NCBI RefSeq assembly: GCF_000375425.1 | Contig: NZ_AQXG01000004.1 | Location: 101,651 to 165,650, forward strand | Origin: Gracilimonas tropica DSM 19535 | Lineage (GTDB): Bacteria > Bacteroidota > Rhodothermia > Balneolales > Balneolaceae | Direction: 5' to 3' | DNA: 64,000 bases | In this document: piece after piece, positions 1-64,000 of the stretch | Position numbering within the stretch: position 1 is the first letter of the stretch | How the letters are laid out: each line of letters opens with the position of its first letter | The notes under the pieces: generated by a model | Databases searched by the model: none | What the model was told of the DNA's origin: nothing | Seen by the model: only the letters and a program-made list of their open reading frames with translations | Position numbers and translations under genes: made by a program

Positions 1-736
1 CCCCGATATTATTACCACGAATGCTATTGAATTTCACTTCTGCTGTAGATCCATTATCCATGAAAATACCAACCCCGTTTGTATCAATGGTTGATGCTGT
101 AATGGTAGGAGAAGCATTAATAGGTACCCGAATACCTCCTTGTGTATTCCGATATACCATAGAAGAATCAACGGTATAACTCAAAGACAGATCTGAAAAG
201 ATTCCGTATCCGCCGTTATCCCGAAATGTAGATTTAAAAATATCAGGACTTGAAGCTCTCAGATCAATACCATGCAAATTACTGTACTGAAAAACACTAT
301 TCGTAATATCCACAGCATAAGCCCCGGTAGTGTATGAGATAAGTGCTCCGCCTGTACCTGCTCCTCCATATTCCAGAATTACATGGTCAATGACAGATCC
401 TACATTTGAGTTATTATTGAACCGTATGGTATTCCAATCACCCGGACTTTTGATTGAGGCACTCGATGTGAATAGAATCTCATCAGTCTCTGTACCATCT
501 GCCACTAAAGCTCCATTCACCAATAATGAAGTTCCTGAGTTAAATTGTACTTCCACCCCAGGCTCTATGGTTAGTGTGACCCCGGAAGCAACTGTAACTG
601 TACCCGTTACCTGATATGGACTATTTGCAAGTGTCCATGTTGTAGAAGTTGTGAGTGTATCTGAAACGTTCGTTTGAGCTTGGCTTGCAATGATAGTAAA
701 CATGACAAGCAGGAAAGATAGTAGAAACCTTTTCAT
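1..736 (-). CDS. Secreted parallel beta-helix-type protein, partial (3' end beyond left edge)
   Basis: An open frame runs from an ATG at 736 on the minus strand to the left edge without a stop, giving 245 visible residues. It begins with a clear signal peptide (MKRFLLSFLLVMFTIIASQA, cleavage likely after A-Q-A), so the product is exported. The rest is built of short Asn/Gly/Ser/Thr-rich strands with phrases such as VASGVTLTIEPGVEVQF and ILFTSSA, the usual look of right-handed parallel beta-helix repeat proteins in Bacteroidota. The C-terminus is missing, so a type IX sorting tail cannot be checked, but the two following genes on the same strand have one. The function is unknown; adhesion or polysaccharide binding would be guesses. 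Confidence 0.8.
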   Translation of the reverse strand, partial: MKRFLLSFLLVMFTIIASQAQTNVSDTLTTSTTWTLANSPYQVTGTVTVASGVTLTIEPGVEVQFNSGTSLLVNGALVADGTETDEILFTSSASIKSPGDWNTIRFNNNSNVGSVIDHVILEYGGAGTGGALISYTTGAYAVDITNSVFQYSNLHGIDLRASSPDIFKSTFRDNGGYGIFSDLSLSYTVDSSMVYRNTQGGIRVPINASPTITASTIDTNGVGIFMDNGSTAEVKFNSIRGNNIG

Positions 737-902
737 TTGTACCTGGTTTGATTTAAAATAGTTGTTGTAAAGAAATTGAATAATCAGTGCTTAATCACTA
801 CCCGAATATGTAGTATTTATACTTTACAGAATACAATACGAAAAAGATTTGGGTTTTAGGTCATCGAATCTTCTATTTGTCTACTTTTATGAATCATATC
901 AG

Positions 903-933
903 AAAAAAAGCCGATTCAAGTACTTGAATCGGC
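903..933 (-). terminator. Intrinsic terminator of the FG-GAP gene
   Basis: A perfect 24-nt palindrome (GCCGATTCAAG and its complement, 910-933) is followed on the minus strand by a run of seven T (903-909). It lies 31 nt past the stop of the minus-strand gene ending at 964. Confidence 0.85.
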
Positions 934-963
934 TTTAATACAGTTCGTTTTATTTTCTTTTCT

Positions 964-2787
964 TTATTTGATCAGCATCATCCGTCGTGTTTGGGAGAAA
1001 CTTCCAGCAGAGATCCTGTAGATATAGATTCCGGAGGAGAGATTGCCGGCATCAAACCTCGCCGTATGATTTCCGGCTTGTTTCCTGCTGTTTACAATCG
1101 TGGCAACTTCCCTTCCCAATAGGTCATACACACTTAACCTTACTTCAGCTGCTTCCGGCAGTGCATAGGAAATATTCGTACTTGGGTTAAACGGATTTGG
1201 ATAATTTTGTTTTAATCTAAAGTCTGTTACCCTCTTAGTCACTCGTTCATTCGAAACCGGAACCCCATCAAGGTTATCGATCACGTATAAATATTCCCGC
1301 TCACCAAAAATGTTACCGCCAACAATCATATCCGCAGAATCATCACCATTTAAATCTGCCATATAAACCAATCTCCCACCAATACCACTTGCATTCTCGA
1401 ATTGATCTCTTTCGCCATAAATGGTGAAGCCTTGTTCTTCCGTAAGCTCGAGCAAAGTGATTTCTGCTTCAAGATTATCCTGAGCCCCAAATATCAGATA
1501 GGTGTTTCCCGTTCTTCTGCCATCATCACTGCCTGAACCAATGAGCAGGTCTGCAACACCATCGTTATTCACATCACCGGTAGCAAGCGTTCTTCCAATT
1601 TCATGGGTTTGAAAATCTTCATCACTAATGGTAATCGTTGTAATTCCGCTAATAGAAGACAATGTATCGGTATCAACCTGTAGTACGGAATCCACTTCCA
1701 TTCCCGGGAAAACGTAAATCAAACCGTTAGCATCTCCTGAAGCACCGTCATCATTTATATCACTAAATGGAGCTCCAACAATGAGGTCATCCATACCGTC
1801 GTTGTTCATATCGGCAGTTTCTATGGCAAAACCCATGGCTTCTTCATTGCCTCGGGCATTAATGAACTTTACTTGCCCTTCCTCTAAAGAAAATACATCT
1901 ACATCCTCAGCAGGAAATTCATCCATCCCGTAAATGAGAACCACCATTCCTCGGTCAGAACTATTAGCAGGATCCGTCATTGCAAAATCTACCAAGCCAT
2001 CTCCGTTAAAATCACCGGTTGCGATCTTGCGGTTTGTACTTATGCTGGGATAATCTGCCTCAATTCGGAATACCGTCTCATAGTCTGCAGAGAACTCTAA
2101 ATTTTCTGAGATATCAGTACTCTGAATACCTTCAGTACTTCCATAAACTCCAATTAACAGTTCTCCGCCATTATTCAAAAACAGCAAATCATCAATCTCA
2201 TCCCCGTTTACATCCGCAACATCTACATCCATTCCAAGCCGGTTAGAGTTATTGGCTCCTTCTACGGTAAATCCCTGCTCATTGCTCATTTCGGTTACAT
2301 TTAACTCTGCCTCAAAAGGTTCATCTGTTCCATGAATGATGGTAATGCTGCCTGTATCTAAGGAGCCGCCTCCTGCGAGTCCGATTACGATATCGTCGAA
2401 CCCGTCATCATTAAAATCTCCCGTGGCCAGGGCTACACCATCTTCTGCCTGCTGGCTTGTGAATCCCCGGATACGAAATCCTATGGTACCATCGAAGTCT
2501 GAACCAAAAGATGATGTTCTCAGCTCGGTATCTTCCCGGTCTGCATCTCCAAAAACGACAAACATAGAGGGCCCGGAAGCAAATATAAGATCTTCCAATC
2601 CGTCCCCGTTGATATCACCTGAAGCTGCTGCATTGTAGGAAGCATATTCTAAATAATTGGTAAAACCCATTTGCTCGGTCTCGAAATCGTCGATTTCGTA
2701 ACTGACCTGTGCTAAAACTTCTGTTAATGTGCTTGACAATATCACTATGAGAACAAGTGATTTGATGAATAGTATTGTTTGCTTCAT
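964..2787 (-). CDS. Secreted FG-GAP/integrin-alpha repeat protein with type IX sorting tail
   Basis: 607 residues. A signal peptide (about residues 1-26, ending in VLAQ) is followed by about seven repeats containing the calcium-binding DxNGDGxxD-type loop: [60 protein letters not shown] and [10 protein letters not shown]. This is the FG-GAP/VCBS seven-bladed propeller pattern. The last 80 or so residues are a type IX secretion sorting domain ([29 protein letters not shown], ending MMLIK), so the protein is expected at the cell surface or secreted through the Por system. The tail is nearly identical to that of the next upstream gene. The ligand is unknown. Confidence 0.9.
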
Positions 2788-2909
2788 ATCTAATTTCTTT
2801 TGTTGATAATAGTTTTTTGCCCTAATAATTACAGCATGAACAACATATATCTTTTTATATTTACTAAAACTGCATAAAAAGGTAGTTTTTTTAGGATATA
2901 TCTATTCAA

Positions 2910-2921
2910 CTTAAGCTTAAG
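2910..2921. repeat. 12-nt perfect palindrome CTTAAGCTTAAG
   Basis: The palindrome sits in the 277-nt gap between the two T9SS cargo genes, about 120 nt upstream of the FG-GAP gene start. It could be an operator or chance in AT-rich sequence; nothing else supports a role. Confidence 0.3.
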
Positions 2922-3008
2922 CTGCTACAAGTGGATATTCTCAAAAAAGCAGTGTGTGCTATGACAGATAGGTATTCATCATGGGATAGAGTGATTAGTT
3001 TCCCTCAT

Positions 3009-3039
3009 AAAAAAAGCCGATTCAATTTCTTGAACCGGC
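3009..3039 (-). terminator. Intrinsic terminator of the Tyr-rich repeat gene
   Basis: Stem 3016-3025 with 3030-3039 (one A-C mismatch) followed on the minus strand by a T run (3009-3015). The stem sequence is a close relative of the terminator at 903-933, so the duplication of the sorting-tail end seems to include the terminator. Confidence 0.8.
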
Positions 3040-3064
3040 TTTCCAAAGCTAAATTTGGCTTTTC

Positions 3065-5416
3065 TTATTTAATTAGCATCATTTGTCGTGTTTGGGAGAA
3101 ACTTCCGGCTGAGATCCGGTAGATGTAGATCCCGGAGGAGAGGCTTCCGGCATCAAACCTTGCCGTATGATTACCGGCTTGCTTCCTGCTATTGACAATC
3201 GTAGCAACTTCCCTTCCCAACATATCATACACACTGAGTTTGACCTCTGCGGCTTCCGGCAGTGAATAGGAAATATTCGTGCTTGGGTTAAACGGATTTG
3301 GATAATTTTGGGCCAGCTTAAATTCAACGGGTAGTTCTTCGAGTTCATTTGAGGTAGTAAATGAAGCCACTACCGGATCCGAAGCTAAACCAAAGTTTCG
3401 GTTCTCATCTACGGCTATTACCACGTATTCATAGCTCCCCTGTTCTGCCGGTCTGTTGATCTCAATATTTGTCGAATTGGTAAAGCCTAACGAGTTTTCC
3501 AGGTTATATTCACCATCTTCCAATAAGTACACATGATAACCATCTACATCCGGGGCATTAACTGCATCCCAGGTAAAGGTCATGGTATTTTCAACATTGT
3601 TGCTATTCAGATTTACAGAATTAACTTTTGCTGGCGCAATGTTATCTTCAGCGTAGCCCATCATAGAAGGAGTAGCTCCCAAAATAGCCCCACCGGCACC
3701 ATGAATGGTTACCATAAATTGAAAGGAATTATCAGCACCAGGTTCCTCATCCGAGGGTTTGGTATCATACACCGGTACTGTTGCGGTTGAGCCGGCTCCT
3801 TCAAAATATTCGGAGCGATGAATGTTTTCCCAATTCTCTCCATTTTTCACCCAGACTAACCAATATTTGGTATTGATATCGGTACTTCCAACAAGAAGTC
3901 CATCCAAGGCTATTTCAATATAACCACCTTGGTCATTTGGTCGGTCCCCAAGAGAACTGATATTGATAAATGGGGTACTTTCAGGCTTTTCGGTGGTGTA
4001 ATTATATTGCTCATATCCATCGAAATAGGTCGTCTCTCCATAAGAATAAGAGTAAGTCACCTTGGTTCTGTATCCATCTGCATCATACTCATACTCTGTG
4101 GTATTGCTGTAATCCAATACTCCTTCATAGTAATATTTACTGACATCCTTGGTACGATAATTATTTTCATCATACTCGTACTCATAACCGCTTGTAGGAA
4201 TCCATTCTTGAGTATTACTATCCCAATAATAGTTGTAACTGGATAGCATATACCCTTCAGTATTAGCCGCCCAGGTTGTTCTTCCAGAATTGACCCACTC
4301 ACCTAAATCAAAATCATAATATTGAAAGATGCTTTCAGTTTGATACCCATTCTCATCATAGGTATAGAGCCATCTAAATGATGCCTCAAACCAAACTTCA
4401 TTCTCAAAATCCCAATTATGGTAGTTCTCTACTAAAATATTTCCGTTTACATCTGTAGAATCTATATCATATTTAAATTTGTAGGCCAGATCACCGGTTT
4501 CTGTATCATAATCTTCGACTAATTGCTCATCCCAAAAGCCTTCCTCGGTATAGGCGTTGGTTATTTCACGATATACTTCCCAGGCTCCATTCTGCCAATT
4601 GAAGTAGGATGAACCTAACCAAGCTCCTTCCGCATCATAATTGTATTCTCCTTTCCATTCATTATACCATATGTCACCTTCTCTGTATTGATCAACTATC
4701 GAGGACCGGTATCCACTTTCATCGTAGCTATAATTTGACCGATAGTTTTCCGATTCCACCTCACCATATTCGGTAGTGTACATTTCGTAGTAGGCAGCAC
4801 TGGTAAGATTCCCCATTTCATCGATCCAATACTCACTCTCATAAATATCTTGCCAGCCGGTAGATGCATAATCATAGTAATCTTTATATGAATAATATGA
4901 GGTATCAGATGCTAAATTGAACGAACTCACATAGCCGGGCATCCAGTCTCCATCTACATATTGCGCTACCTCATTCTGAGTAATATTTCCATCTTCATCC
5001 TCAGAGTACATATAGTATGCCCTTTCAGATAATACGGCATCCTCCAATGTTCCGCTTTCCTCCCACACATCATACCACATGGACGATTCCAGCCATTTTT
5101 CATTCACTACCTTGCGCATTTTTTTTCGTTGAGCGATTTTTGACTCATTTTCAGCTATCGACAACATGAACCTGGTTTCCAAGTCCATTCCACGCATTCC
5201 TTCTGTCCTAAGCTTTAAATTTTTCAAGAAGGATGCATCATCCCTTGCTACTTTCAGGAACTTTTCTGCCCCCATTTTATCAATCATTGTTTCAATGTTG
5301 CTTTCGTTTTGTAGTACCATTTCTGAATTTTGGGCAAATACATGGCTAGTTCCCATTATTACCACAAAAAAAGACATAGCAAGTACGTAAAGCGAATATG
5401 TAACTTTAGCTTTCAT
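3065..5416 (-). CDS. Secreted Tyr/Trp-rich repeat protein with Fn3-like domain and type IX sorting tail
   Basis: 783 residues. A signal peptide (to about residue 28, SHVFAQ) is followed by a helical stretch (about 30-105) and then, about 105-480, a dozen degenerate repeats of the form YxYDENGYxT...W..Y, extremely rich in Tyr, Trp, Glu and Asp. They recall YD/RHS-type or MORN-like beta repeats but I cannot assign a family. A fibronectin III-like domain follows (about 600-690; AKVNSVNLNSN..MTFTWDAV..VDGYHVYLL), then the type IX sorting tail (last 80 residues). The product is predicted to be exported and surface attached. Its role is unknown; aromatic, acidic repeats could bind carbohydrate or metal, which is inference. 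Confidence 0.85.
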   Translation of the reverse strand: MKAKVTYSLYVLAMSFFVVIMGTSHVFAQNSEMVLQNESNIETMIDKMGAEKFLKVARDDASFLKNLKLRTEGMRGMDLETRFMLSIAENESKIAQRKKMRKVVNEKWLESSMWYDVWEESGTLEDAVLSERAYYMYSEDEDGNITQNEVAQYVDGDWMPGYVSSFNLASDTSYYSYKDYYDYASTGWQDIYESEYWIDEMGNLTSAAYYEMYTTEYGEVESENYRSNYSYDESGYRSSIVDQYREGDIWYNEWKGEYNYDAEGAWLGSSYFNWQNGAWEVYREITNAYTEEGFWDEQLVEDYDTETGDLAYKFKYDIDSTDVNGNILVENYHNWDFENEVWFEASFRWLYTYDENGYQTESIFQYYDFDLGEWVNSGRTTWAANTEGYMLSSYNYYWDSNTQEWIPTSGYEYEYDENNYRTKDVSKYYYEGVLDYSNTTEYEYDADGYRTKVTYSYSYGETTYFDGYEQYNYTTEKPESTPFINISSLGDRPNDQGGYIEIALDGLLVGSTDINTKYWLVWVKNGENWENIHRSEYFEGAGSTATVPVYDTKPSDEEPGADNSFQFMVTIHGAGGAILGATPSMMGYAEDNIAPAKVNSVNLNSNNVENTMTFTWDAVNAPDVDGYHVYLLEDGEYNLENSLGFTNSTNIEINRPAEQGSYEYVVIAVDENRNFGLASDPVVASFTTSNELEELPVEFKLAQNYPNPFNPSTNISYSLPEAAEVKLSVYDMLGREVATIVNSRKQAGNHTARFDAGSLSSGIYIYRISAGSFSQTRQMMLIK

Positions 5417-5589
5417 TTTATTATGTATTAAGTTAGCGGGTCCGAAAACCCAATTAGATATTACCCCAGCTTATACCCCAAGCCGAGCATATATTTTTGA
5501 TATTTCTTTAATAACAATTTTCCTAAAGCATTTCAATGCATAGATATGCAGTAATTGCTAAAGCAGAAACATTTGTTTTAAATCAGTTG

Positions 5590-5597
5590 TACCTTTG
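5590..5597 (+). promoter_or_regulatory. Possible -7 box of the purK-purE promoter
   Basis: TACCTTTG matches the Bacteroidota -7 consensus TAnnTTTG, 36 nt upstream of the purK ATG. No TTG lies at the usual 19-20 nt distance, so this is tentative. Confidence 0.35.
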
Positions 5598-5632
5598 ATA
5601 AGCAGTAACGGAAAAACAAAAAATTAAAATTT

Positions 5633-6793
5633 ATGTCCCGTACCTCCCTCCCGGCAAACCTCAAACTTGGATTTTTAGGCGCCGGTCAGCTGGCACGCAT
5701 GAGTTCCCTTCAAGCTTTTCGTTTTGGAATTCAAGTAGCCGTTTTCTCGGATCGAACCGAGAATGAGCCCATGCAATTTATGACCCCTTTTTCTACTTCC
5801 GGATCATTTGAATCGGTGGATGATATGGTGGCTTTTGCCAAAGATTGCGATGTTATCACCCTGGAAAATGAATTCATCAGCTCCGACATCCTCAAAGAAG
5901 TGCAGGAAAAAAGTGGCACGCCCATTTTTCCATCTCCAGACAGCTTTTCTCTGATCGAGAATAAACTGATTGAAAAACAAACTTTTGAGAATGCCGGAAT
6001 TCCCGTTACTCCCTATAGATTAGTGAAAAGTGAAAGTGATATCGAAGCATTTGGAGAAGAACATGGCTGGCCTTTTCTACTCAAATCTTCCAAGGGCGGG
6101 TATGATGGTTATGGCAATGAAACGGTTAAAGATCTGAAGTCTGCTAAGGAGGCTTTTGATAATTTGGGTGGCAATAAAGGCCGGGATATTGTAGCGGAAG
6201 CTTTCGTAGATTTCACCAATGAAATTGCCGTTCAGGTCGCCCGGAACGAAACCGGTCATGTGGTGTATCCTTGTTGCGAGACGGTGCAGGAAAATCATAT
6301 CTGTGTAGCTGTTTTATCTCCGGCTCCAGTAGAAGAACGGTTTCAAAAAAGAGCTCAGGAATTAGCGCTAAAAGCCACGGAGGCCATTGATGGGAAAGGG
6401 ATTTTTGCCTTTGAATTCTTCCTTACCAAAAATGGCGAAGTTTTGTTGAATGAATCGGCTCCACGACCGCACAACTCCGGTCATTACACTATTGAAGGGA
6501 CCGTGGCTTCTCAATTCGAAAACCATGTTCGGGCTGTGCTGGGACTTCCTCTCGGTTCAACCCAATTAAACAAACCGGCCGTTGCCATGATCAATTTGCT
6601 AGGCACACATCAACGTCCGGCTGAAACGGATCATATCACAGAGGCGCTTAAAACCGAAGACGGGCATCTGCACGTGTATGGCAAGATCGACAGTAAAGTA
6701 GGCCGAAAAATGGCGCATTATACCTTACTTGGAGACAATCTTGAAGAAACCTATAAAAAAGCACTACATGTGACTCGTAAGATTGAGATTTGA
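5633..6793 (+). CDS. purK: 5-(carboxyamino)imidazole ribonucleotide synthase PurK
   Basis: 386 residues, usual PurK length. It catalyses the ATP-dependent carboxylation of AIR to N5-CAIR in purine synthesis (cytosolic). The N-terminal pre-ATP-grasp domain has the typical LGFLGAGQLARM start, the ATP-grasp part contains the LLKSSKGGYDGYGN glycine loop, and the C-terminal part has NESAPRPHNSGHYTIEG, a PurK signature (N-x-x-APR-x-HNSGH). The next gene on the same strand, 62 nt away, is purE, the enzyme that uses its product, so the two form a short operon. The gap between them holds a heptamer tandem repeat. Confidence 0.97.
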   Translation: MSRTSLPANLKLGFLGAGQLARMSSLQAFRFGIQVAVFSDRTENEPMQFMTPFSTSGSFESVDDMVAFAKDCDVITLENEFISSDILKEVQEKSGTPIFPSPDSFSLIENKLIEKQTFENAGIPVTPYRLVKSESDIEAFGEEHGWPFLLKSSKGGYDGYGNETVKDLKSAKEAFDNLGGNKGRDIVAEAFVDFTNEIAVQVARNETGHVVYPCCETVQENHICVAVLSPAPVEERFQKRAQELALKATEAIDGKGIFAFEFFLTKNGEVLLNESAPRPHNSGHYTIEGTVASQFENHVRAVLGLPLGSTQLNKPAVAMINLLGTHQRPAETDHITEALKTEDGHLHVYGKIDSKVGRKMAHYTLLGDNLEETYKKALHVTRKIEI

Positions 6794-6820
6794 AATTCTG
6801 AATTCTGAGTTCTGAATTCT
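6791..6820 (+). repeat. Heptamer tandem repeat (ATTCTGA)x4 in the purK-purE gap
   Basis: Directly after the purK stop the sequence reads about four copies of a 7-nt unit, ATTCTGA / ATTCTGA / GTTCTGA / ATTCTAT. It fills much of the 62-nt spacer. Similar short intergenic arrays of 7-8 nt period occur at 8176, 8684 and 17510. Confidence 0.7.
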
Positions 6821-6855
6821 ATCTTACCGAAAATTAAATTAAAGCAAAAAGCACA

Positions 6856-7341
6856 ATGAGTACACCGATTGTAGGAGTGGTAATGGGCAGCGATAGTGAC
6901 TGGCCCACCATGAAAGAAGCTGCTGATATTTTAGATCATTTTGGAGTGCCTTATGAAAAAAGGGTCGTTTCTGCTCACCGCACGCCGGATGTAATGGCCA
7001 ATTACGGGAAAGAAGCCCGGGAACGTGGGATCAAAGCCATTATAGCCGGAGCCGGCGGCGCTGCACATCTTCCGGGAATGTTGGCAAGTCACACTACCCT
7101 GCCGGTTATTGGTGTTCCGGTAAAAACTACTGCCCTGGGTGGCGTGGACAGCCTTTACTCTATCGTACAGATGCCCAATGGTATTCCGGTGGCTACCGTT
7201 GCTATCGGAAAGGCAAAAAATGCCGGATTGCTGGCCATTCGAATGTTGGGAATGAATGATGAATCGTTGGCTGAAAAGCTGGAGGCCTATCATCGGGAGA
7301 TGGCTGAAGAATCAATGAAGAAGACAGACAATTTAAAATAG
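6856..7341 (+). CDS. purE: N5-carboxyaminoimidazole ribonucleotide mutase PurE (class I)
   Basis: 161 residues, standard class I PurE. It isomerises N5-CAIR to CAIR, the step after PurK. The sequence shows the phosphate/substrate loop [12 protein letters not shown] near the N-terminus, the SAHRTPD motif (about residues 41-47) and [12 protein letters not shown] with the Gly-rich CAIR binding loop. Its immediate neighbour upstream is purK, which confirms the two-enzyme bacterial route rather than the direct class II carboxylase. Confidence 0.97.
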
Positions 7342-7390
7342 AATACGACTTTTGCTTCCTGCATTAGTTGTACTTAATGTTCACATAAGC

Positions 7391-7421
7391 TTTGTGAAAT
7401 TCACAAAATAGCGTACTTTTG
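7391..7421 (+). promoter_or_regulatory. Promoter of the RRM gene with an overlapping palindrome
   Basis: TTG at 7392-7394, 19 nt, then TACTTTTG at 7414-7421, an excellent match to the Bacteroidota TTTG-N19-TAnnTTTG promoter. A palindrome, TTTGTGAA-A-TTCACAAA (7391-7407), covers the -33 element, the right place for a repressor or activator site. Confidence 0.65.
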
Positions 7422-7490
7422 AAGTTGGAATCACGATCTAACTTGTGATGATCATTTTTCCAATTTCAATTTTAAACACACTTAGACATT

Positions 7491-7736
7491 ATGAACATTT
7501 ATATCGGAAACCTGAGTTATGGCGTTTCCAGTGATCAACTTAGAGAAGTTTTTGAGGCTTACGGTTCTGTAAGTTCAGCAAAAGTAATTACTGACCGTAA
7601 TTCGGGGCGTTCTAAAGGATTCGGTTTTGTAGAAATGGATAACAAAGCGGAAGCAGAAGCTGCCATTGAACAATTGGATGGGGCAGAAATTGATGGACGT
7701 CCTGTTAAAGTAAACGAAGCAAAGCCTCGTAATTAA
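7491..7736 (+). CDS. Single-RRM RNA-binding protein
   Basis: 81 residues, one RNA recognition motif and nothing else. RNP2 is IYIGNL (residues 3-8) and RNP1 is KGFGFVEM (42-49), with the aromatic residues used for RNA stacking present. Small glycine-poor RRM proteins of this kind are common in Bacteroidota and cyanobacteria (Rbp family) and are thought to act in cold response or post-transcriptional control. It is monocistronic: a good promoter lies about 70 nt upstream of the start, with a palindrome over its -33 box, and an intrinsic terminator follows. Confidence 0.93.
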
Positions 7737-7761
7737 ACGTACGCTTATTTCTTTTTTACTC

Positions 7762-7794
7762 AAGCCTTTCTCATTTCGGGAAAGGCTTTTTTAT
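7762..7794 (+). terminator. Intrinsic terminator of the RRM gene
   Basis: Stem AAGCCTTTC (7762-7770) with GAAAGGCTT (7780-7788), followed by a T-rich run, 25 nt after the RRM gene stop. Confidence 0.85.
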
Positions 7795-7857
7795 TGGGTA
7801 ACTTTTTGGTGTGAATTCAGTACGAACACGCAACTTTCAATCAACGGAGTTTTTATT

Positions 7858-8178
7858 ATGATCATGACCACTACAAATACCATCGATCACAAAACCATCA
7901 AAACTTATAAAGGTATTGTGACCGGAGAAGCGATTCTTGGGGCAAATATCTTTCGGGATTTTTTTGCAGGCATTCGTGACATCGTTGGAGGGCGTTCCGG
8001 GGCTTATGAAAAGGAATTACAATCAGCCCGTAAATTGGCTTTTGAAGAAATGGAGATGAAAGCCAACAGTGTAGGCGCAAATGCCATTGTAGCCATCGAC
8101 ATTGATTACGAAACCATCGGTGCCAACGGAAGTATGCTGATGGTTTCTGTTAGCGGTACGGCGGTTTTGGCAGAATGA
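7858..8178 (+). CDS. UPF0145 (YbjQ-like) protein
   Basis: 106 residues. The sequence matches the YbjQ/UPF0145 family throughout: [30 protein letters not shown] (split here as [11 protein letters not shown] and VGGRSGAYE), then ARKLAFEEM and a terminal beta-rich VSVSGTAV. The family forms a small pentameric or decameric alpha/beta fold and has been called a heavy-metal-binding domain, but its biochemical role is not settled. The start could be the first ATG or the second (MIMTTTN). The gene stands alone; its stop codon directly joins the left octamer repeat array. Confidence 0.9.
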
Positions 8179-8210
8179 TTAAGTGATAAAGTGATGAGTG
8201 ATGAAGTGAG
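8176..8210 (+). repeat. Octamer-like repeat array, left end of the four-helix-bundle unit
   Basis: Units of AAGTGATG/AAGTGATT type: TGATTAAGTGATAAAGTGA then TGAGTGATGAAGTGAG. The array begins inside the UPF0145 stop codon. The reverse complement of this array occurs at 8684-8714, on the other side of the pseudogene, and a related inverted pair lies at 17510-17610. Confidence 0.7.
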
Positions 8211-8213
8211 TTT

Positions 8214-8618
8214 TTAAACTTTATGGGCTGTTCTTCTATCAGAAATCATATTCAATAAGAGTTTTATGATTTTTGTGATCAAGTAAATTCTTTTTGAGGC
8301 TAACTCAGGAGTTAGAATATGTCGGCTCTTGAAATACCATCCTCTTGCTTCTGGAGCAGAACCAAAAGCAATTTCATAAAATCGGGCTTTCTCTTTATTA
8401 GAGATTCTGGAATAACCCTCCGAAATATTAGCACTTATAGATCCACTTGATCTAATTAACTGGTCGGCCATAGAAAAATATTTGCTTTGAATTATTTGCT
8501 GGGTATCAAACCAGCACAAATCAGCCAAATACAAAGAAAGGCGTTATGCTTCGATTCTCTATAAAATATCATTCTTAAGATCAGGGTGAACTTGTTCTTC
8601 CCATTCTGTATAAATCAT
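8214..8618 (-). pseudogene. Four-helix bundle protein (S23/IVP family), two in-frame stops
   Basis: The minus frame from ATG 8618 to the stop at 8214 is 134 codons. It reads as a full-length four-helix bundle protein of the family related to 23S rRNA intervening-sequence proteins: MIYTEWEEQVHPDLKNDIL, stop, RIEA, stop, then RLSLYLADLCWFDTQQ and ADQLIRSSGSISANISEGYSR, and a C-terminal helix. The stops are TAG at codon 20 (8559-8561), where homologues have Trp (TGG), and TAA at codon 25 (8544-8546), where homologues have Tyr (TAT or TAC), so each is one base from sense. There is no frameshift. Inverted octamer arrays flank it at both ends. It could instead be expressed from the TTG at 8534 as a 106-residue fragment, but that would lack the first helix. 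Confidence 0.8.
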
Positions 8619-8683
8619 AGCTCTTCTTTTTGTTATAGTAAGAGCTACGAAAAACTAATTCCTTAAAATATTTTAATAAAAAT

Positions 8684-8714
8684 ACTTCATCACTTTTCAC
8701 TTAATCACTCACAC
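8684..8714 (-). repeat. Octamer-like repeat array, right end (inverted) of the four-helix-bundle unit
   Basis: The reverse complement reads GTGAGTGATTAAGTGAAAA then GTGATGAAGT, aligning with the left array at 8176-8210. It ends three nucleotides from the dnaJ stop codon, so the unit exactly fills the space between two convergent genes. Confidence 0.7.
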
Positions 8715-8716
8715 TC

Positions 8717-9901
8717 CTATCCAAACATATCTTTCATGCGGGAGAAGAAATTCTTCGCGTTGTCATCAGCATTGGAGGCATCAAAATTTTCTGAGCCTTT
8801 AAGTGATTCAATTGCCTTTTTCTCAGAGTCCGACAGGTTCTCAGGTATATACACATTTAACCGAACGTATTGATCGCCTTCACCTGTATTATTTAATCCT
8901 TTGATTCCCCTGCCACGCATTCTTAGCATTTTGCCGGGTTGGGTTCCCGGGTCAATTTTAAGCTTGGCTTTGCCTTTCAGAGTAGGAACCTGAACTTCGG
9001 TTCCAAGAATAGCATCAGGGAGACTTAGCGTCAGGTTGTAGTAGATATTATTCCCATCACGCTGAAAATGTTCGTGCTCTTTTTCTTCGATCAGAACAAT
9101 TAAATCGCCTGCAGAACCTCCGCGACGACCGGCATTACCTTGCCCTCTGAGGGTGATGTAATTTCCATTGGAAACACCCGATGGAATATTAACCTTAATG
9201 GTTTCTTCGCCTTTTACCCGGCCTTCTCCGTTACACTTGGTGCATTTATTCTTGATGATGCGGCCATCGCCATTACAAGTAGGACAGGCCTGCACATTTA
9301 CCATCTGTCCAAGCATAGTACGAGTAACCTGGCGGACTTCCCCCATTCCATTACAAGTAGAGCAAGTTTCAAAATCGGAATTTGTTTCAGCTCCGGTACC
9401 ACCGCACTTATCGCACTTTATCTGTTTTTTGATCTTGAGTTTTTTCTCTGCTCCAAATGCGATCTCTTCCAGGGTTAACGGCATGCGGATCTTCATATCC
9501 GAGCCGGGCTGCCCCGGTTCTCTGCTCCTTCGGGAACGTCCTCGCCGCCCTCCGCCAAAAGCTTCTTCACCAAAAAATCCAGACCCAAAGATATCACCAA
9601 AACGGCTAAAAATATCTTCAAAGCCCATGTTGTCGAAGTCGACACCGGCTCCACCGCCAAAGCCACCCTGACCATTTACTCCCTGATGGCCAAACTGATC
9701 GTACCGGGCCCGTTTATCTTTATCTTTGAGGACTTCATACGCCTCAGAAGCTTCCTTGAATTTCTTTTCCGCATCGGCATCTCCCTTGTTACGGTCGGGA
9801 TGAAACTTCATCGCCTTCTTGCGATAGGCTTTTTTTATTTCCGCTTCCGAAGCGCCTTTATCAACGCCCAGTATTTCGTAATAATCTCTTTTAGTAGACA
9901 T
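8717..9901 (-). CDS. dnaJ: Chaperone protein DnaJ
   Basis: 394 residues, typical DnaJ length. Domain order is J domain (residues 1-70 with the HPD motif in [10 protein letters not shown] that stimulates DnaK ATPase), a Gly/Phe-rich linker (about 75-135), the zinc region with four CxxCxGxG repeats ([32 protein letters not shown]) and the C-terminal substrate-binding domains. It acts with DnaK and GrpE in protein folding. It lies 9 nt downstream of grpE on the minus strand, so they are one operon; dnaK is not in the window. No CIRCE element is visible upstream. Confidence 0.98.
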
Positions 9902-9910
9902 AAATTTGGT

Positions 9911-10495
9911 TTACTCGCTTACAATTACTTTTGCATGTCGGATTGTCCTGTTTCCGATCTTGTAGCCACTTTCCAGCACTTGCAACACCACATCGCTGCC
10001 GGTTTCCTCATCCGGAGCCGGTTGTTTCATCATGGCATCATGGAGGTTAACATCAAAAGGAACACCGGTCTCATCGATGCGCTGAACTCCGTGCTTTTCA
10101 AGAACACTTTTGAATTTTTCGGCCACCAGTTGCACCCCTTCAAGAAAGCTATTTTCGATCTTGGATTCCTCAGCGGCTTTCAGGGTTCTAATGAGATCGT
10201 CTGCAATGGGCATGAAATCTTCCAAAGCACCTGCTTTGGCTTCCTCAAACAACTGCACTCGCTCTCTTTTAACTCTTTTGCGAACATTTTCCAGTTCCGC
10301 AGCTTTTCTCAACAAGCTGTCTTTAGTAGAAGTCAGTTCTTGTTCGAGTTCTTGTATCTTGAGGTCTCTTTCGTCCTTTTCAGCTTCTTTTTCTATTTCT
10401 TCCTGTGTAACATCCTGCTCAGCAGATGATTTCTCTTTAACATCAGCCTGTTGCTGAGTTTTTGCTTCTTCTTCCTGAATACGTTCTTTACTCAT
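9911..10495 (-). CDS. grpE: Nucleotide exchange factor GrpE
   Basis: 194 residues. A charged, Gln/Glu/Lys-rich N-terminus (about residues 1-50) leads into the long coiled coil (LKIQELEQELTSTKDSLLR..AAELENVRKRVKRE) and the C-terminal beta domain, with the family pattern GVPFDVNLHDAMM and VLQVLESGYKIGNRTIRHAKVIV. GrpE promotes ADP release from DnaK. It is the first gene of the grpE-dnaJ pair. The TAACTTTG on the minus strand at 10587-10594 could be its -7 box, but no good -33 element is seen. Confidence 0.97.
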   Translation of the reverse strand: MSKERIQEEEAKTQQQADVKEKSSAEQDVTQEEIEKEAEKDERDLKIQELEQELTSTKDSLLRKAAELENVRKRVKRERVQLFEEAKAGALEDFMPIADDLIRTLKAAEESKIENSFLEGVQLVAEKFKSVLEKHGVQRIDETGVPFDVNLHDAMMKQPAPDEETGSDVVLQVLESGYKIGNRTIRHAKVIVSE

Positions 10496-10625
10496 GTAAG
10501 CTTTGTGTGGGTATTAAGATTTTCGTCTGTTTCGCATTGGTTGAAGCAAATAGCATGCCATCAGTTTGCTGAACCAACCGAAATGACAAAGTTACTTTTT
10601 TCTGACAAAACCTTTGGTACCTGAC

Positions 10626-10662
10626 ATAAAAAAACCCTGCATACTGTTAGTTATGCAGGGTT
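10626..10662 (-). terminator. Intrinsic terminator of the TonB receptor/SGNH operon
   Basis: Stem AACCCTGCAT (10633-10642) with ATGCAGGGTT (10653-10662), followed on the minus strand by a T run. It lies 34 nt past the stop of the SGNH lipoprotein gene. Confidence 0.85.
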
Positions 10663-10696
10663 AAGATTTAGTTTTTAATTATCAGTGCTTTGACTT

Positions 10697-12349
10697 TCAG
10701 CTTCCTCCCTGCTGACTCACGCAATCCCCTGCACAAACCTGAACACTTGGTAGATTCAAGACATTAAGTTCAGGAAGCGAAGCTCCAAAAGTACTTTCAA
10801 TAGTTTCTAAGACATCATTTACTAACAATGCATTACCCCTTTGATTAGGGTGAATCCCATCTGTGGAAAAAACACCATTAGGACTAAAATCGGGAGCTAA
10901 TGAAGTTCCAGATACCCTAACACCAAGTACTCCATCACTTAACCCAAATAGGTCAGCAAAAGTACCGGTTGCAGCATTTGTACTATGAAAAGCTATTCGG
11001 GTTGAATTAGCATTGGCTCCCTGTACTATTTGTTGCATGATTCCATTGAGTGTTTGACGACGGGTTTCAATTTCAACAATCTCATCAACTGTAAGTGTGT
11101 ACTCGTCACCCAGGGGAACAACAACACCGATCTGAGACTGAGGATTGTTAGGATCAGCTAAAGTTCCTAAAACAGAACCTGCAGAAAGTAGTACCAACTC
11201 ATCTCCAACCTGCGTATCTCCCATCATAGGTCGTGCTTGCTCATAGGGTACCAATGCGGCACGTTGCTGAGCAGTAATAGCACCTGCTTGTTCCAATTGG
11301 TCAAATTTTGGACCTAGGTCTTCAAGATTATCATCAATGATAAGAATTGGATTTGCACCGGCTTCATAGTTTACTTTTCGCATGGCTGCATCATCAGCAT
11401 CATGCCCCAAATTAGCTACAATTGCATCCAAAGCAGCATTGAAACCTGCAAATCCCTGGTTCAAGGCCCCAGCTGTTTGTTCATCCAAAAAAATTTGATC
11501 GTAAGAAACGGCTCTGAAGTATGGTATCGCCAATATTGGCGGAATATCAAGTACGACACCTTTCAGATCAGGAACTTGCATTAAGCTGTTGATCACAGCG
11601 CTGAACCGAGTTTGATAATCAGCTGTGGAAGTAAAGATGGCATCGTTGGTTGCTCCGCTGATGGTATAACCTAATACATCGTTATTACCGATCCACAAAG
11701 AAAAGAAGGTAGGTTCTGCACTGATTGCATCTTGTAAGATTGTGGATCCGGTTTGTCCATCTTGACTTGGGTTACTTGCAAAACGTGCATAAAATGGACT
11801 ATAAGCCGGGTTTTGAGGAGAATTCGGTCCACCTGTAGCTGGAGTCAATAATTGGCCTACTTGTATACCCGGTACTCCAAAGTTATTCAAATCAGCGGTA
11901 GTCCCGGAATAGGGTGAAATCGGATCCCCATTTATTACCGGTGATGGTCCGGGAATGTTTGTATCCAGTTTAAACCTACCCAATACTCCTAATTGGGAGT
12001 TTGGATTTTCAACAGCGGTATTGAAGCCATTTTCAGAGTTAATGTCTGGTTGATTGAAACTGTCGGTTCCGCCAACCACTTCAAATTGAGAATTCATTAA
12101 AGCTGCAATAGAATTTTGCTGCCCCGCGTCATAAAGTGCCGCATCCATATAGCCAGCCGTAAGAGAGTTACCAATGGCCACATAATTACTCAGATCAGCT
12201 TCACCTGCAGTATAATTAGCCGAAGGTGGTTCTGGTAATGGATTATTCGCAAGACGATCATCAATCAATGATTGTTCCTGTCCTTCACAACCCGTGAAAA
12301 CCACGGCTGTTAATAAAAGTAGTTTTGATAGTTTTTTTAAGCGTTTCAT
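10697..12349 (-). CDS. SGNH/GDSL-type hydrolase lipoprotein paired with TonB receptor
   Basis: 550 residues. Type II signal peptide with lipobox VFTGC (Cys21), so a lipoprotein, probably outer-membrane. The block I motif is present as YVAIGNSLTAGY (Asn in place of the Asp of GDS), with the block III-like IGNNDVLGY and the C-terminal DGIHPNQRG catalytic Asp-His. It is 19 nt downstream of the TonB-dependent receptor gene and shares its terminator. In place of a SusD-like partner the receptor is paired with this esterase-like lipoprotein, suggesting that an esterified or acylated ligand is processed at the surface (inference). The C-terminal Cys-rich end (QVCAGDCVSQQGGS) is unusual. Confidence 0.85.
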   Translation of the reverse strand: MKRLKKLSKLLLLTAVVFTGCEGQEQSLIDDRLANNPLPEPPSANYTAGEADLSNYVAIGNSLTAGYMDAALYDAGQQNSIAALMNSQFEVVGGTDSFNQPDINSENGFNTAVENPNSQLGVLGRFKLDTNIPGPSPVINGDPISPYSGTTADLNNFGVPGIQVGQLLTPATGGPNSPQNPAYSPFYARFASNPSQDGQTGSTILQDAISAEPTFFSLWIGNNDVLGYTISGATNDAIFTSTADYQTRFSAVINSLMQVPDLKGVVLDIPPILAIPYFRAVSYDQIFLDEQTAGALNQGFAGFNAALDAIVANLGHDADDAAMRKVNYEAGANPILIIDDNLEDLGPKFDQLEQAGAITAQQRAALVPYEQARPMMGDTQVGDELVLLSAGSVLGTLADPNNPQSQIGVVVPLGDEYTLTVDEIVEIETRRQTLNGIMQQIVQGANANSTRIAFHSTNAATGTFADLFGLSDGVLGVRVSGTSLAPDFSPNGVFSTDGIHPNQRGNALLVNDVLETIESTFGASLPELNVLNLPSVQVCAGDCVSQQGGS

Positions 12350-12368
12350 AATAAAATCTCTTTTTAAA

Positions 12369-15260
12369 TTAGTTCAGGAATTGATCGAATGTGATAGAGA
12401 AGTAATAGATCGCCCCCATCTTAGGATTACCGAAAGAAGTTGTGTATCGCTCATTCAATACGTTACTTCCACCAACTTTCAAGATTGTATTGTAATTAGA
12501 CAGTTTGTAGCTAAACTGGGCATCCAAAGTCCCAAAAGCAGGTACTACAGCTGATCCAAATGAAGATTCCCATAACATGGCATCTTGCCATCTATAGGTA
12601 GCATTGAAACCGAGATTTTCTATGATACTTCTATTTTCCAGTTTCACATTATATCTCCATTCCGGAGTGTTGTAACTGGCACGAAATCCTTGTGCTATTA
12701 AGTCATCTTGATCGAGCAGTTTATTGTAAGTCACATTACCTCCAATCAAAAAGCCCTTTGGAAGTGAATATTCAAGATTAAGGCCCCATCCGTGTGAATT
12801 TACATTCCCATCTGCATTCACGTCAAAACCATATTCTTGAGTAAGAACACCTCCATTAATGATCGCATCTTTTCCGGCATCACTGTCAGCATCGAATGAG
12901 CCCGGGTCGTTGGTCAGTCCATTTGGCACACCTTGTACAAATTGGATTTCTGCGATAAAATCTCTGTAGGAACTGTAATAGTAGTAAGCATCCACCATTA
13001 ATTTATCCCAAAGAAAGGCTTTATACCCTACTTCATAGGTTTGGATCTTCTCCGTATCGAACTCTTCAAAAGCTACGGCTTCCAAAGCGGCGCGTGCTTG
13101 AGCTGCAGACCCTCCGGATGCTGCTATTTGTTGCGCTTCCTGCACGCTCTGAGCAGTGTATACTGTATTAGTCTCAAATCTGTAACGATCTACCAAAGTT
13201 TGATTACTTCCGATCAGCAACCGGCTTACTACATCAAGATTTATAAATTGATCTTGCGTAGTTGGTACCCGGAAACCGGTTTGATAAGAAGCTCGGATAT
13301 TATGCTGATCCGCGATCGTAAAAGTAGCGGAAGCCCGAGGGGAAAACTGTCCGTCAAAATATTCATTTTTATCGTAACGAATAGATCCTTGAAGATTAAT
13401 CTGATCCTCTAAAAGACTCTTACTAGCCTGTACATAGGCTCCCCATTCATTGATGTTAAATTCCTCTTGATTCGTTACATCTTCATAAGCAAAAAGTGTT
13501 CCTTCAGAATTCAAATCATATAATCTATAATTGGCCCCTGCTATTAACTCAACCGTTGAGGGGTCGATTATATTTGAGAAGTTATACATACCTTCAGCAT
13601 GGTAAAGGTCAGATTTATCAAGAAATAATGCCCCACCATCAGCCAGAGAAAGAGCTCTCAAACGATCCACTTCATTTTCGAATCCATCGGTACCCGGCAA
13701 ATACTGTTGTTGGTTGGCTGTAGCAACCTGATCAGCCTGCTGATGAGCTTCTTCAATTGTAGCTCCTTGTGTTCGTGCATTTGCAAAAGCCTGAAAATAA
13801 GGAGTGATATAGGCCTTTTGATTAACCCTTGTAGCAACTGTATTAGCTGCATAGGTATTACCGGCATCTTCCTGCGTAGTGTAAGCCCTCAGGAAGAAGT
13901 TAGGATTTCGGAGCTCGAGTTTAGCAGTCCAGATATTGAAATCATCTAGCACAAAGCGATCGTTTGCTGTATAAACTGTGCTCCCAAATCCGATATTATA
14001 TTGCCCAAGAACTTCGTAATTATCATTGATACGGTAATGAAGAGCAGTTCCCAGTTTTAAACTCTCTGTAGTATTATCAACAAATTCTGACTCTCTGAAA
14101 CCCGGGGCAGAAAAAGCACCTGCGGCACCATCCGGTAACAAGCTTCGAATTGCCGATATCTGAGCAGCCTGAGCCTGTTCTTCCGGAGTAGCTCCCGGCC
14201 GCTGACCAGCAGATATTACACCATCAGCGATGCCACCTATGGTAAGGATATCATCACCATAAATATTTACTCCATTAAAAACACGGCGATCTCCTCTTGG
14301 ATAATCACCCCGCTCAACAATTCCGCTTTGGTCCCTGTAATCCTGTGCTACAAAATCCTGAGCTCTCAGATATGATGCTGTTACTTTGTAAGCAAATTTA
14401 TTGTTGACCGAATTTCCGTAACGGAAGTCATAACTTTGGTAGAGTGAGGGGTCTTCAACTTCGCTGTCAATATGGTTTACGCCTTGCTTGATGCTAAATG
14501 AAAGTCCTTGATAATCAAAAGGACTTTTACTGTTCATCAACAAAATACCATTTAGAGCATTTGGACCATACAGTGCTGAAGCTGAACCAGGAATTAATTC
14601 TACACTTTCAAGATCCAGTTCCGAGATTCCCACAATGTTACCAACAGAAAAATTCAAACCCGGAGCCTGATTATCAATACCATCTATTAATTGTACAAAT
14701 CGGGTGTTCCCATTAGCTCCAAATCCACGAGTATTTATCGACTTAAAAGTTAAGCTTTGTGTACTGAAATCTACACCCTGAAGGTTAGAAATAGCATCAT
14801 AAAAAGAAGGGGAAGCAGCAGTTTGAATATCTAACACATCCATCTTTTCAATGGATACAGGTGACTTCAAAATACTTTCTTCAACCCTCGATGCCGAAAC
14901 AACAAAATCTCCTCCTGAAATCAACTCCTCCTCTAATACGATCTCAAGGTCCTCCACAACTGATTCCGTAATTTCTACCCGTTTGGCTTTAAATCCAACA
15001 ATAGAAACCAATAGTGTAAAAGGCGGATCTTGTTGAACAGTAAGACTAAAAGTTCCATCCGGCTGGGTGGCAGTACCAATTACTCTACCCTCCACACGGA
15101 TGTTAACACCCGCCAAAGGTTCACCGTTAACATCGGTAACGATTCCGGAAATTTCTGTTTCATCCTCAAGGGGAGTTGATGTATGAGCATATCCTAAAGT
15201 GCTCATACATAAGCTGAGTACTAACCCAACTTTTAGTACCTTCTGTATCATTTTATGCAT
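12369..15260 (-). CDS. TonB-dependent outer membrane receptor with CarboxypepD_reg-like domain
   Basis: 963 residues. Signal peptide (to about residue 26), then a carboxypeptidase-regulatory-like domain (about 35-115: ISGIVTDVNGEPLAGVNIRVEG), a plug domain (about 125-240: SRVEESILKSPVSIEKMDVLDI..VQLIDGIDNQ) and a 22-strand-type beta-barrel ending in a terminal aromatic strand (YYFSITFDQFLN). It imports a ligand across the outer membrane using TonB energy. The linked lipoprotein is an SGNH hydrolase rather than SusD, so the substrate is not obviously a glycan. A LacI/CcpA-type operator match sits 126 nt upstream, between this gene and the divergent SGNH operon. Confidence 0.92.
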   Translation of the reverse strand: MHKMIQKVLKVGLVLSLCMSTLGYAHTSTPLEDETEISGIVTDVNGEPLAGVNIRVEGRVIGTATQPDGTFSLTVQQDPPFTLLVSIVGFKAKRVEITESVVEDLEIVLEEELISGGDFVVSASRVEESILKSPVSIEKMDVLDIQTAASPSFYDAISNLQGVDFSTQSLTFKSINTRGFGANGNTRFVQLIDGIDNQAPGLNFSVGNIVGISELDLESVELIPGSASALYGPNALNGILLMNSKSPFDYQGLSFSIKQGVNHIDSEVEDPSLYQSYDFRYGNSVNNKFAYKVTASYLRAQDFVAQDYRDQSGIVERGDYPRGDRRVFNGVNIYGDDILTIGGIADGVISAGQRPGATPEEQAQAAQISAIRSLLPDGAAGAFSAPGFRESEFVDNTTESLKLGTALHYRINDNYEVLGQYNIGFGSTVYTANDRFVLDDFNIWTAKLELRNPNFFLRAYTTQEDAGNTYAANTVATRVNQKAYITPYFQAFANARTQGATIEEAHQQADQVATANQQQYLPGTDGFENEVDRLRALSLADGGALFLDKSDLYHAEGMYNFSNIIDPSTVELIAGANYRLYDLNSEGTLFAYEDVTNQEEFNINEWGAYVQASKSLLEDQINLQGSIRYDKNEYFDGQFSPRASATFTIADQHNIRASYQTGFRVPTTQDQFINLDVVSRLLIGSNQTLVDRYRFETNTVYTAQSVQEAQQIAASGGSAAQARAALEAVAFEEFDTEKIQTYEVGYKAFLWDKLMVDAYYYYSSYRDFIAEIQFVQGVPNGLTNDPGSFDADSDAGKDAIINGGVLTQEYGFDVNADGNVNSHGWGLNLEYSLPKGFLIGGNVTYNKLLDQDDLIAQGFRASYNTPEWRYNVKLENRSIIENLGFNATYRWQDAMLWESSFGSAVVPAFGTLDAQFSYKLSNYNTILKVGGSNVLNERYTTSFGNPKMGAIYYFSITFDQFLN

Positions 15261-15385
15261 AACAAGATTGTTTAGGTTAAACTTTAAATAGCAAACCCAC
15301 CGGTTTTAGTCCGACGGAAGCAGTTGTTTTATATGCGTAGCCTGTATTATTTATTAACCAAATAAACGTGTGTTTTGGGGATAAA

Positions 15386-15399
15386 TGCAAGCGCTTCCA
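15386..15399. promoter_or_regulatory. LacI/CcpA-type operator match between divergent units
   Basis: TGCAAGCGCTTCCA fits the catabolite responsive element consensus TGNAANCGNTNNCA at every position, with the perfect core AAGCGCTT. It lies between the divergent TonB receptor operon and the SGNH operon (213-nt gap). The regulator is not encoded in the window. Confidence 0.5.
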
Positions 15400-15473
15400 T
15401 TATTTTAATTATGCATATTTTGGATTGAAACTGTATCCTTTCATTTTTACTTAATCTGAACAATCGTAAATCA

Positions 15474-16190
15474 ATGAAGCTTTACAATTATTTTTCACCC
15501 TCTGTTTTAGCAAGTCTTATTATATGTATTATTTCGGCCTGTTCGCCTGCTTCCCAAAAAGATCAGTCCAATTCACCAGATCCGGTCCGATATCTCGCAT
15601 TGGGAGATTCTTATACCATTGGAACCGGTATTGATACGGTGAGAAATTATCCCAATCAGCTTGCTGACTCCCTGGAAATGAGAGGATATGTTATAGACTC
15701 AACGGCCGTTATTGCAACAAACGGCTGGACGACCGGCGACCTCAAAAAAGGCATCAAAGCTTCAAACCCGGACTCATCCTACGACATTGTTTCTTTGTTA
15801 ATTGGAGTAAACAATCAATATCAGGGGCTGGAGTTGGATCTATACAAGGTTGAATTTCGTCAACTTTTAGAACAAGCCATTGCTTTTGCAGGCGCAGACA
15901 CTTCAAATGTTTGGGTCATTTCCATTCCTAATTATGGGGTAACGCCATTTGGGCAATCCAGAAATCCGGTTGTGATACGGCAGGAGTTGCAGGTGTACAA
16001 CGATATTGCCCGTGATATTTCCGCTGAATACAACATCCCATTTGTGAATGTAACTCCCATCTCAGAACTTGCTGCTGATGACAGTACCCTCATAGCCCCG
16101 GATGACCTTCACCCTTCTGCCAGAATGTATGCCCTGTGGGTGAAAGAAATATTGCCAACGGTGACTCAAATCCTTGATCAAAATGACTGA
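15474..16190 (+). CDS. SGNH/GDSL hydrolase lipoprotein
   Basis: 238 residues. Lipoprotein signal peptide with Cys23 (lipobox IISAC). Block I is LALGDSYTIGTG with the nucleophile Ser46; block III is IGVNNQYQG; the C-terminal Asp-His pair is DDLHPSARMY. It is probably a lipid-anchored esterase or acyl hydrolase of the cell envelope. Its stop codon overlaps the ATG of the next gene (ATGACTGA), so it is translationally coupled to the membrane protein downstream. It diverges from the TonB receptor operon, which also carries an SGNH lipoprotein. Confidence 0.9.
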   Translation: MKLYNYFSPSVLASLIICIISACSPASQKDQSNSPDPVRYLALGDSYTIGTGIDTVRNYPNQLADSLEMRGYVIDSTAVIATNGWTTGDLKKGIKASNPDSSYDIVSLLIGVNNQYQGLELDLYKVEFRQLLEQAIAFAGADTSNVWVISIPNYGVTPFGQSRNPVVIRQELQVYNDIARDISAEYNIPFVNVTPISELAADDSTLIAPDDLHPSARMYALWVKEILPTVTQILDQND

Positions 16191-16800
16191 ATTTGACCTT
16201 CTGAAGATCGGCTCGAAAAAAGATCCGCTTACCGGCAGAGTGTCCTTTACGGAATCTATTCAATTCAAAATATCCATGGGAATTGTTGTGGCTGCAATCC
16301 TCAGTATATCCACTCTTACCCTTCTGGATTTTGATGTCCCCGAATGGGCGAATTTCTTTATTTCTATGGGTACTGTTCTTGGATACAGTTTTGCCTTTAT
16401 CGCCCTCTTTTTTAGTAGAAATGCCGGATCTGTGAAGATTGACCATGACAAAATTAGCATCACCCCAAAGAAAAATAAAGACGCCTTCCCTAGTTCCCCT
16501 ATCAATCTGAACGAAAATTCTAAAATCCGACTGAGTGTGATTCAAGCAACTCGGTTTCCCGTTCACAGAACACTGCTTCATGTTGAGATTTTGGGTATTG
16601 AAGATCCTTTAGATTTTGGAATAGTTTTGAGAAATAAAAAGAAACATCAGCAATATTATGAAGTATTAGAGAGTTGGTACAGAGCAGGTTACGAGATCAG
16701 AGAATTTGATCAACTGGGTAGCCGCGTTTTCAAGTTAAATCAAGGAAAAAATTATGCAGACGTTCAAAAAATCAAACAAGAGTATGGAATTGAGTGGTAA
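16183..16800 (+). CDS. Conserved membrane protein of unknown function
   Basis: 205 residues from the ATG at 16183, chosen because it overlaps the previous stop as ATGACTGA; a TTG three codons earlier is possible. Two hydrophobic segments (about residues 30-48, GIVVAAILSISTLTLLDF, and 55-75, WANFFISMGTVLGYSFAFIAL) suggest an inner-membrane hairpin, followed by a soluble part with mixed alpha/beta character. No family is recognised. It is in the middle of a three-gene run (SGNH lipoprotein, this, SIMPL protein) with overlapping ends. Confidence 0.75.
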   Translation: MTEFDLLKIGSKKDPLTGRVSFTESIQFKISMGIVVAAILSISTLTLLDFDVPEWANFFISMGTVLGYSFAFIALFFSRNAGSVKIDHDKISITPKKNKDAFPSSPINLNENSKIRLSVIQATRFPVHRTLLHVEILGIEDPLDFGIVLRNKKKHQQYYEVLESWYRAGYEIREFDQLGSRVFKLNQGKNYADVQKIKQEYGIEW

Positions 16801-17515
16801 TAAGCTGAGCAAAATAACGCTAACTGTCAGTCTTCTTTTTTTCGGGATGAGTTGCACTACACTCGCTCAACAGCCTGTTTCGGAACGGATCATCACCATT
16901 AATATGAGCGCTTCCGAAATGTTGCCTGCAGATTTGATCATTTTTAATGTAAACATCAATGCAGAAGGGAAAACTCCACAGGAAGCATATAAATTGCATC
17001 AAGAGCGTGAATCGCTGCTGGCAAGTGTACTCAAAGATCTTGATATCAAAGAAGAAAATATTGATTACGAACCGGTGCGTATGAATCGTCGCCAGATAAA
17101 TGGAAACCGATACAATACCGAGAACCCCGAGTACATTACCGCAACCAATCAGTCGGTGAGCATTACCTTCGAGGATTTTTCGATGTATGAAAAAATTCAG
17201 CTTACCCTCATCGAAAATGGCTTTGATTCTTTTAACGGGCAGTTTTCCTCTTCCAAGATCGCCGAAGGCAAAGAAAAAGCATTGATCTCGGCCATCGAAG
17301 CTGCCAAAGAACGGGCAGAATTGATCGCCAAAACCTCCGGGGTTGATATCGGCCCGGTATCCAATATTAACTACTCCGATCATTACATCGGCCTGCCTCA
17401 AAAAACATCCAGTTCTATGGAAATGATGTCAGCCGCCCGTGATGCCTCCATGATGGATTTCTCCCAAACGGTAGAAGTACGGGCAAGCGTAAGTATTTCC
17501 TATTTCATTGAGTGA
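16754..17515 (+). CDS. SIMPL-domain (DUF541) exported protein
   Basis: 253 residues. It has an N-terminal signal sequence ending near SCTTLAQ and then the SIMPL/DUF541 fold: ISASEM-like first strand (INMSASEMLPADLIIFNV), DLDIKEENI, the variable middle strand, and AIEAAKERAELIAKTSGV, which is a hallmark of the family. Members are periplasmic or outer-membrane-associated oligomers of unclear function. The ATG at 16754 has an AAGGA eight bases upstream but gives a long n-region; the ATG at 16784 gives a more classical signal peptide. Either way the gene overlaps the previous one. Confidence 0.85.
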   Translation: MQTFKKSNKSMELSGNKLSKITLTVSLLFFGMSCTTLAQQPVSERIITINMSASEMLPADLIIFNVNINAEGKTPQEAYKLHQERESLLASVLKDLDIKEENIDYEPVRMNRRQINGNRYNTENPEYITATNQSVSITFEDFSMYEKIQLTLIENGFDSFNGQFSSSKIAEGKEKALISAIEAAKERAELIAKTSGVDIGPVSNINYSDHYIGLPQKTSSSMEMMSAARDASMMDFSQTVEVRASVSISYFIE

Positions 17516-17610
17516 ATAGTGACATAGTTATGAAGTGATTAAGTGATGAAGTAGCTGTCAGAGATGTTTTATCAGAGGCTTCATCACTCTATTACATAAT
17601 CACTTCATCA
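17510..17610. repeat. Inverted octamer arrays with a short central spacer
   Basis: The left arm (17510-17554: ATGAAGTGATTAAGTGATG and flanks) and the right arm (17579-17610: CTTCATCACT and TAATCACTTCATCA) are inverted and can pair, separated by 24 nt. The pair fills the gap between two convergent stop codons. The unit sequence is the same as that flanking the four-helix-bundle pseudogene at 8176-8714, which makes this look like the same repeat without a gene inside. It could also work as a bidirectional hairpin terminator. Confidence 0.65.
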
Positions 17611-17612
17611 AA

Positions 17613-18503
17613 CTAAGGTTGTACTGCATTGACTGCCTCAAAAAACTCAGCTGCTTTTTCTAAACCATTTGTTCCGTTGATCTCGTTGTACCAGTACTGC
17701 TCCACCACTTTTTCCCCGGTTTGCATAAGCAGTTGCATGGTACCCTGCGATTTATGCTCGGCAATCACCCAATTTGAGATAATATTATAGTTGAGCCGGT
17801 CATTAGCTCCAAATGTTTGGCTTCGATCGAATTCAAAGATTTCTCCTTTCATCACCTTGGTATCCGGATATCCCTCCATTTCTGTAAATGAGACACCCGG
17901 ATCATCACCACGGCGAATAAACCCTTGTAACACAATTGGCCGTTCTTCTTTTGGCAACTCCTTCATGGCTCGTAAAGCCAAAACTGCCGAGGCCTTATGA
18001 TGTCCGTGAAAATTCTCGAAAGGCAACATCAGAAACATGAAATCATAATTTCCTTCTTCAAGGATCTGAACCATTCGTTCATGAACCCAATCCTTGTTCC
18101 ATTTATCGAGGGTTTCTTCCACATCTTCGGTGTAATAAAAATCAGGCTGATCCAGGAAAAAATAATTTCTAATGCCAACGATCTCCCCTCCGGCCATTAA
18201 TTCCTGCTTGCGAATACCCGGAAGATATTGCCGGCCAATTTCTTCTTTATCCAATTCTTTGTTGTAGATGTAATTTCCAAGCGTAGAATAGGTATAACCG
18301 CCTTCACCGTTGGTCATGAGCGCAAGATCCACCTTTCCATTCAACAATTTTGTGGTTTTGAAAACCGTAGCAGAAAATAAAGCATCGTCATCCGGATGAG
18401 CGGTAACTAAAAGCACTTTGGGCTGGTAGCTGAGCAGAGAATCCTGTGCAAGTGTTAATGTTGAAATTAAGATCAGAATGGGAAGTAAAAATAATTTTTT
18501 CAT
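17613..18503 (-). CDS. Secreted PIG-L family (LmbE-like) deacetylase
   Basis: 296 residues. Signal peptide (1-19, TLTLAQ). The zinc-binding AHPDDDALF motif is at residues 35-43 and the distal His motif lies in FENFHGHHKASAV. PIG-L/LmbE enzymes remove acetyl groups from GlcNAc-containing molecules; an exported copy points to cell-wall, exopolysaccharide or environmental glycan. It is transcribed alone on the minus strand, with the tesA-like gene upstream on the same strand. Confidence 0.9.
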   Translation of the reverse strand: MKKLFLLPILILISTLTLAQDSLLSYQPKVLLVTAHPDDDALFSATVFKTTKLLNGKVDLALMTNGEGGYTYSTLGNYIYNKELDKEEIGRQYLPGIRKQELMAGGEIVGIRNYFFLDQPDFYYTEDVEETLDKWNKDWVHERMVQILEEGNYDFMFLMLPFENFHGHHKASAVLALRAMKELPKEERPIVLQGFIRRGDDPGVSFTEMEGYPDTKVMKGEIFEFDRSQTFGANDRLNYNIISNWVIAEHKSQGTMQLLMQTGEKVVEQYWYNEINGTNGLEKAAEFFEAVNAVQP

Positions 18504-18602
18504 CTTATATAGTTTAAATTCAAATCATTACAATTTAAGGTTGAAGCCGGAGATTGAAAAAGTATGCATGTATGTAGCGACAGCGCCAACTGTTGGCCTC
18601 GT

Positions 18603-19220
18603 TTACATTAGCATAGGTTCCAGCGTTTGCCAAATGTTATTTGCGATCACTTTGTGTCCTTCTACCGTTGGGTGGATACCGTCAGACTGCATTAGTGCCT
18701 CATTCCCTCCCAGTTTGTCTAAAATTCCGGGAATTAGCGGGAGGCCGTTTTCTTCAGCTAAATCAGGATAGATCTGTTGAAACTCACGGGTATATTCTTG
18801 TCCCAAATTTGGAGGAACCTGCATGCCTGCAAGAATAATGCGGACGTCGGGATATTTTGTCTGTACTTTATTTATGATCTGCTGGAGGTTTTGCCGGGTA
18901 TCAGCCAGGTCAATTCCTCTTAAACCATCATTTCCTCCCAATTCCAAAATCATAATATCGATCTCCCGTTGCAGAACCCAATCAATTCGTCGCAATCCGC
19001 CGGCCGAAGTCTCGCCACTTAAACCTCCGTTTATCACCTCATAATTTATGCCGGCAGAATCGATTTTGTTTTGTATTAGAGCGGGGAATGCCTTGCTTTT
19101 ATCAACCCCGAGCCCAGCCGTGATGCTATCCCCAAAAAATAAAATAGTTTTGGAGGAAGCTGATTGCGCATAAGAAGAGATTGATACTATTGAGGCAAAA
19201 AAGATCAGCAGTAATTTCAT
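18603..19220 (-). CDS. tesA: TesA-like arylesterase / lysophospholipase (SGNH)
   Basis: 205 residues. Signal peptide (to about residue 19, SSYAQ) and all SGNH blocks: ILFFGDSITAGLG (Ser32), NGGLSGETSAGG, LELGGNDGLRG and DGIHPTVEGH. This matches E. coli TesA, a periplasmic thioesterase I/protease I/lysophospholipase L1. It diverges from an ABC ATPase-permease pair, the same arrangement as tesA / ybbA-ybbP in E. coli. Confidence 0.93.
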   Translation of the reverse strand: MKLLLIFFASIVSISSYAQSASSKTILFFGDSITAGLGVDKSKAFPALIQNKIDSAGINYEVINGGLSGETSAGGLRRIDWVLQREIDIMILELGGNDGLRGIDLADTRQNLQQIINKVQTKYPDVRIILAGMQVPPNLGQEYTREFQQIYPDLAEENGLPLIPGILDKLGGNEALMQSDGIHPTVEGHKVIANNIWQTLEPMLM

Positions 19221-19335
19221 AGAATTATTTGGACAACTTTTAAATTAAGGTGACGTACTCTTTCTCAAATTTTAAAGGAATGTTTCAGTAATAAACCGTT
19301 GTTTGTGTCGGTATCATTCAAATCAAATAAGAAAC

Positions 19336-20055
19336 GTGTCAAATATACTCGAAGTACATCAGCTTTTTCGTGAATTTCAGAGCGGCGATAAAACGCTCAC
19401 TGTGGTCAATGATATCAATTTTTCAATTCCGAAGGGAATATCCTGTGCTATCGTAGGGCCATCCGGTTCCGGTAAGACAACTTTATTGGGGCTTTGCGCG
19501 GGCCTGGATCGTCCAACTTCAGGCAGCGTAAATTTAAATGGAATCCCACTCAATCCGCTCAATGAAGACGAGAGAGCACAGGTCAGGAATCAGCATGTGG
19601 GGTTTGTTTTCCAGACCTTCCAACTCGTTCCAACCCTTACGGCGCTCGAAAATGTGATGGTTCCGCTGGAATTGCGAGGCGAAGCTACTAAGGAAGTCCG
19701 CGAACGTGCTCAAAAACTGCTCGAAAGTGTTGGCCTTGGTGACCGAACTCATCATTATCCTACCCAACTTTCCGGAGGGGAGCAGCAAAGGGTGGCCATC
19801 GCAAGGGCATTTATCAATCAACCTAAGATCTTATTCGCGGATGAACCGACCGGTAATCTTGATACTGAAACCGGAGAATACATCGAAAAACTCATCTTTG
19901 ATTTGAATGAACAACAGGGAACGACCTTAGTTCTGGTTACTCACGATCTGGAACTGGCAAAAAAATGTGACCGGATCATCAAGTTGAAAAATGGTCAGAT
20001 CTTTGAGGATTCTCAAGCAGAACCAAAACCTGAAACTGCGGCTGAATCCCTATGA
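19336..20055 (+). CDS. ybbA: ABC transporter ATP-binding protein, YbbA-like
   Basis: I prefer the GTG at 19336 (protein then begins M-SNILEV, 239 residues), because homologues start here; an upstream TTG/ATG-like start at 19303 would add 11 residues. Walker A is GPSGSGKTTL, the signature is LSGGEQQR and Walker B is ILFADEPTGNLD. It is of the LolD/MacB/FtsE type and pairs with the FtsX-like permease that starts inside its last codons (ATGA overlap). The pair with the divergent tesA is conserved in proteobacteria, where YbbAP has been linked to lipid or hydrophobic compound handling. Confidence 0.95.
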   Translation: MSNILEVHQLFREFQSGDKTLTVVNDINFSIPKGISCAIVGPSGSGKTTLLGLCAGLDRPTSGSVNLNGIPLNPLNEDERAQVRNQHVGFVFQTFQLVPTLTALENVMVPLELRGEATKEVRERAQKLLESVGLGDRTHHYPTQLSGGEQQRVAIARAFINQPKILFADEPTGNLDTETGEYIEKLIFDLNEQQGTTLVLVTHDLELAKKCDRIIKLKNGQIFEDSQAEPKPETAAESL

Positions 20056-22607
20056 GTAAACGATCTAACTCCTGGGTATGGACCCTGAAAATGGCCTGGC
20101 GTGATTCACGCTCAAACCGGTCTAAACTTTTTTTATTCATGGCTGCCATTATTGTCGGGGTTGCGGCACAGGTGGCAATCACATCATTCCGTGCCAATTT
20201 GAACCAAAGTATCGAAAACCAAGCCAAAGAATTACTTGGTGCCGATCTTGAAGTAGAACGAAATGCACCCTTTCAAGATGAGTTACAAGCTGTATTAGAT
20301 TCGCTGGGCGGCGAGGTATCAACCGCCTTAAAGTTCAACTCCATGGCGTATTTTCCTTTAAATGGGAATACGCGCCTCTCTCAGATCTCAGCCGTTGAAG
20401 GGAGTTTTCCATTTTACGGTGAGTTAATCACAGAACCTGCCTCGGCGGCTCAAACCTTTCAGCAAAACGGAACCGCGCTGGTTGATGAACCGGTTATGCG
20501 GCTTTTTGAACTTGAACCCGGAGATTCAGTCAAGATCGGGCAGGTTACCTATGAAATCGGAGGAACGCTGATTGAGATTCCCGGTCAACCTGTGGCTGCG
20601 TCTTTCTTTGGGCCCCGAATTTTCATCCCGAAGAAAAGTGTAGAACAAACCGGTTTATTGCAGCGAGGCAGCAGGCTTGAATATGTTTCCTGGCATAAAT
20701 TTCCCGCCGGTACCGATATGGCCTATGTGGATGATCGTCTCGATCAACTTCGGGATGAACAAGGACTTCGCTTTGGTTATGACACGGTGGATGAGCGGGA
20801 AGAAGAAGTGGGTGAAGCGATTTTATATCTCTCCAATTTTTTAAACTTAATTGGTTTTATTGCTCTGCTATTAGGTGGAATCGGAGTTGCCAGTTCTATA
20901 TTTGTTTACATCAGGCAAAAGATAAATACCGTTGCAGTACTTCGTTGTGTGGGGGTATCTTCAGATCAAGCCTTGATGATCTACTTAATACAAGCCGCAG
21001 GAATGGGTTTGATCGGCTCTGTACTTGGAGCACTTTTTGGTTCTCTCATTCAATTTTACCTGCCGGTTTTGGTGCAAGACTTCTTACCGGTGGATATCGA
21101 ATTGTTCATTTCATGGTCTTCTGTTGGGATTGGGGTCGGCACCGGACTGCTCATTTCTATTTTATTTGCCCTCTTTCCATTATTGGCCGTCAAAAAAATA
21201 TCTCCTCTTTACTCATTAAGAAGCATTAGCATAAACCTGGTTGAACTTCTGACAACGCAGACTAAAGTATTGCTTTCTGTAACCCTTTTGGTATTTGTAA
21301 CAGGCTATGCCTGGTTGATGATCGGTGAGATAGTACCCGCATTGTTTTTCACATTGGGGCTGATTGCCTGCCTTACGCTGCTGACCGGTTTTGCAAAGCT
21401 GATCATGAAAGGTTCCCGGCGATTTTTACGAGCGGGTTTTTCCTATGAATTAAGACAAGGGTTAGCCAATTTATACCGTCCGAATAATCAAACTACGACC
21501 TTGCTGCTAACCTTCGGGCTTGGAGTCACTATGATCAGTTCATTGTATCTCACCCAGGATATGCTGCTCTCACAAATTGATTTCGGGGATGAGAGCGACC
21601 TCCCGAACCTGGCGTTGTATGATATTCAATCCGATCAAAATGATGGTGTAAATGAGATCATCTCTGCAAGTGGACATGAAATTCTTCAGAATGTACCGAT
21701 CGTCACCATGCGCATTCAGTCTATCAACGGGATGAGCCCCGAAGAACTTCGGGAAGACACCACCACTAACCCTCGCGGTTGGGCCTTGAACCGGGAATAT
21801 CGCTCTACTTACCGGGATTCTTTACTTGAGACTGAAACTTTGGCCAGTGGAGAATGGATTGGCCGGGCAGATGGATTTAATAATATTGTCCCAATTTCCG
21901 TGGAAGCAGATCAAATGGAAGACCTTGATGCTTCCCTTGGCGATACACTGACATGGGATGTGCAGGGAATACCAATTCAGACCTACATTGCCAGTACCCG
22001 CACGGTAAAATGGGATCAACCCTCCCCTAACTTTTTTGTCGTATTTCCGGCCGGTGTCTTGGAAAGTGCACCTCAGTTTTTTGCTACTACCATCAATACC
22101 GGAAGCCGTGAATCTTCGCTGAGACTACAACAAGAGCTCGTGCAAGCTTATCCTAATGTTTCAGCCATTGATGTGGGCCTTGTTTTTGAAACCGTTCGTG
22201 AGTTTTTGGATAAAGTTACTTTTGTAATTCAGTTCATCGGGCTTTTTAGCATTATAACCGGCCTCATTGTGTTGGCTGGTTCGGCCGCCACTTCAAGGTT
22301 TCAGCGAATACGGGAAGCTGTTTTACTGCGAACATTAGGAGCAGCAAAAAAACAGGTTGTGAAAATACAGGTCATAGAATACGCACTTTTGGGGATCATG
22401 GCTTCCATTACCGGATTGATCCTGTCTGTAGGGGCCAGTATCCTGATCGGAAATTTCTATTTCGAAATTGATTTCGTGCCCAACTTCTACATCATTGGCG
22501 TTGAAATCCTGATCTTAACGGCATTAGTATTGCTCATTGGCCTTCTGAACACAAGAGGGGTTCACAACAAACCTCCACTGGAAGTTTTACGAGCTGAAGT
22601 GGCTTAG
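20052..22607 (+). CDS. ybbP: ABC transporter permease with two FtsX domains, YbbP-like
   Basis: 851 residues. An N-terminal transmembrane segment (about 25-45), a periplasmic domain, an FtsX domain with three segments (about 265-385), a middle pair of helices (about 405-455), a second large periplasmic region, and a C-terminal FtsX domain (about 720-840; FVIQFIGLFSIITGLIVLAG and later hydrophobic stretches). This is the YbbP/MacB-superfamily layout. The start codon overlaps the ybbA stop, so the two are coupled. With TesA, a role in moving or trimming membrane lipids or lipoproteins is inferred. Confidence 0.93.
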   Translation: MSKRSNSWVWTLKMAWRDSRSNRSKLFLFMAAIIVGVAAQVAITSFRANLNQSIENQAKELLGADLEVERNAPFQDELQAVLDSLGGEVSTALKFNSMAYFPLNGNTRLSQISAVEGSFPFYGELITEPASAAQTFQQNGTALVDEPVMRLFELEPGDSVKIGQVTYEIGGTLIEIPGQPVAASFFGPRIFIPKKSVEQTGLLQRGSRLEYVSWHKFPAGTDMAYVDDRLDQLRDEQGLRFGYDTVDEREEEVGEAILYLSNFLNLIGFIALLLGGIGVASSIFVYIRQKINTVAVLRCVGVSSDQALMIYLIQAAGMGLIGSVLGALFGSLIQFYLPVLVQDFLPVDIELFISWSSVGIGVGTGLLISILFALFPLLAVKKISPLYSLRSISINLVELLTTQTKVLLSVTLLVFVTGYAWLMIGEIVPALFFTLGLIACLTLLTGFAKLIMKGSRRFLRAGFSYELRQGLANLYRPNNQTTTLLLTFGLGVTMISSLYLTQDMLLSQIDFGDESDLPNLALYDIQSDQNDGVNEIISASGHEILQNVPIVTMRIQSINGMSPEELREDTTTNPRGWALNREYRSTYRDSLLETETLASGEWIGRADGFNNIVPISVEADQMEDLDASLGDTLTWDVQGIPIQTYIASTRTVKWDQPSPNFFVVFPAGVLESAPQFFATTINTGSRESSLRLQQELVQAYPNVSAIDVGLVFETVREFLDKVTFVIQFIGLFSIITGLIVLAGSAATSRFQRIREAVLLRTLGAAKKQVVKIQVIEYALLGIMASITGLILSVGASILIGNFYFEIDFVPNFYIIGVEILILTALVLLIGLLNTRGVHNKPPLEVLRAEVA

Positions 22608-22836
22608 AATAAAATTTGGTTACAAAATCTTATATCTGATTGACTCATTTTCTACTACCAAAACATAAGGATACTAAGGTTCACTAATTTTTTGACTCAT
22701 CCCCCTTATTGGTTTTCGGGGCATATTTAATATTCAAACTTACATTCTATTATAAATCCCAAATGGTATTGGAGTTAGTTTTTTAATTTGCTACAAACCC
22801 TTTTGTCCATTACCCTTAGAAAAAAACCAGATTAGC
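22608..22836. other. Intergenic region upstream of corA
   Basis: 229 nt, AT-rich. A small hairpin CCCC-TTATTGGTTTTC-GGGG lies at about 22700-22720. No M-box or other magnesium riboswitch pattern is recognised. Confidence 0.4.
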
Positions 22837-23937
22837 ATGGTAAAAAAGATTACAAAGCGACTTCCCATTCCCCATTTCCTAAAGCAAAGAAAGAGCTTTA
22901 AAAAACCTGGTCAAGCCCCCGGTACCCTGCATTTTACCGGAGAAAAAAGGCTCGAACACATCACTATGAACCTCTATGATTATGATGTAGATCAGTTGGG
23001 AGAATATGACATCACAGAGATCGAAGAAAGTAAACCCTATCTTGAATCCCCTTCAAAAACATGGGTTAATGTATGTGGTCTTCACGATGTAGAAAAGCTA
23101 AAGCACATCTGGAGCTATTTTGAATTGCATCCCCTTATTCAGGAAGACATCATACATACCAACCAGCGTGCCAAGATCGAAGAATATCCGGAACATATGT
23201 TTTTTGTACTGCGAATGATGAGCTTTGTTGAAGAAACGGGCGACTTGAATGTGGAACAGGTAAGCATTGTGCTCTCAAAAAACAGTGTATTATCCTTTCA
23301 AGAGGATGATTTTCCCATCTTTGAGCCCGTTTTGCACAGGTTGCGCAATAGTGCCCCAAGACTTCGCAAAGAAGGACCAGATTACCTCGCCTATGCCCTG
23401 ATAGACACGGTTGTAGACCATTACTTTAAGGTGATGGAAAAACTTGGAGATGAGATCGAGATCCTGGAAGAGAAGATATTGGAGGACTTTGATGATACTA
23501 TCCCCGAACAGATCCATGCATTACGCCGAAAACTTATTTATTTCAGAAAAGCACTTTGGCCCTTAAGAGACAGCTTAAATACACTTCTTCGGGAAGAATC
23601 GCACCTAATAAATGAAGAAAATAAGATCTACTACCGAGACGTACACGACCACTTGGTTCAAATCATAGACGGACTTGAAAATTACCGCGATATGGTATTG
23701 GGCATGCTGGATATGTATATGAGCCAGGTAAGCAATAAGATGAACGAGGTTATGAAAGTACTCACTATCATTGCCACGATTTTTATTCCTCTTACTTTTA
23801 TTGCAGGAATATATGGAATGAACTTTCAGTATATGCCCGAGCTATCTGTTCGCTGGGCGTATCCGGCCGTTTGGGTTGTTATGATTTCTGCTACCGTAGT
23901 GATGATCTACTACTTTAGAAAGAAAAACTGGATATAA
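22837..23937 (+). CDS. corA: Magnesium/cobalt transporter CorA
   Basis: 366 residues. Long cytosolic N-terminal alpha/beta domain and stalk helix, then two C-terminal transmembrane segments with the pore signature YGMNF (about residues 327-331) after TIIATIFIPLTFIAGI. The second helix ends with the basic YYFRKKNWI tail. It forms a homopentameric Mg2+ channel in the inner membrane. The gene is single, with a bidirectional terminator against the convergent porin gene. Confidence 0.97.
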   Translation: MVKKITKRLPIPHFLKQRKSFKKPGQAPGTLHFTGEKRLEHITMNLYDYDVDQLGEYDITEIEESKPYLESPSKTWVNVCGLHDVEKLKHIWSYFELHPLIQEDIIHTNQRAKIEEYPEHMFFVLRMMSFVEETGDLNVEQVSIVLSKNSVLSFQEDDFPIFEPVLHRLRNSAPRLRKEGPDYLAYALIDTVVDHYFKVMEKLGDEIEILEEKILEDFDDTIPEQIHALRRKLIYFRKALWPLRDSLNTLLREESHLINEENKIYYRDVHDHLVQIIDGLENYRDMVLGMLDMYMSQVSNKMNEVMKVLTIIATIFIPLTFIAGIYGMNFQYMPELSVRWAYPAVWVVMISATVVMIYYFRKKNWI

Positions 23938-23966
23938 AAAAAGACCTCAATCAAGAGGCCTTTTCT
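23936..23966. terminator. Bidirectional terminator between corA and the FadL-like gene
   Basis: Stem AAAAG-A-CCTC (23939-23948) with GAGG-C-CTTTT (23955-23964). It has T runs in both directions: TTTT on the plus strand and a 7-nt run on the minus strand. Confidence 0.75.
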
Positions 23967-24022
23967 AACTAACTACGGAGTTTACATTTTGGATCTATGG
24001 ATCTACTACTATGTACTCTTGA

Positions 24023-25564
24023 TCAAAATAAAAATCTTATCCCTGCCATTACTTTTATAGCTTTAATTTCATGATCTATGGTTTCGGATCGAGCTATTCC
24101 TCCATCTTCGTAATCAAAGTACGAATATGCTACTGAACGGTCCGACCAAAATGAATATTGCCCCATCACGTCAAACACAATGCTATTGGTAATATTTGTG
24201 CTTAACCCGGCTGATAATATATTTTTGGTTGCCTCATAAACAGAACTTTTACCGGGTAAATAGCCATATCCCACCTTCAGCTTTAAGTCATCATTCACTG
24301 AATAACCTATCCCCATTTTTAGGTTAGCCGTTAGCTTATATTGAGCTTCCACGAATGCAGCAATCTCATCCTGTCGTTCTCTTAGCTCAACTTCATCAAT
24401 AAAACCCAGATCATTGCCGGAAATAAAATCTAACCGAATGTTAGAATAATCCGTTAACTCACCTGCTATGGAAAGATCAAATTTACCCATATCGGTGAAG
24501 GTCAATCCGGCCTTTATTTCCCCGGGTTTCTTAATGCGATACTCGTAAGCCCCATCGCTGGCAAAATCAGATTGAAATGGAGTTGAGCCGTCGTCAAGTT
24601 CTGTGGTAATGGATGAATAATATTCTTCCTGAACTACCAGTGTTGAAGGAAATAAGTAACTTGCCCCCACACTTACATTCGGATTAAATTTATAAATGAA
24701 TCCTGCCCGAAAAGCGAAACCGAAGATATCTGAATCTATTTCGTCAGAAGTGAGGATATTATCTACATCTGTAAATTCCCCTTCCGTGTCAGAGGGAATG
24801 AATTCGGCGTTGTAATCATTGAATTCATCCAATTCAAGAAAGTCTCTGCGATATCTATAAGTACCGGAGGTAATGCCAGCTGAAATTCCCAAAAACAAAT
24901 TCTTTTGAAACTCCGTCCCAAAAAAGACTGAGTATTCACCAATATTTGTTGATTGAGTGATTTCGGCTTCCTGGGTAATACCCGGATAGGTATTAAATCC
25001 TATTCTAAAAATAGACTCCCTGTAGGTAGCATCTACATCTCCCCAATCGGTGGCATAGGTATTATATGCGATTTCATAATAATCGCTATCGGGTTCCCTA
25101 AATTCATCCGTAATCGTACTTTCATTATTTCTTGCGCTCAACCTGCTTGTACTTCTCATATTGGTTAACCGGTTGTACCCCCCTCCAAAAACAAAGCTCC
25201 CCTGCGTTGTAGGTAACTTGTATATCACTCCTACATCACCAAAACCGAGGTTATTATTTTCAGCAACAATTACATTTTCTTTGTAATTATTCTCCGATTC
25301 TACGTCAGAATTGTATAATCCAAAGCTGAAAGCACTCTTATCCAGAAGAGCAACACTTGCGGGATTATCCACATAGCTACCAAAACCATAAGCTGAGGAG
25401 ACCGAAGGCATAAAACCATTAGCGGCATCGCCATTAAAATTTTGTGTACTGAACTGCAATGCCAGGTTTGCATAAGATGAAGGCTGATTTCCGTCCTGGG
25501 CCTGTATGGATTTCACCAACAGTAAGGGGGCTATCAGAAGAAATAATATTTTCTTCATGAGCAT
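24023..25564 (-). CDS. FadL/OmpP1-like outer membrane protein
   Basis: 513 residues. Signal peptide (to SIQAQ) followed by an N-terminal hatch-like segment with GFGSYVDNPASVALL, the NPA signature of FadL/OmpP1/TodX transporters, and then a long series of amphipathic strands with a terminal aromatic residue (MAGIRFLF). The barrel probably takes up hydrophobic compounds. It is 38 nt downstream of the Arg/Ser-rich lipoprotein gene on the same strand, so the two may be cotranscribed. Confidence 0.8.
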   Translation of the reverse strand: MLMKKILFLLIAPLLLVKSIQAQDGNQPSSYANLALQFSTQNFNGDAANGFMPSVSSAYGFGSYVDNPASVALLDKSAFSFGLYNSDVESENNYKENVIVAENNNLGFGDVGVIYKLPTTQGSFVFGGGYNRLTNMRSTSRLSARNNESTITDEFREPDSDYYEIAYNTYATDWGDVDATYRESIFRIGFNTYPGITQEAEITQSTNIGEYSVFFGTEFQKNLFLGISAGITSGTYRYRRDFLELDEFNDYNAEFIPSDTEGEFTDVDNILTSDEIDSDIFGFAFRAGFIYKFNPNVSVGASYLFPSTLVVQEEYYSSITTELDDGSTPFQSDFASDGAYEYRIKKPGEIKAGLTFTDMGKFDLSIAGELTDYSNIRLDFISGNDLGFIDEVELRERQDEIAAFVEAQYKLTANLKMGIGYSVNDDLKLKVGYGYLPGKSSVYEATKNILSAGLSTNITNSIVFDVMGQYSFWSDRSVAYSYFDYEDGGIARSETIDHEIKAIKVMAGIRFLF

Positions 25565-25602
25565 ATTAAATGGTAATTATAATTGGGGGAATGTGGAGTC
25601 TT

Positions 25603-26973
25603 TCAGTTTCCGCCGCGGCTTCGCTTACTTGAGCTTGAAGAGCTGCGACTTCTGCTTCCCGATGATTTACTTGACGAAGAACTTCTGGAAACCTTTGAAC
25701 TTCTTGATGAAGACTTTGATGAACTACTTCTTACTCCTTTGTTTCTACCAGAGGAAGAACTTACAGACCGAAATCTTTTATCATTATATGAGTTAACATC
25801 AAATTTTTCATAGTTATAATTTGATCTGGTCTTAAAAAGATCAAAAATGCTTGATCTTCTTGAATTGAAATCTGGTCTTGAAATTTGTCTTGCAGGGATT
25901 GTGAATGTTCGACTCCTGACATCCGACACATTGATATCTCTTACCGAGGTTTGTCCAAAGCTGGATTGGTAATTATTCCGGTCTCTTGCGCGGCTTTTCC
26001 CACTATCGCCATTAGAAGATCTTTTACCTACCGATGAACCATTGCCACGACTTCTGCTATCATTCCCTGATGAACGTGATTTACCTATTGATGAACCCCG
26101 ACTTCGCCCTACGGTTCCGGATGAATTTCGTCCAACCGAGCTTCCGTTTGTTATTCTACTACGGGTTCCGCTGTTGGCGGTACGGGTACGTGTAATGCCG
26201 TTACTGCGAGATCTTATATCTCCGCTATTCCGGTTAAGGCTACTGCTGCCACGGGTTCTGTACTCATCTCTATTGACCAGCCTGCTGTTGCGAGGACCTT
26301 TTCTGTAAAGGTCTGCACTTCTACTATATTTCCTGTTCCAATTGTAATTATTATAAGAAACATAGTATCCATAATATGGATTATAGCCCCAATAATAATC
26401 ACCATAATAAGGACCGTAGTAGCCCCAATTGTTATACAAACCGGCATAAAATCCAGATTGATAAAAACTTCCAAATCCAAACCAGAAGTAAGAATAATAT
26501 CTTGGATAATGGTAGAAGTTGTAATAATCAAATGCACCGGTATAACCTCGAAGGTACCGATAACGGTCTATGCTAAAGCGGGCACTGAAAGGGAAATAAC
26601 CGCTACCCAGCCACCCATCAGAATATCCTGTTGAATAGCCATCGGCAAATCCATCATGATATCCTTCCCAATAAAGCTTGTTTGCGTAATGTTCCTCATA
26701 CCACTTCCGAACTTCATAATTTTGATAATAGATACCCATTTCTTCGAGTTCCATTTGCATGAGTAAAGCCTCTTCTTCAGGACTTAATTTTTCCTCACTA
26801 TTGTCCGCTTCATGAGCTGTTTGATTTTTGTATTCGTCCCATGAATAATTAGCGGAATAAGACACATCATCAATGGGAAACTGATCGTATGTGCGGAACT
26901 GAGTGTAACACCCGGTTAATAGAAAAGGAAGTATTAAAAGAAATAAACGGTGCGATATTGATTGTGACTTCAT
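25603..26973 (-). CDS. Lipoprotein with Tyr/Gly-rich middle and Arg/Ser-rich tail
   Basis: 456 residues. Lipobox LLTGC (Cys22). About residues 110-215 are dominated by Tyr, Gly, Phe and Trp (YYGDYYWGYNPYYGYYVSYN). From about 220 to the end the chain is rich in Arg, Ser, Gly and Asn, closing with a Ser/Lys/Arg tract (SSSSSKSSGSRSRSSSSSSK). The low complexity suggests intrinsic disorder. It is a known kind of Bacteroidota surface lipoprotein (often annotated as vitellogenin-like) without assigned function. The composition, not the codon frame, explains long antisense open frames. Confidence 0.8.
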   Translation of the reverse strand: MKSQSISHRLFLLILPFLLTGCYTQFRTYDQFPIDDVSYSANYSWDEYKNQTAHEADNSEEKLSPEEEALLMQMELEEMGIYYQNYEVRKWYEEHYANKLYWEGYHDGFADGYSTGYSDGWLGSGYFPFSARFSIDRYRYLRGYTGAFDYYNFYHYPRYYSYFWFGFGSFYQSGFYAGLYNNWGYYGPYYGDYYWGYNPYYGYYVSYNNYNWNRKYSRSADLYRKGPRNSRLVNRDEYRTRGSSSLNRNSGDIRSRSNGITRTRTANSGTRSRITNGSSVGRNSSGTVGRSRGSSIGKSRSSGNDSRSRGNGSSVGKRSSNGDSGKSRARDRNNYQSSFGQTSVRDINVSDVRSRTFTIPARQISRPDFNSRRSSIFDLFKTRSNYNYEKFDVNSYNDKRFRSVSSSSGRNKGVRSSSSKSSSRSSKVSRSSSSSKSSGSRSRSSSSSSKRSRGGN

Positions 26974-27067
26974 CTCAGTTACCTCGCTGGGGCTTTGGGT
27001 TTGCTTCTGCGATTAAAATAGACATCCTGCTCCTTACATTTTATCACATGATGATGTTAATAAGAGA

Positions 27068-27700
27068 CTAAATCTCGCCTCGAAGCGATTTTGCAATGAC
27101 TTCTGCCTTAGAATTAACATGCAATTTTTTATAGATGTTTCGAATATGCGCCCGAACGGTGTCGATAGAAATATCGTAGCGGTCGGCGATCATTTTATAA
27201 CTTAGTCCATCTACCAATCCATTTACGATATCTTGTTCGCGATTGGTGAGCATACTGTCTTCATTTTTCTTGGGAGCTTCTTCGTTAAAATGAGAGATCA
27301 CTTTGCGCGCTATTTGCGGAGACATTGGGGCTCCTCCTTTGAGCAAGTTTTCTATAGATTCTTTGATCTCAGGAAGAGAAGTGTGTTTCAACAAATAACC
27401 GGAAGCTCCCGCTTTAAGAGAATCAAAGATCTTGTGGGAATCATGATATACGGTGAGCATTATAATCTCGATTTCCGGGTACTTTGACTTAATAACTTCC
27501 ATGCCTTTTATGCCAGACATGCCTGGTAACTGTATATCCATCAACATCACATCCGGCCGTTGATGCTCATCCAGATACTCCAGCATCTCTTCCACTGAAT
27601 CAACGGCTACCGGGCAGGTCATTCCATCTTGCATATCCAAATATCTTTGTATCAGATCCCTGATCTTCTTGTTGTCTTCTACAATACCTATAATTGCCAT
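27068..27700 (-). CDS. LuxR/NarL-type response regulator
   Basis: 210 residues. Receiver domain with the acidic pair E8-D9 and the phosphoacceptor Asp55 (VMLMDIQLPGM), then a LuxR-type HTH (about 143-205: LTNREQDIVNGLVDG and TVRAHIRNIYKKLHVNSKAEV). It is a DNA-binding response regulator. It starts 9 nt after the stop of the sensor kinase, so they are a cognate pair. Targets are unknown; the neighbouring porin and lipoprotein are candidates by position. Confidence 0.95.
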   Translation of the reverse strand: MAIIGIVEDNKKIRDLIQRYLDMQDGMTCPVAVDSVEEMLEYLDEHQRPDVMLMDIQLPGMSGIKGMEVIKSKYPEIEIIMLTVYHDSHKIFDSLKAGASGYLLKHTSLPEIKESIENLLKGGAPMSPQIARKVISHFNEEAPKKNEDSMLTNREQDIVNGLVDGLSYKMIADRYDISIDTVRAHIRNIYKKLHVNSKAEVIAKSLRGEI

Positions 27701-27709
27701 AACATCTCC

Positions 27710-30586
27710 TTAGTTAGCGTTTAACGTTCCCTCAACTTTTATGGTGAATCCATTCTCCGTGTCAATAGTAATATTTGCTCCAATCCGTTTCGCTCGCATA
27801 TCCATGTTACGCAAACCATGACCGGTTTTCTTAGTGCCTTTTCCTGAAGTGCCATTATCCGTGATCTCAAATACAAAATTTCCGTGATCATTTTCCATCT
27901 TTATGTCTACCTGATCACCGTTTGAATATTTCGCAATGTTGTTAACAGCTTCCTTAAAAATCAGATACACATTTTCCTTCACCGACACCGGAAGCTTATT
28001 ATCCATATTAAGCTCCTCAAAATCATAATTTACCACCATATTCTTATGTTCAAGAGTGTGGAGAATGTAATCCTGCATGCGGTCTGTAAGGTCACCAAGG
28101 GTATCATTTCGGGCATCAATCGACCAAACTATATCATCCAGGCTGGAAACAATTTTACGGCTTTGCTTTCCGATCTGCTCTAATGATTTCTTTATTTCCG
28201 GATCGGCTCCACCTGCCAACAAAAAATCGGACTGCAATGCTATTTCTGTCAGGCTGCCTCCAACATCATCGTGCAAATCACTGGCAATACGCACCCGCAT
28301 TCGTTCAATATCGATCATTTTACGTGCGCGATAGTAGTTATAAAAGAGATAAATGATGCCCACAATTACAAGAATGATCAATATCCAAAACCACCATTGC
28401 ATCCAAAATGGAGCGGTAATACTAAACCGAACCTCTTCAACTTCTTCGCTCCAGGCTCCGTTGATATTTCGGGCATGTACTTTGAAGACATAATCTCCGG
28501 GCGGCAGTGAAGGATACTTAACCAAGCGATCAGAGGTCTGTTGCCAGTCAGGGTCGATACCACTTAATTTATATTCATAAAGAATCTGATTTGGCGCTGT
28601 AAAATTTATCCCTGCATATTGTATCTCGAGGTAATTTTCTTCATGAGATAATATGAATGGCTTTCCTGCCTGATACTGTCTTCCGGAAGCTATGATTTCT
28701 GTTATATGAACTTTTGGAGGCACCGGATTTCCTTCATAGGAATCAGGATCGAACCTGCTAAATCCTTCTACTGTCCCAAAATAGAGCTTCCCCGAACGGT
28801 CTTCATAAACTGCACCTAAATTGAGTTCATCGGCAATAAGCCCCTGTTCTGTATTCAATACCTTGAAGGCCGAAGCCCTGTCCGCTTTTTTACGGCCGAA
28901 GTAGATATCTGCATCAAAACGGACAACCCCATTGGTCGTGCCAATCCAGAAAAGTCCGTCTTTTCCCTGATGTATAAAGTAACACACATCGTCAGGGAGT
29001 CCATCATTTCGGGTAATGCTTTGGAACTTGAGTCCATCAAACCAGGCAATTCCTCCGAATGTTGATGCCCAAATAGTGCCTTCATCATCTTTTTCAAGGT
29101 TCATCACCGCATTGTTTGGGAGCCCTTCCTGAATTGCAAAACTCTGAAATTCCCCATCTTTATACCGGGTAATACCACCGTAAGTACCAATCCATATTGA
29201 GCCATCATCTCCCTCTACTGAAACGAGGACACGATTACTTACCAAACCATCGCCCACCGAAATCTGTTCAAACTGTTCCCCATTATAGCGTATGATTCCA
29301 TCATCATAAGTACTTATCCAAAAGACTCCTTCCGAAGTTTCCATAATATTTCTCACCCGGGGATATGGAAATGTTTCTGCATCAAAGACCTTCACTTCTC
29401 CCTGCTCTATATATGCAAGGCCGTCCCCCATGCCCACCCAGGTGCGCTGTTTTGAATCCCGGAATAAAGTATAGATCTGATTATCGGGAAGGTCTTCATT
29501 TAAACTATGATCTATAAATATATCATTCTGCAGGGCGGCTATCCCGCCACCAAAAGTGGCAATCCAAATGACCCCATTTTCATCTTCAGAAAAGGAAGTC
29601 ACCAGATTATTTGGCAAACCCTGTTCATTGTTATAATTAGCTACATAGTCTCCCAGAAAAAGATTAACGCCGCCGCCATACGTCCCAAACCAAATATGGT
29701 CTTCATTATCCTTTAGTGCAGATTGTATGATCTTGGCTGAAAGTCCGGATTCAACGGTATAATTTTTAAATCCTGAACCATCAAAAAAGCTTACTCCTTC
29801 TTCCGTGCCAATCCAAACACCCTCCTCTCCGTCTATTGTGATCGTTTGAACCAAATTATTCACAAGTCCTTCATCGGTAGTAAAGTTTTTGAATTCTCCC
29901 AAGTTATAATAAAGTAAACCGTCCCTGGAACCTATCCAAACACCACCATTCGGGTCAGCTTTGATAGTTCGGATCCTTTCATTTCTGAGTCCGTTTTCCC
30001 GGGTTAAATTCACAAAATTGCCATCTTTTAGTATCGTGATTCCTGCCCGTGTACCAAACCAAAGTTCTCCGTTTGGTCGTTCTTCGATAGCACGAATCCT
30101 GTTATCAACCAATCCATTGAGGGTCGTATACTGGGTCAAGAATTCTTCCCCGTCATATTGCCATACCCCATTACCATCGGTTCCAAACCATAAATTACCG
30201 GCTTTATCTTCAAAAATAGAAATGACAGTAGTCGTATTTAACGGTTCCAAAACAGGCTTGGATTGTATACTGTCTGCATTCAGGTAATTCACTCCTCCTT
30301 CTGAACCAATCCAGATCTTCCCGTCCCGAGATTTATGAAGAGAACGAATTCGACTACTGTTAAGCCCATCATTTTCGAAGTAGGTCTGAAACCGGATCCC
30401 ATCAAACTTATTTAACCCAAAACCGGTGCCTAACCAAATATAGCCATCATCATCCTGAACCATGTCATACACCACCGACTCGCTTAGTCCTTGCTCAATA
30501 GAAAAGGTTCGGAATGGATAACGTTGCGCTTCCGCAAGCTGAAAAATCCCAATCAGCAGAAATATGATAAGTTGTATTTTTTTCAT
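27710..30586 (-). CDS. Two-component sensor kinase with Reg_prop propeller and Y_Y_Y domain
   Basis: 958 residues. Signal peptide (to AEAQ), then about 14 Reg_prop repeats of the GSIWIGTxGGxxRY type that form two beta-propellers (about 30-600), a Y_Y_Y domain (about 615-705; YEYKLSGIDPDW), one transmembrane helix (about 712-732; WWFWILIILVIVGIIYLFY), a HisKA_3 dimerisation domain with DLHDDVGGSL (His about 770) and an HATPase domain. It senses a periplasmic signal and phosphorylates the LuxR-type regulator next door. Kinases of this layout in Bacteroides sense oligosaccharides, though there they are usually fused hybrids; the signal here is unknown. Confidence 0.95.
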   Translation of the reverse strand: MKKIQLIIFLLIGIFQLAEAQRYPFRTFSIEQGLSESVVYDMVQDDDGYIWLGTGFGLNKFDGIRFQTYFENDGLNSSRIRSLHKSRDGKIWIGSEGGVNYLNADSIQSKPVLEPLNTTTVISIFEDKAGNLWFGTDGNGVWQYDGEEFLTQYTTLNGLVDNRIRAIEERPNGELWFGTRAGITILKDGNFVNLTRENGLRNERIRTIKADPNGGVWIGSRDGLLYYNLGEFKNFTTDEGLVNNLVQTITIDGEEGVWIGTEEGVSFFDGSGFKNYTVESGLSAKIIQSALKDNEDHIWFGTYGGGVNLFLGDYVANYNNEQGLPNNLVTSFSEDENGVIWIATFGGGIAALQNDIFIDHSLNEDLPDNQIYTLFRDSKQRTWVGMGDGLAYIEQGEVKVFDAETFPYPRVRNIMETSEGVFWISTYDDGIIRYNGEQFEQISVGDGLVSNRVLVSVEGDDGSIWIGTYGGITRYKDGEFQSFAIQEGLPNNAVMNLEKDDEGTIWASTFGGIAWFDGLKFQSITRNDGLPDDVCYFIHQGKDGLFWIGTTNGVVRFDADIYFGRKKADRASAFKVLNTEQGLIADELNLGAVYEDRSGKLYFGTVEGFSRFDPDSYEGNPVPPKVHITEIIASGRQYQAGKPFILSHEENYLEIQYAGINFTAPNQILYEYKLSGIDPDWQQTSDRLVKYPSLPPGDYVFKVHARNINGAWSEEVEEVRFSITAPFWMQWWFWILIILVIVGIIYLFYNYYRARKMIDIERMRVRIASDLHDDVGGSLTEIALQSDFLLAGGADPEIKKSLEQIGKQSRKIVSSLDDIVWSIDARNDTLGDLTDRMQDYILHTLEHKNMVVNYDFEELNMDNKLPVSVKENVYLIFKEAVNNIAKYSNGDQVDIKMENDHGNFVFEITDNGTSGKGTKKTGHGLRNMDMRAKRIGANITIDTENGFTIKVEGTLNAN

Positions 30587-30642
30587 GTCGGATAAGTTAA
30601 CGCAAAGCTTGGGAGATTAGTAGTCCATAATTTTCAGCCAAT

Positions 30643-30674
30643 AAAAAAGCCGCATTCAACTTAATGAATGCGGC
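30643..30674 (-). terminator. Intrinsic terminator of the cmk-rpsA operon
   Basis: Stem GCCGCATTCA (30649-30658) with TGAATGCGGC (30665-30674), followed on the minus strand by a T run, 25 nt past the rpsA stop. Confidence 0.88.
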
Positions 30675-30698
30675 TTTCCAACTTAATGAAGCTTAAGA

Positions 30699-32720
30699 TT
30701 ATTCTTCTTCGTCAGAATTATCTTCGTTAGCTTTTTTCTTTGCTTTGGCAGCGTCAGCTTTTTTCTGAGCTTCTTCGCGCTCTTGCTTTTCCATATCAGC
30801 TTTCAATGCTGCTAATCCGGACATTTCACCAAGAGTAGGTGCGCCTGTTTCCATATCGGCTTCTTCTACTTTTTTCTTGGCTTTCTTAGCCTTGGATTTG
30901 TCAGAGTCGAGCTGACTGAGTTCGATGTTCTTGCTTTGCTCATCGAAGTTCAGAACAAAAGCGTCTTCTACTTTGTCGCCTTCTTTATACTCAGCTTCAA
31001 CTGATTTGCTGTAATTCAAGAATGCTTCAACACCTAAAGGTAGCTTCACAAATACACCTTTATCGGTAGTTTTCACTACTTCACCATCAACTTTGTTGCC
31101 GGGAGCGTATTCTTCAGCATATTTCTTCCAGGGATTGTCTTCCACTTGCTTGTGTCCAAGAGTGATTCGACGGTTATCAAAATCGATTCCAAGAATCACC
31201 ACTTCGATCTCCTGATCCTTATCAACCACTTCATTTGGATGGTCAACTTTCTCTGTCCAGCTTAGGTCAGAAACGTGGATCAAGCCGTCGATACCTGGCT
31301 CAAGTTCAACAAATACACCAAAGTTGGTGAGGTTGCGAACAACGCCGGTATGCTTGGAGCCAACCGGGAAGCGATCTTCAATATCAGCCCATGGATCATC
31401 CTCAAGCTGCTTCACACCGAGAGAAATTTTCTTCTCTTCTTCGTTGATGTTCAGCACAATACATTCTACGATGTCGTCCTTCTCTACTAATTGAGATGGA
31501 TGCTTAATGTGTTGTGTCCATGACATTTCAGAAATGTGGATCAGGCCTTCAACACCTTTTTCGAGCTCGATGAATGCACCGTAATCTGCGATAGAAACTA
31601 CACGGCCCTGAACTTTCATGCCTTCAGGATATTTCTCGTTGATAGCTTCCCACGGGTGCGGTTGCAGTTGCTTCAATCCAAGAGATACTCGCTTGCTCTT
31701 CTCGTCAAAGTCGATAACGGCAACGTTCATGCGCTGATCGAGCGATACGATCTCGTTTGGATCATCCACACGTCCCCAAGAAAGGTCGGTAATGTGCAAC
31801 AGGCCGTCAACGCCACCAAGGTCGATGAATACACCGAAGTCGGTAATATTTTTAACGGTACCTTCGAGCACCTGACCGGCTTCGATGGTTTCGAGAATTT
31901 CTTCACGCTGCTCCTCAAGATCAGACTCAATAAGTGCGCGGTGAGAAACAACAACGTTCTCGGCAGCCATGTTGAGTTTAACAACCTGAAACTCCATGGT
32001 TTTACCTACATAAGCATCAAAGTCGCGAACCGGGCGCACGTCAATTTGTGAGCCAGGCAAGAAGGCATCGATTCCCATCACATCCACGACCATACCACCT
32101 TTGATACGTCGCTTGATGTAACCTTCGATAATATCGCCATTTTCGTGAGATGCTTCGATTTTCTCCCAGGCATGCAGGATGTCGGCTTTTCGGCGGGAAA
32201 GGATCAGCTGTCCTTCTTTGTCTTCTACGCGATCGAGGAACACATCGATCTCGTCGCCGGGCTCCATTTCTTCCAGGGCTTCATTCGAAAACTCATTGAC
32301 CTGGATAATACCTTCTGATTTGAAACCAATGTCAACAACAACGTATTTCTCATCAACAGAAACTACACGGCCGGTAACAATTTCTTTCTCTTCAATTTCA
32401 TTGAGGGTATTTTCGTACATACCCACCATTTCTTCGTATTCTTCATCTGAATATTCATCAGAAGGGCGTTGGAGATCTTCAATATTGTACACTTCTCCTT
32501 CAACATCCCCGGAAAATACGTGCGTCAGAGTTTCTTCTTCACTCTCTCTTTCTTCAGCTTCTTCCGCTGTTTCTTCATTTTCTACTGCTTCAACTTCTTT
32601 TGTTTCTGTCTCTGAAGTTGATGCTTCATCCGTAGTTTCTTCGGCAGTAGCTGTAGTTTCCTCAACCGTTTCTTCGGCTGCTTCTTGTTCTTGTTGTTCT
32701 TGTTTTACTTCTTCAGTCAT
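30699..32720 (-). CDS. rpsA: 30S ribosomal protein S1
   Basis: 673 residues. Six S1 RNA-binding domains are visible by their strands: VTGRVVSVDEKYVVVDIG, IEGYIKRRIKGGMVVDV, LEGTVKNITDFGVFIDLG, VQGRVVSIADYGAFIELE, HTGVVRNLTNFGVFVELE and VDGEVVKTTDKGVFVKL. An acidic N-terminal tail of about 75 residues, nearly half Glu, precedes the first domain, and a Lys-rich tail closes the protein. S1 delivers mRNA to the 30S subunit. The gene follows cmk by 60 nt, the classical cmk-rpsA order. The length exceeds the E. coli protein mainly because of the tails. Confidence 0.97.
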   Translation of the reverse strand: MTEEVKQEQQEQEAAEETVEETTATAEETTDEASTSETETKEVEAVENEETAEEAEERESEEETLTHVFSGDVEGEVYNIEDLQRPSDEYSDEEYEEMVGMYENTLNEIEEKEIVTGRVVSVDEKYVVVDIGFKSEGIIQVNEFSNEALEEMEPGDEIDVFLDRVEDKEGQLILSRRKADILHAWEKIEASHENGDIIEGYIKRRIKGGMVVDVMGIDAFLPGSQIDVRPVRDFDAYVGKTMEFQVVKLNMAAENVVVSHRALIESDLEEQREEILETIEAGQVLEGTVKNITDFGVFIDLGGVDGLLHITDLSWGRVDDPNEIVSLDQRMNVAVIDFDEKSKRVSLGLKQLQPHPWEAINEKYPEGMKVQGRVVSIADYGAFIELEKGVEGLIHISEMSWTQHIKHPSQLVEKDDIVECIVLNINEEEKKISLGVKQLEDDPWADIEDRFPVGSKHTGVVRNLTNFGVFVELEPGIDGLIHVSDLSWTEKVDHPNEVVDKDQEIEVVILGIDFDNRRITLGHKQVEDNPWKKYAEEYAPGNKVDGEVVKTTDKGVFVKLPLGVEAFLNYSKSVEAEYKEGDKVEDAFVLNFDEQSKNIELSQLDSDKSKAKKAKKKVEEADMETGAPTLGEMSGLAALKADMEKQEREEAQKKADAAKAKKKANEDNSDEEE

Positions 32721-32780
32721 TACGTTTTGGTTATTGGTTTACCTCACAATTGACTTTCAACTGTGGGATAAGTTTAAAGT

Positions 32781-33446
32781 TTAAGTTTTCTGTTGTGAAA
32801 TTAATTGTTCGATCTTCTGGCAAATGAAAGCAACCTGCTCATCAAAAGTCATATCCGATGTATCTACTAAAATAGCATCATCGGCTTGTTTCAAAGGATC
32901 TGAACTTCGGTTTGAATCTGTATCATCCCGTTGAGTGATGTTCTGTTTCACTTCTTCGAGTGTTACATTCTTTCCGTTTGCCCTAACTTCTTCATAACGG
33001 CGCTGAGCCCGGGTTTCCAAGTCAGCAACCATATAAAATTTTAGAGCTGCATCGGGAAATACTGCAGTACCAAGATCCCGACCGTCAGCGATATAGACAT
33101 TAGATTTAACAACTTCTCGCATTAAATCATTTACATACTTCCTGACATCAGGATTTGAAGCTACATCGCTTACATGTTTTGAAACTTCCATTGAACGAAT
33201 CTCATCACTTACATCCTGATCATTTAGGATGGCATGAAATTTTCCATCTTTGAAATGAAATGAGATTTTGCTTTCTTCCAACCGGTCAAAGAACGTTTGG
33301 TAATCTTTATCGGCGTTCAAAAAAATTAGCGTAGCCACTCGGTACAAAGCTCCCGAGTCAAGAAATTGAATCTGAAGTTTTGCCGCTACGGCTTTTGCTG
33401 TTGAACTTTTTCCTGACCCTGCGGGCCCATCGATTACCACTATCAT
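32781..33446 (-). CDS. cmk: Cytidylate kinase
   Basis: 221 residues. P-loop near the start (IDGPAGSGKSST), the CMP-binding region with GALYR and the NMP-binding helical insert, and the DGRDLGTAVFPDA segment typical of CMP kinase, then RYEEVRANG and a lid with REDxDSNR-type QRDDTDSNR. It phosphorylates CMP/dCMP to the diphosphate. It is the first gene of the cmk-rpsA pair, divergent from rpsT. Confidence 0.97.
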   Translation of the reverse strand: MIVVIDGPAGSGKSSTAKAVAAKLQIQFLDSGALYRVATLIFLNADKDYQTFFDRLEESKISFHFKDGKFHAILNDQDVSDEIRSMEVSKHVSDVASNPDVRKYVNDLMREVVKSNVYIADGRDLGTAVFPDAALKFYMVADLETRAQRRYEEVRANGKNVTLEEVKQNITQRDDTDSNRSSDPLKQADDAILVDTSDMTFDEQVAFICQKIEQLISQQKT

Positions 33447-33494
33447 AACAGATCAGCTAAATTAAACTTATCTTGTTAATTATTCAATCAATTC

Positions 33495-33525
33495 TTGTTT
33501 AATATTTTCATAACTCTTAATTTTG
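33495..33525 (+). promoter_or_regulatory. Promoter of rpsT
   Basis: TTG at 33495-33497, 20 nt, then TAATTTTG at 33518-33525, a full match to the Bacteroidota -7 box, 50 nt upstream of the rpsT start. Confidence 0.6.
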
Positions 33526-33575
33526 GATTCTCGATAAAAATCGGGTAATACCAAATCAAAAAGCACAGTTTACCA

Positions 33576-33827
33576 ATGCCAATTACCAAACAAGCCAAAA
33601 AACGAGTTCGTCAGGCTGAGAAAAACAGAAAGCACAATCGTGCGCGCCGCTCAAAAATGAGAGAACTGGTTAAGAATGTGTATGAAATCAACGATAAAGC
33701 GGAAGCAGAAAAAGCGCTTAAAGACGCTATTTCTTTTCTCGACCGAATGAGCGTAAAAGGTATTATTCACAAGAATAATGCTGCACGCAAAAAAGCTCAG
33801 CTCACGAAGTACGTTAACAACCTATAA
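33576..33827 (+). CDS. rpsT: 30S ribosomal protein S20
   Basis: 83 residues, basic throughout, with the S20 pattern at both ends (MPITKQAKKRVRQAEKNR at the start, GIIHKNNAARKKAQLTKYVN at the end). It binds 16S rRNA during early 30S assembly. gpmI starts 12 nt later on the same strand, so they probably share a transcript. Confidence 0.97.
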   Translation: MPITKQAKKRVRQAEKNRKHNRARRSKMRELVKNVYEINDKAEAEKALKDAISFLDRMSVKGIIHKNNAARKKAQLTKYVNNL

Positions 33828-33839
33828 ATATATTGACGG

Positions 33840-35360
33840 ATGGCCAATCCCGAATCAAAAGCATTGCTCGTCATTTTAGATGGATTCGGGTTGGCTGAAG
33901 ATCCGAGCGTCAGCGCCGTGGATCAAGCTGACACTCCTTTTATAGATTCCCTCTTCCAAAACAATCCACATTCTAAACTTTCTGCAAGTGGAGAAAATGT
34001 AGGCCTCCCGGATGGACAATTTGGGAATTCTGAGGTGGGCCACCTTAATATAGGAGCCGGACGAATTGTTTGGCAAGAATTGTCCCGCATCAACAAAGCC
34101 ATTAAAGACGGTTCTTTTTTCAAGAATGAAGAACTTCTTACTGCAGCTGAGAAAGCCAAATCCCAAAATAAGATCCATCTTATGGGATTATTTTCGGATG
34201 GAGGCGTTCATAGTCATAATGAACATCTTTTTGCACTTCTTGAACTTTGTAAAAATCACGGGATCGACAACGTGAATGTTCACGCATTTACCGATGGCCG
34301 GGATACCTCTCCACAAGGAGGAATTGAATACGCCCGGGAATTTGAAGCTAAAGCCAAGGAGATCGGAGTTGGAAAACTTGCATCGGTTGTGGGACGTTAT
34401 TATGCAATGGATCGTGATAACCGCTGGGAACGTATCAAACTTGCCTACGATTTGCTGGTTCACGGGAAAGGCGAAAAATTCAACTCTGCTGAGGAAGCCT
34501 TTCAAGCCACGTACAAAAGTGATGTAACCGATGAGTTCATCAAGCCTGTTCTTTTGGATGGTTCTCCGGAGTCACGTATTCAGAAAGGTGATGTTGTGAT
34601 ATTCTACAATATTCGCGGAGACCGGGCCCGGCAAATTTCACGAGCTCTCAATGAAAAGGGATTCGATGAGTTTGATGTGGAAAAACTTGACCTGCATTAC
34701 ACCACTTTTACTTCTTACGATAAAACTTTTGAATTTGCCCATGTCGCATATCCTCCCCAGGATTTGAAAAACACGATGGGCGAGTGGATCAGCAAACAAG
34801 GACTTAAACAATTCCGAATAGCAGAAACCGAAAAGTATCCACATGTCACCTACTTTTTTAATGGTGGAGTGGAGACTCCGAATGAAGGCGAAGATCGTAT
34901 TGTGATTCCCAGCCCGAAAGTGGCAACTTATGACCTTCAGCCTGAAATGAGTGCTGAAAAGGTAGCGGATACGCTGATAGAAAAACTGAGTTCTGAAGAG
35001 TATCAATTTATAGTACTCAACTTTGCCAATCCTGACATGGTAGGCCACACCGGTGTTATGGAAGCAGCTATTAAAGCCGTAGAAACCGTTGACAAGCAAC
35101 TCAAGAGAGTAATTGAAACAGCCAATGCACACGGATACCGATCATTGATTATAGCCGATCATGGGAATGCCGATTGCATGATCAAGGAAGATGGGAGTCC
35201 GCACACCGCACATACTACCGCTTTGGTACCCGCGATTGTTGTCAATTATCCCGAAAATATTACACTGAGAGATGGGATTCTTGCGGATGTTTCGCCTACT
35301 ATTCTGAAACTCATGGGATTAGAGAAACCGGAAGAGATGACCGGTTCTTCATTATTTTAA
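33840..35360 (+). CDS. gpmI: 2,3-bisphosphoglycerate-independent phosphoglycerate mutase
   Basis: 506 residues, standard iPGM length. The alkaline-phosphatase-fold metal ligands are visible (VILDGFG with Asp14; DHGNADCM; HTAHTT) and the phosphoserine nucleophile is Ser64 in GQFGNSEVGHLNIGAGR. It interconverts 3- and 2-phosphoglycerate in glycolysis and needs two Mn2+. It is encoded right after rpsT. Confidence 0.98.
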   Translation: MANPESKALLVILDGFGLAEDPSVSAVDQADTPFIDSLFQNNPHSKLSASGENVGLPDGQFGNSEVGHLNIGAGRIVWQELSRINKAIKDGSFFKNEELLTAAEKAKSQNKIHLMGLFSDGGVHSHNEHLFALLELCKNHGIDNVNVHAFTDGRDTSPQGGIEYAREFEAKAKEIGVGKLASVVGRYYAMDRDNRWERIKLAYDLLVHGKGEKFNSAEEAFQATYKSDVTDEFIKPVLLDGSPESRIQKGDVVIFYNIRGDRARQISRALNEKGFDEFDVEKLDLHYTTFTSYDKTFEFAHVAYPPQDLKNTMGEWISKQGLKQFRIAETEKYPHVTYFFNGGVETPNEGEDRIVIPSPKVATYDLQPEMSAEKVADTLIEKLSSEEYQFIVLNFANPDMVGHTGVMEAAIKAVETVDKQLKRVIETANAHGYRSLIIADHGNADCMIKEDGSPHTAHTTALVPAIVVNYPENITLRDGILADVSPTILKLMGLEKPEEMTGSSLF

Positions 35361-35380
35361 TACAATCCGTTGGCATTTAG

Positions 35381-35412
35381 TTTGCATTTACTTTTCCGCG
35401 CTACTACCTTCG
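35381..35412 (+). promoter_or_regulatory. Probable clpC promoter
   Basis: TTTG at 35381-35384, 20 nt, then TACCTTCG (one mismatch to TAnnTTTG). A small inverted repeat CTACTAC-CTTC-GAGTAG overlaps the -7 box. No CtsR-type heptad repeat is visible. Confidence 0.45.
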
Positions 35413-35504
35413 AGTAGTAATGAACTAAAGCTGCGTTTTGCACGTTTTTTTATCTGAATTACAGAAAAATTATTTTCAAAAAAAGCACGTAAGGAACTCG
35501 TCAG

Positions 35505-38084
35505 ATGGAGGGAAATTTTTCAAGCAAAGTTCGTGATGTTATCCAATTCAGCCGGGAGGAAGCTCTTCGGCTCGGACATGATTACATTGGAACCGAGCAT
35601 TTAATATTAGGTATCGTTCGCTTAGGAGATGGCGTGGCTGTTCGAATTCTCAAGAATTTAGACTGCGACCTCTTTAAACTGAAAAAAACGATTGAGGATA
35701 CGGTTAGAGGTACCGGTGGCTCTGTACAAGTCGGAAATATTCCGCTTACCAAACAAGCAGAAAAAGTTTTACGCATCACTTATCTCGAAGCTAAGCTCTA
35801 CAAAAGTGATACAATTGGTACTGAGCATTTACTATTGTCGCTGCTCAGAGATGACGAAAATATAGCTGCACAGATCTTGCAGCAGTTTAGTATTTCCTAT
35901 GATGCCGTTCGCGAGGAACTCGACCTCATCATTTCAGGGAAATCCCGGGAAGAGCCAAATGATGCCTCTTCCATGACCGCAAGTGCTTCCACTTCAAAGG
36001 GATCATCATCCGGTTCCGGAAGCTCAAGAGAAAAGAAAATGGAAAAATCAAAAACACCGGTTCTCGACAACTTTGGCCGAGACCTTACTGAAATGGCCGA
36101 AGAAGGCCGCCTCGACCCTATTATTGGCCGGGAAAAAGAAATTGAACGTGTGGCCCAGGTATTGAGCCGACGCAAGAAAAATAACCCCGTTCTTATTGGT
36201 GAACCGGGTGTGGGTAAAACCGCTATCGCTGAAGGATTAGCCACCCGCATTGTTGAACGAAAAGTATCGCGGGTGCTCTATGACAAACGTGTTATTGCAT
36301 TGGACTTGGCCGCTCTGGTGGCCGGAACCAAATATCGCGGGCAGTTTGAGGAGCGCATGAAAGCGGTTATGACAGAACTCGAAAAAACCGATAATGTCAT
36401 CCTTTTTATTGATGAACTTCACACTATTGTTGGAGCCGGCGGCGCAAGTGGCTCACTGGATGCTTCCAACATGCTGAAACCTGCTTTGGCTCGCGGTGAT
36501 GTTCAGGCAATTGGAGCAACCACGCTCAACGAATATCGACAGTTTATTGAGAAAGATGGCGCCCTGGAACGACGTTTTCAGAAAATCATGGTTGATCCGA
36601 CTACTCCTGAAGAAACCATCGAAATTCTCAACCAGATCAAACCCAAGTACGAAAAGCACCACAGTGTTCACTTTACGGATGATGCTATTCAGGCTTGCGT
36701 TAAACTCACCGATCGCTATGTAACCGATCACTTCCTTCCCGATAAAGCCATAGATGCTTTGGATGAAGCCGGTGCTCGTGTTCACCTGTCTAACATTACG
36801 GTTCCTCAAAATATCATCGACCTTGAAGAAGAGATCGAAAAAACCAGCGAAGAGAAAAATTCGATGGTTAAGAAACAGCGTTTTGAAGAAGCTGCCCGAC
36901 TCCGTGATAAAGAGAAACGCCTGATCGAAGAATTGGAGATGGCTCAGCGTGAATGGGAAAAAGAATCTGAAAACATCATTTATGATGTAAATGAAGAAGA
37001 TGTAGCTTCCGTAATCGCTATGATGAGCGGTGTTCCTGTAAATAAAATCACTCAAAAAGAAGGACAAAAACTCCTCAAGATGAAGGAAAGCCTGTCCGGA
37101 AAAGTGATTGGTCAGGAAGAGGCTATCATCAAACTAACCAAAGCTATTCAAAGAACACGGGCCGGATTGAAAGACCCTTCTCGTCCTATCGGTTCTTTTA
37201 TCTTCCTCGGGCCTACCGGTGTGGGTAAAACCGAAATGGCAAAAGTTCTGTCCAAGTATTTATTTGATAAAGAAGACACGCTTATTCGCATCGACATGAG
37301 TGAGTACATGGAGAAATTCTCCGTTTCTCGCCTGGTGGGAGCGCCTCCGGGCTATGTTGGATATGAAGAAGGGGGTGTACTGACTGAGAAAGTCCGCCGC
37401 AAACCATACAGCGTAGTTCTGCTGGATGAAATTGAAAAAGCCCATCCGGATGTATTTAACATCTTGCTACAAGTGCTGGATGATGGAATCCTTACCGACA
37501 GCCTCGGTCGTCGCGTTGATTTTCGAAATACGATTATCATCATGACTTCCAATATTGGGGCTCGTGACATCCGCAACATGGGTAAAGGAATCGGTTTTGA
37601 TACGGATGATTCTGCTTTCGATTATGCCAAGATGAAATCCACAATTCAGGATGCGCTGAAAAAAGTTTTCAACCCGGAATTCCTGAACCGTATTGATGAT
37701 GTTATCACTTTCCGTCCGCTTGAGAAGGAAGATATCTTCAAGATCATCGATATCATGAATGAAGATCTGTTCAAGCGAATCAAAGAGCTTGGATATGAGA
37801 TTGATGTCACCAAAGCAGCTAAAGAATTCATCACGGATAAAGGGTTTGACCAAAAATATGGAGCCCGCCCGCTGAAGCGAGCGATTCAGAAATATATTGA
37901 AGATCCGCTTGCTGAAGAATTACTTGAGAACGAACATCACGAAGGTTCGGTGATCAAGATCAAGATGAACAAATCGCGAGACGGTCTGGATTTTGACTGG
38001 GAAGAGGCTGAGCCTAAAACCGAGACGAAATCTGAGAAAAAAGATGAAGAAGATGCTTCTGAAGAAAAGCCCAAAGAAGCATAA
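35505..38084 (+). CDS. clpC: ATP-dependent Clp protease ATP-binding subunit ClpC
   Basis: 859 residues. Two N-terminal Clp repeats (about 1-145), a Ser/Gly linker, AAA module 1 with Walker [10 protein letters not shown] and Walker [11 protein letters not shown], a middle coiled coil that contains the UVR-like motif ([17 protein letters not shown]), AAA module 2 with [10 protein letters not shown] and [13 protein letters not shown], and the D2-small domain. The UVR motif marks ClpC rather than ClpA or ClpB. A charged tail rich in Lys/Glu closes it. It unfolds substrates for ClpP. It is monocistronic, with a strong bidirectional terminator after it. Confidence 0.97.
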
Positions 38085-38106
38085 TCTAAATATCTCACAC
38101 AATAAT

Positions 38107-38147
38107 AAAAAGCCTTGCTTAATATGACATTGAGCAAGGCTTTTTTA
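38107..38147. terminator. Bidirectional terminator between clpC and the convergent gene
   Basis: Stem AGCCTTGCT (38111-38119) with AGCAAGGCT (38133-38141). T runs on both strands: TTTTTTATTT on plus, TTTTTATTATT on minus. Confidence 0.88.
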
Positions 38148-38175
38148 TTTGGCTAAGGAAAATTTGTTCGTGCTT

Positions 38176-39252
38176 CTAAAAACTGATCGAAACATTTAAC
38201 ACCTTGTTCAGCCCCATAAACATGTAGGTATTGGAGCCGGTTCTTTCCATAGAAATAGGCAACAAATCTGAAATACCGAGTGCCCCATTGTATTCCTGCC
38301 TTTCAATAGAACGAGCCGATAGATTGATCGCATGGAATTCAACATCAGATAATTTATTCCCTGTTTCTTCAGCCGTTATTGCTATGATATTTTTATCGCT
38401 GGGTACAAAAGAAGCGTACTGTAACATATTTCTGAAACTTGTGCTTCCTTCCCTTTCTCCTGTTATCAACGAATATACTCCTACCCTGCTGTTTGAATGA
38501 ATGGTTATGTACCTTCCATCAGAAGAAAACTCAATACCGTTAATATTCTGATTGAAAGTAAAGTCAGCCAGGTCATTACCAAACCGGTCCATCACTTCAA
38601 CTCTGTCGTCTGAGCCCTGAGCCATAGTAACAATTGCGATAAACTGTCCATTGTTGGAAACAAATATTTCCTTGATAGCCCGGTCAGAATCATAAAAAAT
38701 CTCCGTAGCGTTTCCTCTGTTGTCAATTACCCGGGCGCGAGACTGTTCCCCTCCGTTACGTATGATCTTAGGGTTGTAAAGCACCACCGTCTTGAACATA
38801 GGGTCGGCAGATAGCTCTGAGACAGCCTCTCCTTCCGGACTTTGCGAACTGTTCGAGATCGAATTTTGGATCTTCCCATTTGGGCCAAAGAACAAAAAGT
38901 TGGCGATATTTTCTCTTAATATGAACCCTCCGTCAGGCTTTACATAAAGCTTAATGGAATCATCTCCGTTTCCAATGCTATAAGGGACTTCAGTAATTTT
39001 CTTTCCTGAACCACTGTAGAGAGTAACTTTTCCAAGCCCTATAACACCTGATACTGCAGTAACTTTATTTAAAGAAGATCTTCCTGAATTTGTTAAACCC
39101 AATTCTGAAATATCAACTTTATGGCCTGCTATATAGAATTGATCATAAGAAAAAGACCGAGTATTTCCTCTCTCAGTAATCCGTATCGATTGTGCGTTTA
39201 CCTCAACAAAGGCAAAGCATGCTAATAATAACCCTAAAACTAATTGTCTCAT
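38176..39252 (-). CDS. Secreted protein of unknown function, propeller-like
   Basis: 358 residues from the ATG at 39252, which begins a signal peptide (MRQLVLGLLLACFAFVEVNA, then Q). An in-frame start 11 codons upstream would put extra residues before the signal peptide and is unlikely. The rest is beta-rich with repeated patterns like GRYITIHSNSRVGVYSLITGE and NGQFIAIVTMAQG, which suggest WD40/TolB-like blades (inference). The predicted location is periplasm or surface, without a sorting tail. I recognise no family. Confidence 0.8.
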   Translation of the reverse strand: MRQLVLGLLLACFAFVEVNAQSIRITERGNTRSFSYDQFYIAGHKVDISELGLTNSGRSSLNKVTAVSGVIGLGKVTLYSGSGKKITEVPYSIGNGDDSIKLYVKPDGGFILRENIANFLFFGPNGKIQNSISNSSQSPEGEAVSELSADPMFKTVVLYNPKIIRNGGEQSRARVIDNRGNATEIFYDSDRAIKEIFVSNNGQFIAIVTMAQGSDDRVEVMDRFGNDLADFTFNQNINGIEFSSDGRYITIHSNSRVGVYSLITGEREGSTSFRNMLQYASFVPSDKNIIAITAEETGNKLSDVEFHAINLSARSIERQEYNGALGISDLLPISMERTGSNTYMFMGLNKVLNVSISF

Positions 39253-39375
39253 GATGTAAAATTGGTCGTAAAAATTTCCATGCAAAGAAAGGCATAATTA
39301 GGCAAAAATGACACAAAAACTATCCTTTCTGTTTGTGATTACCTGAACTATCCATTACCATCAAAAGAAAAATTT

Positions 39376-40506
39376 GTGATTACCATAGTCAGTGTTTTTC
39401 CACCCTATCGGGGAGGGATTGCAACTTTTAGTGATTATCTCTACCAAAACCTCAAAACGATGGCGGATATTGAAGCCATCAACTTTTCTCACTTATATCC
39501 CGGCATTCTGTTCCCCGGAAAAACACAATTTGACATCCATAAAACACAAACCGAATATGCCAAACGGGTAATTCATTCCTGGAATCCTTTCAATTGGGGA
39601 GAAAGTGCAGAAAAAATATTGGAAACGGATCCCGATCAGGTCTTATTTACCTATTGGCATCCTTTCTTTGCTGCTGCTTACCTAAGGATCGTTCATCTTA
39701 TAAAAAAGAAAAAACCGGGAGTAAAGATCAGTGTGTTGGCTCACAACGTAATGCCCCATGAACGTTTCCCATTTGGGAAAAACCTATCTCAAAAGCTCCT
39801 TAATACTGCCGACAAAATCCTTTTACTTTCTGAAAAGAGCCTGAATGAAGCGAACGCTTTACATATAGAAAGTGAGATATCTGTGCTCTTTCATCCTGTG
39901 TATGAACAGCCATTTCCCGGATCTTCCAGAAAAGAGTTAAGGGAGAAATATGGATTCCTGGAGGAAGACTACATTCCTTTGTTCTTTGGTTTGGTCAGAC
40001 CCTACAAGGGATTGGATATTTTCATCAATGCGCTAAACTCCCTGGACCTGAAAATGGATCAGATAAAACCCTTGATAGCCGGCGAATTTTATACAGACAA
40101 AACAACGTTACTGTCACAGATCGAGCCCGAACACAAAAGTGATTATACCGTTATTGACCGTTTTGTCAGCGATCAGGAAATGGCCGAGCTCTTTTTCATT
40201 TCTGATGTTTTAGTGATGCCATACCGCTCAGCAACCCAAAGTGGAATTTTGGCTAACGCCATTAATTTTCTGCTTCCATCCATTGTCACAGACCTGAAAG
40301 GATTAACAGAGCATATAGATCATGGAAAAACAGCATGGATCGTGCCTAAAGAGGATCCATCAGAACTTGCCAAGGCCATAAAAAAACTGTCTGAAGCAGA
40401 AATAAGAACCGATATTAAAAAGCGGTTGATTCCATTAAAAGAAAAGTTGAGTTGGCAAAACTTTAGTACGCGGCTTTTGTCAGAAATATCTAAAGAAAAT
40501 CCATAA
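39376..40506 (+). CDS. Glycosyltransferase, GT4 family
   Basis: 376 residues, GTG start. The N-terminal Rossmann half begins ITIVSVFPPYRGGIATFS, with the Gly-rich acceptor loop typical of GT-B enzymes; the C-terminal half has LFFGLVRPYKGLDIFINAL and the donor-site region PYRSATQSGILANAI (the usual E-x7-E is here weakly kept). It probably transfers a sugar to a surface glycan or lipid. It stands alone, followed by the tRNA cluster. Confidence 0.88.
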   Translation: MITIVSVFPPYRGGIATFSDYLYQNLKTMADIEAINFSHLYPGILFPGKTQFDIHKTQTEYAKRVIHSWNPFNWGESAEKILETDPDQVLFTYWHPFFAAAYLRIVHLIKKKKPGVKISVLAHNVMPHERFPFGKNLSQKLLNTADKILLLSEKSLNEANALHIESEISVLFHPVYEQPFPGSSRKELREKYGFLEEDYIPLFFGLVRPYKGLDIFINALNSLDLKMDQIKPLIAGEFYTDKTTLLSQIEPEHKSDYTVIDRFVSDQEMAELFFISDVLVMPYRSATQSGILANAINFLLPSIVTDLKGLTEHIDHGKTAWIVPKEDPSELAKAIKKLSEAEIRTDIKKRLIPLKEKLSWQNFSTRLLSEISKENP

Positions 40507-40512
40507 AAGTAT

Positions 40513-40543
40513 TTGCCTGCGAAATGAATGGTTCGTATTTTTG
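40513..40543 (+). promoter_or_regulatory. Promoter of the tRNA cluster
   Basis: TTTG ending at 40515, 20 nt, then TATTTTTG at 40536-40543, 24 nt upstream of the first tRNA. Confidence 0.6.
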
Positions 40544-40566
40544 GAATCTGTCTTGAAGACGGAAAC

Positions 40567-40640
40567 CGGGGAGTGGCGCAGTCCGGTAGCGCATTCGCTT
40601 TGGGAGCGAAGGGTCGCAAGTTCAAATCTTGTCTCCCCGA
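40567..40640 (+). tRNA. tRNA-Pro (UGG)
   Basis: Acceptor CGGGGAG pairs with CTCCCCG; the anticodon loop TTTGGGA gives TGG (40601-40603); T arm GTTCAAAT. The discriminator is A and no CCA is encoded. Confidence 0.95.
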
Positions 40641-40709
40641 CACCGAGATTTCCTGATTACCGTTTGTTGATCAGGAAATCTCACTTTTTTTGACATCTTG
40701 TTAAGTTGA

Positions 40710-40783
40710 GCGCCCGTAGCTCAACTGGATAGAGCAATTGCCTTCTAAGCAATAGGTTACAGGTTCGAGTCCTGTCGGGCGTA
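40710..40783 (+). tRNA. tRNA-Arg (UCU)
   Basis: Acceptor GCGCCCG with CGGGCGT; anticodon stem ATTGC/GCAAT around the loop CTTCTAA, anticodon TCT; T arm GGTTCGAGTCC. No CCA is encoded. Confidence 0.95.
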
Positions 40784-40803
40784 CTAACTGACTTGCTTTA
40801 AAA

Positions 40804-40874
40804 GGCGACATGGCCGAGTGGTTAGGCAGAGGTCTGCAAAACCTCGTACGGCGGTTCGAGTCCGCCTGTCGCCT
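40804..40874 (+). tRNA. tRNA-Cys (GCA)
   Basis: Acceptor GGCGACA with TGTCGCC; anticodon stem GAGGT/ACCTC around the loop CTGCAAA, anticodon GCA. Discriminator T, as expected for Cys. 71 nt, no CCA. Confidence 0.95.
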
Positions 40875-40922
40875 CATTCATTTGGTTTTGTTCTTTTTGA
40901 CATATTGATTTCGATTTAAAAT

Positions 40923-40995
40923 GCCGCGTTCGTCTAGGGGTCCAGGACGCCGCCCTTTCACGGCGGTAGCACGGGTTCAAATCCCGTACGCGGTA
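40923..40995 (+). tRNA. tRNA-Glu (UUC), copy 1
   Basis: Acceptor GCCGCGT with ACGCGGT; anticodon stem CCGCC/GGCGG around the loop CTTTCAC, anticodon TTC. It is identical over its whole length to the copy at 41142-41214. Confidence 0.95.
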
Positions 40996-41005
40996 CTTCT
41001 AAAAT

Positions 41006-41080
41006 GGAGCTCGTAGCTCAGTTGGTTAGAGCGCCAGGTTGTGGCCCTGGAGGCCGTGGGTTCAAATCCCATCGGGCTCC
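41006..41080 (+). tRNA. tRNA-His (GUG)
   Basis: Anticodon stem CCAGG/CCTGG around the loop TTGTGGC, anticodon GTG. Read with the His-specific extra G (41006) opposite C73 (41080), the acceptor is GAGCTCG with CGGGCTC. Confidence 0.95.
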
Positions 41081-41092
41081 CTTTTTACAAAG

Positions 41093-41125
41093 CTGTGGAT
41101 ATTTAAAACATCCACGGTTTTTTTA
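41093..41125 (+). terminator. Terminator after tRNA-His
   Basis: Stem CTGTGGAT (41093-41100) with ATCCACGG (41110-41117), then eight T. It separates the first five tRNAs from the second tRNA-Glu. Confidence 0.8.
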
Positions 41126-41141
41126 TTGAACAGTTTTTTAA

Positions 41142-41214
41142 GCCGCGTTCGTCTAGGGGTCCAGGACGCCGCCCTTTCACGGCGGTAGCACGGGTTCAAA
41201 TCCCGTACGCGGTA
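41142..41214 (+). tRNA. tRNA-Glu (UUC), copy 2
   Basis: Identical to 40923-40995 across 73 nt. It follows the tRNA-His terminator by about 17 nt, so it depends on read-through or on a promoter inside that short space. Confidence 0.95.
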
Positions 41215-41217
41215 CCC

Positions 41218-41254
41218 AAAGCCCTATATATCTTTGATGTGTAGGGCTTTTTTA
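41218..41254 (+). terminator. Terminator after tRNA-Glu copy 2
   Basis: Stem AAAGCCCTA (41218-41226) with TAGGGCTTT (41242-41250), then T-rich sequence. The loop and left arm contain the stop and last codons of the convergent P-type ATPase gene. Confidence 0.75.
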
Positions 41255-43938
41255 TTTGTCTTAATTTTGAATAGATCAATAAATAACAGAGTTAGCTGCC
41301 CTATGATCAATGGCATCAGGCTCATCACAAAAACAACCTTCCACTCGGAGAGCGTTGGCTGGATCAGTTTCAAAACATTTGCCAGTGGTGGAACGTAGAT
41401 GGCCATCCCAATCAATCCAAAACAAATCAGAAGAGCAAACCAGATCCATTTATTGGAAGTGATCTCATTTACTATCAGTTTACTATGGGTACCTCTCATG
41501 TTGAATACATGCCAAAGCTGAGCCATGGCAAGGGTCAGAAAACTAAGGGTGACTGCCTCCGAAGCATTAAAGCCAACCATGTGAACGCCCCAGAAAAAGG
41601 CTCCTAAAACTGATGCTGTGATCAACAGGCCATATCCAATAATAGAAATCCAATGGCTACGGGTTAGAATGGCTTCTTGTGCCGGCCTTGGCTTCTCTTT
41701 CATTATTTCCGGCTTTCCTTCTCCCATACCCAAAGCAAGTGCCGGAAATACATCCGTTACTAAATTAAGAAATAATATCTGCAGAGGAAGAATAGGTAAA
41801 GGCATTCCTATAAAAGAGGCAATTCCAACCACCAGGATCTCGCTTACATTGCATGATATCAGGTAGAGAACAAACTTTCTAATGTTGGAAAAAATGATCC
41901 TGCCTTGTTTAACAGCAACAACCATCGTTGAAAAACGGTCGTCTGTTAGTACGATGTCAGCAGCTTCCCTTGCTACCTGTGTCCCCCTTTTGCCCATTGC
42001 TATTCCAATGTCAGCTTTTTTAAGCGCCGGGGCATCATTTACTCCATCTCCCGTCATAGCCACTATATGCCCGGTTCTTTGATACAGAGAGATAAGGTCC
42101 AGTTTTTGTCTTGGACTTATACGGGCAAAAATATCTGCTTCAAGCCGTTCCTTATCAGACTTTGATTCGAGATCGATACTGTGAATCACGTGCTTATCCC
42201 CATTACCGCCCAAACCTACTTCTCCTGCTATATATTTAGCCGTTTCTATCTGATCTCCTGTCATCATTACCACCCGGATTCCCGCTTTTGTACAGTCCTC
42301 AACTGCTGACCTTATATCATTTCTGGGAGGATCAAGCAGGGTAAAAAGTGCTACAAAGCAAAGCCCTTTATACGGATCTTCCTCCATGGTATCGACGAGC
42401 TTGCAGGCTAAGGCAATCATTCTAAAACCGTGGGATGCAAGACGAGTATTCAAGTCCAGTATCTTGTTCTTGCTTTTATGATTCAGCTGCTTGACTTCTC
42501 CGTTTTCAAGATAACTTGTGGAAACGTTAAGTACTTCTCCCGGAGCTCCTTTTACATTTACCTGATATTTTTGATGATCCCACTCGTTCCAGGTGGCCAT
42601 CATTTTTATTTCAGGATCAAAGGCAGCTTCCTTTCTTTCGGGATGTTCTTTTGATAGTCTTTCAAATGTAAGGCCTGCTTTACTCCCGGCTTCTAATAGT
42701 GCAACTTCCAGGGGATCTCCCGAGCCTCCTTCCTGCTTTTCAAATAACGCAGCATTGTTGCAGATCACGCCAATACTAATTGCTCTTTTAAGGTCCTGAT
42801 CTTTAAGTGGATCTATCACAGTACCGCTTTCAATAAATTCATTCTCCTTGAGGGATATGGTTCGGCTGAATAAGTAAATCCCTTCAACGGTCATTTTATT
42901 TTCTGTGAGCGTTCCTGTTTTATCAGTACAAATGATATCGGTCGCCCCCAGCGTCTCTACAGAAGACAACCGGTTAACCAATGCATTTTTCCCGGCCAAC
43001 GCTCTGAGTCCCCGCGCCAGGGATATGGTTGCCACTATGGGAAGCCCTTCAGGAATTGCAGCCACAGCCAAAGCTATCCCGGTTTCGATCATCAGAAATA
43101 AAGAACGGCCGGAGAATATTCCGGAAATAACGATCACAGCGACAATTCCCAATGTGACAATAATGAGCTTAAAACCCAGTTTATCGAGACGTTCTTCCAG
43201 GGGCGTTTTCTCATCTTCTGTGGCTTCTACTAAAGACGATATTTTTCCCAGTTCGGTATTCAGTCCCGTAAAGGAAACTACGCCTTCTGCAGCCCCTCTT
43301 GTTATAGCTGTGCCTTTATAAAGCATACATTTCCGTTCGGCCAAAACGGTATTCTCCGAAATAGCCTCAGGCGATTTACTGACGGGCAAGCTTTCTCCGG
43401 TCAAAGTTGACTCATCCGCCTGGAGTTTTGAACTTGATATGATCCGTATATCGGCCGTGATCACATCTCCTCCTTCTATAATCACGATATCCCCGGGAAC
43501 CAATTCAGCAGCATCAATTTCTAAGATCCTCCCATTCCTTCGCACTCTTGTGCTAACGGTTCCCAGCTTGTGAAGAGCTTCCATTGAACGGATGGCTTTC
43601 ACTTCAGTGCCAAATCCTATGAGAGTATTTATAAGGATGACAACCACGATAGCCCATCCTTCTATCCACTCGCCATAAATAAAGGCAAGTCCTGCCGCTG
43701 TAACCAATAATCCAATGATAATGCTTTTGAACTGAGCCGCTAAGATCGCCCAAATACTTCGTGTTTCATGTTTTTTTAGCTGATTTGGCCCATACTTTTG
43801 CAGCCTTCGCCGAACTTCATTTTCATTCAGCCCCTTTTCCCATTCAACATCAAATAGCTCAAGCGCTTTTTCTGTTGAAAGAGCCCATATGTTCTCATCT
43901 CCGGGGTGTACAGATACTGTCAAGTCTGATGATGTCAT
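41224..43938 (-). CDS. Cation-transporting P-type ATPase, Ca2+ (P2) type
   Basis: 904 residues. N-terminal cation-ATPase domain, then the actuator loop LTGESLPVSK, membrane helix 4 with the SERCA-type VAAIPEGLP, the phosphorylation site ICTDKTGTLTENKM (Asp about 338), the nucleotide-binding KGAPGEV, the hinge MTGDGVNDAPALKKADIGIAMG, and helix 6 with NLVTDVFPALALGMGE. All P2-type hallmarks for Ca2+ (or Na+/Mn2+) export are present. It is the first gene after the tRNA cluster and opens the stress-type block. In Burkholderia-like low-oxygen clusters an ATPase of this kind is common. Confidence 0.93.
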   Translation of the reverse strand: MTSSDLTVSVHPGDENIWALSTEKALELFDVEWEKGLNENEVRRRLQKYGPNQLKKHETRSIWAILAAQFKSIIIGLLVTAAGLAFIYGEWIEGWAIVVVILINTLIGFGTEVKAIRSMEALHKLGTVSTRVRRNGRILEIDAAELVPGDIVIIEGGDVITADIRIISSSKLQADESTLTGESLPVSKSPEAISENTVLAERKCMLYKGTAITRGAAEGVVSFTGLNTELGKISSLVEATEDEKTPLEERLDKLGFKLIIVTLGIVAVIVISGIFSGRSLFLMIETGIALAVAAIPEGLPIVATISLARGLRALAGKNALVNRLSSVETLGATDIICTDKTGTLTENKMTVEGIYLFSRTISLKENEFIESGTVIDPLKDQDLKRAISIGVICNNAALFEKQEGGSGDPLEVALLEAGSKAGLTFERLSKEHPERKEAAFDPEIKMMATWNEWDHQKYQVNVKGAPGEVLNVSTSYLENGEVKQLNHKSKNKILDLNTRLASHGFRMIALACKLVDTMEEDPYKGLCFVALFTLLDPPRNDIRSAVEDCTKAGIRVVMMTGDQIETAKYIAGEVGLGGNGDKHVIHSIDLESKSDKERLEADIFARISPRQKLDLISLYQRTGHIVAMTGDGVNDAPALKKADIGIAMGKRGTQVAREAADIVLTDDRFSTMVVAVKQGRIIFSNIRKFVLYLISCNVSEILVVGIASFIGMPLPILPLQILFLNLVTDVFPALALGMGEGKPEIMKEKPRPAQEAILTRSHWISIIGYGLLITASVLGAFFWGVHMVGFNASEAVTLSFLTLAMAQLWHVFNMRGTHSKLIVNEITSNKWIWFALLICFGLIGMAIYVPPLANVLKLIQPTLSEWKVVFVMSLMPLIIGQLTLLFIDLFKIKTNKKALHIKDI

Positions 43939-43976
43939 GTGAATTGTTACCCCTTTTGCGGAAACAACCCGATCCG

Positions 43977-45098
43977 TTATTTAGGGCTTAATATGGTTGT
44001 ATTGTCTTCTAAAAAGGCCGTATGGCTGCCCGTAGCAGAAAAATCTTTTTCCTTGGGATGGCTAAGTCGTGTTCTTTTCATGATCTCCCAACTTAAATAT
44101 TCTTTTGTGCATACCTGATCTGCTAATCCGGCTTCAAAAATCTTTTCAGCTAACTGCTTTGTAAACAGATGATCAGGTACTTGAAGTAATATTTGTCCGC
44201 CAAATTCCTTGATCGATTGAACCCCAGCAAATCCATCCAAGCCATAACCATCCAAAATAACGCCTAACGCATGCTCTCTGAACAGACGTGCAACAGACCG
44301 AAAGGTGACATCAATGGAGGGTCTCATTTCGTTTTCCCTGGGGCCGCGATGCAATCTCACAGAATATCCGGCATCTTCCCGTACCACTTCTGCATGCATT
44401 CCTCCCGGAACTATCCAAGCGGTACCCGATTCTAACTGAGCGCCATCATATGCTTCGGTTATTCGGAGTTCAGACATCTCATTAAATCGTTCTGCCAATA
44501 CCCGAGTAAAGATCTTCGGGAAGTGTTGGACTACCAAAATAGGGGCTGCTAGATTTCCGGGCAGTTTTTTGAATATCGTTGCCAGTGTTCTTATGCCTTC
44601 TGAGCTGCTGCCTATTACCACCATTCTTGCCCGCTGGCGGCTAAGTTTTATGTTTGGCCTTATACTGGAACGGCCTGCACTTCCACTGAACTTCATCCGT
44701 CTCACATTTTCGATAATAGGCTTTAAGCGTTTTTCAAAATGATTATTGGCAAGCAGTAAAGAGTTGTGTTTTGCCGGCTTTGTGATAAAATCAACGGCAC
44801 CTTGTTCAATGGCATTAATGATGGATATTGCTCCTTTCTTGGTTCGTTCATCCGTAGAAATTACCCACAATGCCGGATATGTTTGTTTAACAGTCTTAAG
44901 GTCAAGATTTACCGGTTTTCGGCCTGATTCTGCTCCCAATAAGACTATATCGAACTCCTCGTTATTCAGAATTGCGTGAGGGTCTTCACTGTCACATAAA
45001 ACCCGAACCTCAACCTCTTTGATCCTTTGAAGGGCATTGTAAAAAAGGCGTCTTCCAATAATATCGTTATCAATAACCAAGACTTTTACTGTATCCAT
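43977..45098 (-). CDS. CheB-like methylesterase with degenerate receiver domain
   Basis: 373 residues. The receiver-like domain (1-120) keeps the acidic pair near D10-D12 and the switch/Lys region (FITKPAKHN) but has Gly55 (FDIVLLGAES) at the site of the phosphoacceptor Asp. The C-terminal CheB domain (about 160-345) keeps all three catalytic residues: Ser in VIGSSSEG, His in VVQHFP and Asp in LDGYGLDGFAGV. CheB normally demethylates chemoreceptors, but no che genes lie in the window. It may have been recruited to another esterase task and be controlled without phosphorylation (inference). It is transcribed toward the P-type ATPase, 38 nt away. Confidence 0.85.
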   Translation of the reverse strand: MDTVKVLVIDNDIIGRRLFYNALQRIKEVEVRVLCDSEDPHAILNNEEFDIVLLGAESGRKPVNLDLKTVKQTYPALWVISTDERTKKGAISIINAIEQGAVDFITKPAKHNSLLLANNHFEKRLKPIIENVRRMKFSGSAGRSSIRPNIKLSRQRARMVVIGSSSEGIRTLATIFKKLPGNLAAPILVVQHFPKIFTRVLAERFNEMSELRITEAYDGAQLESGTAWIVPGGMHAEVVREDAGYSVRLHRGPRENEMRPSIDVTFRSVARLFREHALGVILDGYGLDGFAGVQSIKEFGGQILLQVPDHLFTKQLAEKIFEAGLADQVCTKEYLSWEIMKRTRLSHPKEKDFSATGSHTAFLEDNTTILSPK

Positions 45099-45238
45099 AA
45101 CATTACATCTTTCAGGCTCAAGCCAGAATTTTTGCTCTCTTTTTATTCTAAATCATAGTCAGCTAACGGCTTAAATTATGTACGGAATATTAGTACACCT
45201 CTGTAAGATTTTTCATTACGAACGTTTTTGATGGTCAA

Positions 45239-48200
45239 TCATCCTTTGTTCTCTTCAACCGACTCTGCCTTCAATAAATGCATTTTGATGGTATGTGTGC
45301 CACCGTCGAACTTCAGCTTCACTTTGGCCTGAGCTTTTTGCCCTTCATACAGTGCTCCGTCTGCCTCAATTTCTAAAAAACCACCTTCAACCCCATCTCT
45401 ATTCTCTACTTCTATTTCATACGTGGTTTTACCATCCGGTAAGCGCCATTTCACACGGTATGAGCTCCAACTTGCACTGATTGAGGGTTTCACCCAGAGT
45501 TCATCCCCAACTAATTTTAGTCCCAAAACAGATTCAAGAATAACCTGATACATCCATCCGGCCGAACCGGTATACCAGGTCCAGCCTCCCTGCCCTACAA
45601 ATGGAGGTTCTCCATACACATCGGCCGCTACAGCATACGGTTCAGTCTTATATCTGGAAATGGAATCGTGATCTCTGCCATGATTGACCGGATTGATCAT
45701 ATGCAGATATCGAACGGCCTTTTCACCATGCCCTTGCTCAGCAAAAGCCTTGATGACCCAAACTGCAGCATGCGTGTATTGCCCTCCGTTTTCACGTACT
45801 CCCGGTACATACCCTTTGATATATCCAGGATCTTTTTCCGTCTTGTCGAATGGAGGATCCAACAGCCTGATGATCCCGTCTTGTTCTGATATTAAATATT
45901 TTTCGAGTGAAATGAGTGCTTTCTCAGCTCTCTCACGGGATGCAACTCCGGATAAAATCGCCCACGATTGAGATATCGCATCAATCCGGCATTCAGCATT
46001 TTTTGATGAACCCAATGGAGTACCGTCATCATAGAATGCCCGAAGATACCACTCTCCATCCCATCCCTCTTTGTTTAATTTCTGATATAATTCTTCAGCT
46101 TGAAGTTTGAACTCATTCGCGGTTTCATGATCATTTCTGCTTTCAGCGATACCCACAAACTGGGTTAATATTTGATAGAGGAAGAAACCAAGCCACACGC
46201 TTTCACCCTGCCCCTGGTGCCCCACCCGGTTCATCCCGTCATTCCAGTCTCCTCCACCCATAAGCGGCAATCCATGCGGACCAAATTTCAGTGAAACTCT
46301 AACGGCACGTAAACAATGTTCATATAAATTCGCTTTTTCAGAACTGATATGCGGCTGCAGATACACTTCATGCTCACTTTGCTCAAGTTGCCTTGCCGTT
46401 ATAAATGGCACCATTTCCTCGAGTATGTCGGCTTTGCCTGTAATCCGAATGTAATGATAGGTTACATACGGCAGCCATAACCGGTCATCTGTAATACGTG
46501 AACGGATTCCCCGTGCTGTTGGCGGATGCCACCAATGCAACACATCCCCCTCGGGAAACTGCCGGGAAGCATGCAGCAGTATTTGCTTTCTTGCCAGTTC
46601 GGGATCTGCAAAGAGTGCGGCCATGGAATCCTGAAGCTGATCTCTAAAACCAAACGCGCCGCCGGCCTGATAATATCCTGTGCGAGCCCACATCCGGCAA
46701 GCTATGGTTTGATACATCAGCCAGCCATTCATGATCGTATTGAGTGAATCATCGGGAGTTTCTACTTGAATAGCCGAAAGCGTTTGATCCCAATGGGAGG
46801 TTACTTTCTCAAAAGATGAACTTGTCTCTTCAGTTTTGGAATACTTATCAATGAAATGAATTGCACCCGCTTTTGATTCTGCTTCTCCTAAAATTACAAC
46901 CACCTCTTTTTCCTCACCCGGTTCCAGCCAAACATTTGTTTGAAAAGCCGCACAAGGATCACCTCCGGTAACGACTTCGTTGTTAAGTACCGAGTGCGTT
47001 GAGATCCCTTCCGGAGCCTCCAAACCGTTATTTCGCCCTATAAACCACTGCCGGTCTGTTGCAAAAGAGAATTCAGCTCCCAAACCTTCACCGGTACGTA
47101 CGGAAGCAAAGGCCGTCCTTGGAGCAAACTCATTGTTGTACCAATTTTGTGCGAACAGAGCATTTTGGGCATCATCGAATTCTTGCAGTACAAATCGTGA
47201 TGATCTATCCCGCTGAATACCAAGTACCCATTCGTTGTAATTAACCACCGATATGATCTTTCGGGTTGATCCGATATTTTGAACCCTGATCCTCGAGATC
47301 TTAACCGGATCCGTTAGATCAACAAATTGGGTGAGTTCTGATCTGATCCCAAAAGAGGTGTGTTTATATGTTGAATATCCAAACCCGTGGATTACTTCGT
47401 ATCCCTCAGCACCCGGAGCGGGCTGAGGCGTCAACGACCAATACCGCTTTGATTTGAAATCACGGATATAGAAAGCCTCAGAAGATGGGTCTAAAACCGG
47501 ATCGTTTGCCCATGAGGTCAATTTGTTTTCCCGGCTGTTTTCACTCCAGGTATAACCTCCGCCGCTTTCGGTGGCTAAAAATCCAAAATCAGGATTAGAG
47601 ATCACATTTATCCAGGGAGCAGGAGGCAAACGTAACTCCCCATTTTTATCCCTGTTGATAAGCAGCTTGTAGGCTTTTCCCTGTTCGGTAAATCCACCAT
47701 ATCCGTTAAAAAATGAAAGTGATTCAGCTTCTTCCTGATCCCGGACTTTACGAATTTCCGCATCTTTTACTTTTGAAAACACCGGATGTCCACTTGCCAT
47801 AACTTCACTTCTTTGCCGACCCGACAATTCATCTATATTCGGAAATTCTCCGTTGAGTATAACAGATGCATAGGTCAGCATAAGATTCAGATCTTCTTCG
47901 GGCAGTCTTTCTGTACGATGCAGAAACACCTTTCCTGTATCATGATTTTTTTGCCGGCTTTGATGGTGTTCAATCGCTTTCTTTATGCCTTCTTCAACTT
48001 CATCTGCGTAGCTGGGCGGGTGGTCATTCAATATCAACAGATCGGTGTATAAACCCCGGTTTTTCCAGAGTAAATGCCCATTCAACATCCTGTTTACATA
48101 TTTCAGTTGATCGGTATTGCTTACTCTGAATACGATAAGTGGTAAATCTCCAGATATTCCATATCCCCACAAATTTGACTGAAACTTCCTGTTTTGGCTT

Positions 48201-51200
48201 ATTATTTCCGGCTCAGCCCGAAGCTTTCCGTCATTATAGATAACATAGCCGGCCATTTTTTGGAATAAATGAAACTGTCCGCTGCTGATGCCCAAATGTT
48301 CCAATTCCACATTGTTGTAGATCACCGAAAGGTCGAATGCACGGTTTACCGCATAAGGATTATCAAAAAGATCAGTGATCTTGGCAGCCTCTTCCCTGGA
48401 ACGCGCCCATCCGGTCCCAAAAGTAACCTCTTTTTTTTCTCCCGGGCCAAGATGTACCACTCTCCGAATGCTAAAAACAGGATCCGAAACATTCCCCAAT
48501 GAACCGCTTAAGCGATTGCCCTCTTCCATTGCCAGGGGATTTTTAAGTGATCGCCCCCGCCCTATAAATTTAGCACGTTCCGTTTCAAACTGAAGAGGTT
48601 CCGTAAGGTGATCAAGATCATGAGCTGCCAGTGTGTGAACCAGGAAATCGGGTTGTTCATCGCTGCTTCTTGGCCGCCGCCACGCTATAATAGAATGATT
48701 CTCTGCCAGGTAATCTGTTTGCACAAATAACTTGGAAAATGCAGGATGAGCGGTGTAAGCCTCCCATGTATTCAAAACAATTTCACCGTAACTGGTAAGC
48801 TCAAGCTTTCGCGGCCGGTCAGAGTAGTTTGTTAAGGTGATCTTCCTCAGCTCAATAGGATGATCGGGCGAGATCGTGATTTCAGTGGTTGTCTCGACCC
48901 ATTGATCTACGCGTGACGTTTGTATTTTACTGTGATGAAACCAAGAATCGTAACGATCAGGTTTACGTTGCACCGGTTGATGATGGGAAGACCAGAAAAC
49001 ACCGGTTTCCAAATCTTTGATATACACAAAAGTACCCAATGGGTCTTCAGTAGCATCGGGTTTCCATCCCGTTAAAATGGTATTATTATATTTTAAACGC
49101 CCCGTACCGGCGTGTCCTTCATAGGCATGCAACTTACCGTTCGATAGTAGATGTATTCTGGGAGGGGCATTTATCAGGTCGTTTTCGGTCGCATTTTCTA
49201 TAACATGTTTTGGGCTGAATTGCTCACCGGGTTCCAGTTCAACATCTATTGGATGTGGTTCCTTGATCGGGATGCCGCGTGGAATACGTTCCTGTAATAA
49301 TAATTCACATGATCTTATCTTTGGGTCGGAATGGAAATAGGCATGAACAGGCCAGTCCTTCAACACATTCACAAGCGCGATCATGCTCATTCCGTGATGA
49401 TGGGCCATATAAATTTTCACCACTTTATAGCTTTCTTCTTCGCTCAGATGCTCACGGGTAAAATCAATTGCATCGTAGTAACCCCAAAGGCCAAAAGCTC
49501 CTAATTTGTTGAGTTCTTTCATGTTCTCAAAAGATAAAACCGGATTAACCATCAACGAAAGTAACGTAGCATACGGGGCTACCACAAATTCCTCTGCCAG
49601 TCCTCGTTTTAACCCAAGACCGGGGGCTCCAAAAGCTCTGTATTGATAATTCAGATCCATGTTCAACACATTGTATGCACTTTCCGAAAATCCCCATGGC
49701 CGTTTAAAGCGGTTTGCATACGAACGCTGCCATTCAACAATGTATTTATAGGTATGGCTTAACAGTGTGTGCGGATATGCGCGCATGAAGAGCAGCGGCA
49801 TCAAATACTCAAAAGCTGTGCCACCCCACGAAAGTAAAAATTCATTCCTGTTAAGGCTTGTTAACCTTCGGCCCAGGCGAAACCAGTGTTCGGAGGGAAC
49901 ATCCCCTTTTGCAATGGCGATCAGTGAAGCGATCCTTGCCTCACTTGCCAACAAATCGTACGAACTTTTGTCGAGCTGTGCACGGTCTACATTATACCCA
50001 ATGCTGAAGAGGCCCCGCTTTTCCATATACAGGAAACTGAAATCCATTTCATCAACCAACAGCCTGCACGTTTTTTTGATCGTTTGCACCTGCTCTTTCA
50101 TCTTCCTCACGATCGAATCTCCGGTTCTTCTATAGCGATCTTCAAGAGAACTTGAAAACACTTCTTCATCTTCTAACAGTTCTAATTCTTCAAGATAGGC
50201 CTCTATTTGCTGTAATGGTGATTCCAGCCAGTATAGCAGATCATCGACGATCTCATCTCCCAGAATATTTCTCATCAACATCAGGTTTGATGCACTTAAA
50301 TGACTGGCGCAATCTTTAAGTGATTTGAGTTTTCGAATGGATTCCTGAACATTGAGTACTTTGGCTTCTGTTTTTGAAAGCTTTTCCAGCATATTCTGAA
50401 TACAGATGCCAATGGTTTGATATACTTCCGGCTGTTCCTCAAATTCTAACCGATACTCTTCTACAACCGCATTAACGGTATGAACCGTATCTAATAATCC
50501 ATCCCAAAAAGCATCATTGACTGATTTTCTGTGCCATATATGCTCTACCGCCTGTTCCACCACCATCAGTCCGGCTGCAAGATTTCCCGAATCTACCGTA
50601 GAAATGTATTTGGGATTCAAGACTTCTCCCAGGCGAATATCATACCAATTAAAGAAATGTCCCTTATACCGCTCAAGCCTTGCTAACGATGCTAATGTAC
50701 GCTCGAGTCTTGAGAACAGCTGCCTTGCGGTGATATAGCCCATTTCAAATGCTGAAACCGTGGAAACAAGCGTGAGCCCAATATTTGTGGGAGAAGTACG
50801 TGCCACGGGAGGCAGATCCGGATCTTTTTGATCATTGTCAGGCGGCAGCCATGAATACTCTTCTGTTACTAACCGTTCAAAATAGAACCAGGTACGCCGG
50901 GCGCTACTTCTGAGCTCCATTCGGGCGTCTTCAGATAACCCGGGAGACCGATCCTTTTGAGGTTGACTCAAATACCATGCAAAAACAGGAGAGCTCATCC
51001 ATAACAAAGAAAATGGAGCGATCACCCATAGATCCTGAGGGTTGATAAAGAAAGCTAATATCAACACTGAAAGTCCAAAAACCATGGAGGTAGTCATTGA
51101 TCGTGTATAGGAGAGCAATGTATTTAAGGCCATTTGTTCCGTTTGGGATGCCGAGATCCATTCCAGCAGTTTCTTTTCTGATACATGAACACGCCACAGA

Positions 51201-53923
51201 GCCCGAAATATGGCGTCAAGGTTTAGGATCATTTGGTGAGGAAGTATCGCTAATGTTGATATGGCCTGAATGGTGTTTACTTTCAGGTTCAGCCGGACTT
51301 TCTCAACATATAATTTCCATTTGGTCCGGGTGGGACGGTTCAGGATATCTGTTGAAAAGCTCACATAAATAGGAAAAGCAAGGATACCAAAGGCTACCAA
51401 AGTCCATAGAAAAGCAGACCCAGGCAGCCAAAACCAACCGGTTATAAAAAGTATCATTAGAAATAATGGATTTAATGAGCGCCGGAGATTATCAAATATC
51501 TTCCATCGCGAAAGCAGGCCGATGGGGTTGGCGGTGCTTTGCTTCCGTTCCGGAACTTTAGGTAACAACCAGGATGCTATTTGCCAGTCCCCCCGAGCCC
51601 AACGGTGATTTCGTTTGCAGTAGCTGTTGTAATTTCCCGGGTAATCGTCAAAAAGTTCAGTATCGGTGCTTAGTGCCGTTCTTATGTAGGAACTCTCGAG
51701 CAAATCGTGCGATAGCACACGGTTTTCAGGCAACCGGTTATGCATTACGGTATCAAATGCACATACATCGTAGATACCTTTCCCGGTAAAAACTCCATAT
51801 CCAAAAAGGTCCTGGTACACATCCGACACGGCTGTAGTATAAATATCGATTCCAACATTCCCGGAAAAATACCGGGTAAAACTCGTTCGGTAAGCGGAAT
51901 CAGGGGCGATAGAAATACGGGGCTGAATGATGCCGTACCCTTCAGTGATCATATTCTTTTCCGGGTCAAGAACGGCACGGTTTAATGGATGCGAAGCGAT
52001 CTTCACCAATTCTTTGATGCTCCCGGGAGGCGTGCGGGTATCTGCATCCAAAGTGAGCACAAAGCGTATGGGGCTGTGCGCTATACTTTCAAAAAAATTT
52101 CCATATATATAGCTGAATGGAGCGTGCTCTTTTGGATTACACAGCAGATGATTAAGCTGTTCCAGTTTGCCTCGTTTTCGCTCCCATCCCATCCACTTTC
52201 TTTCCTTCTCGTTCCATTCTCTTTTCCGGTGCAATACAAAGAATTTATCTCCGTATTTACCGGAATACTGTTCATTCAGTTGACTTACTCCCTCTTCTAC
52301 CTTTTGAAGAACCGGCCCATCCGAAAGCATGATCTTTCTCTCGGCATCCGCAAAATCACTAAGCAGAGCAAACTGTAAGCCTGGATCAGGATTAGCATGT
52401 GCTGTGATCTCCAGCTTCTCCAGGTATCGTTCCGCATCTTTTTCATTGTTCAGGATTACCGGCACAACCACCAACGTACGGTCCTGATCCGGGATATCCT
52501 CTTTGATTCTCATTTTTGGAAGTACACGGGGAGGCAGGGTAAATGCAAAAAACCGGTTCACAATCGAAATGGCTAATTCAAGAGAGGGGAACAGGGCAAC
52601 CAGCATGACCGTCAATTTGATATAAAACCGATTGTCCGCTAAACCGGTCAGATGCCATAGTATCAATAAAAGAAGAACCGAAGTTGCCAGAATAAACAGG
52701 ATATATAAGAACGACTGTTTTTCAAAAGCACTCCGTACCAGCTCACCCGCAGAGCGGTGTGTTTTCAACTCCTTATTTAGTTTGATGTATCCTTTTCCGA
52801 TCAGGAAGTAACCCACGTGTGTTTTTAAAACAGAAGGGTCGAATAGCTTCCTGTCGGTTTCCATACCGGCATCACCCCGGTTTATCTCTGCCAACTTCAG
52901 TACTTTTTCTGCTACTTCAGTCTCCGTAAAAGCCGACCTCCCGCTAAGCCGCTCTACCACGCGACGGTAATCGTCCTTTGTTTTATGATCCATAAGCGTA
53001 TAAATACCCATGGGATCAAGCTTCAGGATTCGGTCAACGATGGAACAGTCTTCTACAAAATCTTCCCACTCTATCTCGGTGGAATTCCGAAATGAGATCA
53101 CCGCATTTTGGATACTCACCTGAATTTTAGATTGCCGTTGCAAGTCTTCCCTCAATCCTTCTTCAAGGGTAGTTCCAAAAGAACTCAGACGATATTCGAA
53201 CCACCGCTTTAACTCCTCCGACATCATCCCTTCCAGCTGAAGCTGATGAGCCAGTTCTATTAACAAAAGCCGGTTTTCAAATCCATTTTCCTCTGCATTA
53301 AGCCAATCAATAATACTCCGCAGCAATAACCCCGGTTCTCCGGTTTCTGCAGACTGAAGGTTCACAACCAGGTCATGTACTTTTTCCTTGAGTTCCCGGT
53401 GTTTTAAGATGGAAGTTGCCTTGCGTGCCAGCTGATTAACCAGCACCAACCGAACCATAATGGGAATCGCCCAAAGCTCACCCAACCTAAGCGTAACTTC
53501 TTCCTGATAATGCTGAGTATACAACGTGAGGTTTTCCAAGCTGATGATGTTATCAGTATGAATGGTAAGATTGTGAACCAGGTCATAGACACGGGGCAAC
53601 CCTTTATTCACACCCGATCGCAAATGCGGAATATTACGCTGAAAACCGATCGGGAAATCCGTCTCTATCTGTACGATCTGCTCCTGAATGATGTAAAAAT
53701 TATCGATCAGCCATTCCGCCGCCGGCGATATATCCCGGTTTTCCTTTGCTGATTGGGCAAGGATTCTATAAGCACTTGTAAGTATTTCCTTATCCTGAAG
53801 AAGAATCGGTTTAACTGGGTGTATTTCCCTTTTTTTCCCGGAAATCTCATGCCTTCTGGACAGTTCCCTGGCATCCTTCTTGAGTAACTCAGGCTGGAAT
53901 AACAGTGGGGAGTCAGCCTCCAT
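45239..53923 (-). CDS. Cyclic beta-1,2-glucan synthase (NdvB/ChvB-like)
   Basis: 2894 residues, close to the length of Brucella and Rhizobium Cgs/NdvB. N-terminal soluble part (1-390), two membrane helices (about 395-460), the GT84 synthase domain (about 480-830) with the D-x-D motif in TLDADTRTPPG (about 625) and the acceptor motif RNHRWARGDWQ, more helices (about 840-1010), a glycoamylase-like domain (about 1040-1480), two supersandwich repeats (GHAGTGRLKYNN about 1600; FGIRSELTQF) and a C-terminal GH94 phosphorylase domain with GGGDWNDGMNRVG (about 2558) and RITDDRLWLPY. It makes, sizes and cyclises periplasmic beta-1,2-glucan. It is single in its transcript together with DUF5335. Confidence 0.92.
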   Translation of the reverse strand: MEADSPLLFQPELLKKDARELSRRHEISGKKREIHPVKPILLQDKEILTSAYRILAQSAKENRDISPAAEWLIDNFYIIQEQIVQIETDFPIGFQRNIPHLRSGVNKGLPRVYDLVHNLTIHTDNIISLENLTLYTQHYQEEVTLRLGELWAIPIMVRLVLVNQLARKATSILKHRELKEKVHDLVVNLQSAETGEPGLLLRSIIDWLNAEENGFENRLLLIELAHQLQLEGMMSEELKRWFEYRLSSFGTTLEEGLREDLQRQSKIQVSIQNAVISFRNSTEIEWEDFVEDCSIVDRILKLDPMGIYTLMDHKTKDDYRRVVERLSGRSAFTETEVAEKVLKLAEINRGDAGMETDRKLFDPSVLKTHVGYFLIGKGYIKLNKELKTHRSAGELVRSAFEKQSFLYILFILATSVLLLLILWHLTGLADNRFYIKLTVMLVALFPSLELAISIVNRFFAFTLPPRVLPKMRIKEDIPDQDRTLVVVPVILNNEKDAERYLEKLEITAHANPDPGLQFALLSDFADAERKIMLSDGPVLQKVEEGVSQLNEQYSGKYGDKFFVLHRKREWNEKERKWMGWERKRGKLEQLNHLLCNPKEHAPFSYIYGNFFESIAHSPIRFVLTLDADTRTPPGSIKELVKIASHPLNRAVLDPEKNMITEGYGIIQPRISIAPDSAYRTSFTRYFSGNVGIDIYTTAVSDVYQDLFGYGVFTGKGIYDVCAFDTVMHNRLPENRVLSHDLLESSYIRTALSTDTELFDDYPGNYNSYCKRNHRWARGDWQIASWLLPKVPERKQSTANPIGLLSRWKIFDNLRRSLNPLFLMILFITGWFWLPGSAFLWTLVAFGILAFPIYVSFSTDILNRPTRTKWKLYVEKVRLNLKVNTIQAISTLAILPHQMILNLDAIFRALWRVHVSEKKLLEWISASQTEQMALNTLLSYTRSMTTSMVFGLSVLILAFFINPQDLWVIAPFSLLWMSSPVFAWYLSQPQKDRSPGLSEDARMELRSSARRTWFYFERLVTEEYSWLPPDNDQKDPDLPPVARTSPTNIGLTLVSTVSAFEMGYITARQLFSRLERTLASLARLERYKGHFFNWYDIRLGEVLNPKYISTVDSGNLAAGLMVVEQAVEHIWHRKSVNDAFWDGLLDTVHTVNAVVEEYRLEFEEQPEVYQTIGICIQNMLEKLSKTEAKVLNVQESIRKLKSLKDCASHLSASNLMLMRNILGDEIVDDLLYWLESPLQQIEAYLEELELLEDEEVFSSSLEDRYRRTGDSIVRKMKEQVQTIKKTCRLLVDEMDFSFLYMEKRGLFSIGYNVDRAQLDKSSYDLLASEARIASLIAIAKGDVPSEHWFRLGRRLTSLNRNEFLLSWGGTAFEYLMPLLFMRAYPHTLLSHTYKYIVEWQRSYANRFKRPWGFSESAYNVLNMDLNYQYRAFGAPGLGLKRGLAEEFVVAPYATLLSLMVNPVLSFENMKELNKLGAFGLWGYYDAIDFTREHLSEEESYKVVKIYMAHHHGMSMIALVNVLKDWPVHAYFHSDPKIRSCELLLQERIPRGIPIKEPHPIDVELEPGEQFSPKHVIENATENDLINAPPRIHLLSNGKLHAYEGHAGTGRLKYNNTILTGWKPDATEDPLGTFVYIKDLETGVFWSSHHQPVQRKPDRYDSWFHHSKIQTSRVDQWVETTTEITISPDHPIELRKITLTNYSDRPRKLELTSYGEIVLNTWEAYTAHPAFSKLFVQTDYLAENHSIIAWRRPRSSDEQPDFLVHTLAAHDLDHLTEPLQFETERAKFIGRGRSLKNPLAMEEGNRLSGSLGNVSDPVFSIRRVVHLGPGEKKEVTFGTGWARSREEAAKITDLFDNPYAVNRAFDLSVIYNNVELEHLGISSGQFHLFQKMAGYVIYNDGKLRAEPEIISQNRKFQSNLWGYGISGDLPLIVFRVSNTDQLKYVNRMLNGHLLWKNRGLYTDLLILNDHPPSYADEVEEGIKKAIEHHQSRQKNHDTGKVFLHRTERLPEEDLNLMLTYASVILNGEFPNIDELSGRQRSEVMASGHPVFSKVKDAEIRKVRDQEEAESLSFFNGYGGFTEQGKAYKLLINRDKNGELRLPPAPWINVISNPDFGFLATESGGGYTWSENSRENKLTSWANDPVLDPSSEAFYIRDFKSKRYWSLTPQPAPGAEGYEVIHGFGYSTYKHTSFGIRSELTQFVDLTDPVKISRIRVQNIGSTRKIISVVNYNEWVLGIQRDRSSRFVLQEFDDAQNALFAQNWYNNEFAPRTAFASVRTGEGLGAEFSFATDRQWFIGRNNGLEAPEGISTHSVLNNEVVTGGDPCAAFQTNVWLEPGEEKEVVVILGEAESKAGAIHFIDKYSKTEETSSSFEKVTSHWDQTLSAIQVETPDDSLNTIMNGWLMYQTIACRMWARTGYYQAGGAFGFRDQLQDSMAALFADPELARKQILLHASRQFPEGDVLHWWHPPTARGIRSRITDDRLWLPYVTYHYIRITGKADILEEMVPFITARQLEQSEHEVYLQPHISSEKANLYEHCLRAVRVSLKFGPHGLPLMGGGDWNDGMNRVGHQGQGESVWLGFFLYQILTQFVGIAESRNDHETANEFKLQAEELYQKLNKEGWDGEWYLRAFYDDGTPLGSSKNAECRIDAISQSWAILSGVASRERAEKALISLEKYLISEQDGIIRLLDPPFDKTEKDPGYIKGYVPGVRENGGQYTHAAVWVIKAFAEQGHGEKAVRYLHMINPVNHGRDHDSISRYKTEPYAVAADVYGEPPFVGQGGWTWYTGSAGWMYQVILESVLGLKLVGDELWVKPSISASWSSYRVKWRLPDGKTTYEIEVENRDGVEGGFLEIEADGALYEGQKAQAKVKLKFDGGTHTIKMHLLKAESVEENKG

Positions 53924-53933
53924 GATGAGTCCG

Positions 53934-54260
53934 TTAACGGGTTTCTATTATGTTTTTGGTACCGTCCTTTTCTAATACTTCAAAACTTAAGATCCACCCG
54001 CTTTTTTCTTCATCCACATAGATTTCCTGAGGATGATTGATGACCCGGTTCAATCCATCTACCTGTACCTCAAACGTATCACTCCTGCTGTCGTAGCTGA
54101 GTCCTTTAAGAGGCATCCATTTTGTTTCCGGCTGTTCCCCTATCTCTTTGCTTAGAATTCGAATTTCAACATATTCCGGTTTTTTATCTTTCAAATATTT
54201 CTTTGAAAAGTTATCGAAATACGGCTGCCACTCTTTCTTTTCTATTTTTTTGATAGCCAT
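53934..54260 (-). CDS. DUF5335 family protein
   Basis: 108 residues, soluble. The sequence matches DUF5335 in length and pattern (IEKKEWQPYFDNFSKKY, KWMPLKGLSYDSRSDTFEV and INHPQEIYVDEE). The family has no assigned activity; it often lies beside stress and osmotic glucan or dormancy genes. It starts the operon and ends 10 nt before the cyclic glucan synthase start. Confidence 0.8.
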   Translation of the reverse strand: MAIKKIEKKEWQPYFDNFSKKYLKDKKPEYVEIRILSKEIGEQPETKWMPLKGLSYDSRSDTFEVQVDGLNRVINHPQEIYVDEEKSGWILSFEVLEKDGTKNIIETR

Positions 54261-54420
54261 TTCAACGCCTCCTGTTGGTTTTTTTGCGTTTATCTAATTT
54301 CAAAACTGAGGCCCTATTTGGAAGGCAGGAGGATTCAACAAAGTTTGAGGGGGAAACTATTACAGTTTAATTAGCTCTCTCTTTACAGTTTTTCAGCACT
54401 ATTTCCTCTAATTATTGTGA

Positions 54421-54432
54421 GGCTTTAAAGCC
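54421..54432. promoter_or_regulatory. 12-nt palindrome GGCTTTAAAGCC upstream of the bactofilin-like gene
   Basis: It lies 27 nt before the start codon at 54459. A near copy (GGCTTTAAAGCA) is at 63163-63174 before the ribonucleotide reductase gene. Possibly an operator shared by genes of the block. Confidence 0.35.
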
Positions 54433-54458
54433 CTTTTAAACAACTAATTCAGCTTGAC

Positions 54459-55598
54459 ATGAAGAAGAGTATCATTTTAACCGGCCTGTCGCTCATCCTG
54501 TTGGCCGGTGAATTGTGGGGACAGGGAAGTACCTATCGCAGTGGGGAAATTGTACGAATTACAAAAACGGATTCCATTCGAAGTCAACTTTTTACCACGG
54601 GAGACATTGTGGAAGTACTTGGCTGGGTCGGTAACGACATCGTATCCGCTTCCGAATCACTGACTATAACCGGTGAAATCATGGATGATGCGATTGTAGC
54701 CGCAAGTGAGATCAATATGCGCGGCACCGTGCACGACCTCTTTGCGGCAGCCGGTGAAAATGTAACCATAGACGGAGAGGTCATGGGAGATGTATTTGCA
54801 GCGGGAGCAACGGTACGGGTTACCGAAAATGCCCGAATCAGAGGGAATGCCAATCTTGCCGGACAACGTGTTTTATTCGAAGGCGGCACTGTAGAAGGTA
54901 ATCTCAAAATAGCCGGTGATCAGCTGGAATTGAACGGCTCTGTACTTAAAAAAACAGAATTATACAGTTATAAGATCAATTTTGGACCAAATTATGAAGC
55001 ACCGCTCGGTACCGATATCTACAGTGACCGGCCTGTGTACCATGAAAATCTGGGTAATTTGCCGGAGAATTTATACATCAACATTGAAGAACCGAATATT
55101 GCCGAAGTGCTGCTTTTCAAAGGTGGAATTTATCTTTCTTTGTTGGTAACAGGGCTTATTCTAATCGCGGTTTTTAAGAACACCAGTAAAGATCTCTATA
55201 AGTTTTCAACTGAACAGTTCTGGAAAAATACCGGTATGGGATTACTTTCTTTTATTGCATACCCCATTATTTTAATTATTCTTGCAGTACTGATCATCAC
55301 CCTTCCCCTTTCCTTTATTCTTCTGCTGTTATATGGATTTTTTTTATTGGCCGGGTATCTGTTGGTGGCGTTGGTTTTGGGAGTTGGCGCCCTCCGGTTT
55401 CTGAAAAAAGAGGATAAAGAGGTTTCTTACTACTGGGGATTACTCCTCGGTATGATACTGGTTGGTATTATTGTAAACCTGCCGTTTCTTGGATGGCTGT
55501 TCCACGCCATATTCATTTTCTTTGGGCTCGGAAGCCTGATCTTGTACATCTGGAGAATTCGGACCCTTCCTCAGCCTTCAGCTGAGGTAAGCGCCTGA
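54459..55598 (+). CDS. Bactofilin-like repeat protein with C-terminal membrane domain
   Basis: 379 residues. Signal peptide (1-20, LAGELWG) and, about residues 45-165, hydrophobic short repeats (ITGEIMDDAIVAASEI, IDGEVMGDVFAAGA) that look like the beta-helical bactofilin/polymer-forming fold. The C-terminal half has four to five membrane segments (about 220-370). Fused bactofilin-like and membrane domains are found in many Bacteroidota and may organise the envelope. It is 4 nt upstream of the MMPL exporter gene, so they act together. Confidence 0.8.
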   Translation: MKKSIILTGLSLILLAGELWGQGSTYRSGEIVRITKTDSIRSQLFTTGDIVEVLGWVGNDIVSASESLTITGEIMDDAIVAASEINMRGTVHDLFAAAGENVTIDGEVMGDVFAAGATVRVTENARIRGNANLAGQRVLFEGGTVEGNLKIAGDQLELNGSVLKKTELYSYKINFGPNYEAPLGTDIYSDRPVYHENLGNLPENLYINIEEPNIAEVLLFKGGIYLSLLVTGLILIAVFKNTSKDLYKFSTEQFWKNTGMGLLSFIAYPIILIILAVLIITLPLSFILLLLYGFFLLAGYLLVALVLGVGALRFLKKEDKEVSYYWGLLLGMILVGIIVNLPFLGWLFHAIFIFFGLGSLILYIWRIRTLPQPSAEVSA

Positions 55599-55602
55599 TA
55601 CC

Positions 55603-58131
55603 ATGATCGATCAACTCTTTAACCTGCTTCGTCCTTTCATCCATTGGGTCATCAGAAAGCCGATCCCGGTATTTTTGACCTGTGTAGGATTGGCCATTGC
55701 AGGTTTTTTGCTGGCAAGCCGGCTCACCATTGATACGGATCTTTCTAACCTTATTCCTGATTCCTACCACAGTGTCCAGGCTTTGAACACGCTTACAAAG
55801 CAGGTTGGAGGCGAGCATGATGCTACTGTATCTATCGAAAGTCCCTACTTCAAAGCAAATAAAGATTTTGCAGAAGCTTTCATCCCAAAAGCCCTTCAGC
55901 TTGAACGTCCCCGATATAATGCTCCTTATTTTACTCGAGTACAATATCGGCGAGAGATCTCATTTCTAAAGCGAAACGCCCTTTATTTTGCAACCTCATC
56001 GGAGTTGGATCTCCTTGAAGACTATCTGAAAGCAGAAATTGAAGATGCCAAACAGAAAGCGAACCCTTTTTATTTTGAGCTTGATGAAGAAGAAGGCTTA
56101 AACACTGATTCGCTGGGAGATGAACTCAATACCAAGTACGAGGAATTGGTGGGCTCAGAGTACAACATCTCTCCCGACTCTACGGTCTTGGTTGTCAAGT
56201 TTTTTCCAAGTCATGCCCAAACGGAGATCCGTTTTATAGAAGATGCCTACAATGACCTAAATGCCCTCATAAAACAACTCGATCCTGCTTCATTTCACCC
56301 CGACATGAAAGTGGTGGCCGGCGGCCGAATGATCCGAACCCTCATTGAAATTGAGAGCATTGTCGATGATGTCAAAAATTCGTTTGGGGCCGGGGTTTTA
56401 ATGCTCATGATCGCCGTTGTCTCCTATTTTTTCTATAAAAGCTATCGTGCTCGGGCCGGTCATCGCTTTGACCCTTCCCTGCTGTTTTCACAATTGCTTC
56501 AGGTTCCGGCTCACACCATTATTATGGCGCTTCCATTGCTCGTAAGCTTGTGCTGGACTTTTGGCCTTGCCTTCCTTTTCTATGGGCACCTGAATATCAT
56601 GACCTCCACGCTTGGATTGCTTCTATTTGGGATGGGGATTGACTTCGGAATCCACTTTTTTGCACGCTATACCGAAGAGCGCAGCAAAGGCGAGTCGGTA
56701 CCCGAAGCAATAGAAACAACGTTTATGACCACCGGCCAGGCAATTTTTGCGGTTGGAGTTACCACCGCTGCTGCTTTTTTCATTCTGATGCTGGCTGATT
56801 TCAAAGGCTTCAGCGAGTTCGGCGCAATTTCAGGTATCGGGTTGATACTTGCCATATTTGCCTACATTATTTTCTTACCGGCCCTGCTGGTGATCCTGGA
56901 GCGAAGTCCTATGCTCAACCTACATACCGACATTCCCATCCGTCCCGAGACAAGCGTAACTCACCAAGAAAAAGGAAGCCAAAAACGCCAAAAGGTTGTT
57001 TCATTTTCAATTCTTGGGGCTGCATTGATAATTACGGCCATTTCTTTGATTGAGCTCCCGCATATTTCCTTTGAATATGACTTTGGGAAACTGGAGCCCA
57101 CTTACGAACGCTATGATGAGCTATACAGAACCGCCTCAAAAGCATCTCGCGGACGCAGCGACCGCAATGCCGCTTACATTATTGTTGACCATGCTGAAGA
57201 GGCCCCAGAAGTAGCTGATATTTTGAGGAAGCGAATGGAAATGGATTACCGGACTCCTACCATCAGAGAAGTCGAGGTTTTTCAGGACCGCTATCCTTTT
57301 TCGGATGAAGAAGCACGGTCAAAACTTCTTCGCATAACCCACATCCGAACGCTGCTGGATGATCCTTTTCTAATCAATTCAAAAGATCAGGATATCCTTC
57401 GGCTTCGAACGGCTGCTTCTACCCGGAATGAGATTCCGCTCGACAGTGTCCCCGAATTTCTGAAAGCCCCCTTTACCTCCGCAACCGGCACTATCGGAAA
57501 TCTGGTGATCATACGTCCTCTTTTCAGCCTTTCTGACGGCCGAAATTCCATGAATTTTGCCGATGATGTGGGCTCTGTTACCCTGCCTGACGGAACGACC
57601 TATTATGCCGGGTCCACATCTATCGTCGCCTCAGATATGCTCCGACTTTTAATGGAAGAGACTCCGCTAATGGTCGCTTTAACGATTGCATTCATTGTTA
57701 TTTTTAAGTTATTGATATTACGCCAGGTGAAATGGGTTCTGCTGGCTTTACTGCCTTTAGTTGCCAGCTTTGTGTGGCTTTTTGGATTGATGGAAGTATT
57801 CGGCTGGAAGATCAATTTCTATAATCTTGTGGTATTCCCGACCATTCTGGGGATCGGAGATGACAGCGGCATCCATATCGTTCATCGATACCTTGAGGAA
57901 GGCAAAGGCTCGATCCGCAAAGTACTTTATTCTACCGGTGAACATATCAGCGTTAGTATTTTCACTACCATCCTTGGTTTTAGCGGCTTGCTTTTTTCCA
58001 TTCATCCCGGACTTCGTTCTATCGGTGAATTAGCAACGTTTGGCATCGGTTTATCGCTGTTGGCTGCCCTGGTGCTTTTACCCGCCATCATCCACATTAT
58101 TGAGCAAAATGACCACTCATCCCGTAGCTGA
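55603..58131 (+). CDS. MMPL/RND-family lipid exporter
   Basis: 842 residues. Membrane helix near 15-35, a large periplasmic domain (about 40-240), helices 2-6 (about 260-440) with GMGIDFGIHFFARYTEE, a second periplasmic domain, and the matching block near the C-terminus (GIGDDSGIHIVHRYLEEG). The two D-x-G-I-H motifs carry the proton-relay residues of RND pumps. Members such as HpnN move hopanoids or other lipids to the outer membrane. The gene is coupled to the bactofilin-like protein upstream. Confidence 0.92.
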   Translation: MIDQLFNLLRPFIHWVIRKPIPVFLTCVGLAIAGFLLASRLTIDTDLSNLIPDSYHSVQALNTLTKQVGGEHDATVSIESPYFKANKDFAEAFIPKALQLERPRYNAPYFTRVQYRREISFLKRNALYFATSSELDLLEDYLKAEIEDAKQKANPFYFELDEEEGLNTDSLGDELNTKYEELVGSEYNISPDSTVLVVKFFPSHAQTEIRFIEDAYNDLNALIKQLDPASFHPDMKVVAGGRMIRTLIEIESIVDDVKNSFGAGVLMLMIAVVSYFFYKSYRARAGHRFDPSLLFSQLLQVPAHTIIMALPLLVSLCWTFGLAFLFYGHLNIMTSTLGLLLFGMGIDFGIHFFARYTEERSKGESVPEAIETTFMTTGQAIFAVGVTTAAAFFILMLADFKGFSEFGAISGIGLILAIFAYIIFLPALLVILERSPMLNLHTDIPIRPETSVTHQEKGSQKRQKVVSFSILGAALIITAISLIELPHISFEYDFGKLEPTYERYDELYRTASKASRGRSDRNAAYIIVDHAEEAPEVADILRKRMEMDYRTPTIREVEVFQDRYPFSDEEARSKLLRITHIRTLLDDPFLINSKDQDILRLRTAASTRNEIPLDSVPEFLKAPFTSATGTIGNLVIIRPLFSLSDGRNSMNFADDVGSVTLPDGTTYYAGSTSIVASDMLRLLMEETPLMVALTIAFIVIFKLLILRQVKWVLLALLPLVASFVWLFGLMEVFGWKINFYNLVVFPTILGIGDDSGIHIVHRYLEEGKGSIRKVLYSTGEHISVSIFTTILGFSGLLFSIHPGLRSIGELATFGIGLSLLAALVLLPAIIHIIEQNDHSSRS

Positions 58132-58220
58132 TTTCATTACAAACTGCGGTTCGTAAAACCTACAATGCACTCCTATTTTTTCCTGCTTCGGTTCATTCTT
58201 ACACGGTGTATGTTGCACCC
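58132..58220. other. Gap between the MMPL gene and the riboswitch block
   Basis: 89 nt. No hairpin with a T run is seen directly after the MMPL stop, so exporter transcripts may run into the riboswitch block. No gene is visible. Confidence 0.4.
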
Positions 58221-58401
58221 AGATTCTTTGACACACTGACTGAAATCGAAAAACAGAGCACAATTACTATTCCTTAGACAGAAAGTAATGAATCGGGAAA
58301 AATGCCCGCCGATTCCATGCACTAAAAGCCGTAATAAGCATTTTGTGGTGTGATGCTCCGGTTCAATATCTTTGCTGATGCATAATCAGCAACTTTGAGA
58401 G

Positions 58402-58482
58402 CCGACCATTGAGGTGCTTGTGATGAGCTGAGATCAAACCTTTATAACTTGATTCGGACTATGCCGACGAAAGGAAATGGCC
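58402..58482 (+). promoter_or_regulatory. TPP riboswitch aptamer, copy 1
   Basis: Fits the THI element: P1 CCATT (58406) with AATGG (58476), P2 GAGGTGC with AACCTT, P3 closing into the invariant GCTGAGA, then AACTTGATTCGG and ATGCCGACGAAAGG with P4 TCGG/CCGA, and GGAAATGG. All the ligand-contacting segments (CTGAGA and the AACTTGAT / GCCGACG block) are present. It should bind thiamine pyrophosphate. It is on the same strand as its own terminator just downstream. Confidence 0.88.
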
Positions 58483-58502
58483 GACTTTCTGGTATATTGA
58501 CT

Positions 58503-58534
58503 GGCCCGGAGCTTAACCGCTTCGGGCCTTTTTT
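58503..58534 (+). terminator. Terminator of riboswitch copy 1
   Basis: Stem GGCCCGGAGC (58503-58512) with GCTTCGGGCC (58519-58528, one G-T wobble), then TTTTTT. Its left arm is complementary to GCTCCGG upstream of the aptamer. Confidence 0.9.
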
Positions 58535-58835
58535 GTTTGATCTTATTTACTCCTTAACAACAGAAAAATCACCTTACAATTTAACGGTGAAAATCCTACA
58601 AGGCCTTCTGCTTTTGCCCTGCTTTTCCCGGAGTCATGTTCGTTTATATTTCTACCAGATTCTTTGATCTACTGATAGTTGATAAAGGGCACAGTCTCCG
58701 GCTCTTTAATTAGAACGGAGATCAACCGGAAAAAGAAGCCGCCGGTTACTGATGGGAATGGTCATGACCGATTCTCCAAACAGTGTGCTCCGGTTATCGA
58801 TAAGGGATGCTGATGATAATCAGCAAACCCGAAAG

Positions 58836-58916
58836 CCGACCATTGAGGGTGCTCACATCGAGCTGAGAGGAAACCTCCAAAACTTGATTCGGATCATACC
58901 GGCGAAAGGAAATGGT
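58836..58916 (+). promoter_or_regulatory. TPP riboswitch aptamer, copy 2
   Basis: P1 CCATT (58840) with AATGG (58911), GAGGGTGCTC, GAGCTGAGAGG, AACCTCC, AACTTGATTCGG, ATACCGGCGAAAGG. The invariant parts are as in copy 1; P4 is CGG/CCG. It precedes its own terminator and then, 77 nt further, the TraR/DksA gene. No thi gene lies on either side. Confidence 0.88.
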
Positions 58917-58935
58917 GACTTTCTAATTATTGAGT

Positions 58936-58967
58936 GGCCCGGAGCTTAACCGCTTCGGGCCTTTTTT
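58936..58967 (+). terminator. Terminator of riboswitch copy 2
   Basis: Stem GGCCCGGAGC (58936-58945) with GCTTCGGGCC (58952-58961), then TTTTTT. Same sequence as the copy 1 terminator. Confidence 0.9.
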
Positions 58968-59043
58968 ATGCTGCGGGGTTTTATCCTACATCAAAAATAC
59001 CGTCCTGCTGTCCTTATAATTCCACTTTTGATCTTATCTAAAG

Positions 59044-59481
59044 ATGGAATTTATTCAATCTTCACCAGTGGGCAACGTCATGGAAAACACAAAGGTCTCA
59101 AAATCACCCTTAGACAAAAAAACACTCGAGCACTTTAGAAATATACTGTTGGCGAAACGGAAAAGTGCCGAGGAGCAGATCCGCATAGCCTCCGATAATA
59201 TTTACAACAGAGACAGTGAGAATGACCCGGACTACCTGACGGTATCTGATCTGGAGGAACTGGGCAGCGGCACCGAACGGGATTCATTTAACTATCAAAT
59301 GATGGACCGCACCCGAAAGTATATCCAACAAATTGACGATGCCCTGGAAAGAATTGATAACGGAACGTATGGTATCTGCCAGGCAACGGGAAGGCCTATT
59401 TCCCGGGCAAGGCTCGAAGCCGTTCCGCATACGCGCTTTAGTATCTACGCCAAAAAGAAAGGGTTGGCCGAAGATGAATAA
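59044..59481 (+). CDS. TraR/DksA-family regulator
   Basis: 145 residues (the ATG at 59080 would give 133). Long helical coiled-coil part (LEHFRNILLAKRKSAEEQI) with the acidic tip region DSENDPDYLTVSDLEELGSGTERDS in two parts, then a zinc-finger-like C-terminus GTYGICQATGRPISRARLEAVPHTRFS cut to one Cys, a form known from Bacteroidota. DksA-type proteins insert into the RNA polymerase secondary channel and alter stress transcription. It is the first gene after the tandem TPP riboswitches and starts a run with the phosphoribosyltransferase (51 nt), hydrolase and BCAM0308-like genes. Confidence 0.9.
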   Translation: MEFIQSSPVGNVMENTKVSKSPLDKKTLEHFRNILLAKRKSAEEQIRIASDNIYNRDSENDPDYLTVSDLEELGSGTERDSFNYQMMDRTRKYIQQIDDALERIDNGTYGICQATGRPISRARLEAVPHTRFSIYAKKKGLAEDE

Positions 59482-59532
59482 TAAACCCGAACAGAAATCA
59501 AGAGAGGCAGTCTTTGTTCAGACTGAAATACT

Positions 59533-60192
59533 ATGTTCAAAAATAGAGAAGAAGCGGCCCGGGAGCTTGCAATCGAGTTAGAAGCCTTCAAAAATGAAGA
59601 TCCGCTTATACTGGCCATACCCAGGGGAGGCGTAGAGGTCGGGTATTTTCTGGCGGAGGAACTGGGTTATGACTGGTCTGTTATCATCACCAGAAAATTG
59701 GGTTATCCTGATCAGCCGGAAGCTGCTTTTGGTGCCATTGCCGAAGATAAAAGCCTTTACTTCAACCCAAAAGCTAAAGCCCGGCTTTCCAAAGAGCTGA
59801 TTGAGAAAGTGATCAAAAAAGAGGAAAAGGAGATCGAACGCAGGGCTAAAATGTATCGAAATGGAGCTCCGTTGCCTAAAATAAAAGACCGAACGGTAAT
59901 TTTGGTTGATGATGGTATTGCAACGGGAGCCACTGTATTTGCCTCCATCGACTTGTGCCGAAAAGCAGGGGCGGGAAAGATTGTGGTTGCTGCTCCGGTA
60001 GCTGCGGTCGAAGTTTCAGAACAACTCCTTGAAAAAGCGGATGAAGTCATTGTTCTGGAAACTCCACAAAATTTCTTCGCCGTTTCCCAAGCCTATCATC
60101 ACTTTGAGAATCTTACCGATGATGACGTTATGAAGTTCCTGCGGCTTGAAAATATCATCCAAAACAAGTCGAAGGCATTGGTTAAAACCTGA
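59533..60192 (+). CDS. Phosphoribosyltransferase
   Basis: 219 residues. The PRPP loop VILVDDGIATGAT is at about 118-130, and an N-terminal region with LAIPRGGVEVGYFLAEEL is typical of the group of stress-linked PRTases that stand beside an alpha/beta hydrolase. The substrate base is not known. A small hairpin CAGTCT-TTGTTC-AGACTG (59508-59525) sits 7 nt before the ATG and could affect translation. The hydrolase gene begins 21 nt after the stop. Confidence 0.9.
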   Translation: MFKNREEAARELAIELEAFKNEDPLILAIPRGGVEVGYFLAEELGYDWSVIITRKLGYPDQPEAAFGAIAEDKSLYFNPKAKARLSKELIEKVIKKEEKEIERRAKMYRNGAPLPKIKDRTVILVDDGIATGATVFASIDLCRKAGAGKIVVAAPVAAVEVSEQLLEKADEVIVLETPQNFFAVSQAYHHFENLTDDDVMKFLRLENIIQNKSKALVKT

Positions 60193-60213
60193 ACTATTTG
60201 ACCTGCATGTAAA

Positions 60214-60891
60214 ATGAACCATCAGCTAATAGATATCCCAATTGAACAAAATACCCTGCAAGGTGAATTATCTCACTCCACCGATTCAGCGGGACTTATC
60301 ATCTTTTCTCACGGCAGTGGAAGCAGCAGACTGAGCCCAAGGAATAAATTTGTAGCTCAATATTTGAACGAACAGGGATTTTCAACCTTGCTATTCGATT
60401 TGCTCACGCCCGATGAAGATCAAAGAAAAGAGCGCCGGTTTGATATTGAGTTACTAAGCTCACGTTTGATATCCGTTACCAAATGGCTCAGGAAAGACCC
60501 TGAATTTCAGCTTTTGAACTTTGGTTTTTTTGGTGCAAGTACCGGATCGGCTTCTGCCATTCAGGCCGCAAGTATTTTAGGTGATGATCTTATTCAGGCA
60601 GTCGTTTCAAGAGGCGGCCGGCCTGATTTAGCCAGAAAATTCCTAAAACAGCTTAAAAGTCCCCTATTACTGCTTGTCGGTGAATATGATGACGTGGTGC
60701 TGGAATTAAATGAGATCGCCTACAATATGATCTCCTCTCCCAAAAAACTTAAAGTTATTCCGGGAGCTACCCATTTATTTGAGGAGGCAGGTACTCTGGA
60801 ACGCGTTGCCGAAGAGGCATCTAATTGGTTTCGAAAATATTTGTATTGGCCAACAGTAAGTATTCAAAAAGATTTTATAGACGAAAGGTGA
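60214..60891 (+). CDS. Alpha/beta hydrolase, dienelactone-hydrolase-like
   Basis: 225 residues. The nucleophile elbow is GFFGASTGSA (about 104-113, Ser in GxSxG), the acid is in GEYDDVV and the His in ATHLFEEAG. The family often sits next to or is fused with the PRTase seen upstream, and appears in dormancy and low-oxygen clusters. The substrate is unknown. The BCAM0308-like gene starts 3 nt later. Confidence 0.88.
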   Translation: MNHQLIDIPIEQNTLQGELSHSTDSAGLIIFSHGSGSSRLSPRNKFVAQYLNEQGFSTLLFDLLTPDEDQRKERRFDIELLSSRLISVTKWLRKDPEFQLLNFGFFGASTGSASAIQAASILGDDLIQAVVSRGGRPDLARKFLKQLKSPLLLLVGEYDDVVLELNEIAYNMISSPKKLKVIPGATHLFEEAGTLERVAEEASNWFRKYLYWPTVSIQKDFIDER

Positions 60892-60894
60892 CAT

Positions 60895-61389
60895 ATGAAA
60901 CGAAAGAAAAAAGGAAATCTCTTCAAGCAAGACCGGGCTCGTATTTTTAAGGATAAACGAGGCGATCCTTATCAACAAAAACAGAAATTACCGGATCCAA
61001 CTCTATGTCCCAATTGCGGGGCTGTTTTCACCAAAGGCCGCTGGAGCTGGGAATCGATCGAATTTGTGGAGAACGAGAAATTATGTCCCGCATGCCAGCG
61101 TATTGAGGATGGCTATCCTGCCGGTTTCGTAGAAGTTGAAGGCGATTTTTATCAAACACACAGAGAGGAGATCCTTCATTTGTTTCGGAACCTGGAAGAG
61201 CAGGAAACTCAGGAACATCCAATGGAAAGGATCATGCGCATTACGGAAGAAGATGGGAAAACGGTGATCACCACTACCGGGATGCATCTGCCACGTATGA
61301 TCGGCGATGCTCTTAAGAATTCCTATCAGGGAGATCTTGAAATATCGTATGATGCCGAAAGCATTGCCCGTGTTCATTGGGTACGTTAA
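60895..61389 (+). CDS. BCAM0308-like zinc-ribbon protein
   Basis: 164 residues. The N-terminal basic stretch leads to two CxxC pairs (C38-C41 and C64-C67) that should bind zinc, followed by an alpha/beta region with MERIMRITEEDGKTVITTTG. It matches the BCAM0308 family named for a gene of the B. cenocepacia low-oxygen cluster. The zinc ribbon recalls RNA-binding export adaptors of the NMD3 type (inference). It is the last gene of the four-gene run. Confidence 0.82.
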   Translation: MKRKKKGNLFKQDRARIFKDKRGDPYQQKQKLPDPTLCPNCGAVFTKGRWSWESIEFVENEKLCPACQRIEDGYPAGFVEVEGDFYQTHREEILHLFRNLEEQETQEHPMERIMRITEEDGKTVITTTGMHLPRMIGDALKNSYQGDLEISYDAESIARVHWVR

Positions 61390-61524
61390 GTTTTCAGGCT
61401 ATATGTTGAGAGGCCTTTTAATGCTGTAAGGGTATTCCCTACTCGCCTTCGTCATATTTCCTGTCCTGAAAACAGTTTCCTTTTAGATAGCTTCAGTTCA
61501 ACCTCTCAATTACATCCAATTGCC

Positions 61525-62085
61525 ATGAAACTGCTCATTATATATGGAACTGTAGAAGGACAGACCCGAAAGATCTGTGAAGTATTGCGAAACGAAGCCA
61601 AGCTGAGTGGACATACTGTTTCAATGAACGATGCCAGCGGCCCCAATTTAAGTCCCTTTGGTTTTGATGCCGTAATCATTGCCTCATCTATCCACCATGA
61701 AAAATATCAAACTTCTGTTGAGCATTATGTGCATGAGCATGCCAAGATCCTGAATAATACGATCGGGGCATTTATCTCGGTAAGCCTCACAGCGGCTAAC
61801 GATGTGCCCGAAGGATGGAAAGAACTGGATATTATCACCAAAGACTTTCTCAGCAAGACGGGGTGGCATCCTACCTTTGTGGAACAAGTAGCCGGAGCTA
61901 TTCGGTACTCAAAATACAATTGGTTCAAGAAATACATTCTCCGAAACATTGCTGCAAAAAATGATGCTCAAACCAATACTTCCGAAGATTACGAATACAC
62001 CGACTGGGGACAGGTAAAGCGTATTCTCACGAAAATCGAGCATGCCGTAAAAGAATCTCACAGCTCCGAAAAAGTAAGTTCCTGA
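61525..62085 (+). CDS. Flavodoxin-domain protein, HemG-like
   Basis: 186 residues. Flavodoxin fold with the FMN phosphate loop IIYGTVEGQTRK near the start, VIIASSIHHEKYQT, and GAFISVSLTA; this set is typical of HemG, the menaquinone-linked protoporphyrinogen oxidase, and of its low-oxygen relatives. I cannot tell a haem-pathway role from another flavodoxin role. A 135-nt gap separates it from the zinc-ribbon gene. An inverted pair GTTTTCAGG / CCTGAAAAC lies in that gap (61390 and 61465). Confidence 0.85.
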   Translation: MKLLIIYGTVEGQTRKICEVLRNEAKLSGHTVSMNDASGPNLSPFGFDAVIIASSIHHEKYQTSVEHYVHEHAKILNNTIGAFISVSLTAANDVPEGWKELDIITKDFLSKTGWHPTFVEQVAGAIRYSKYNWFKKYILRNIAAKNDAQTNTSEDYEYTDWGQVKRILTKIEHAVKESHSSEKVSS

Positions 62086-62145
62086 GTTTTTCGGCAAGAG
62101 ATCAGAGAATCAACAAATATGCTTATGGTTTCCTCCAGGTAGCAT

Positions 62146-62457
62146 TTATTTATTTTTGAAAGTCAGCTTGTGAATGATAGCGGCATTGGTTTCAGGTAGC
62201 GGAAGTTCATCTTCCACATGATGTTGATGAAACACGTTCACCAGGAATAGAAACGCCCACGTTCCCTGGAAAGCAAAAAAGACACCATCTCCCTGCAGAA
62301 ACCATAAGCCGATCCAGCCATTTATCAATCCTGAAATTACGCCCCAGAACATGTTGGCATAAAGCGAAATCCCTTCTTCTTTGATCAATGACCCAATGAT
62401 AAACCCTACCAATAAGCCGACCGTTATAAACGAAAATACAGATCCCATGCTCATCAT
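62146..62457 (-). CDS. Small membrane protein of unknown function
   Basis: 103 residues. About three hydrophobic segments (residues 7-26, 35-55, 60-80). A short polar tail includes HQHHVEDELPLPE. No family recognised; a loose likeness to small stress-induced membrane proteins such as GlsB/YeaQ exists but is not strong. It lies downstream of the DUF6567-like lipoprotein gene on the same strand. Confidence 0.65.
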   Translation of the reverse strand: MMSMGSVFSFITVGLLVGFIIGSLIKEEGISLYANMFWGVISGLINGWIGLWFLQGDGVFFAFQGTWAFLFLVNVFHQHHVEDELPLPETNAAIIHKLTFKNK

Positions 62458-62539
62458 GATCCCTCCTTATTATGATTTCTTTCAGGATTATACCTGTTCC
62501 CGGATCAACGCAATGACAGGTGTATTCCTACTTTTTGTA

Positions 62540-62953
62540 TTAGTCAAATTCGATCACGTCTGCCCTTACGATCACCTTTATTTTAGTGTAGAAAAACAGG
62601 TTCAGGATGTCCGTATCATAACGCACATTGGCCAGTGCTAATTTATGGTTGGCGCTCATTCCGTAATCGCGCTCAAAGTTCTGCCATAAATTATCAAGTG
62701 CTTCCGCATAGATCATACCGGTACCCTCAACCCTGGCGACGGCAAAAGTAGTAGACATGATTCCGGTAGAATAGCTCAAACCCAGTACATACGCCGATTC
62801 TGATTCCCCACTTACATTGGTGCCTGCAATGGTATAATTCCCTTCAGAGAGTTCAACAATCGTTTGGTTTCCGGAAAGATAGGCTCCGGTGCTGGTACAT
62901 CCCGATGCCAAAAAAGCACCCGCTATGGCCAATAATATCAAATGAATCTTCAT
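62540..62953 (-). CDS. DUF6567-like lipoprotein
   Basis: 137 residues. Lipobox ASGC (Cys19). The rest is a small beta-rich domain with VELSEGNYTIAGTNVSGES and YVLGLSYSTGIM, which fits the DUF6567 pattern (a Bacteroidota lipoprotein family) in my reading. No function is known. Confidence 0.7.
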   Translation of the reverse strand: MKIHLILLAIAGAFLASGCTSTGAYLSGNQTIVELSEGNYTIAGTNVSGESESAYVLGLSYSTGIMSTTFAVARVEGTGMIYAEALDNLWQNFERDYGMSANHKLALANVRYDTDILNLFFYTKIKVIVRADVIEFD

Positions 62954-63162
62954 TTTTATAAGGTTTGTTGAATGTTGATTTGCAGGGTTATTTAGTTAAG
63001 ATCCTCCACATAATTTGTAAGCCGATTTCTGTTTTCGGTGTAATCCTTAACGGCACAATTACTTCTTAGGGAAAAGCCTTACAACAAATTCCGACTCCTG
63101 CTTTTGGCCTTCAAAATGAGCTTTCGGTACCATAAAACAGCTAAGCAATTAAATATTGGGAG

Positions 63163-63174
63163 GGCTTTAAAGCA
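63163..63174. promoter_or_regulatory. Near-palindrome GGCTTTAAAGCA upstream of nrdJ
   Basis: GCTTTAAAGC is a perfect 10-nt palindrome here, the same core as at 54421-54432. It ends 9 nt before the nrdJ start codon. Confidence 0.3.
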
Positions 63175-63183
63175 TCTGACGTC

Positions 63184-64000
63184 ATGGAAACCTCTTCGCT
63201 CAAACAACCTGTTTCAAAAAAAATATGGGACCAAAAATATCGCTTGAAAGAAAGTCCGGATATCACAGAAACTTCTATTGAGGATACCTGGATGCGCGTT
63301 GCTTCTGCTTTGGCTTCAGCGGAGAATGAGAATAAACTGCACTGGAAATCGGAATTCTATAAAGCACTGGAAGGCTTCCATTTTATTCCCGGCGGAAGGA
63401 TTCTGGCGGGAGCCGGAACCGGACATGACGTCACTCTTTTCAATTGCTTTGTGATGGGCACTATAGAGGATTCCATCCCTTCCATTTTCGAGAACCTGAA
63501 AGAAAGCGCATTCACCATGCAAAAAGGCGGAGGCATCGGCTGCGATTTTTCAACTTTACGCCCTAAAGGATGCAGGGCCAAAAGCAGTCATACAGTTTCA
63601 TCAGGCCCGGTTTCATTCATGAAGATATGGGATGCCATGTGCGCCACCATGCTTTCCACAGGATCGCGCCGGGGAGCAATGATGGCCACTTTGCGTTGCG
63701 ATCATCCGGATATTTTTGAATTCATCGGTGCTAAAAAAACATCCGGTGCATTAACCAACTTCAACCTTTCGGTGCTGGTCACTGATAACTTTATGCGTGC
63801 AGTCCGGAAAGATGAGGACTGGCCTCTGGTATTTCCTTCCGCATACCTTTCGGATGAAAAAACGACTCCTCCGGCTACTCTTAAGAGAAAATGGGCTCAT
63901 TCGGAAACCCCTGTTTCCTGCTCTGTAATGAAAGTTATTAAAGCCCGGGAATTGTGGCGGGCTCTTCTAAAAGCAAATTATCAGTATGCAGAACCGGGGG
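63184..64000 (+). CDS. nrdJ: Adenosylcobalamin-dependent ribonucleotide reductase (class II), partial
   Basis: 272 visible residues, cut by the right edge. It has the class II pattern FIPGGRILAGAGTG, the first active-site Cys in LFNCFVMG, MQKGGGIGCDFSTLRPKG and STGSRRGAMMATLRCDHPD. It converts ribonucleotides to deoxyribonucleotides with B12, without oxygen, so it works under low-oxygen stress. No cobalamin riboswitch is seen in the 230-nt upstream gap. The near-palindrome at 63163 may regulate it. Confidence 0.93.
   Translation, partial: METSSLKQPVSKKIWDQKYRLKESPDITETSIEDTWMRVASALASAENENKLHWKSEFYKALEGFHFIPGGRILAGAGTGHDVTLFNCFVMGTIEDSIPSIFENLKESAFTMQKGGGIGCDFSTLRPKGCRAKSSHTVSSGPVSFMKIWDAMCATMLSTGSRRGAMMATLRCDHPDIFEFIGAKKTSGALTNFNLSVLVTDNFMRAVRKDEDWPLVFPSAYLSDEKTTPPATLKRKWAHSETPVSCSVMKVIKARELWRALLKANYQYAEPG

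Follow-up and report, generated by a model that had tools for sequence, protein, structure and literature searches.

Tandem TPP aptamers of Gracilimonas tropica sit in repeated units with a structured 5′ domain and may belong to free-standing RNAs of the Balneolaceae

What do two complete thiamine pyrophosphate (TPP) aptamers do side by side where no thiamine gene is in sight? TPP riboswitches are known as feedback switches of thiamine genes and are the most common riboswitch class. In the 64,000-nt stretch of the Gracilimonas tropica DSM 19535 genome analysed here (the window), a 912-nt gap separates an MMPL exporter ORF, ending at 58131, from a DksA/TraR-type ORF starting at 59044 (both named by Pfam). 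A preliminary description had placed two TPP aptamers with their own terminators in this gap and offered four readings: control of the DksA-type regulator in cis, TPP-dependent ending of exporter transcripts, a free regulatory RNA, or the relict of a lost thi gene. Among these four, the data favour the free regulatory RNA.

An Rfam cmscan over the whole window, the check that the description had proposed, placed both aptamers above the gathering score of the TPP model (RF00059, 54.3 bits), the first barely (58401–58492, + strand, 54.9 bits) and the second clearly (58835–58927, + strand, 68.0 bits). Each is followed, 8–10 nt on, by a 10-bp hairpin, GGCCCGGAGC-TTAACC-GCTTCGGGCC, and a run of six T residues, forming an intrinsic terminator (58503–58534 and 58936–58967, both + strand) that folds apart from the aptamer; the claim of two aptamers with terminators of their own was therefore correct. 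At the gathering threshold the window otherwise yields just six tRNAs, whose genes cluster at 40567–41214 on the + strand. Two protein-coding features of the window may be mentioned: a 164-aa protein in the row after dksA (60895–61389) matches Pfam NMD3 (33.4 bits, cut-off 24.9), a family of archaeal and eukaryotic ribosome export, and a very large minus-strand ORF of 2894 aa (45239–53923) resembles a cyclic glucan synthase.

The repeated unit is larger than aptamer and terminator, the parts that the description had recognized; a structured domain 5′ of the aptamer (the 5′ domain) and the region upstream had escaped it. Direct repeats spaced 433–436 nt apart cover 58155–58534 and 58591–58967, so that a unit of ~435 bp, comprising upstream region, 5′ domain, aptamer and terminator, is duplicated in tandem. 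All features lie on the + strand. In unit 1, a CCTACA box (58159–58164) and a conserved element, CAGATTCTTTGACACACTGA (58220–58239), precede the 5′ domain, a P1–P2–P3 junction with a linker hairpin (58253–58393). Unit 2 has the same order, with its box at 58595–58600 (a CTTACA lies nearby at 58573–58578), the element CAGATTCTTTGATCTACTGA at 58656–58675 and the 5′ domain with linker hairpin at 58684–58827. The boxes were recognized from the unit alignment and the CYTACA counts given below, and the conserved elements, putative promoter elements, from an alignment of 13 units. Between the two units the aptamers are 81% identical and the 5′ domains 50%, and the single-strand fold of 58684–58970 in unit 2 is more stable than expected (z = −5.2).

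A conserved block 5′ of the aptamers is common to 13 units from 8 genomes, as read from the sequence; six loci (L017, L020, L021, L024, L025 and L026) have TPP aptamers without the block, as judged by eye. The domain it forms is ~110 nt long: helix P1 closes it, P2 and P3 are hairpins, a fourth arm is often present, and a pseudoknot of three pairs joins the P3 loop (CCG) to the bases directly past P1 (CGG); an inner hairpin has a loop that is mostly UACG. In the window, the pseudoknot strands are 58306–58308 and 58359–58361 in unit 1, and 58739–58741 and 58791–58793, assigned from the covariance columns, in unit 2. RNAalifold on the 13 sequences predicted 18 pairs in the domain, 13 of them with two-sided compensatory changes. 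A covariance model of the 5′ domain alone (R1) scores the window copies at 89.9 and 105.2 bits.

Covariation holds in the larger set of 80 domains (R1 matches at E ≤ 1e-4, realigned from stretches fetched around better matches). There, 19 of 22 pairs show two-sided changes and 96.3% of cells pair, figures to be read knowing that the model was fitted to P1–P3 and favours those helices. Double-change cells number 414, against 121 ± 14 in shuffled alignments (0/500) and 22–69 in slid controls. The pseudoknot, left outside the model, is paired in 80/80 sequences; six differ at one pair, each compensated. Folded alone, the domain forms P1 in 31/33 aptamer-bearing and 44/47 other sequences, P2 in 29/33 and 47/47, and P3 in 31/33 and 46/47. 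The inference in the preliminary description that conserved structure over diverged sequence argues against decay is upheld by compensatory changes in both 5′ domain and aptamer. Against Rfam 15, the 5′ domain has no match: non-TPP matches on the 912-nt gap, sought with permissive filters, fall far under the cut-offs, and 20 domain loci searched at E ≤ 1 gave only TPP and one chance snoRNA match. Strongly supported by covariation, the 5′ domain represents a family of structured RNA that Rfam 15 lacks, and it is the most novel part of the units.

The family is broadly distributed in the Balneolaceae. Over 93 genomes of this family, R1 matches 54 at E ≤ 0.05; follow-up was confined to matches with E up to 1e-5, and one apparently coding sequence (G000:C4:242880, E 0.0025) was dropped before counting. 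A second model, R2, matches 50 of 245 genomes of the class at E ≤ 1e-4, all Balneolaceae, and none of the 152 genomes outside that family, under strict filters that may lose weak matches. In total we count 83 domains in 50 of the 93 Balneolaceae genomes, 80 as above and three from R2 only. A search of named genomes with the stand-alone pattern returned seven stretches, from four Balneolaceae MAG contigs, two Rhodohalobacter sulfatireducens sequences (a Balneolaceae species by its database record) and one Bacteroidetes bacterium; one stand-alone pattern had no match in viral contigs. Rhodohalobacter sulfatireducens WB101 has the domain three times, with no aptamer confirmed by the TPP model.

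Nor is the tandem locus, real as it is, unique to this genome: in a DNA search of the 93 family genomes, a second genome of the genus (G026) proved to have this tandem, flanked by the same genes. A third unit with aptamer and domain lies elsewhere in the G. tropica genome. Outside the window, two TPP matches in this genome exceed the cut-off. One (contig C14) is directly upstream of a TonB-dependent receptor ORF, like ordinary leaders; the other (contig C2, L011:4062–4158), with U7 at its end, has a convergent PEBP-family gene downstream. The genome further carries a SAM-I/IV riboswitch (L010:9651–9759, 47.5 bits) close to the TonB-receptor locus.

The two modules, aptamer and 5′ domain, are physically linked, and the domain occurs with and without the aptamer. 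Of the 97 TPP-model matches in the 50 genomes with a domain, 29 begin within about 65 nt of a domain 3′ end on the same strand. Adding two aptamers found by cmscan (G052, 43.3 bits; G072, 33.5 bits) and two degenerate ones recognized by eye (G020:149335 at L056, with no TPP match at E ≤ 1, and one in G009, with no TPP-model match), 33 of the 83 domains are followed by a TPP or TPP-like aptamer and 50 stand alone, classes that were set by a regular expression and amended by model matches (L086 and L118 removed, L079 added). Stand-alone domains have a U-tract soon past the pseudoknot strand in 47/50 cases (relaxed pattern). One further array, at L095:5000–5957 in G031, has three tandem domains ~400 nt apart after an MMPL gene, none with a TPP aptamer found.

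Upstream sequences divide along the same line. The promoter pattern TTGAC-N-YWWTTA precedes 33/48 stand-alone domains and 1/32 aptamer-bearing ones, and an exact TGTGGATAA lies within 120 nt upstream of 34/48 and 0/32, respectively; conversely, CYTACA occurs within 150 nt upstream of 26/32 aptamer-bearing and 6/48 stand-alone domains. Read on the opposite strand, TGTGGATAA is the consensus core of the DnaA box, TTATCCACA. In 35/48 stand-alone copies, the 120 nt upstream contain two or more occurrences of TGTGGRWAA. Assigned by relaxed pattern, 39 copies have a DnaA-box-type upstream region, none with an aptamer, and 44 do not, 33 of these with an aptamer. Many stand-alone copies (L084, L088, L092, L093, L097, L099, L105, L109, L113, L114 and others) adjoin DnaA-box-like repeats, often with a T-rich stretch and a TTGACA-type promoter, and there are up to five copies per genome, some in tandem. 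Copies behind such repeats may be DnaA-controlled RNAs.

A tree of 80 domains, with modest support in places and three of the 83 copies absent, agrees with this division: 36 DnaA-box-type copies group together (support 0.905) with two aptamer-less copies of the other type, one in G003 and one cut at a contig end (G072:C89). The remaining nine aptamer-less copies without DnaA boxes are scattered among the aptamer-bearing ones.

Gene neighbourhoods differ as well. The neighbour clusters of aptamer-bearing units are of stress type, with representatives named by Pfam: MMPL, P-type ATPase, CheB/CheR-type, DksA, bactofilin-like (below the Pfam cut-off), phosphoribosyltransferase, flavodoxin-like and Hsp20. 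At least one of these lies among the two ORFs on each side of 28/33 aptamer-bearing copies, 7/11 other non-DnaA-type copies and 0/36 DnaA-box-type copies, the clusters having been picked after inspection of the aptamer-bearing loci and adjacent copies sharing genes. CYTACA also occurs upstream of 39/186 genes in non-DnaA-type loci against 11/153 in DnaA-type loci (Fisher p = 3.5e-4), counts that include at least one gene twice, since two fetched loci overlap, and that leave out the short loci L022 and L023. This enrichment suggests a shared regulon, as far as upstream motifs can indicate one.

Thiamine genes do not figure in these neighbourhoods. In a Pfam scan of 29 neighbourhood proteins, a subset of all neighbours, none matches a thiamine family, and two have no Pfam match at all; within this subset, the statement that no thiamine gene lies by the aptamers stands. 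The closest MMPL homologue within the 11 genomes of the genus, 76% identical, is in G026, and the best in the other nine reaches 44–46%. As G026 alone has a close homologue, the genus offered no example of an empty site carrying a thiamine gene. The relict reading is disfavoured because both modules covary over diverged sequence and no thiamine family appears among the 29 proteins.

On balance, we think it probable, though well short of certain, that two independent RNA genes of ~290 nt occupy the gap in tandem, each with a 5′ effector domain acting in trans and a 3′ TPP sensor. Each gene would comprise, in order, the upstream region, the 5′ domain, the linker hairpin, the TPP aptamer and the terminator. 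The 5′ domain, common to the stand-alone RNAs of Balneolaceae, would be the effector and most likely acts in trans on a putative protein or RNA target; the 3′ aptamer would be a metabolic sensor, and the TPP level probably tunes RNA folding, 3′-end formation or stability after synthesis. A free-standing RNA is the simplest reading because the units have upstream boxes and, in the window, terminators, because 50 domains occur without an aptamer, and because most loci have no co-directional next gene. Alongside what is observed (both modules, their linkage and covariation, their distribution, upstream boxes and neighbourhoods), we infer promoter activity of the units, their transcription as discrete RNAs and their action in trans.

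The state of the aptamers bears on the rival that fares best, itself unlikely: that the 5′ domain alone is functional and the TPP aptamer a structured tail that is being lost. Loss is visible in places. Nine non-DnaA-type copies lack an aptamer, the J5/4 CG is gone from 6/32 aligned aptamers, and in the G026 tandem the domains are 88% identical and the aptamers 56.5%, the second aptamer scoring 42.5 bits without its J5/4 CG. From these three observations it follows that TPP sensing is inessential to some copies. The aptamers as a set are nevertheless maintained: 12/18 predicted pairs carry two-sided changes, TGAGA is invariant in 32/32 and the J5/4 CG is kept in 26/32, so that the contact residues that the preliminary description had expected relatives to retain are kept in full in the first motif and in part in the second. 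The window copies run against the trend of G026, their aptamers being more alike than their domains (81% against 50%), and both aptamers retain CTGAGA and CGAAAGG. TGAGA is the pyrimidine-binding motif, its role, like that of the J5/4 CG, being known from thiM structures. TPP-like aptamers with TGAGA but without the J5/4 CG are found at L083:5181–5276, L087:5178–5271, L094:5151–5247, L119:5168–5259, L069:4759–4853 and L032:9576–9667. Aptamers of this kind are possible candidates, on sequence grounds, for lost or changed ligand specificity; since, according to PMC9481103, thiamin or thiamin monophosphate is the preferred ligand of some RNAs assigned to the TPP riboswitch class, altered specificity may be considered for them.

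A rather improbable alternative assigns the units to TPP-controlled termination of antisense or read-through transcripts, with the aptamer as part of the terminator and transcription entering a convergent gene when TPP is absent; PMC2258182 describes an antisense transcript that is terminated by a SAM-I riboswitch. The nearest downstream gene is indeed convergent for 21/33 aptamer-bearing units (mechanical ORF calls), and a U-tract abuts the aptamer 3′ arm (≤12 nt) in 12/30 located units. Yet the U-tract is 43–104 nt away in 14/30 and was not found in 4/30, the aptamer P1 arm is predicted to be paired without ligand (probability ≥0.69) in 23/31 rows, the convergent genes come from many unrelated families, and the model is inapplicable in the window.

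Improbable too, and slightly more so, is a tandem TPP riboswitch in cis, in which TPP would raise termination and lower expression of dksA. It suits some loci: the dksA ORF is co-directional and starts 76 nt past the second T-tract in the window, G026 has the same gene order, and DksA is also downstream in G016 (L035). A TPP riboswitch acting in cis belongs to the leader of the gene that it precedes, a thiamine gene or another co-directional one, and the next gene here is co-directional in 12/33 units, the window dksA included, and convergent in the other 21. The co-directional genes vary in kind (DksA, phosphoribosyltransferase, dienelactone hydrolase, citrate synthase), the window terminators intervene before dksA as hairpins separate from the aptamers, and the conserved 5′ domain is left unexplained. 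Least likely, indeed very doubtful, is the version of the exporter proposal in which the gene before the RNA, MMPL in the window, would have the RNA as its regulated 3′ end or 3′ UTR. Of the 30 aptamer-bearing units with a preceding ORF, 24 have it in the same orientation, 17–609 nt upstream, and in three genera one of the two ORFs closest upstream of aptamer-bearing units is an MMPL gene, but preceding genes vary between copies and are on the other strand in 6/30, a conserved upstream region with boxes lies between the preceding gene and the RNA, unit 2 begins past the unit 1 terminator, and stand-alone copies have promoter-like sequence of their own.

For independent RNA genes, the way in which TPP would reach the effector can be asked of the predicted folds. 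When 150 nt of downstream sequence are added to the domain, the minimum-energy fold retains P1 in 22/33 aptamer-bearing units; the downstream part disturbs it in 11, window copy 1 among them, yet no conserved mutually exclusive helix emerges. One candidate was a switch helix between CGGUU, past P1, and AAGCC of the aptamer 5′ P1 strand, which, when TPP is absent, would break the pseudoknot. Its predicted probability exceeds 0.6 in window copy 2, in G011 and in one copy of G016, but it is unsupported family-wide: the mean duplex energy over 31 units is −4.49, against −4.56 when strands are swapped between genomes and −3.64 ± 1.94 in shuffles, a weak negative, with two units skipped and at least four rows mislocated (L074, L077, L104 and window copy 1).

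Known classes of trans-acting RNA were also considered. An Hfq profile matches 0/93 family genomes (5/14 control genomes) and a CsrA profile 0/93 (3/14 control genomes), so that a classical Hfq-dependent sRNA or a CsrA sponge is unlikely. Searches for 6S RNA (RF00013, RF01685) gave no match in six domain-bearing genomes at E ≤ 1, the RF01685 control being uninformative, and the fold differs; with the search covering six genomes, a 6S-like role for the domain RNA is still conceivable.

The nearest published logic, with another ligand and the reverse module order, is that of EutX/Rli55, an AdoCbl-riboswitch sRNA that sequesters the ANTAR regulator EutV, as described in PMC5821096. As there, a metabolite aptamer is combined with a second module in an RNA proposed to be free-standing and to act in trans, independently of the orientation of any target; modules, terminators and conserved upstream boxes are all present here. 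The differences from EutX/Rli55, with its known protein target, are that the ligand is TPP and that the extra module, a pseudoknotted junction, lies 5′ of the aptamer, where early termination cannot remove it. Downstream of the window aptamers there is no ANTAR dual-hairpin site, just 8–10 nt before the terminator. The Listeria SreA RNA is reportedly a SAM riboswitch that acts as an sRNA and is the terminated leader of a regulated gene; our units resemble it in the proposed trans role of a riboswitch RNA, but most of their loci lack a co-directional gene downstream.

In aptamer sequence, helices and conserved core, the units resemble the TPP riboswitch (RF00059), as presented in the available portions of PMC2258182 and PMC9481103. 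The same portions treat tandem TPP riboswitches as gene switches of mRNA leaders, whereas the aptamers here are attached to a 5′ RNA domain and have their own terminators, with no thiamine gene among the scanned neighbours. A genus-specific RNA family of Bartonella henselae, in tandem with DNA-binding proteins (PMC5387305), likewise places lineage-specific RNAs beside regulator genes; compared by description alone, its accessible text mentions no TPP aptamer. Among the matches listed in a search of the open-access literature, we found neither an sRNA with a TPP aptamer nor a structured RNA family from the Balneolaceae.

More tentatively, and at less than even confidence, the copies could form one lineage-specific family of trans-acting RNAs with a single pseudoknotted effector and two inputs: DnaA-box-like arrays, linked to growth or replication, and a TPP aptamer in stress neighbourhoods. 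The effector would then be gated by the cofactor status of central metabolism, and TPP, in place of its feedback on thiamine genes, would signal globally to a stress programme. The stand-alone copies by DnaA-box-like repeats raise the separate question of replication-linked RNAs. If the proposal of independent RNA genes is true, a conserved family of RNA genes in which an unrelated structured domain is joined to a TPP aptamer, amid stress genes and mostly without a co-directional gene downstream, would put the most common riboswitch class to a new use and would be a test case for ligand-gated trans RNAs in bacteria without recognisable Hfq or CsrA. In the Balneolaceae, it seems, a well-known metabolite sensor has become joined not to a vitamin gene but to an RNA linked with stress.
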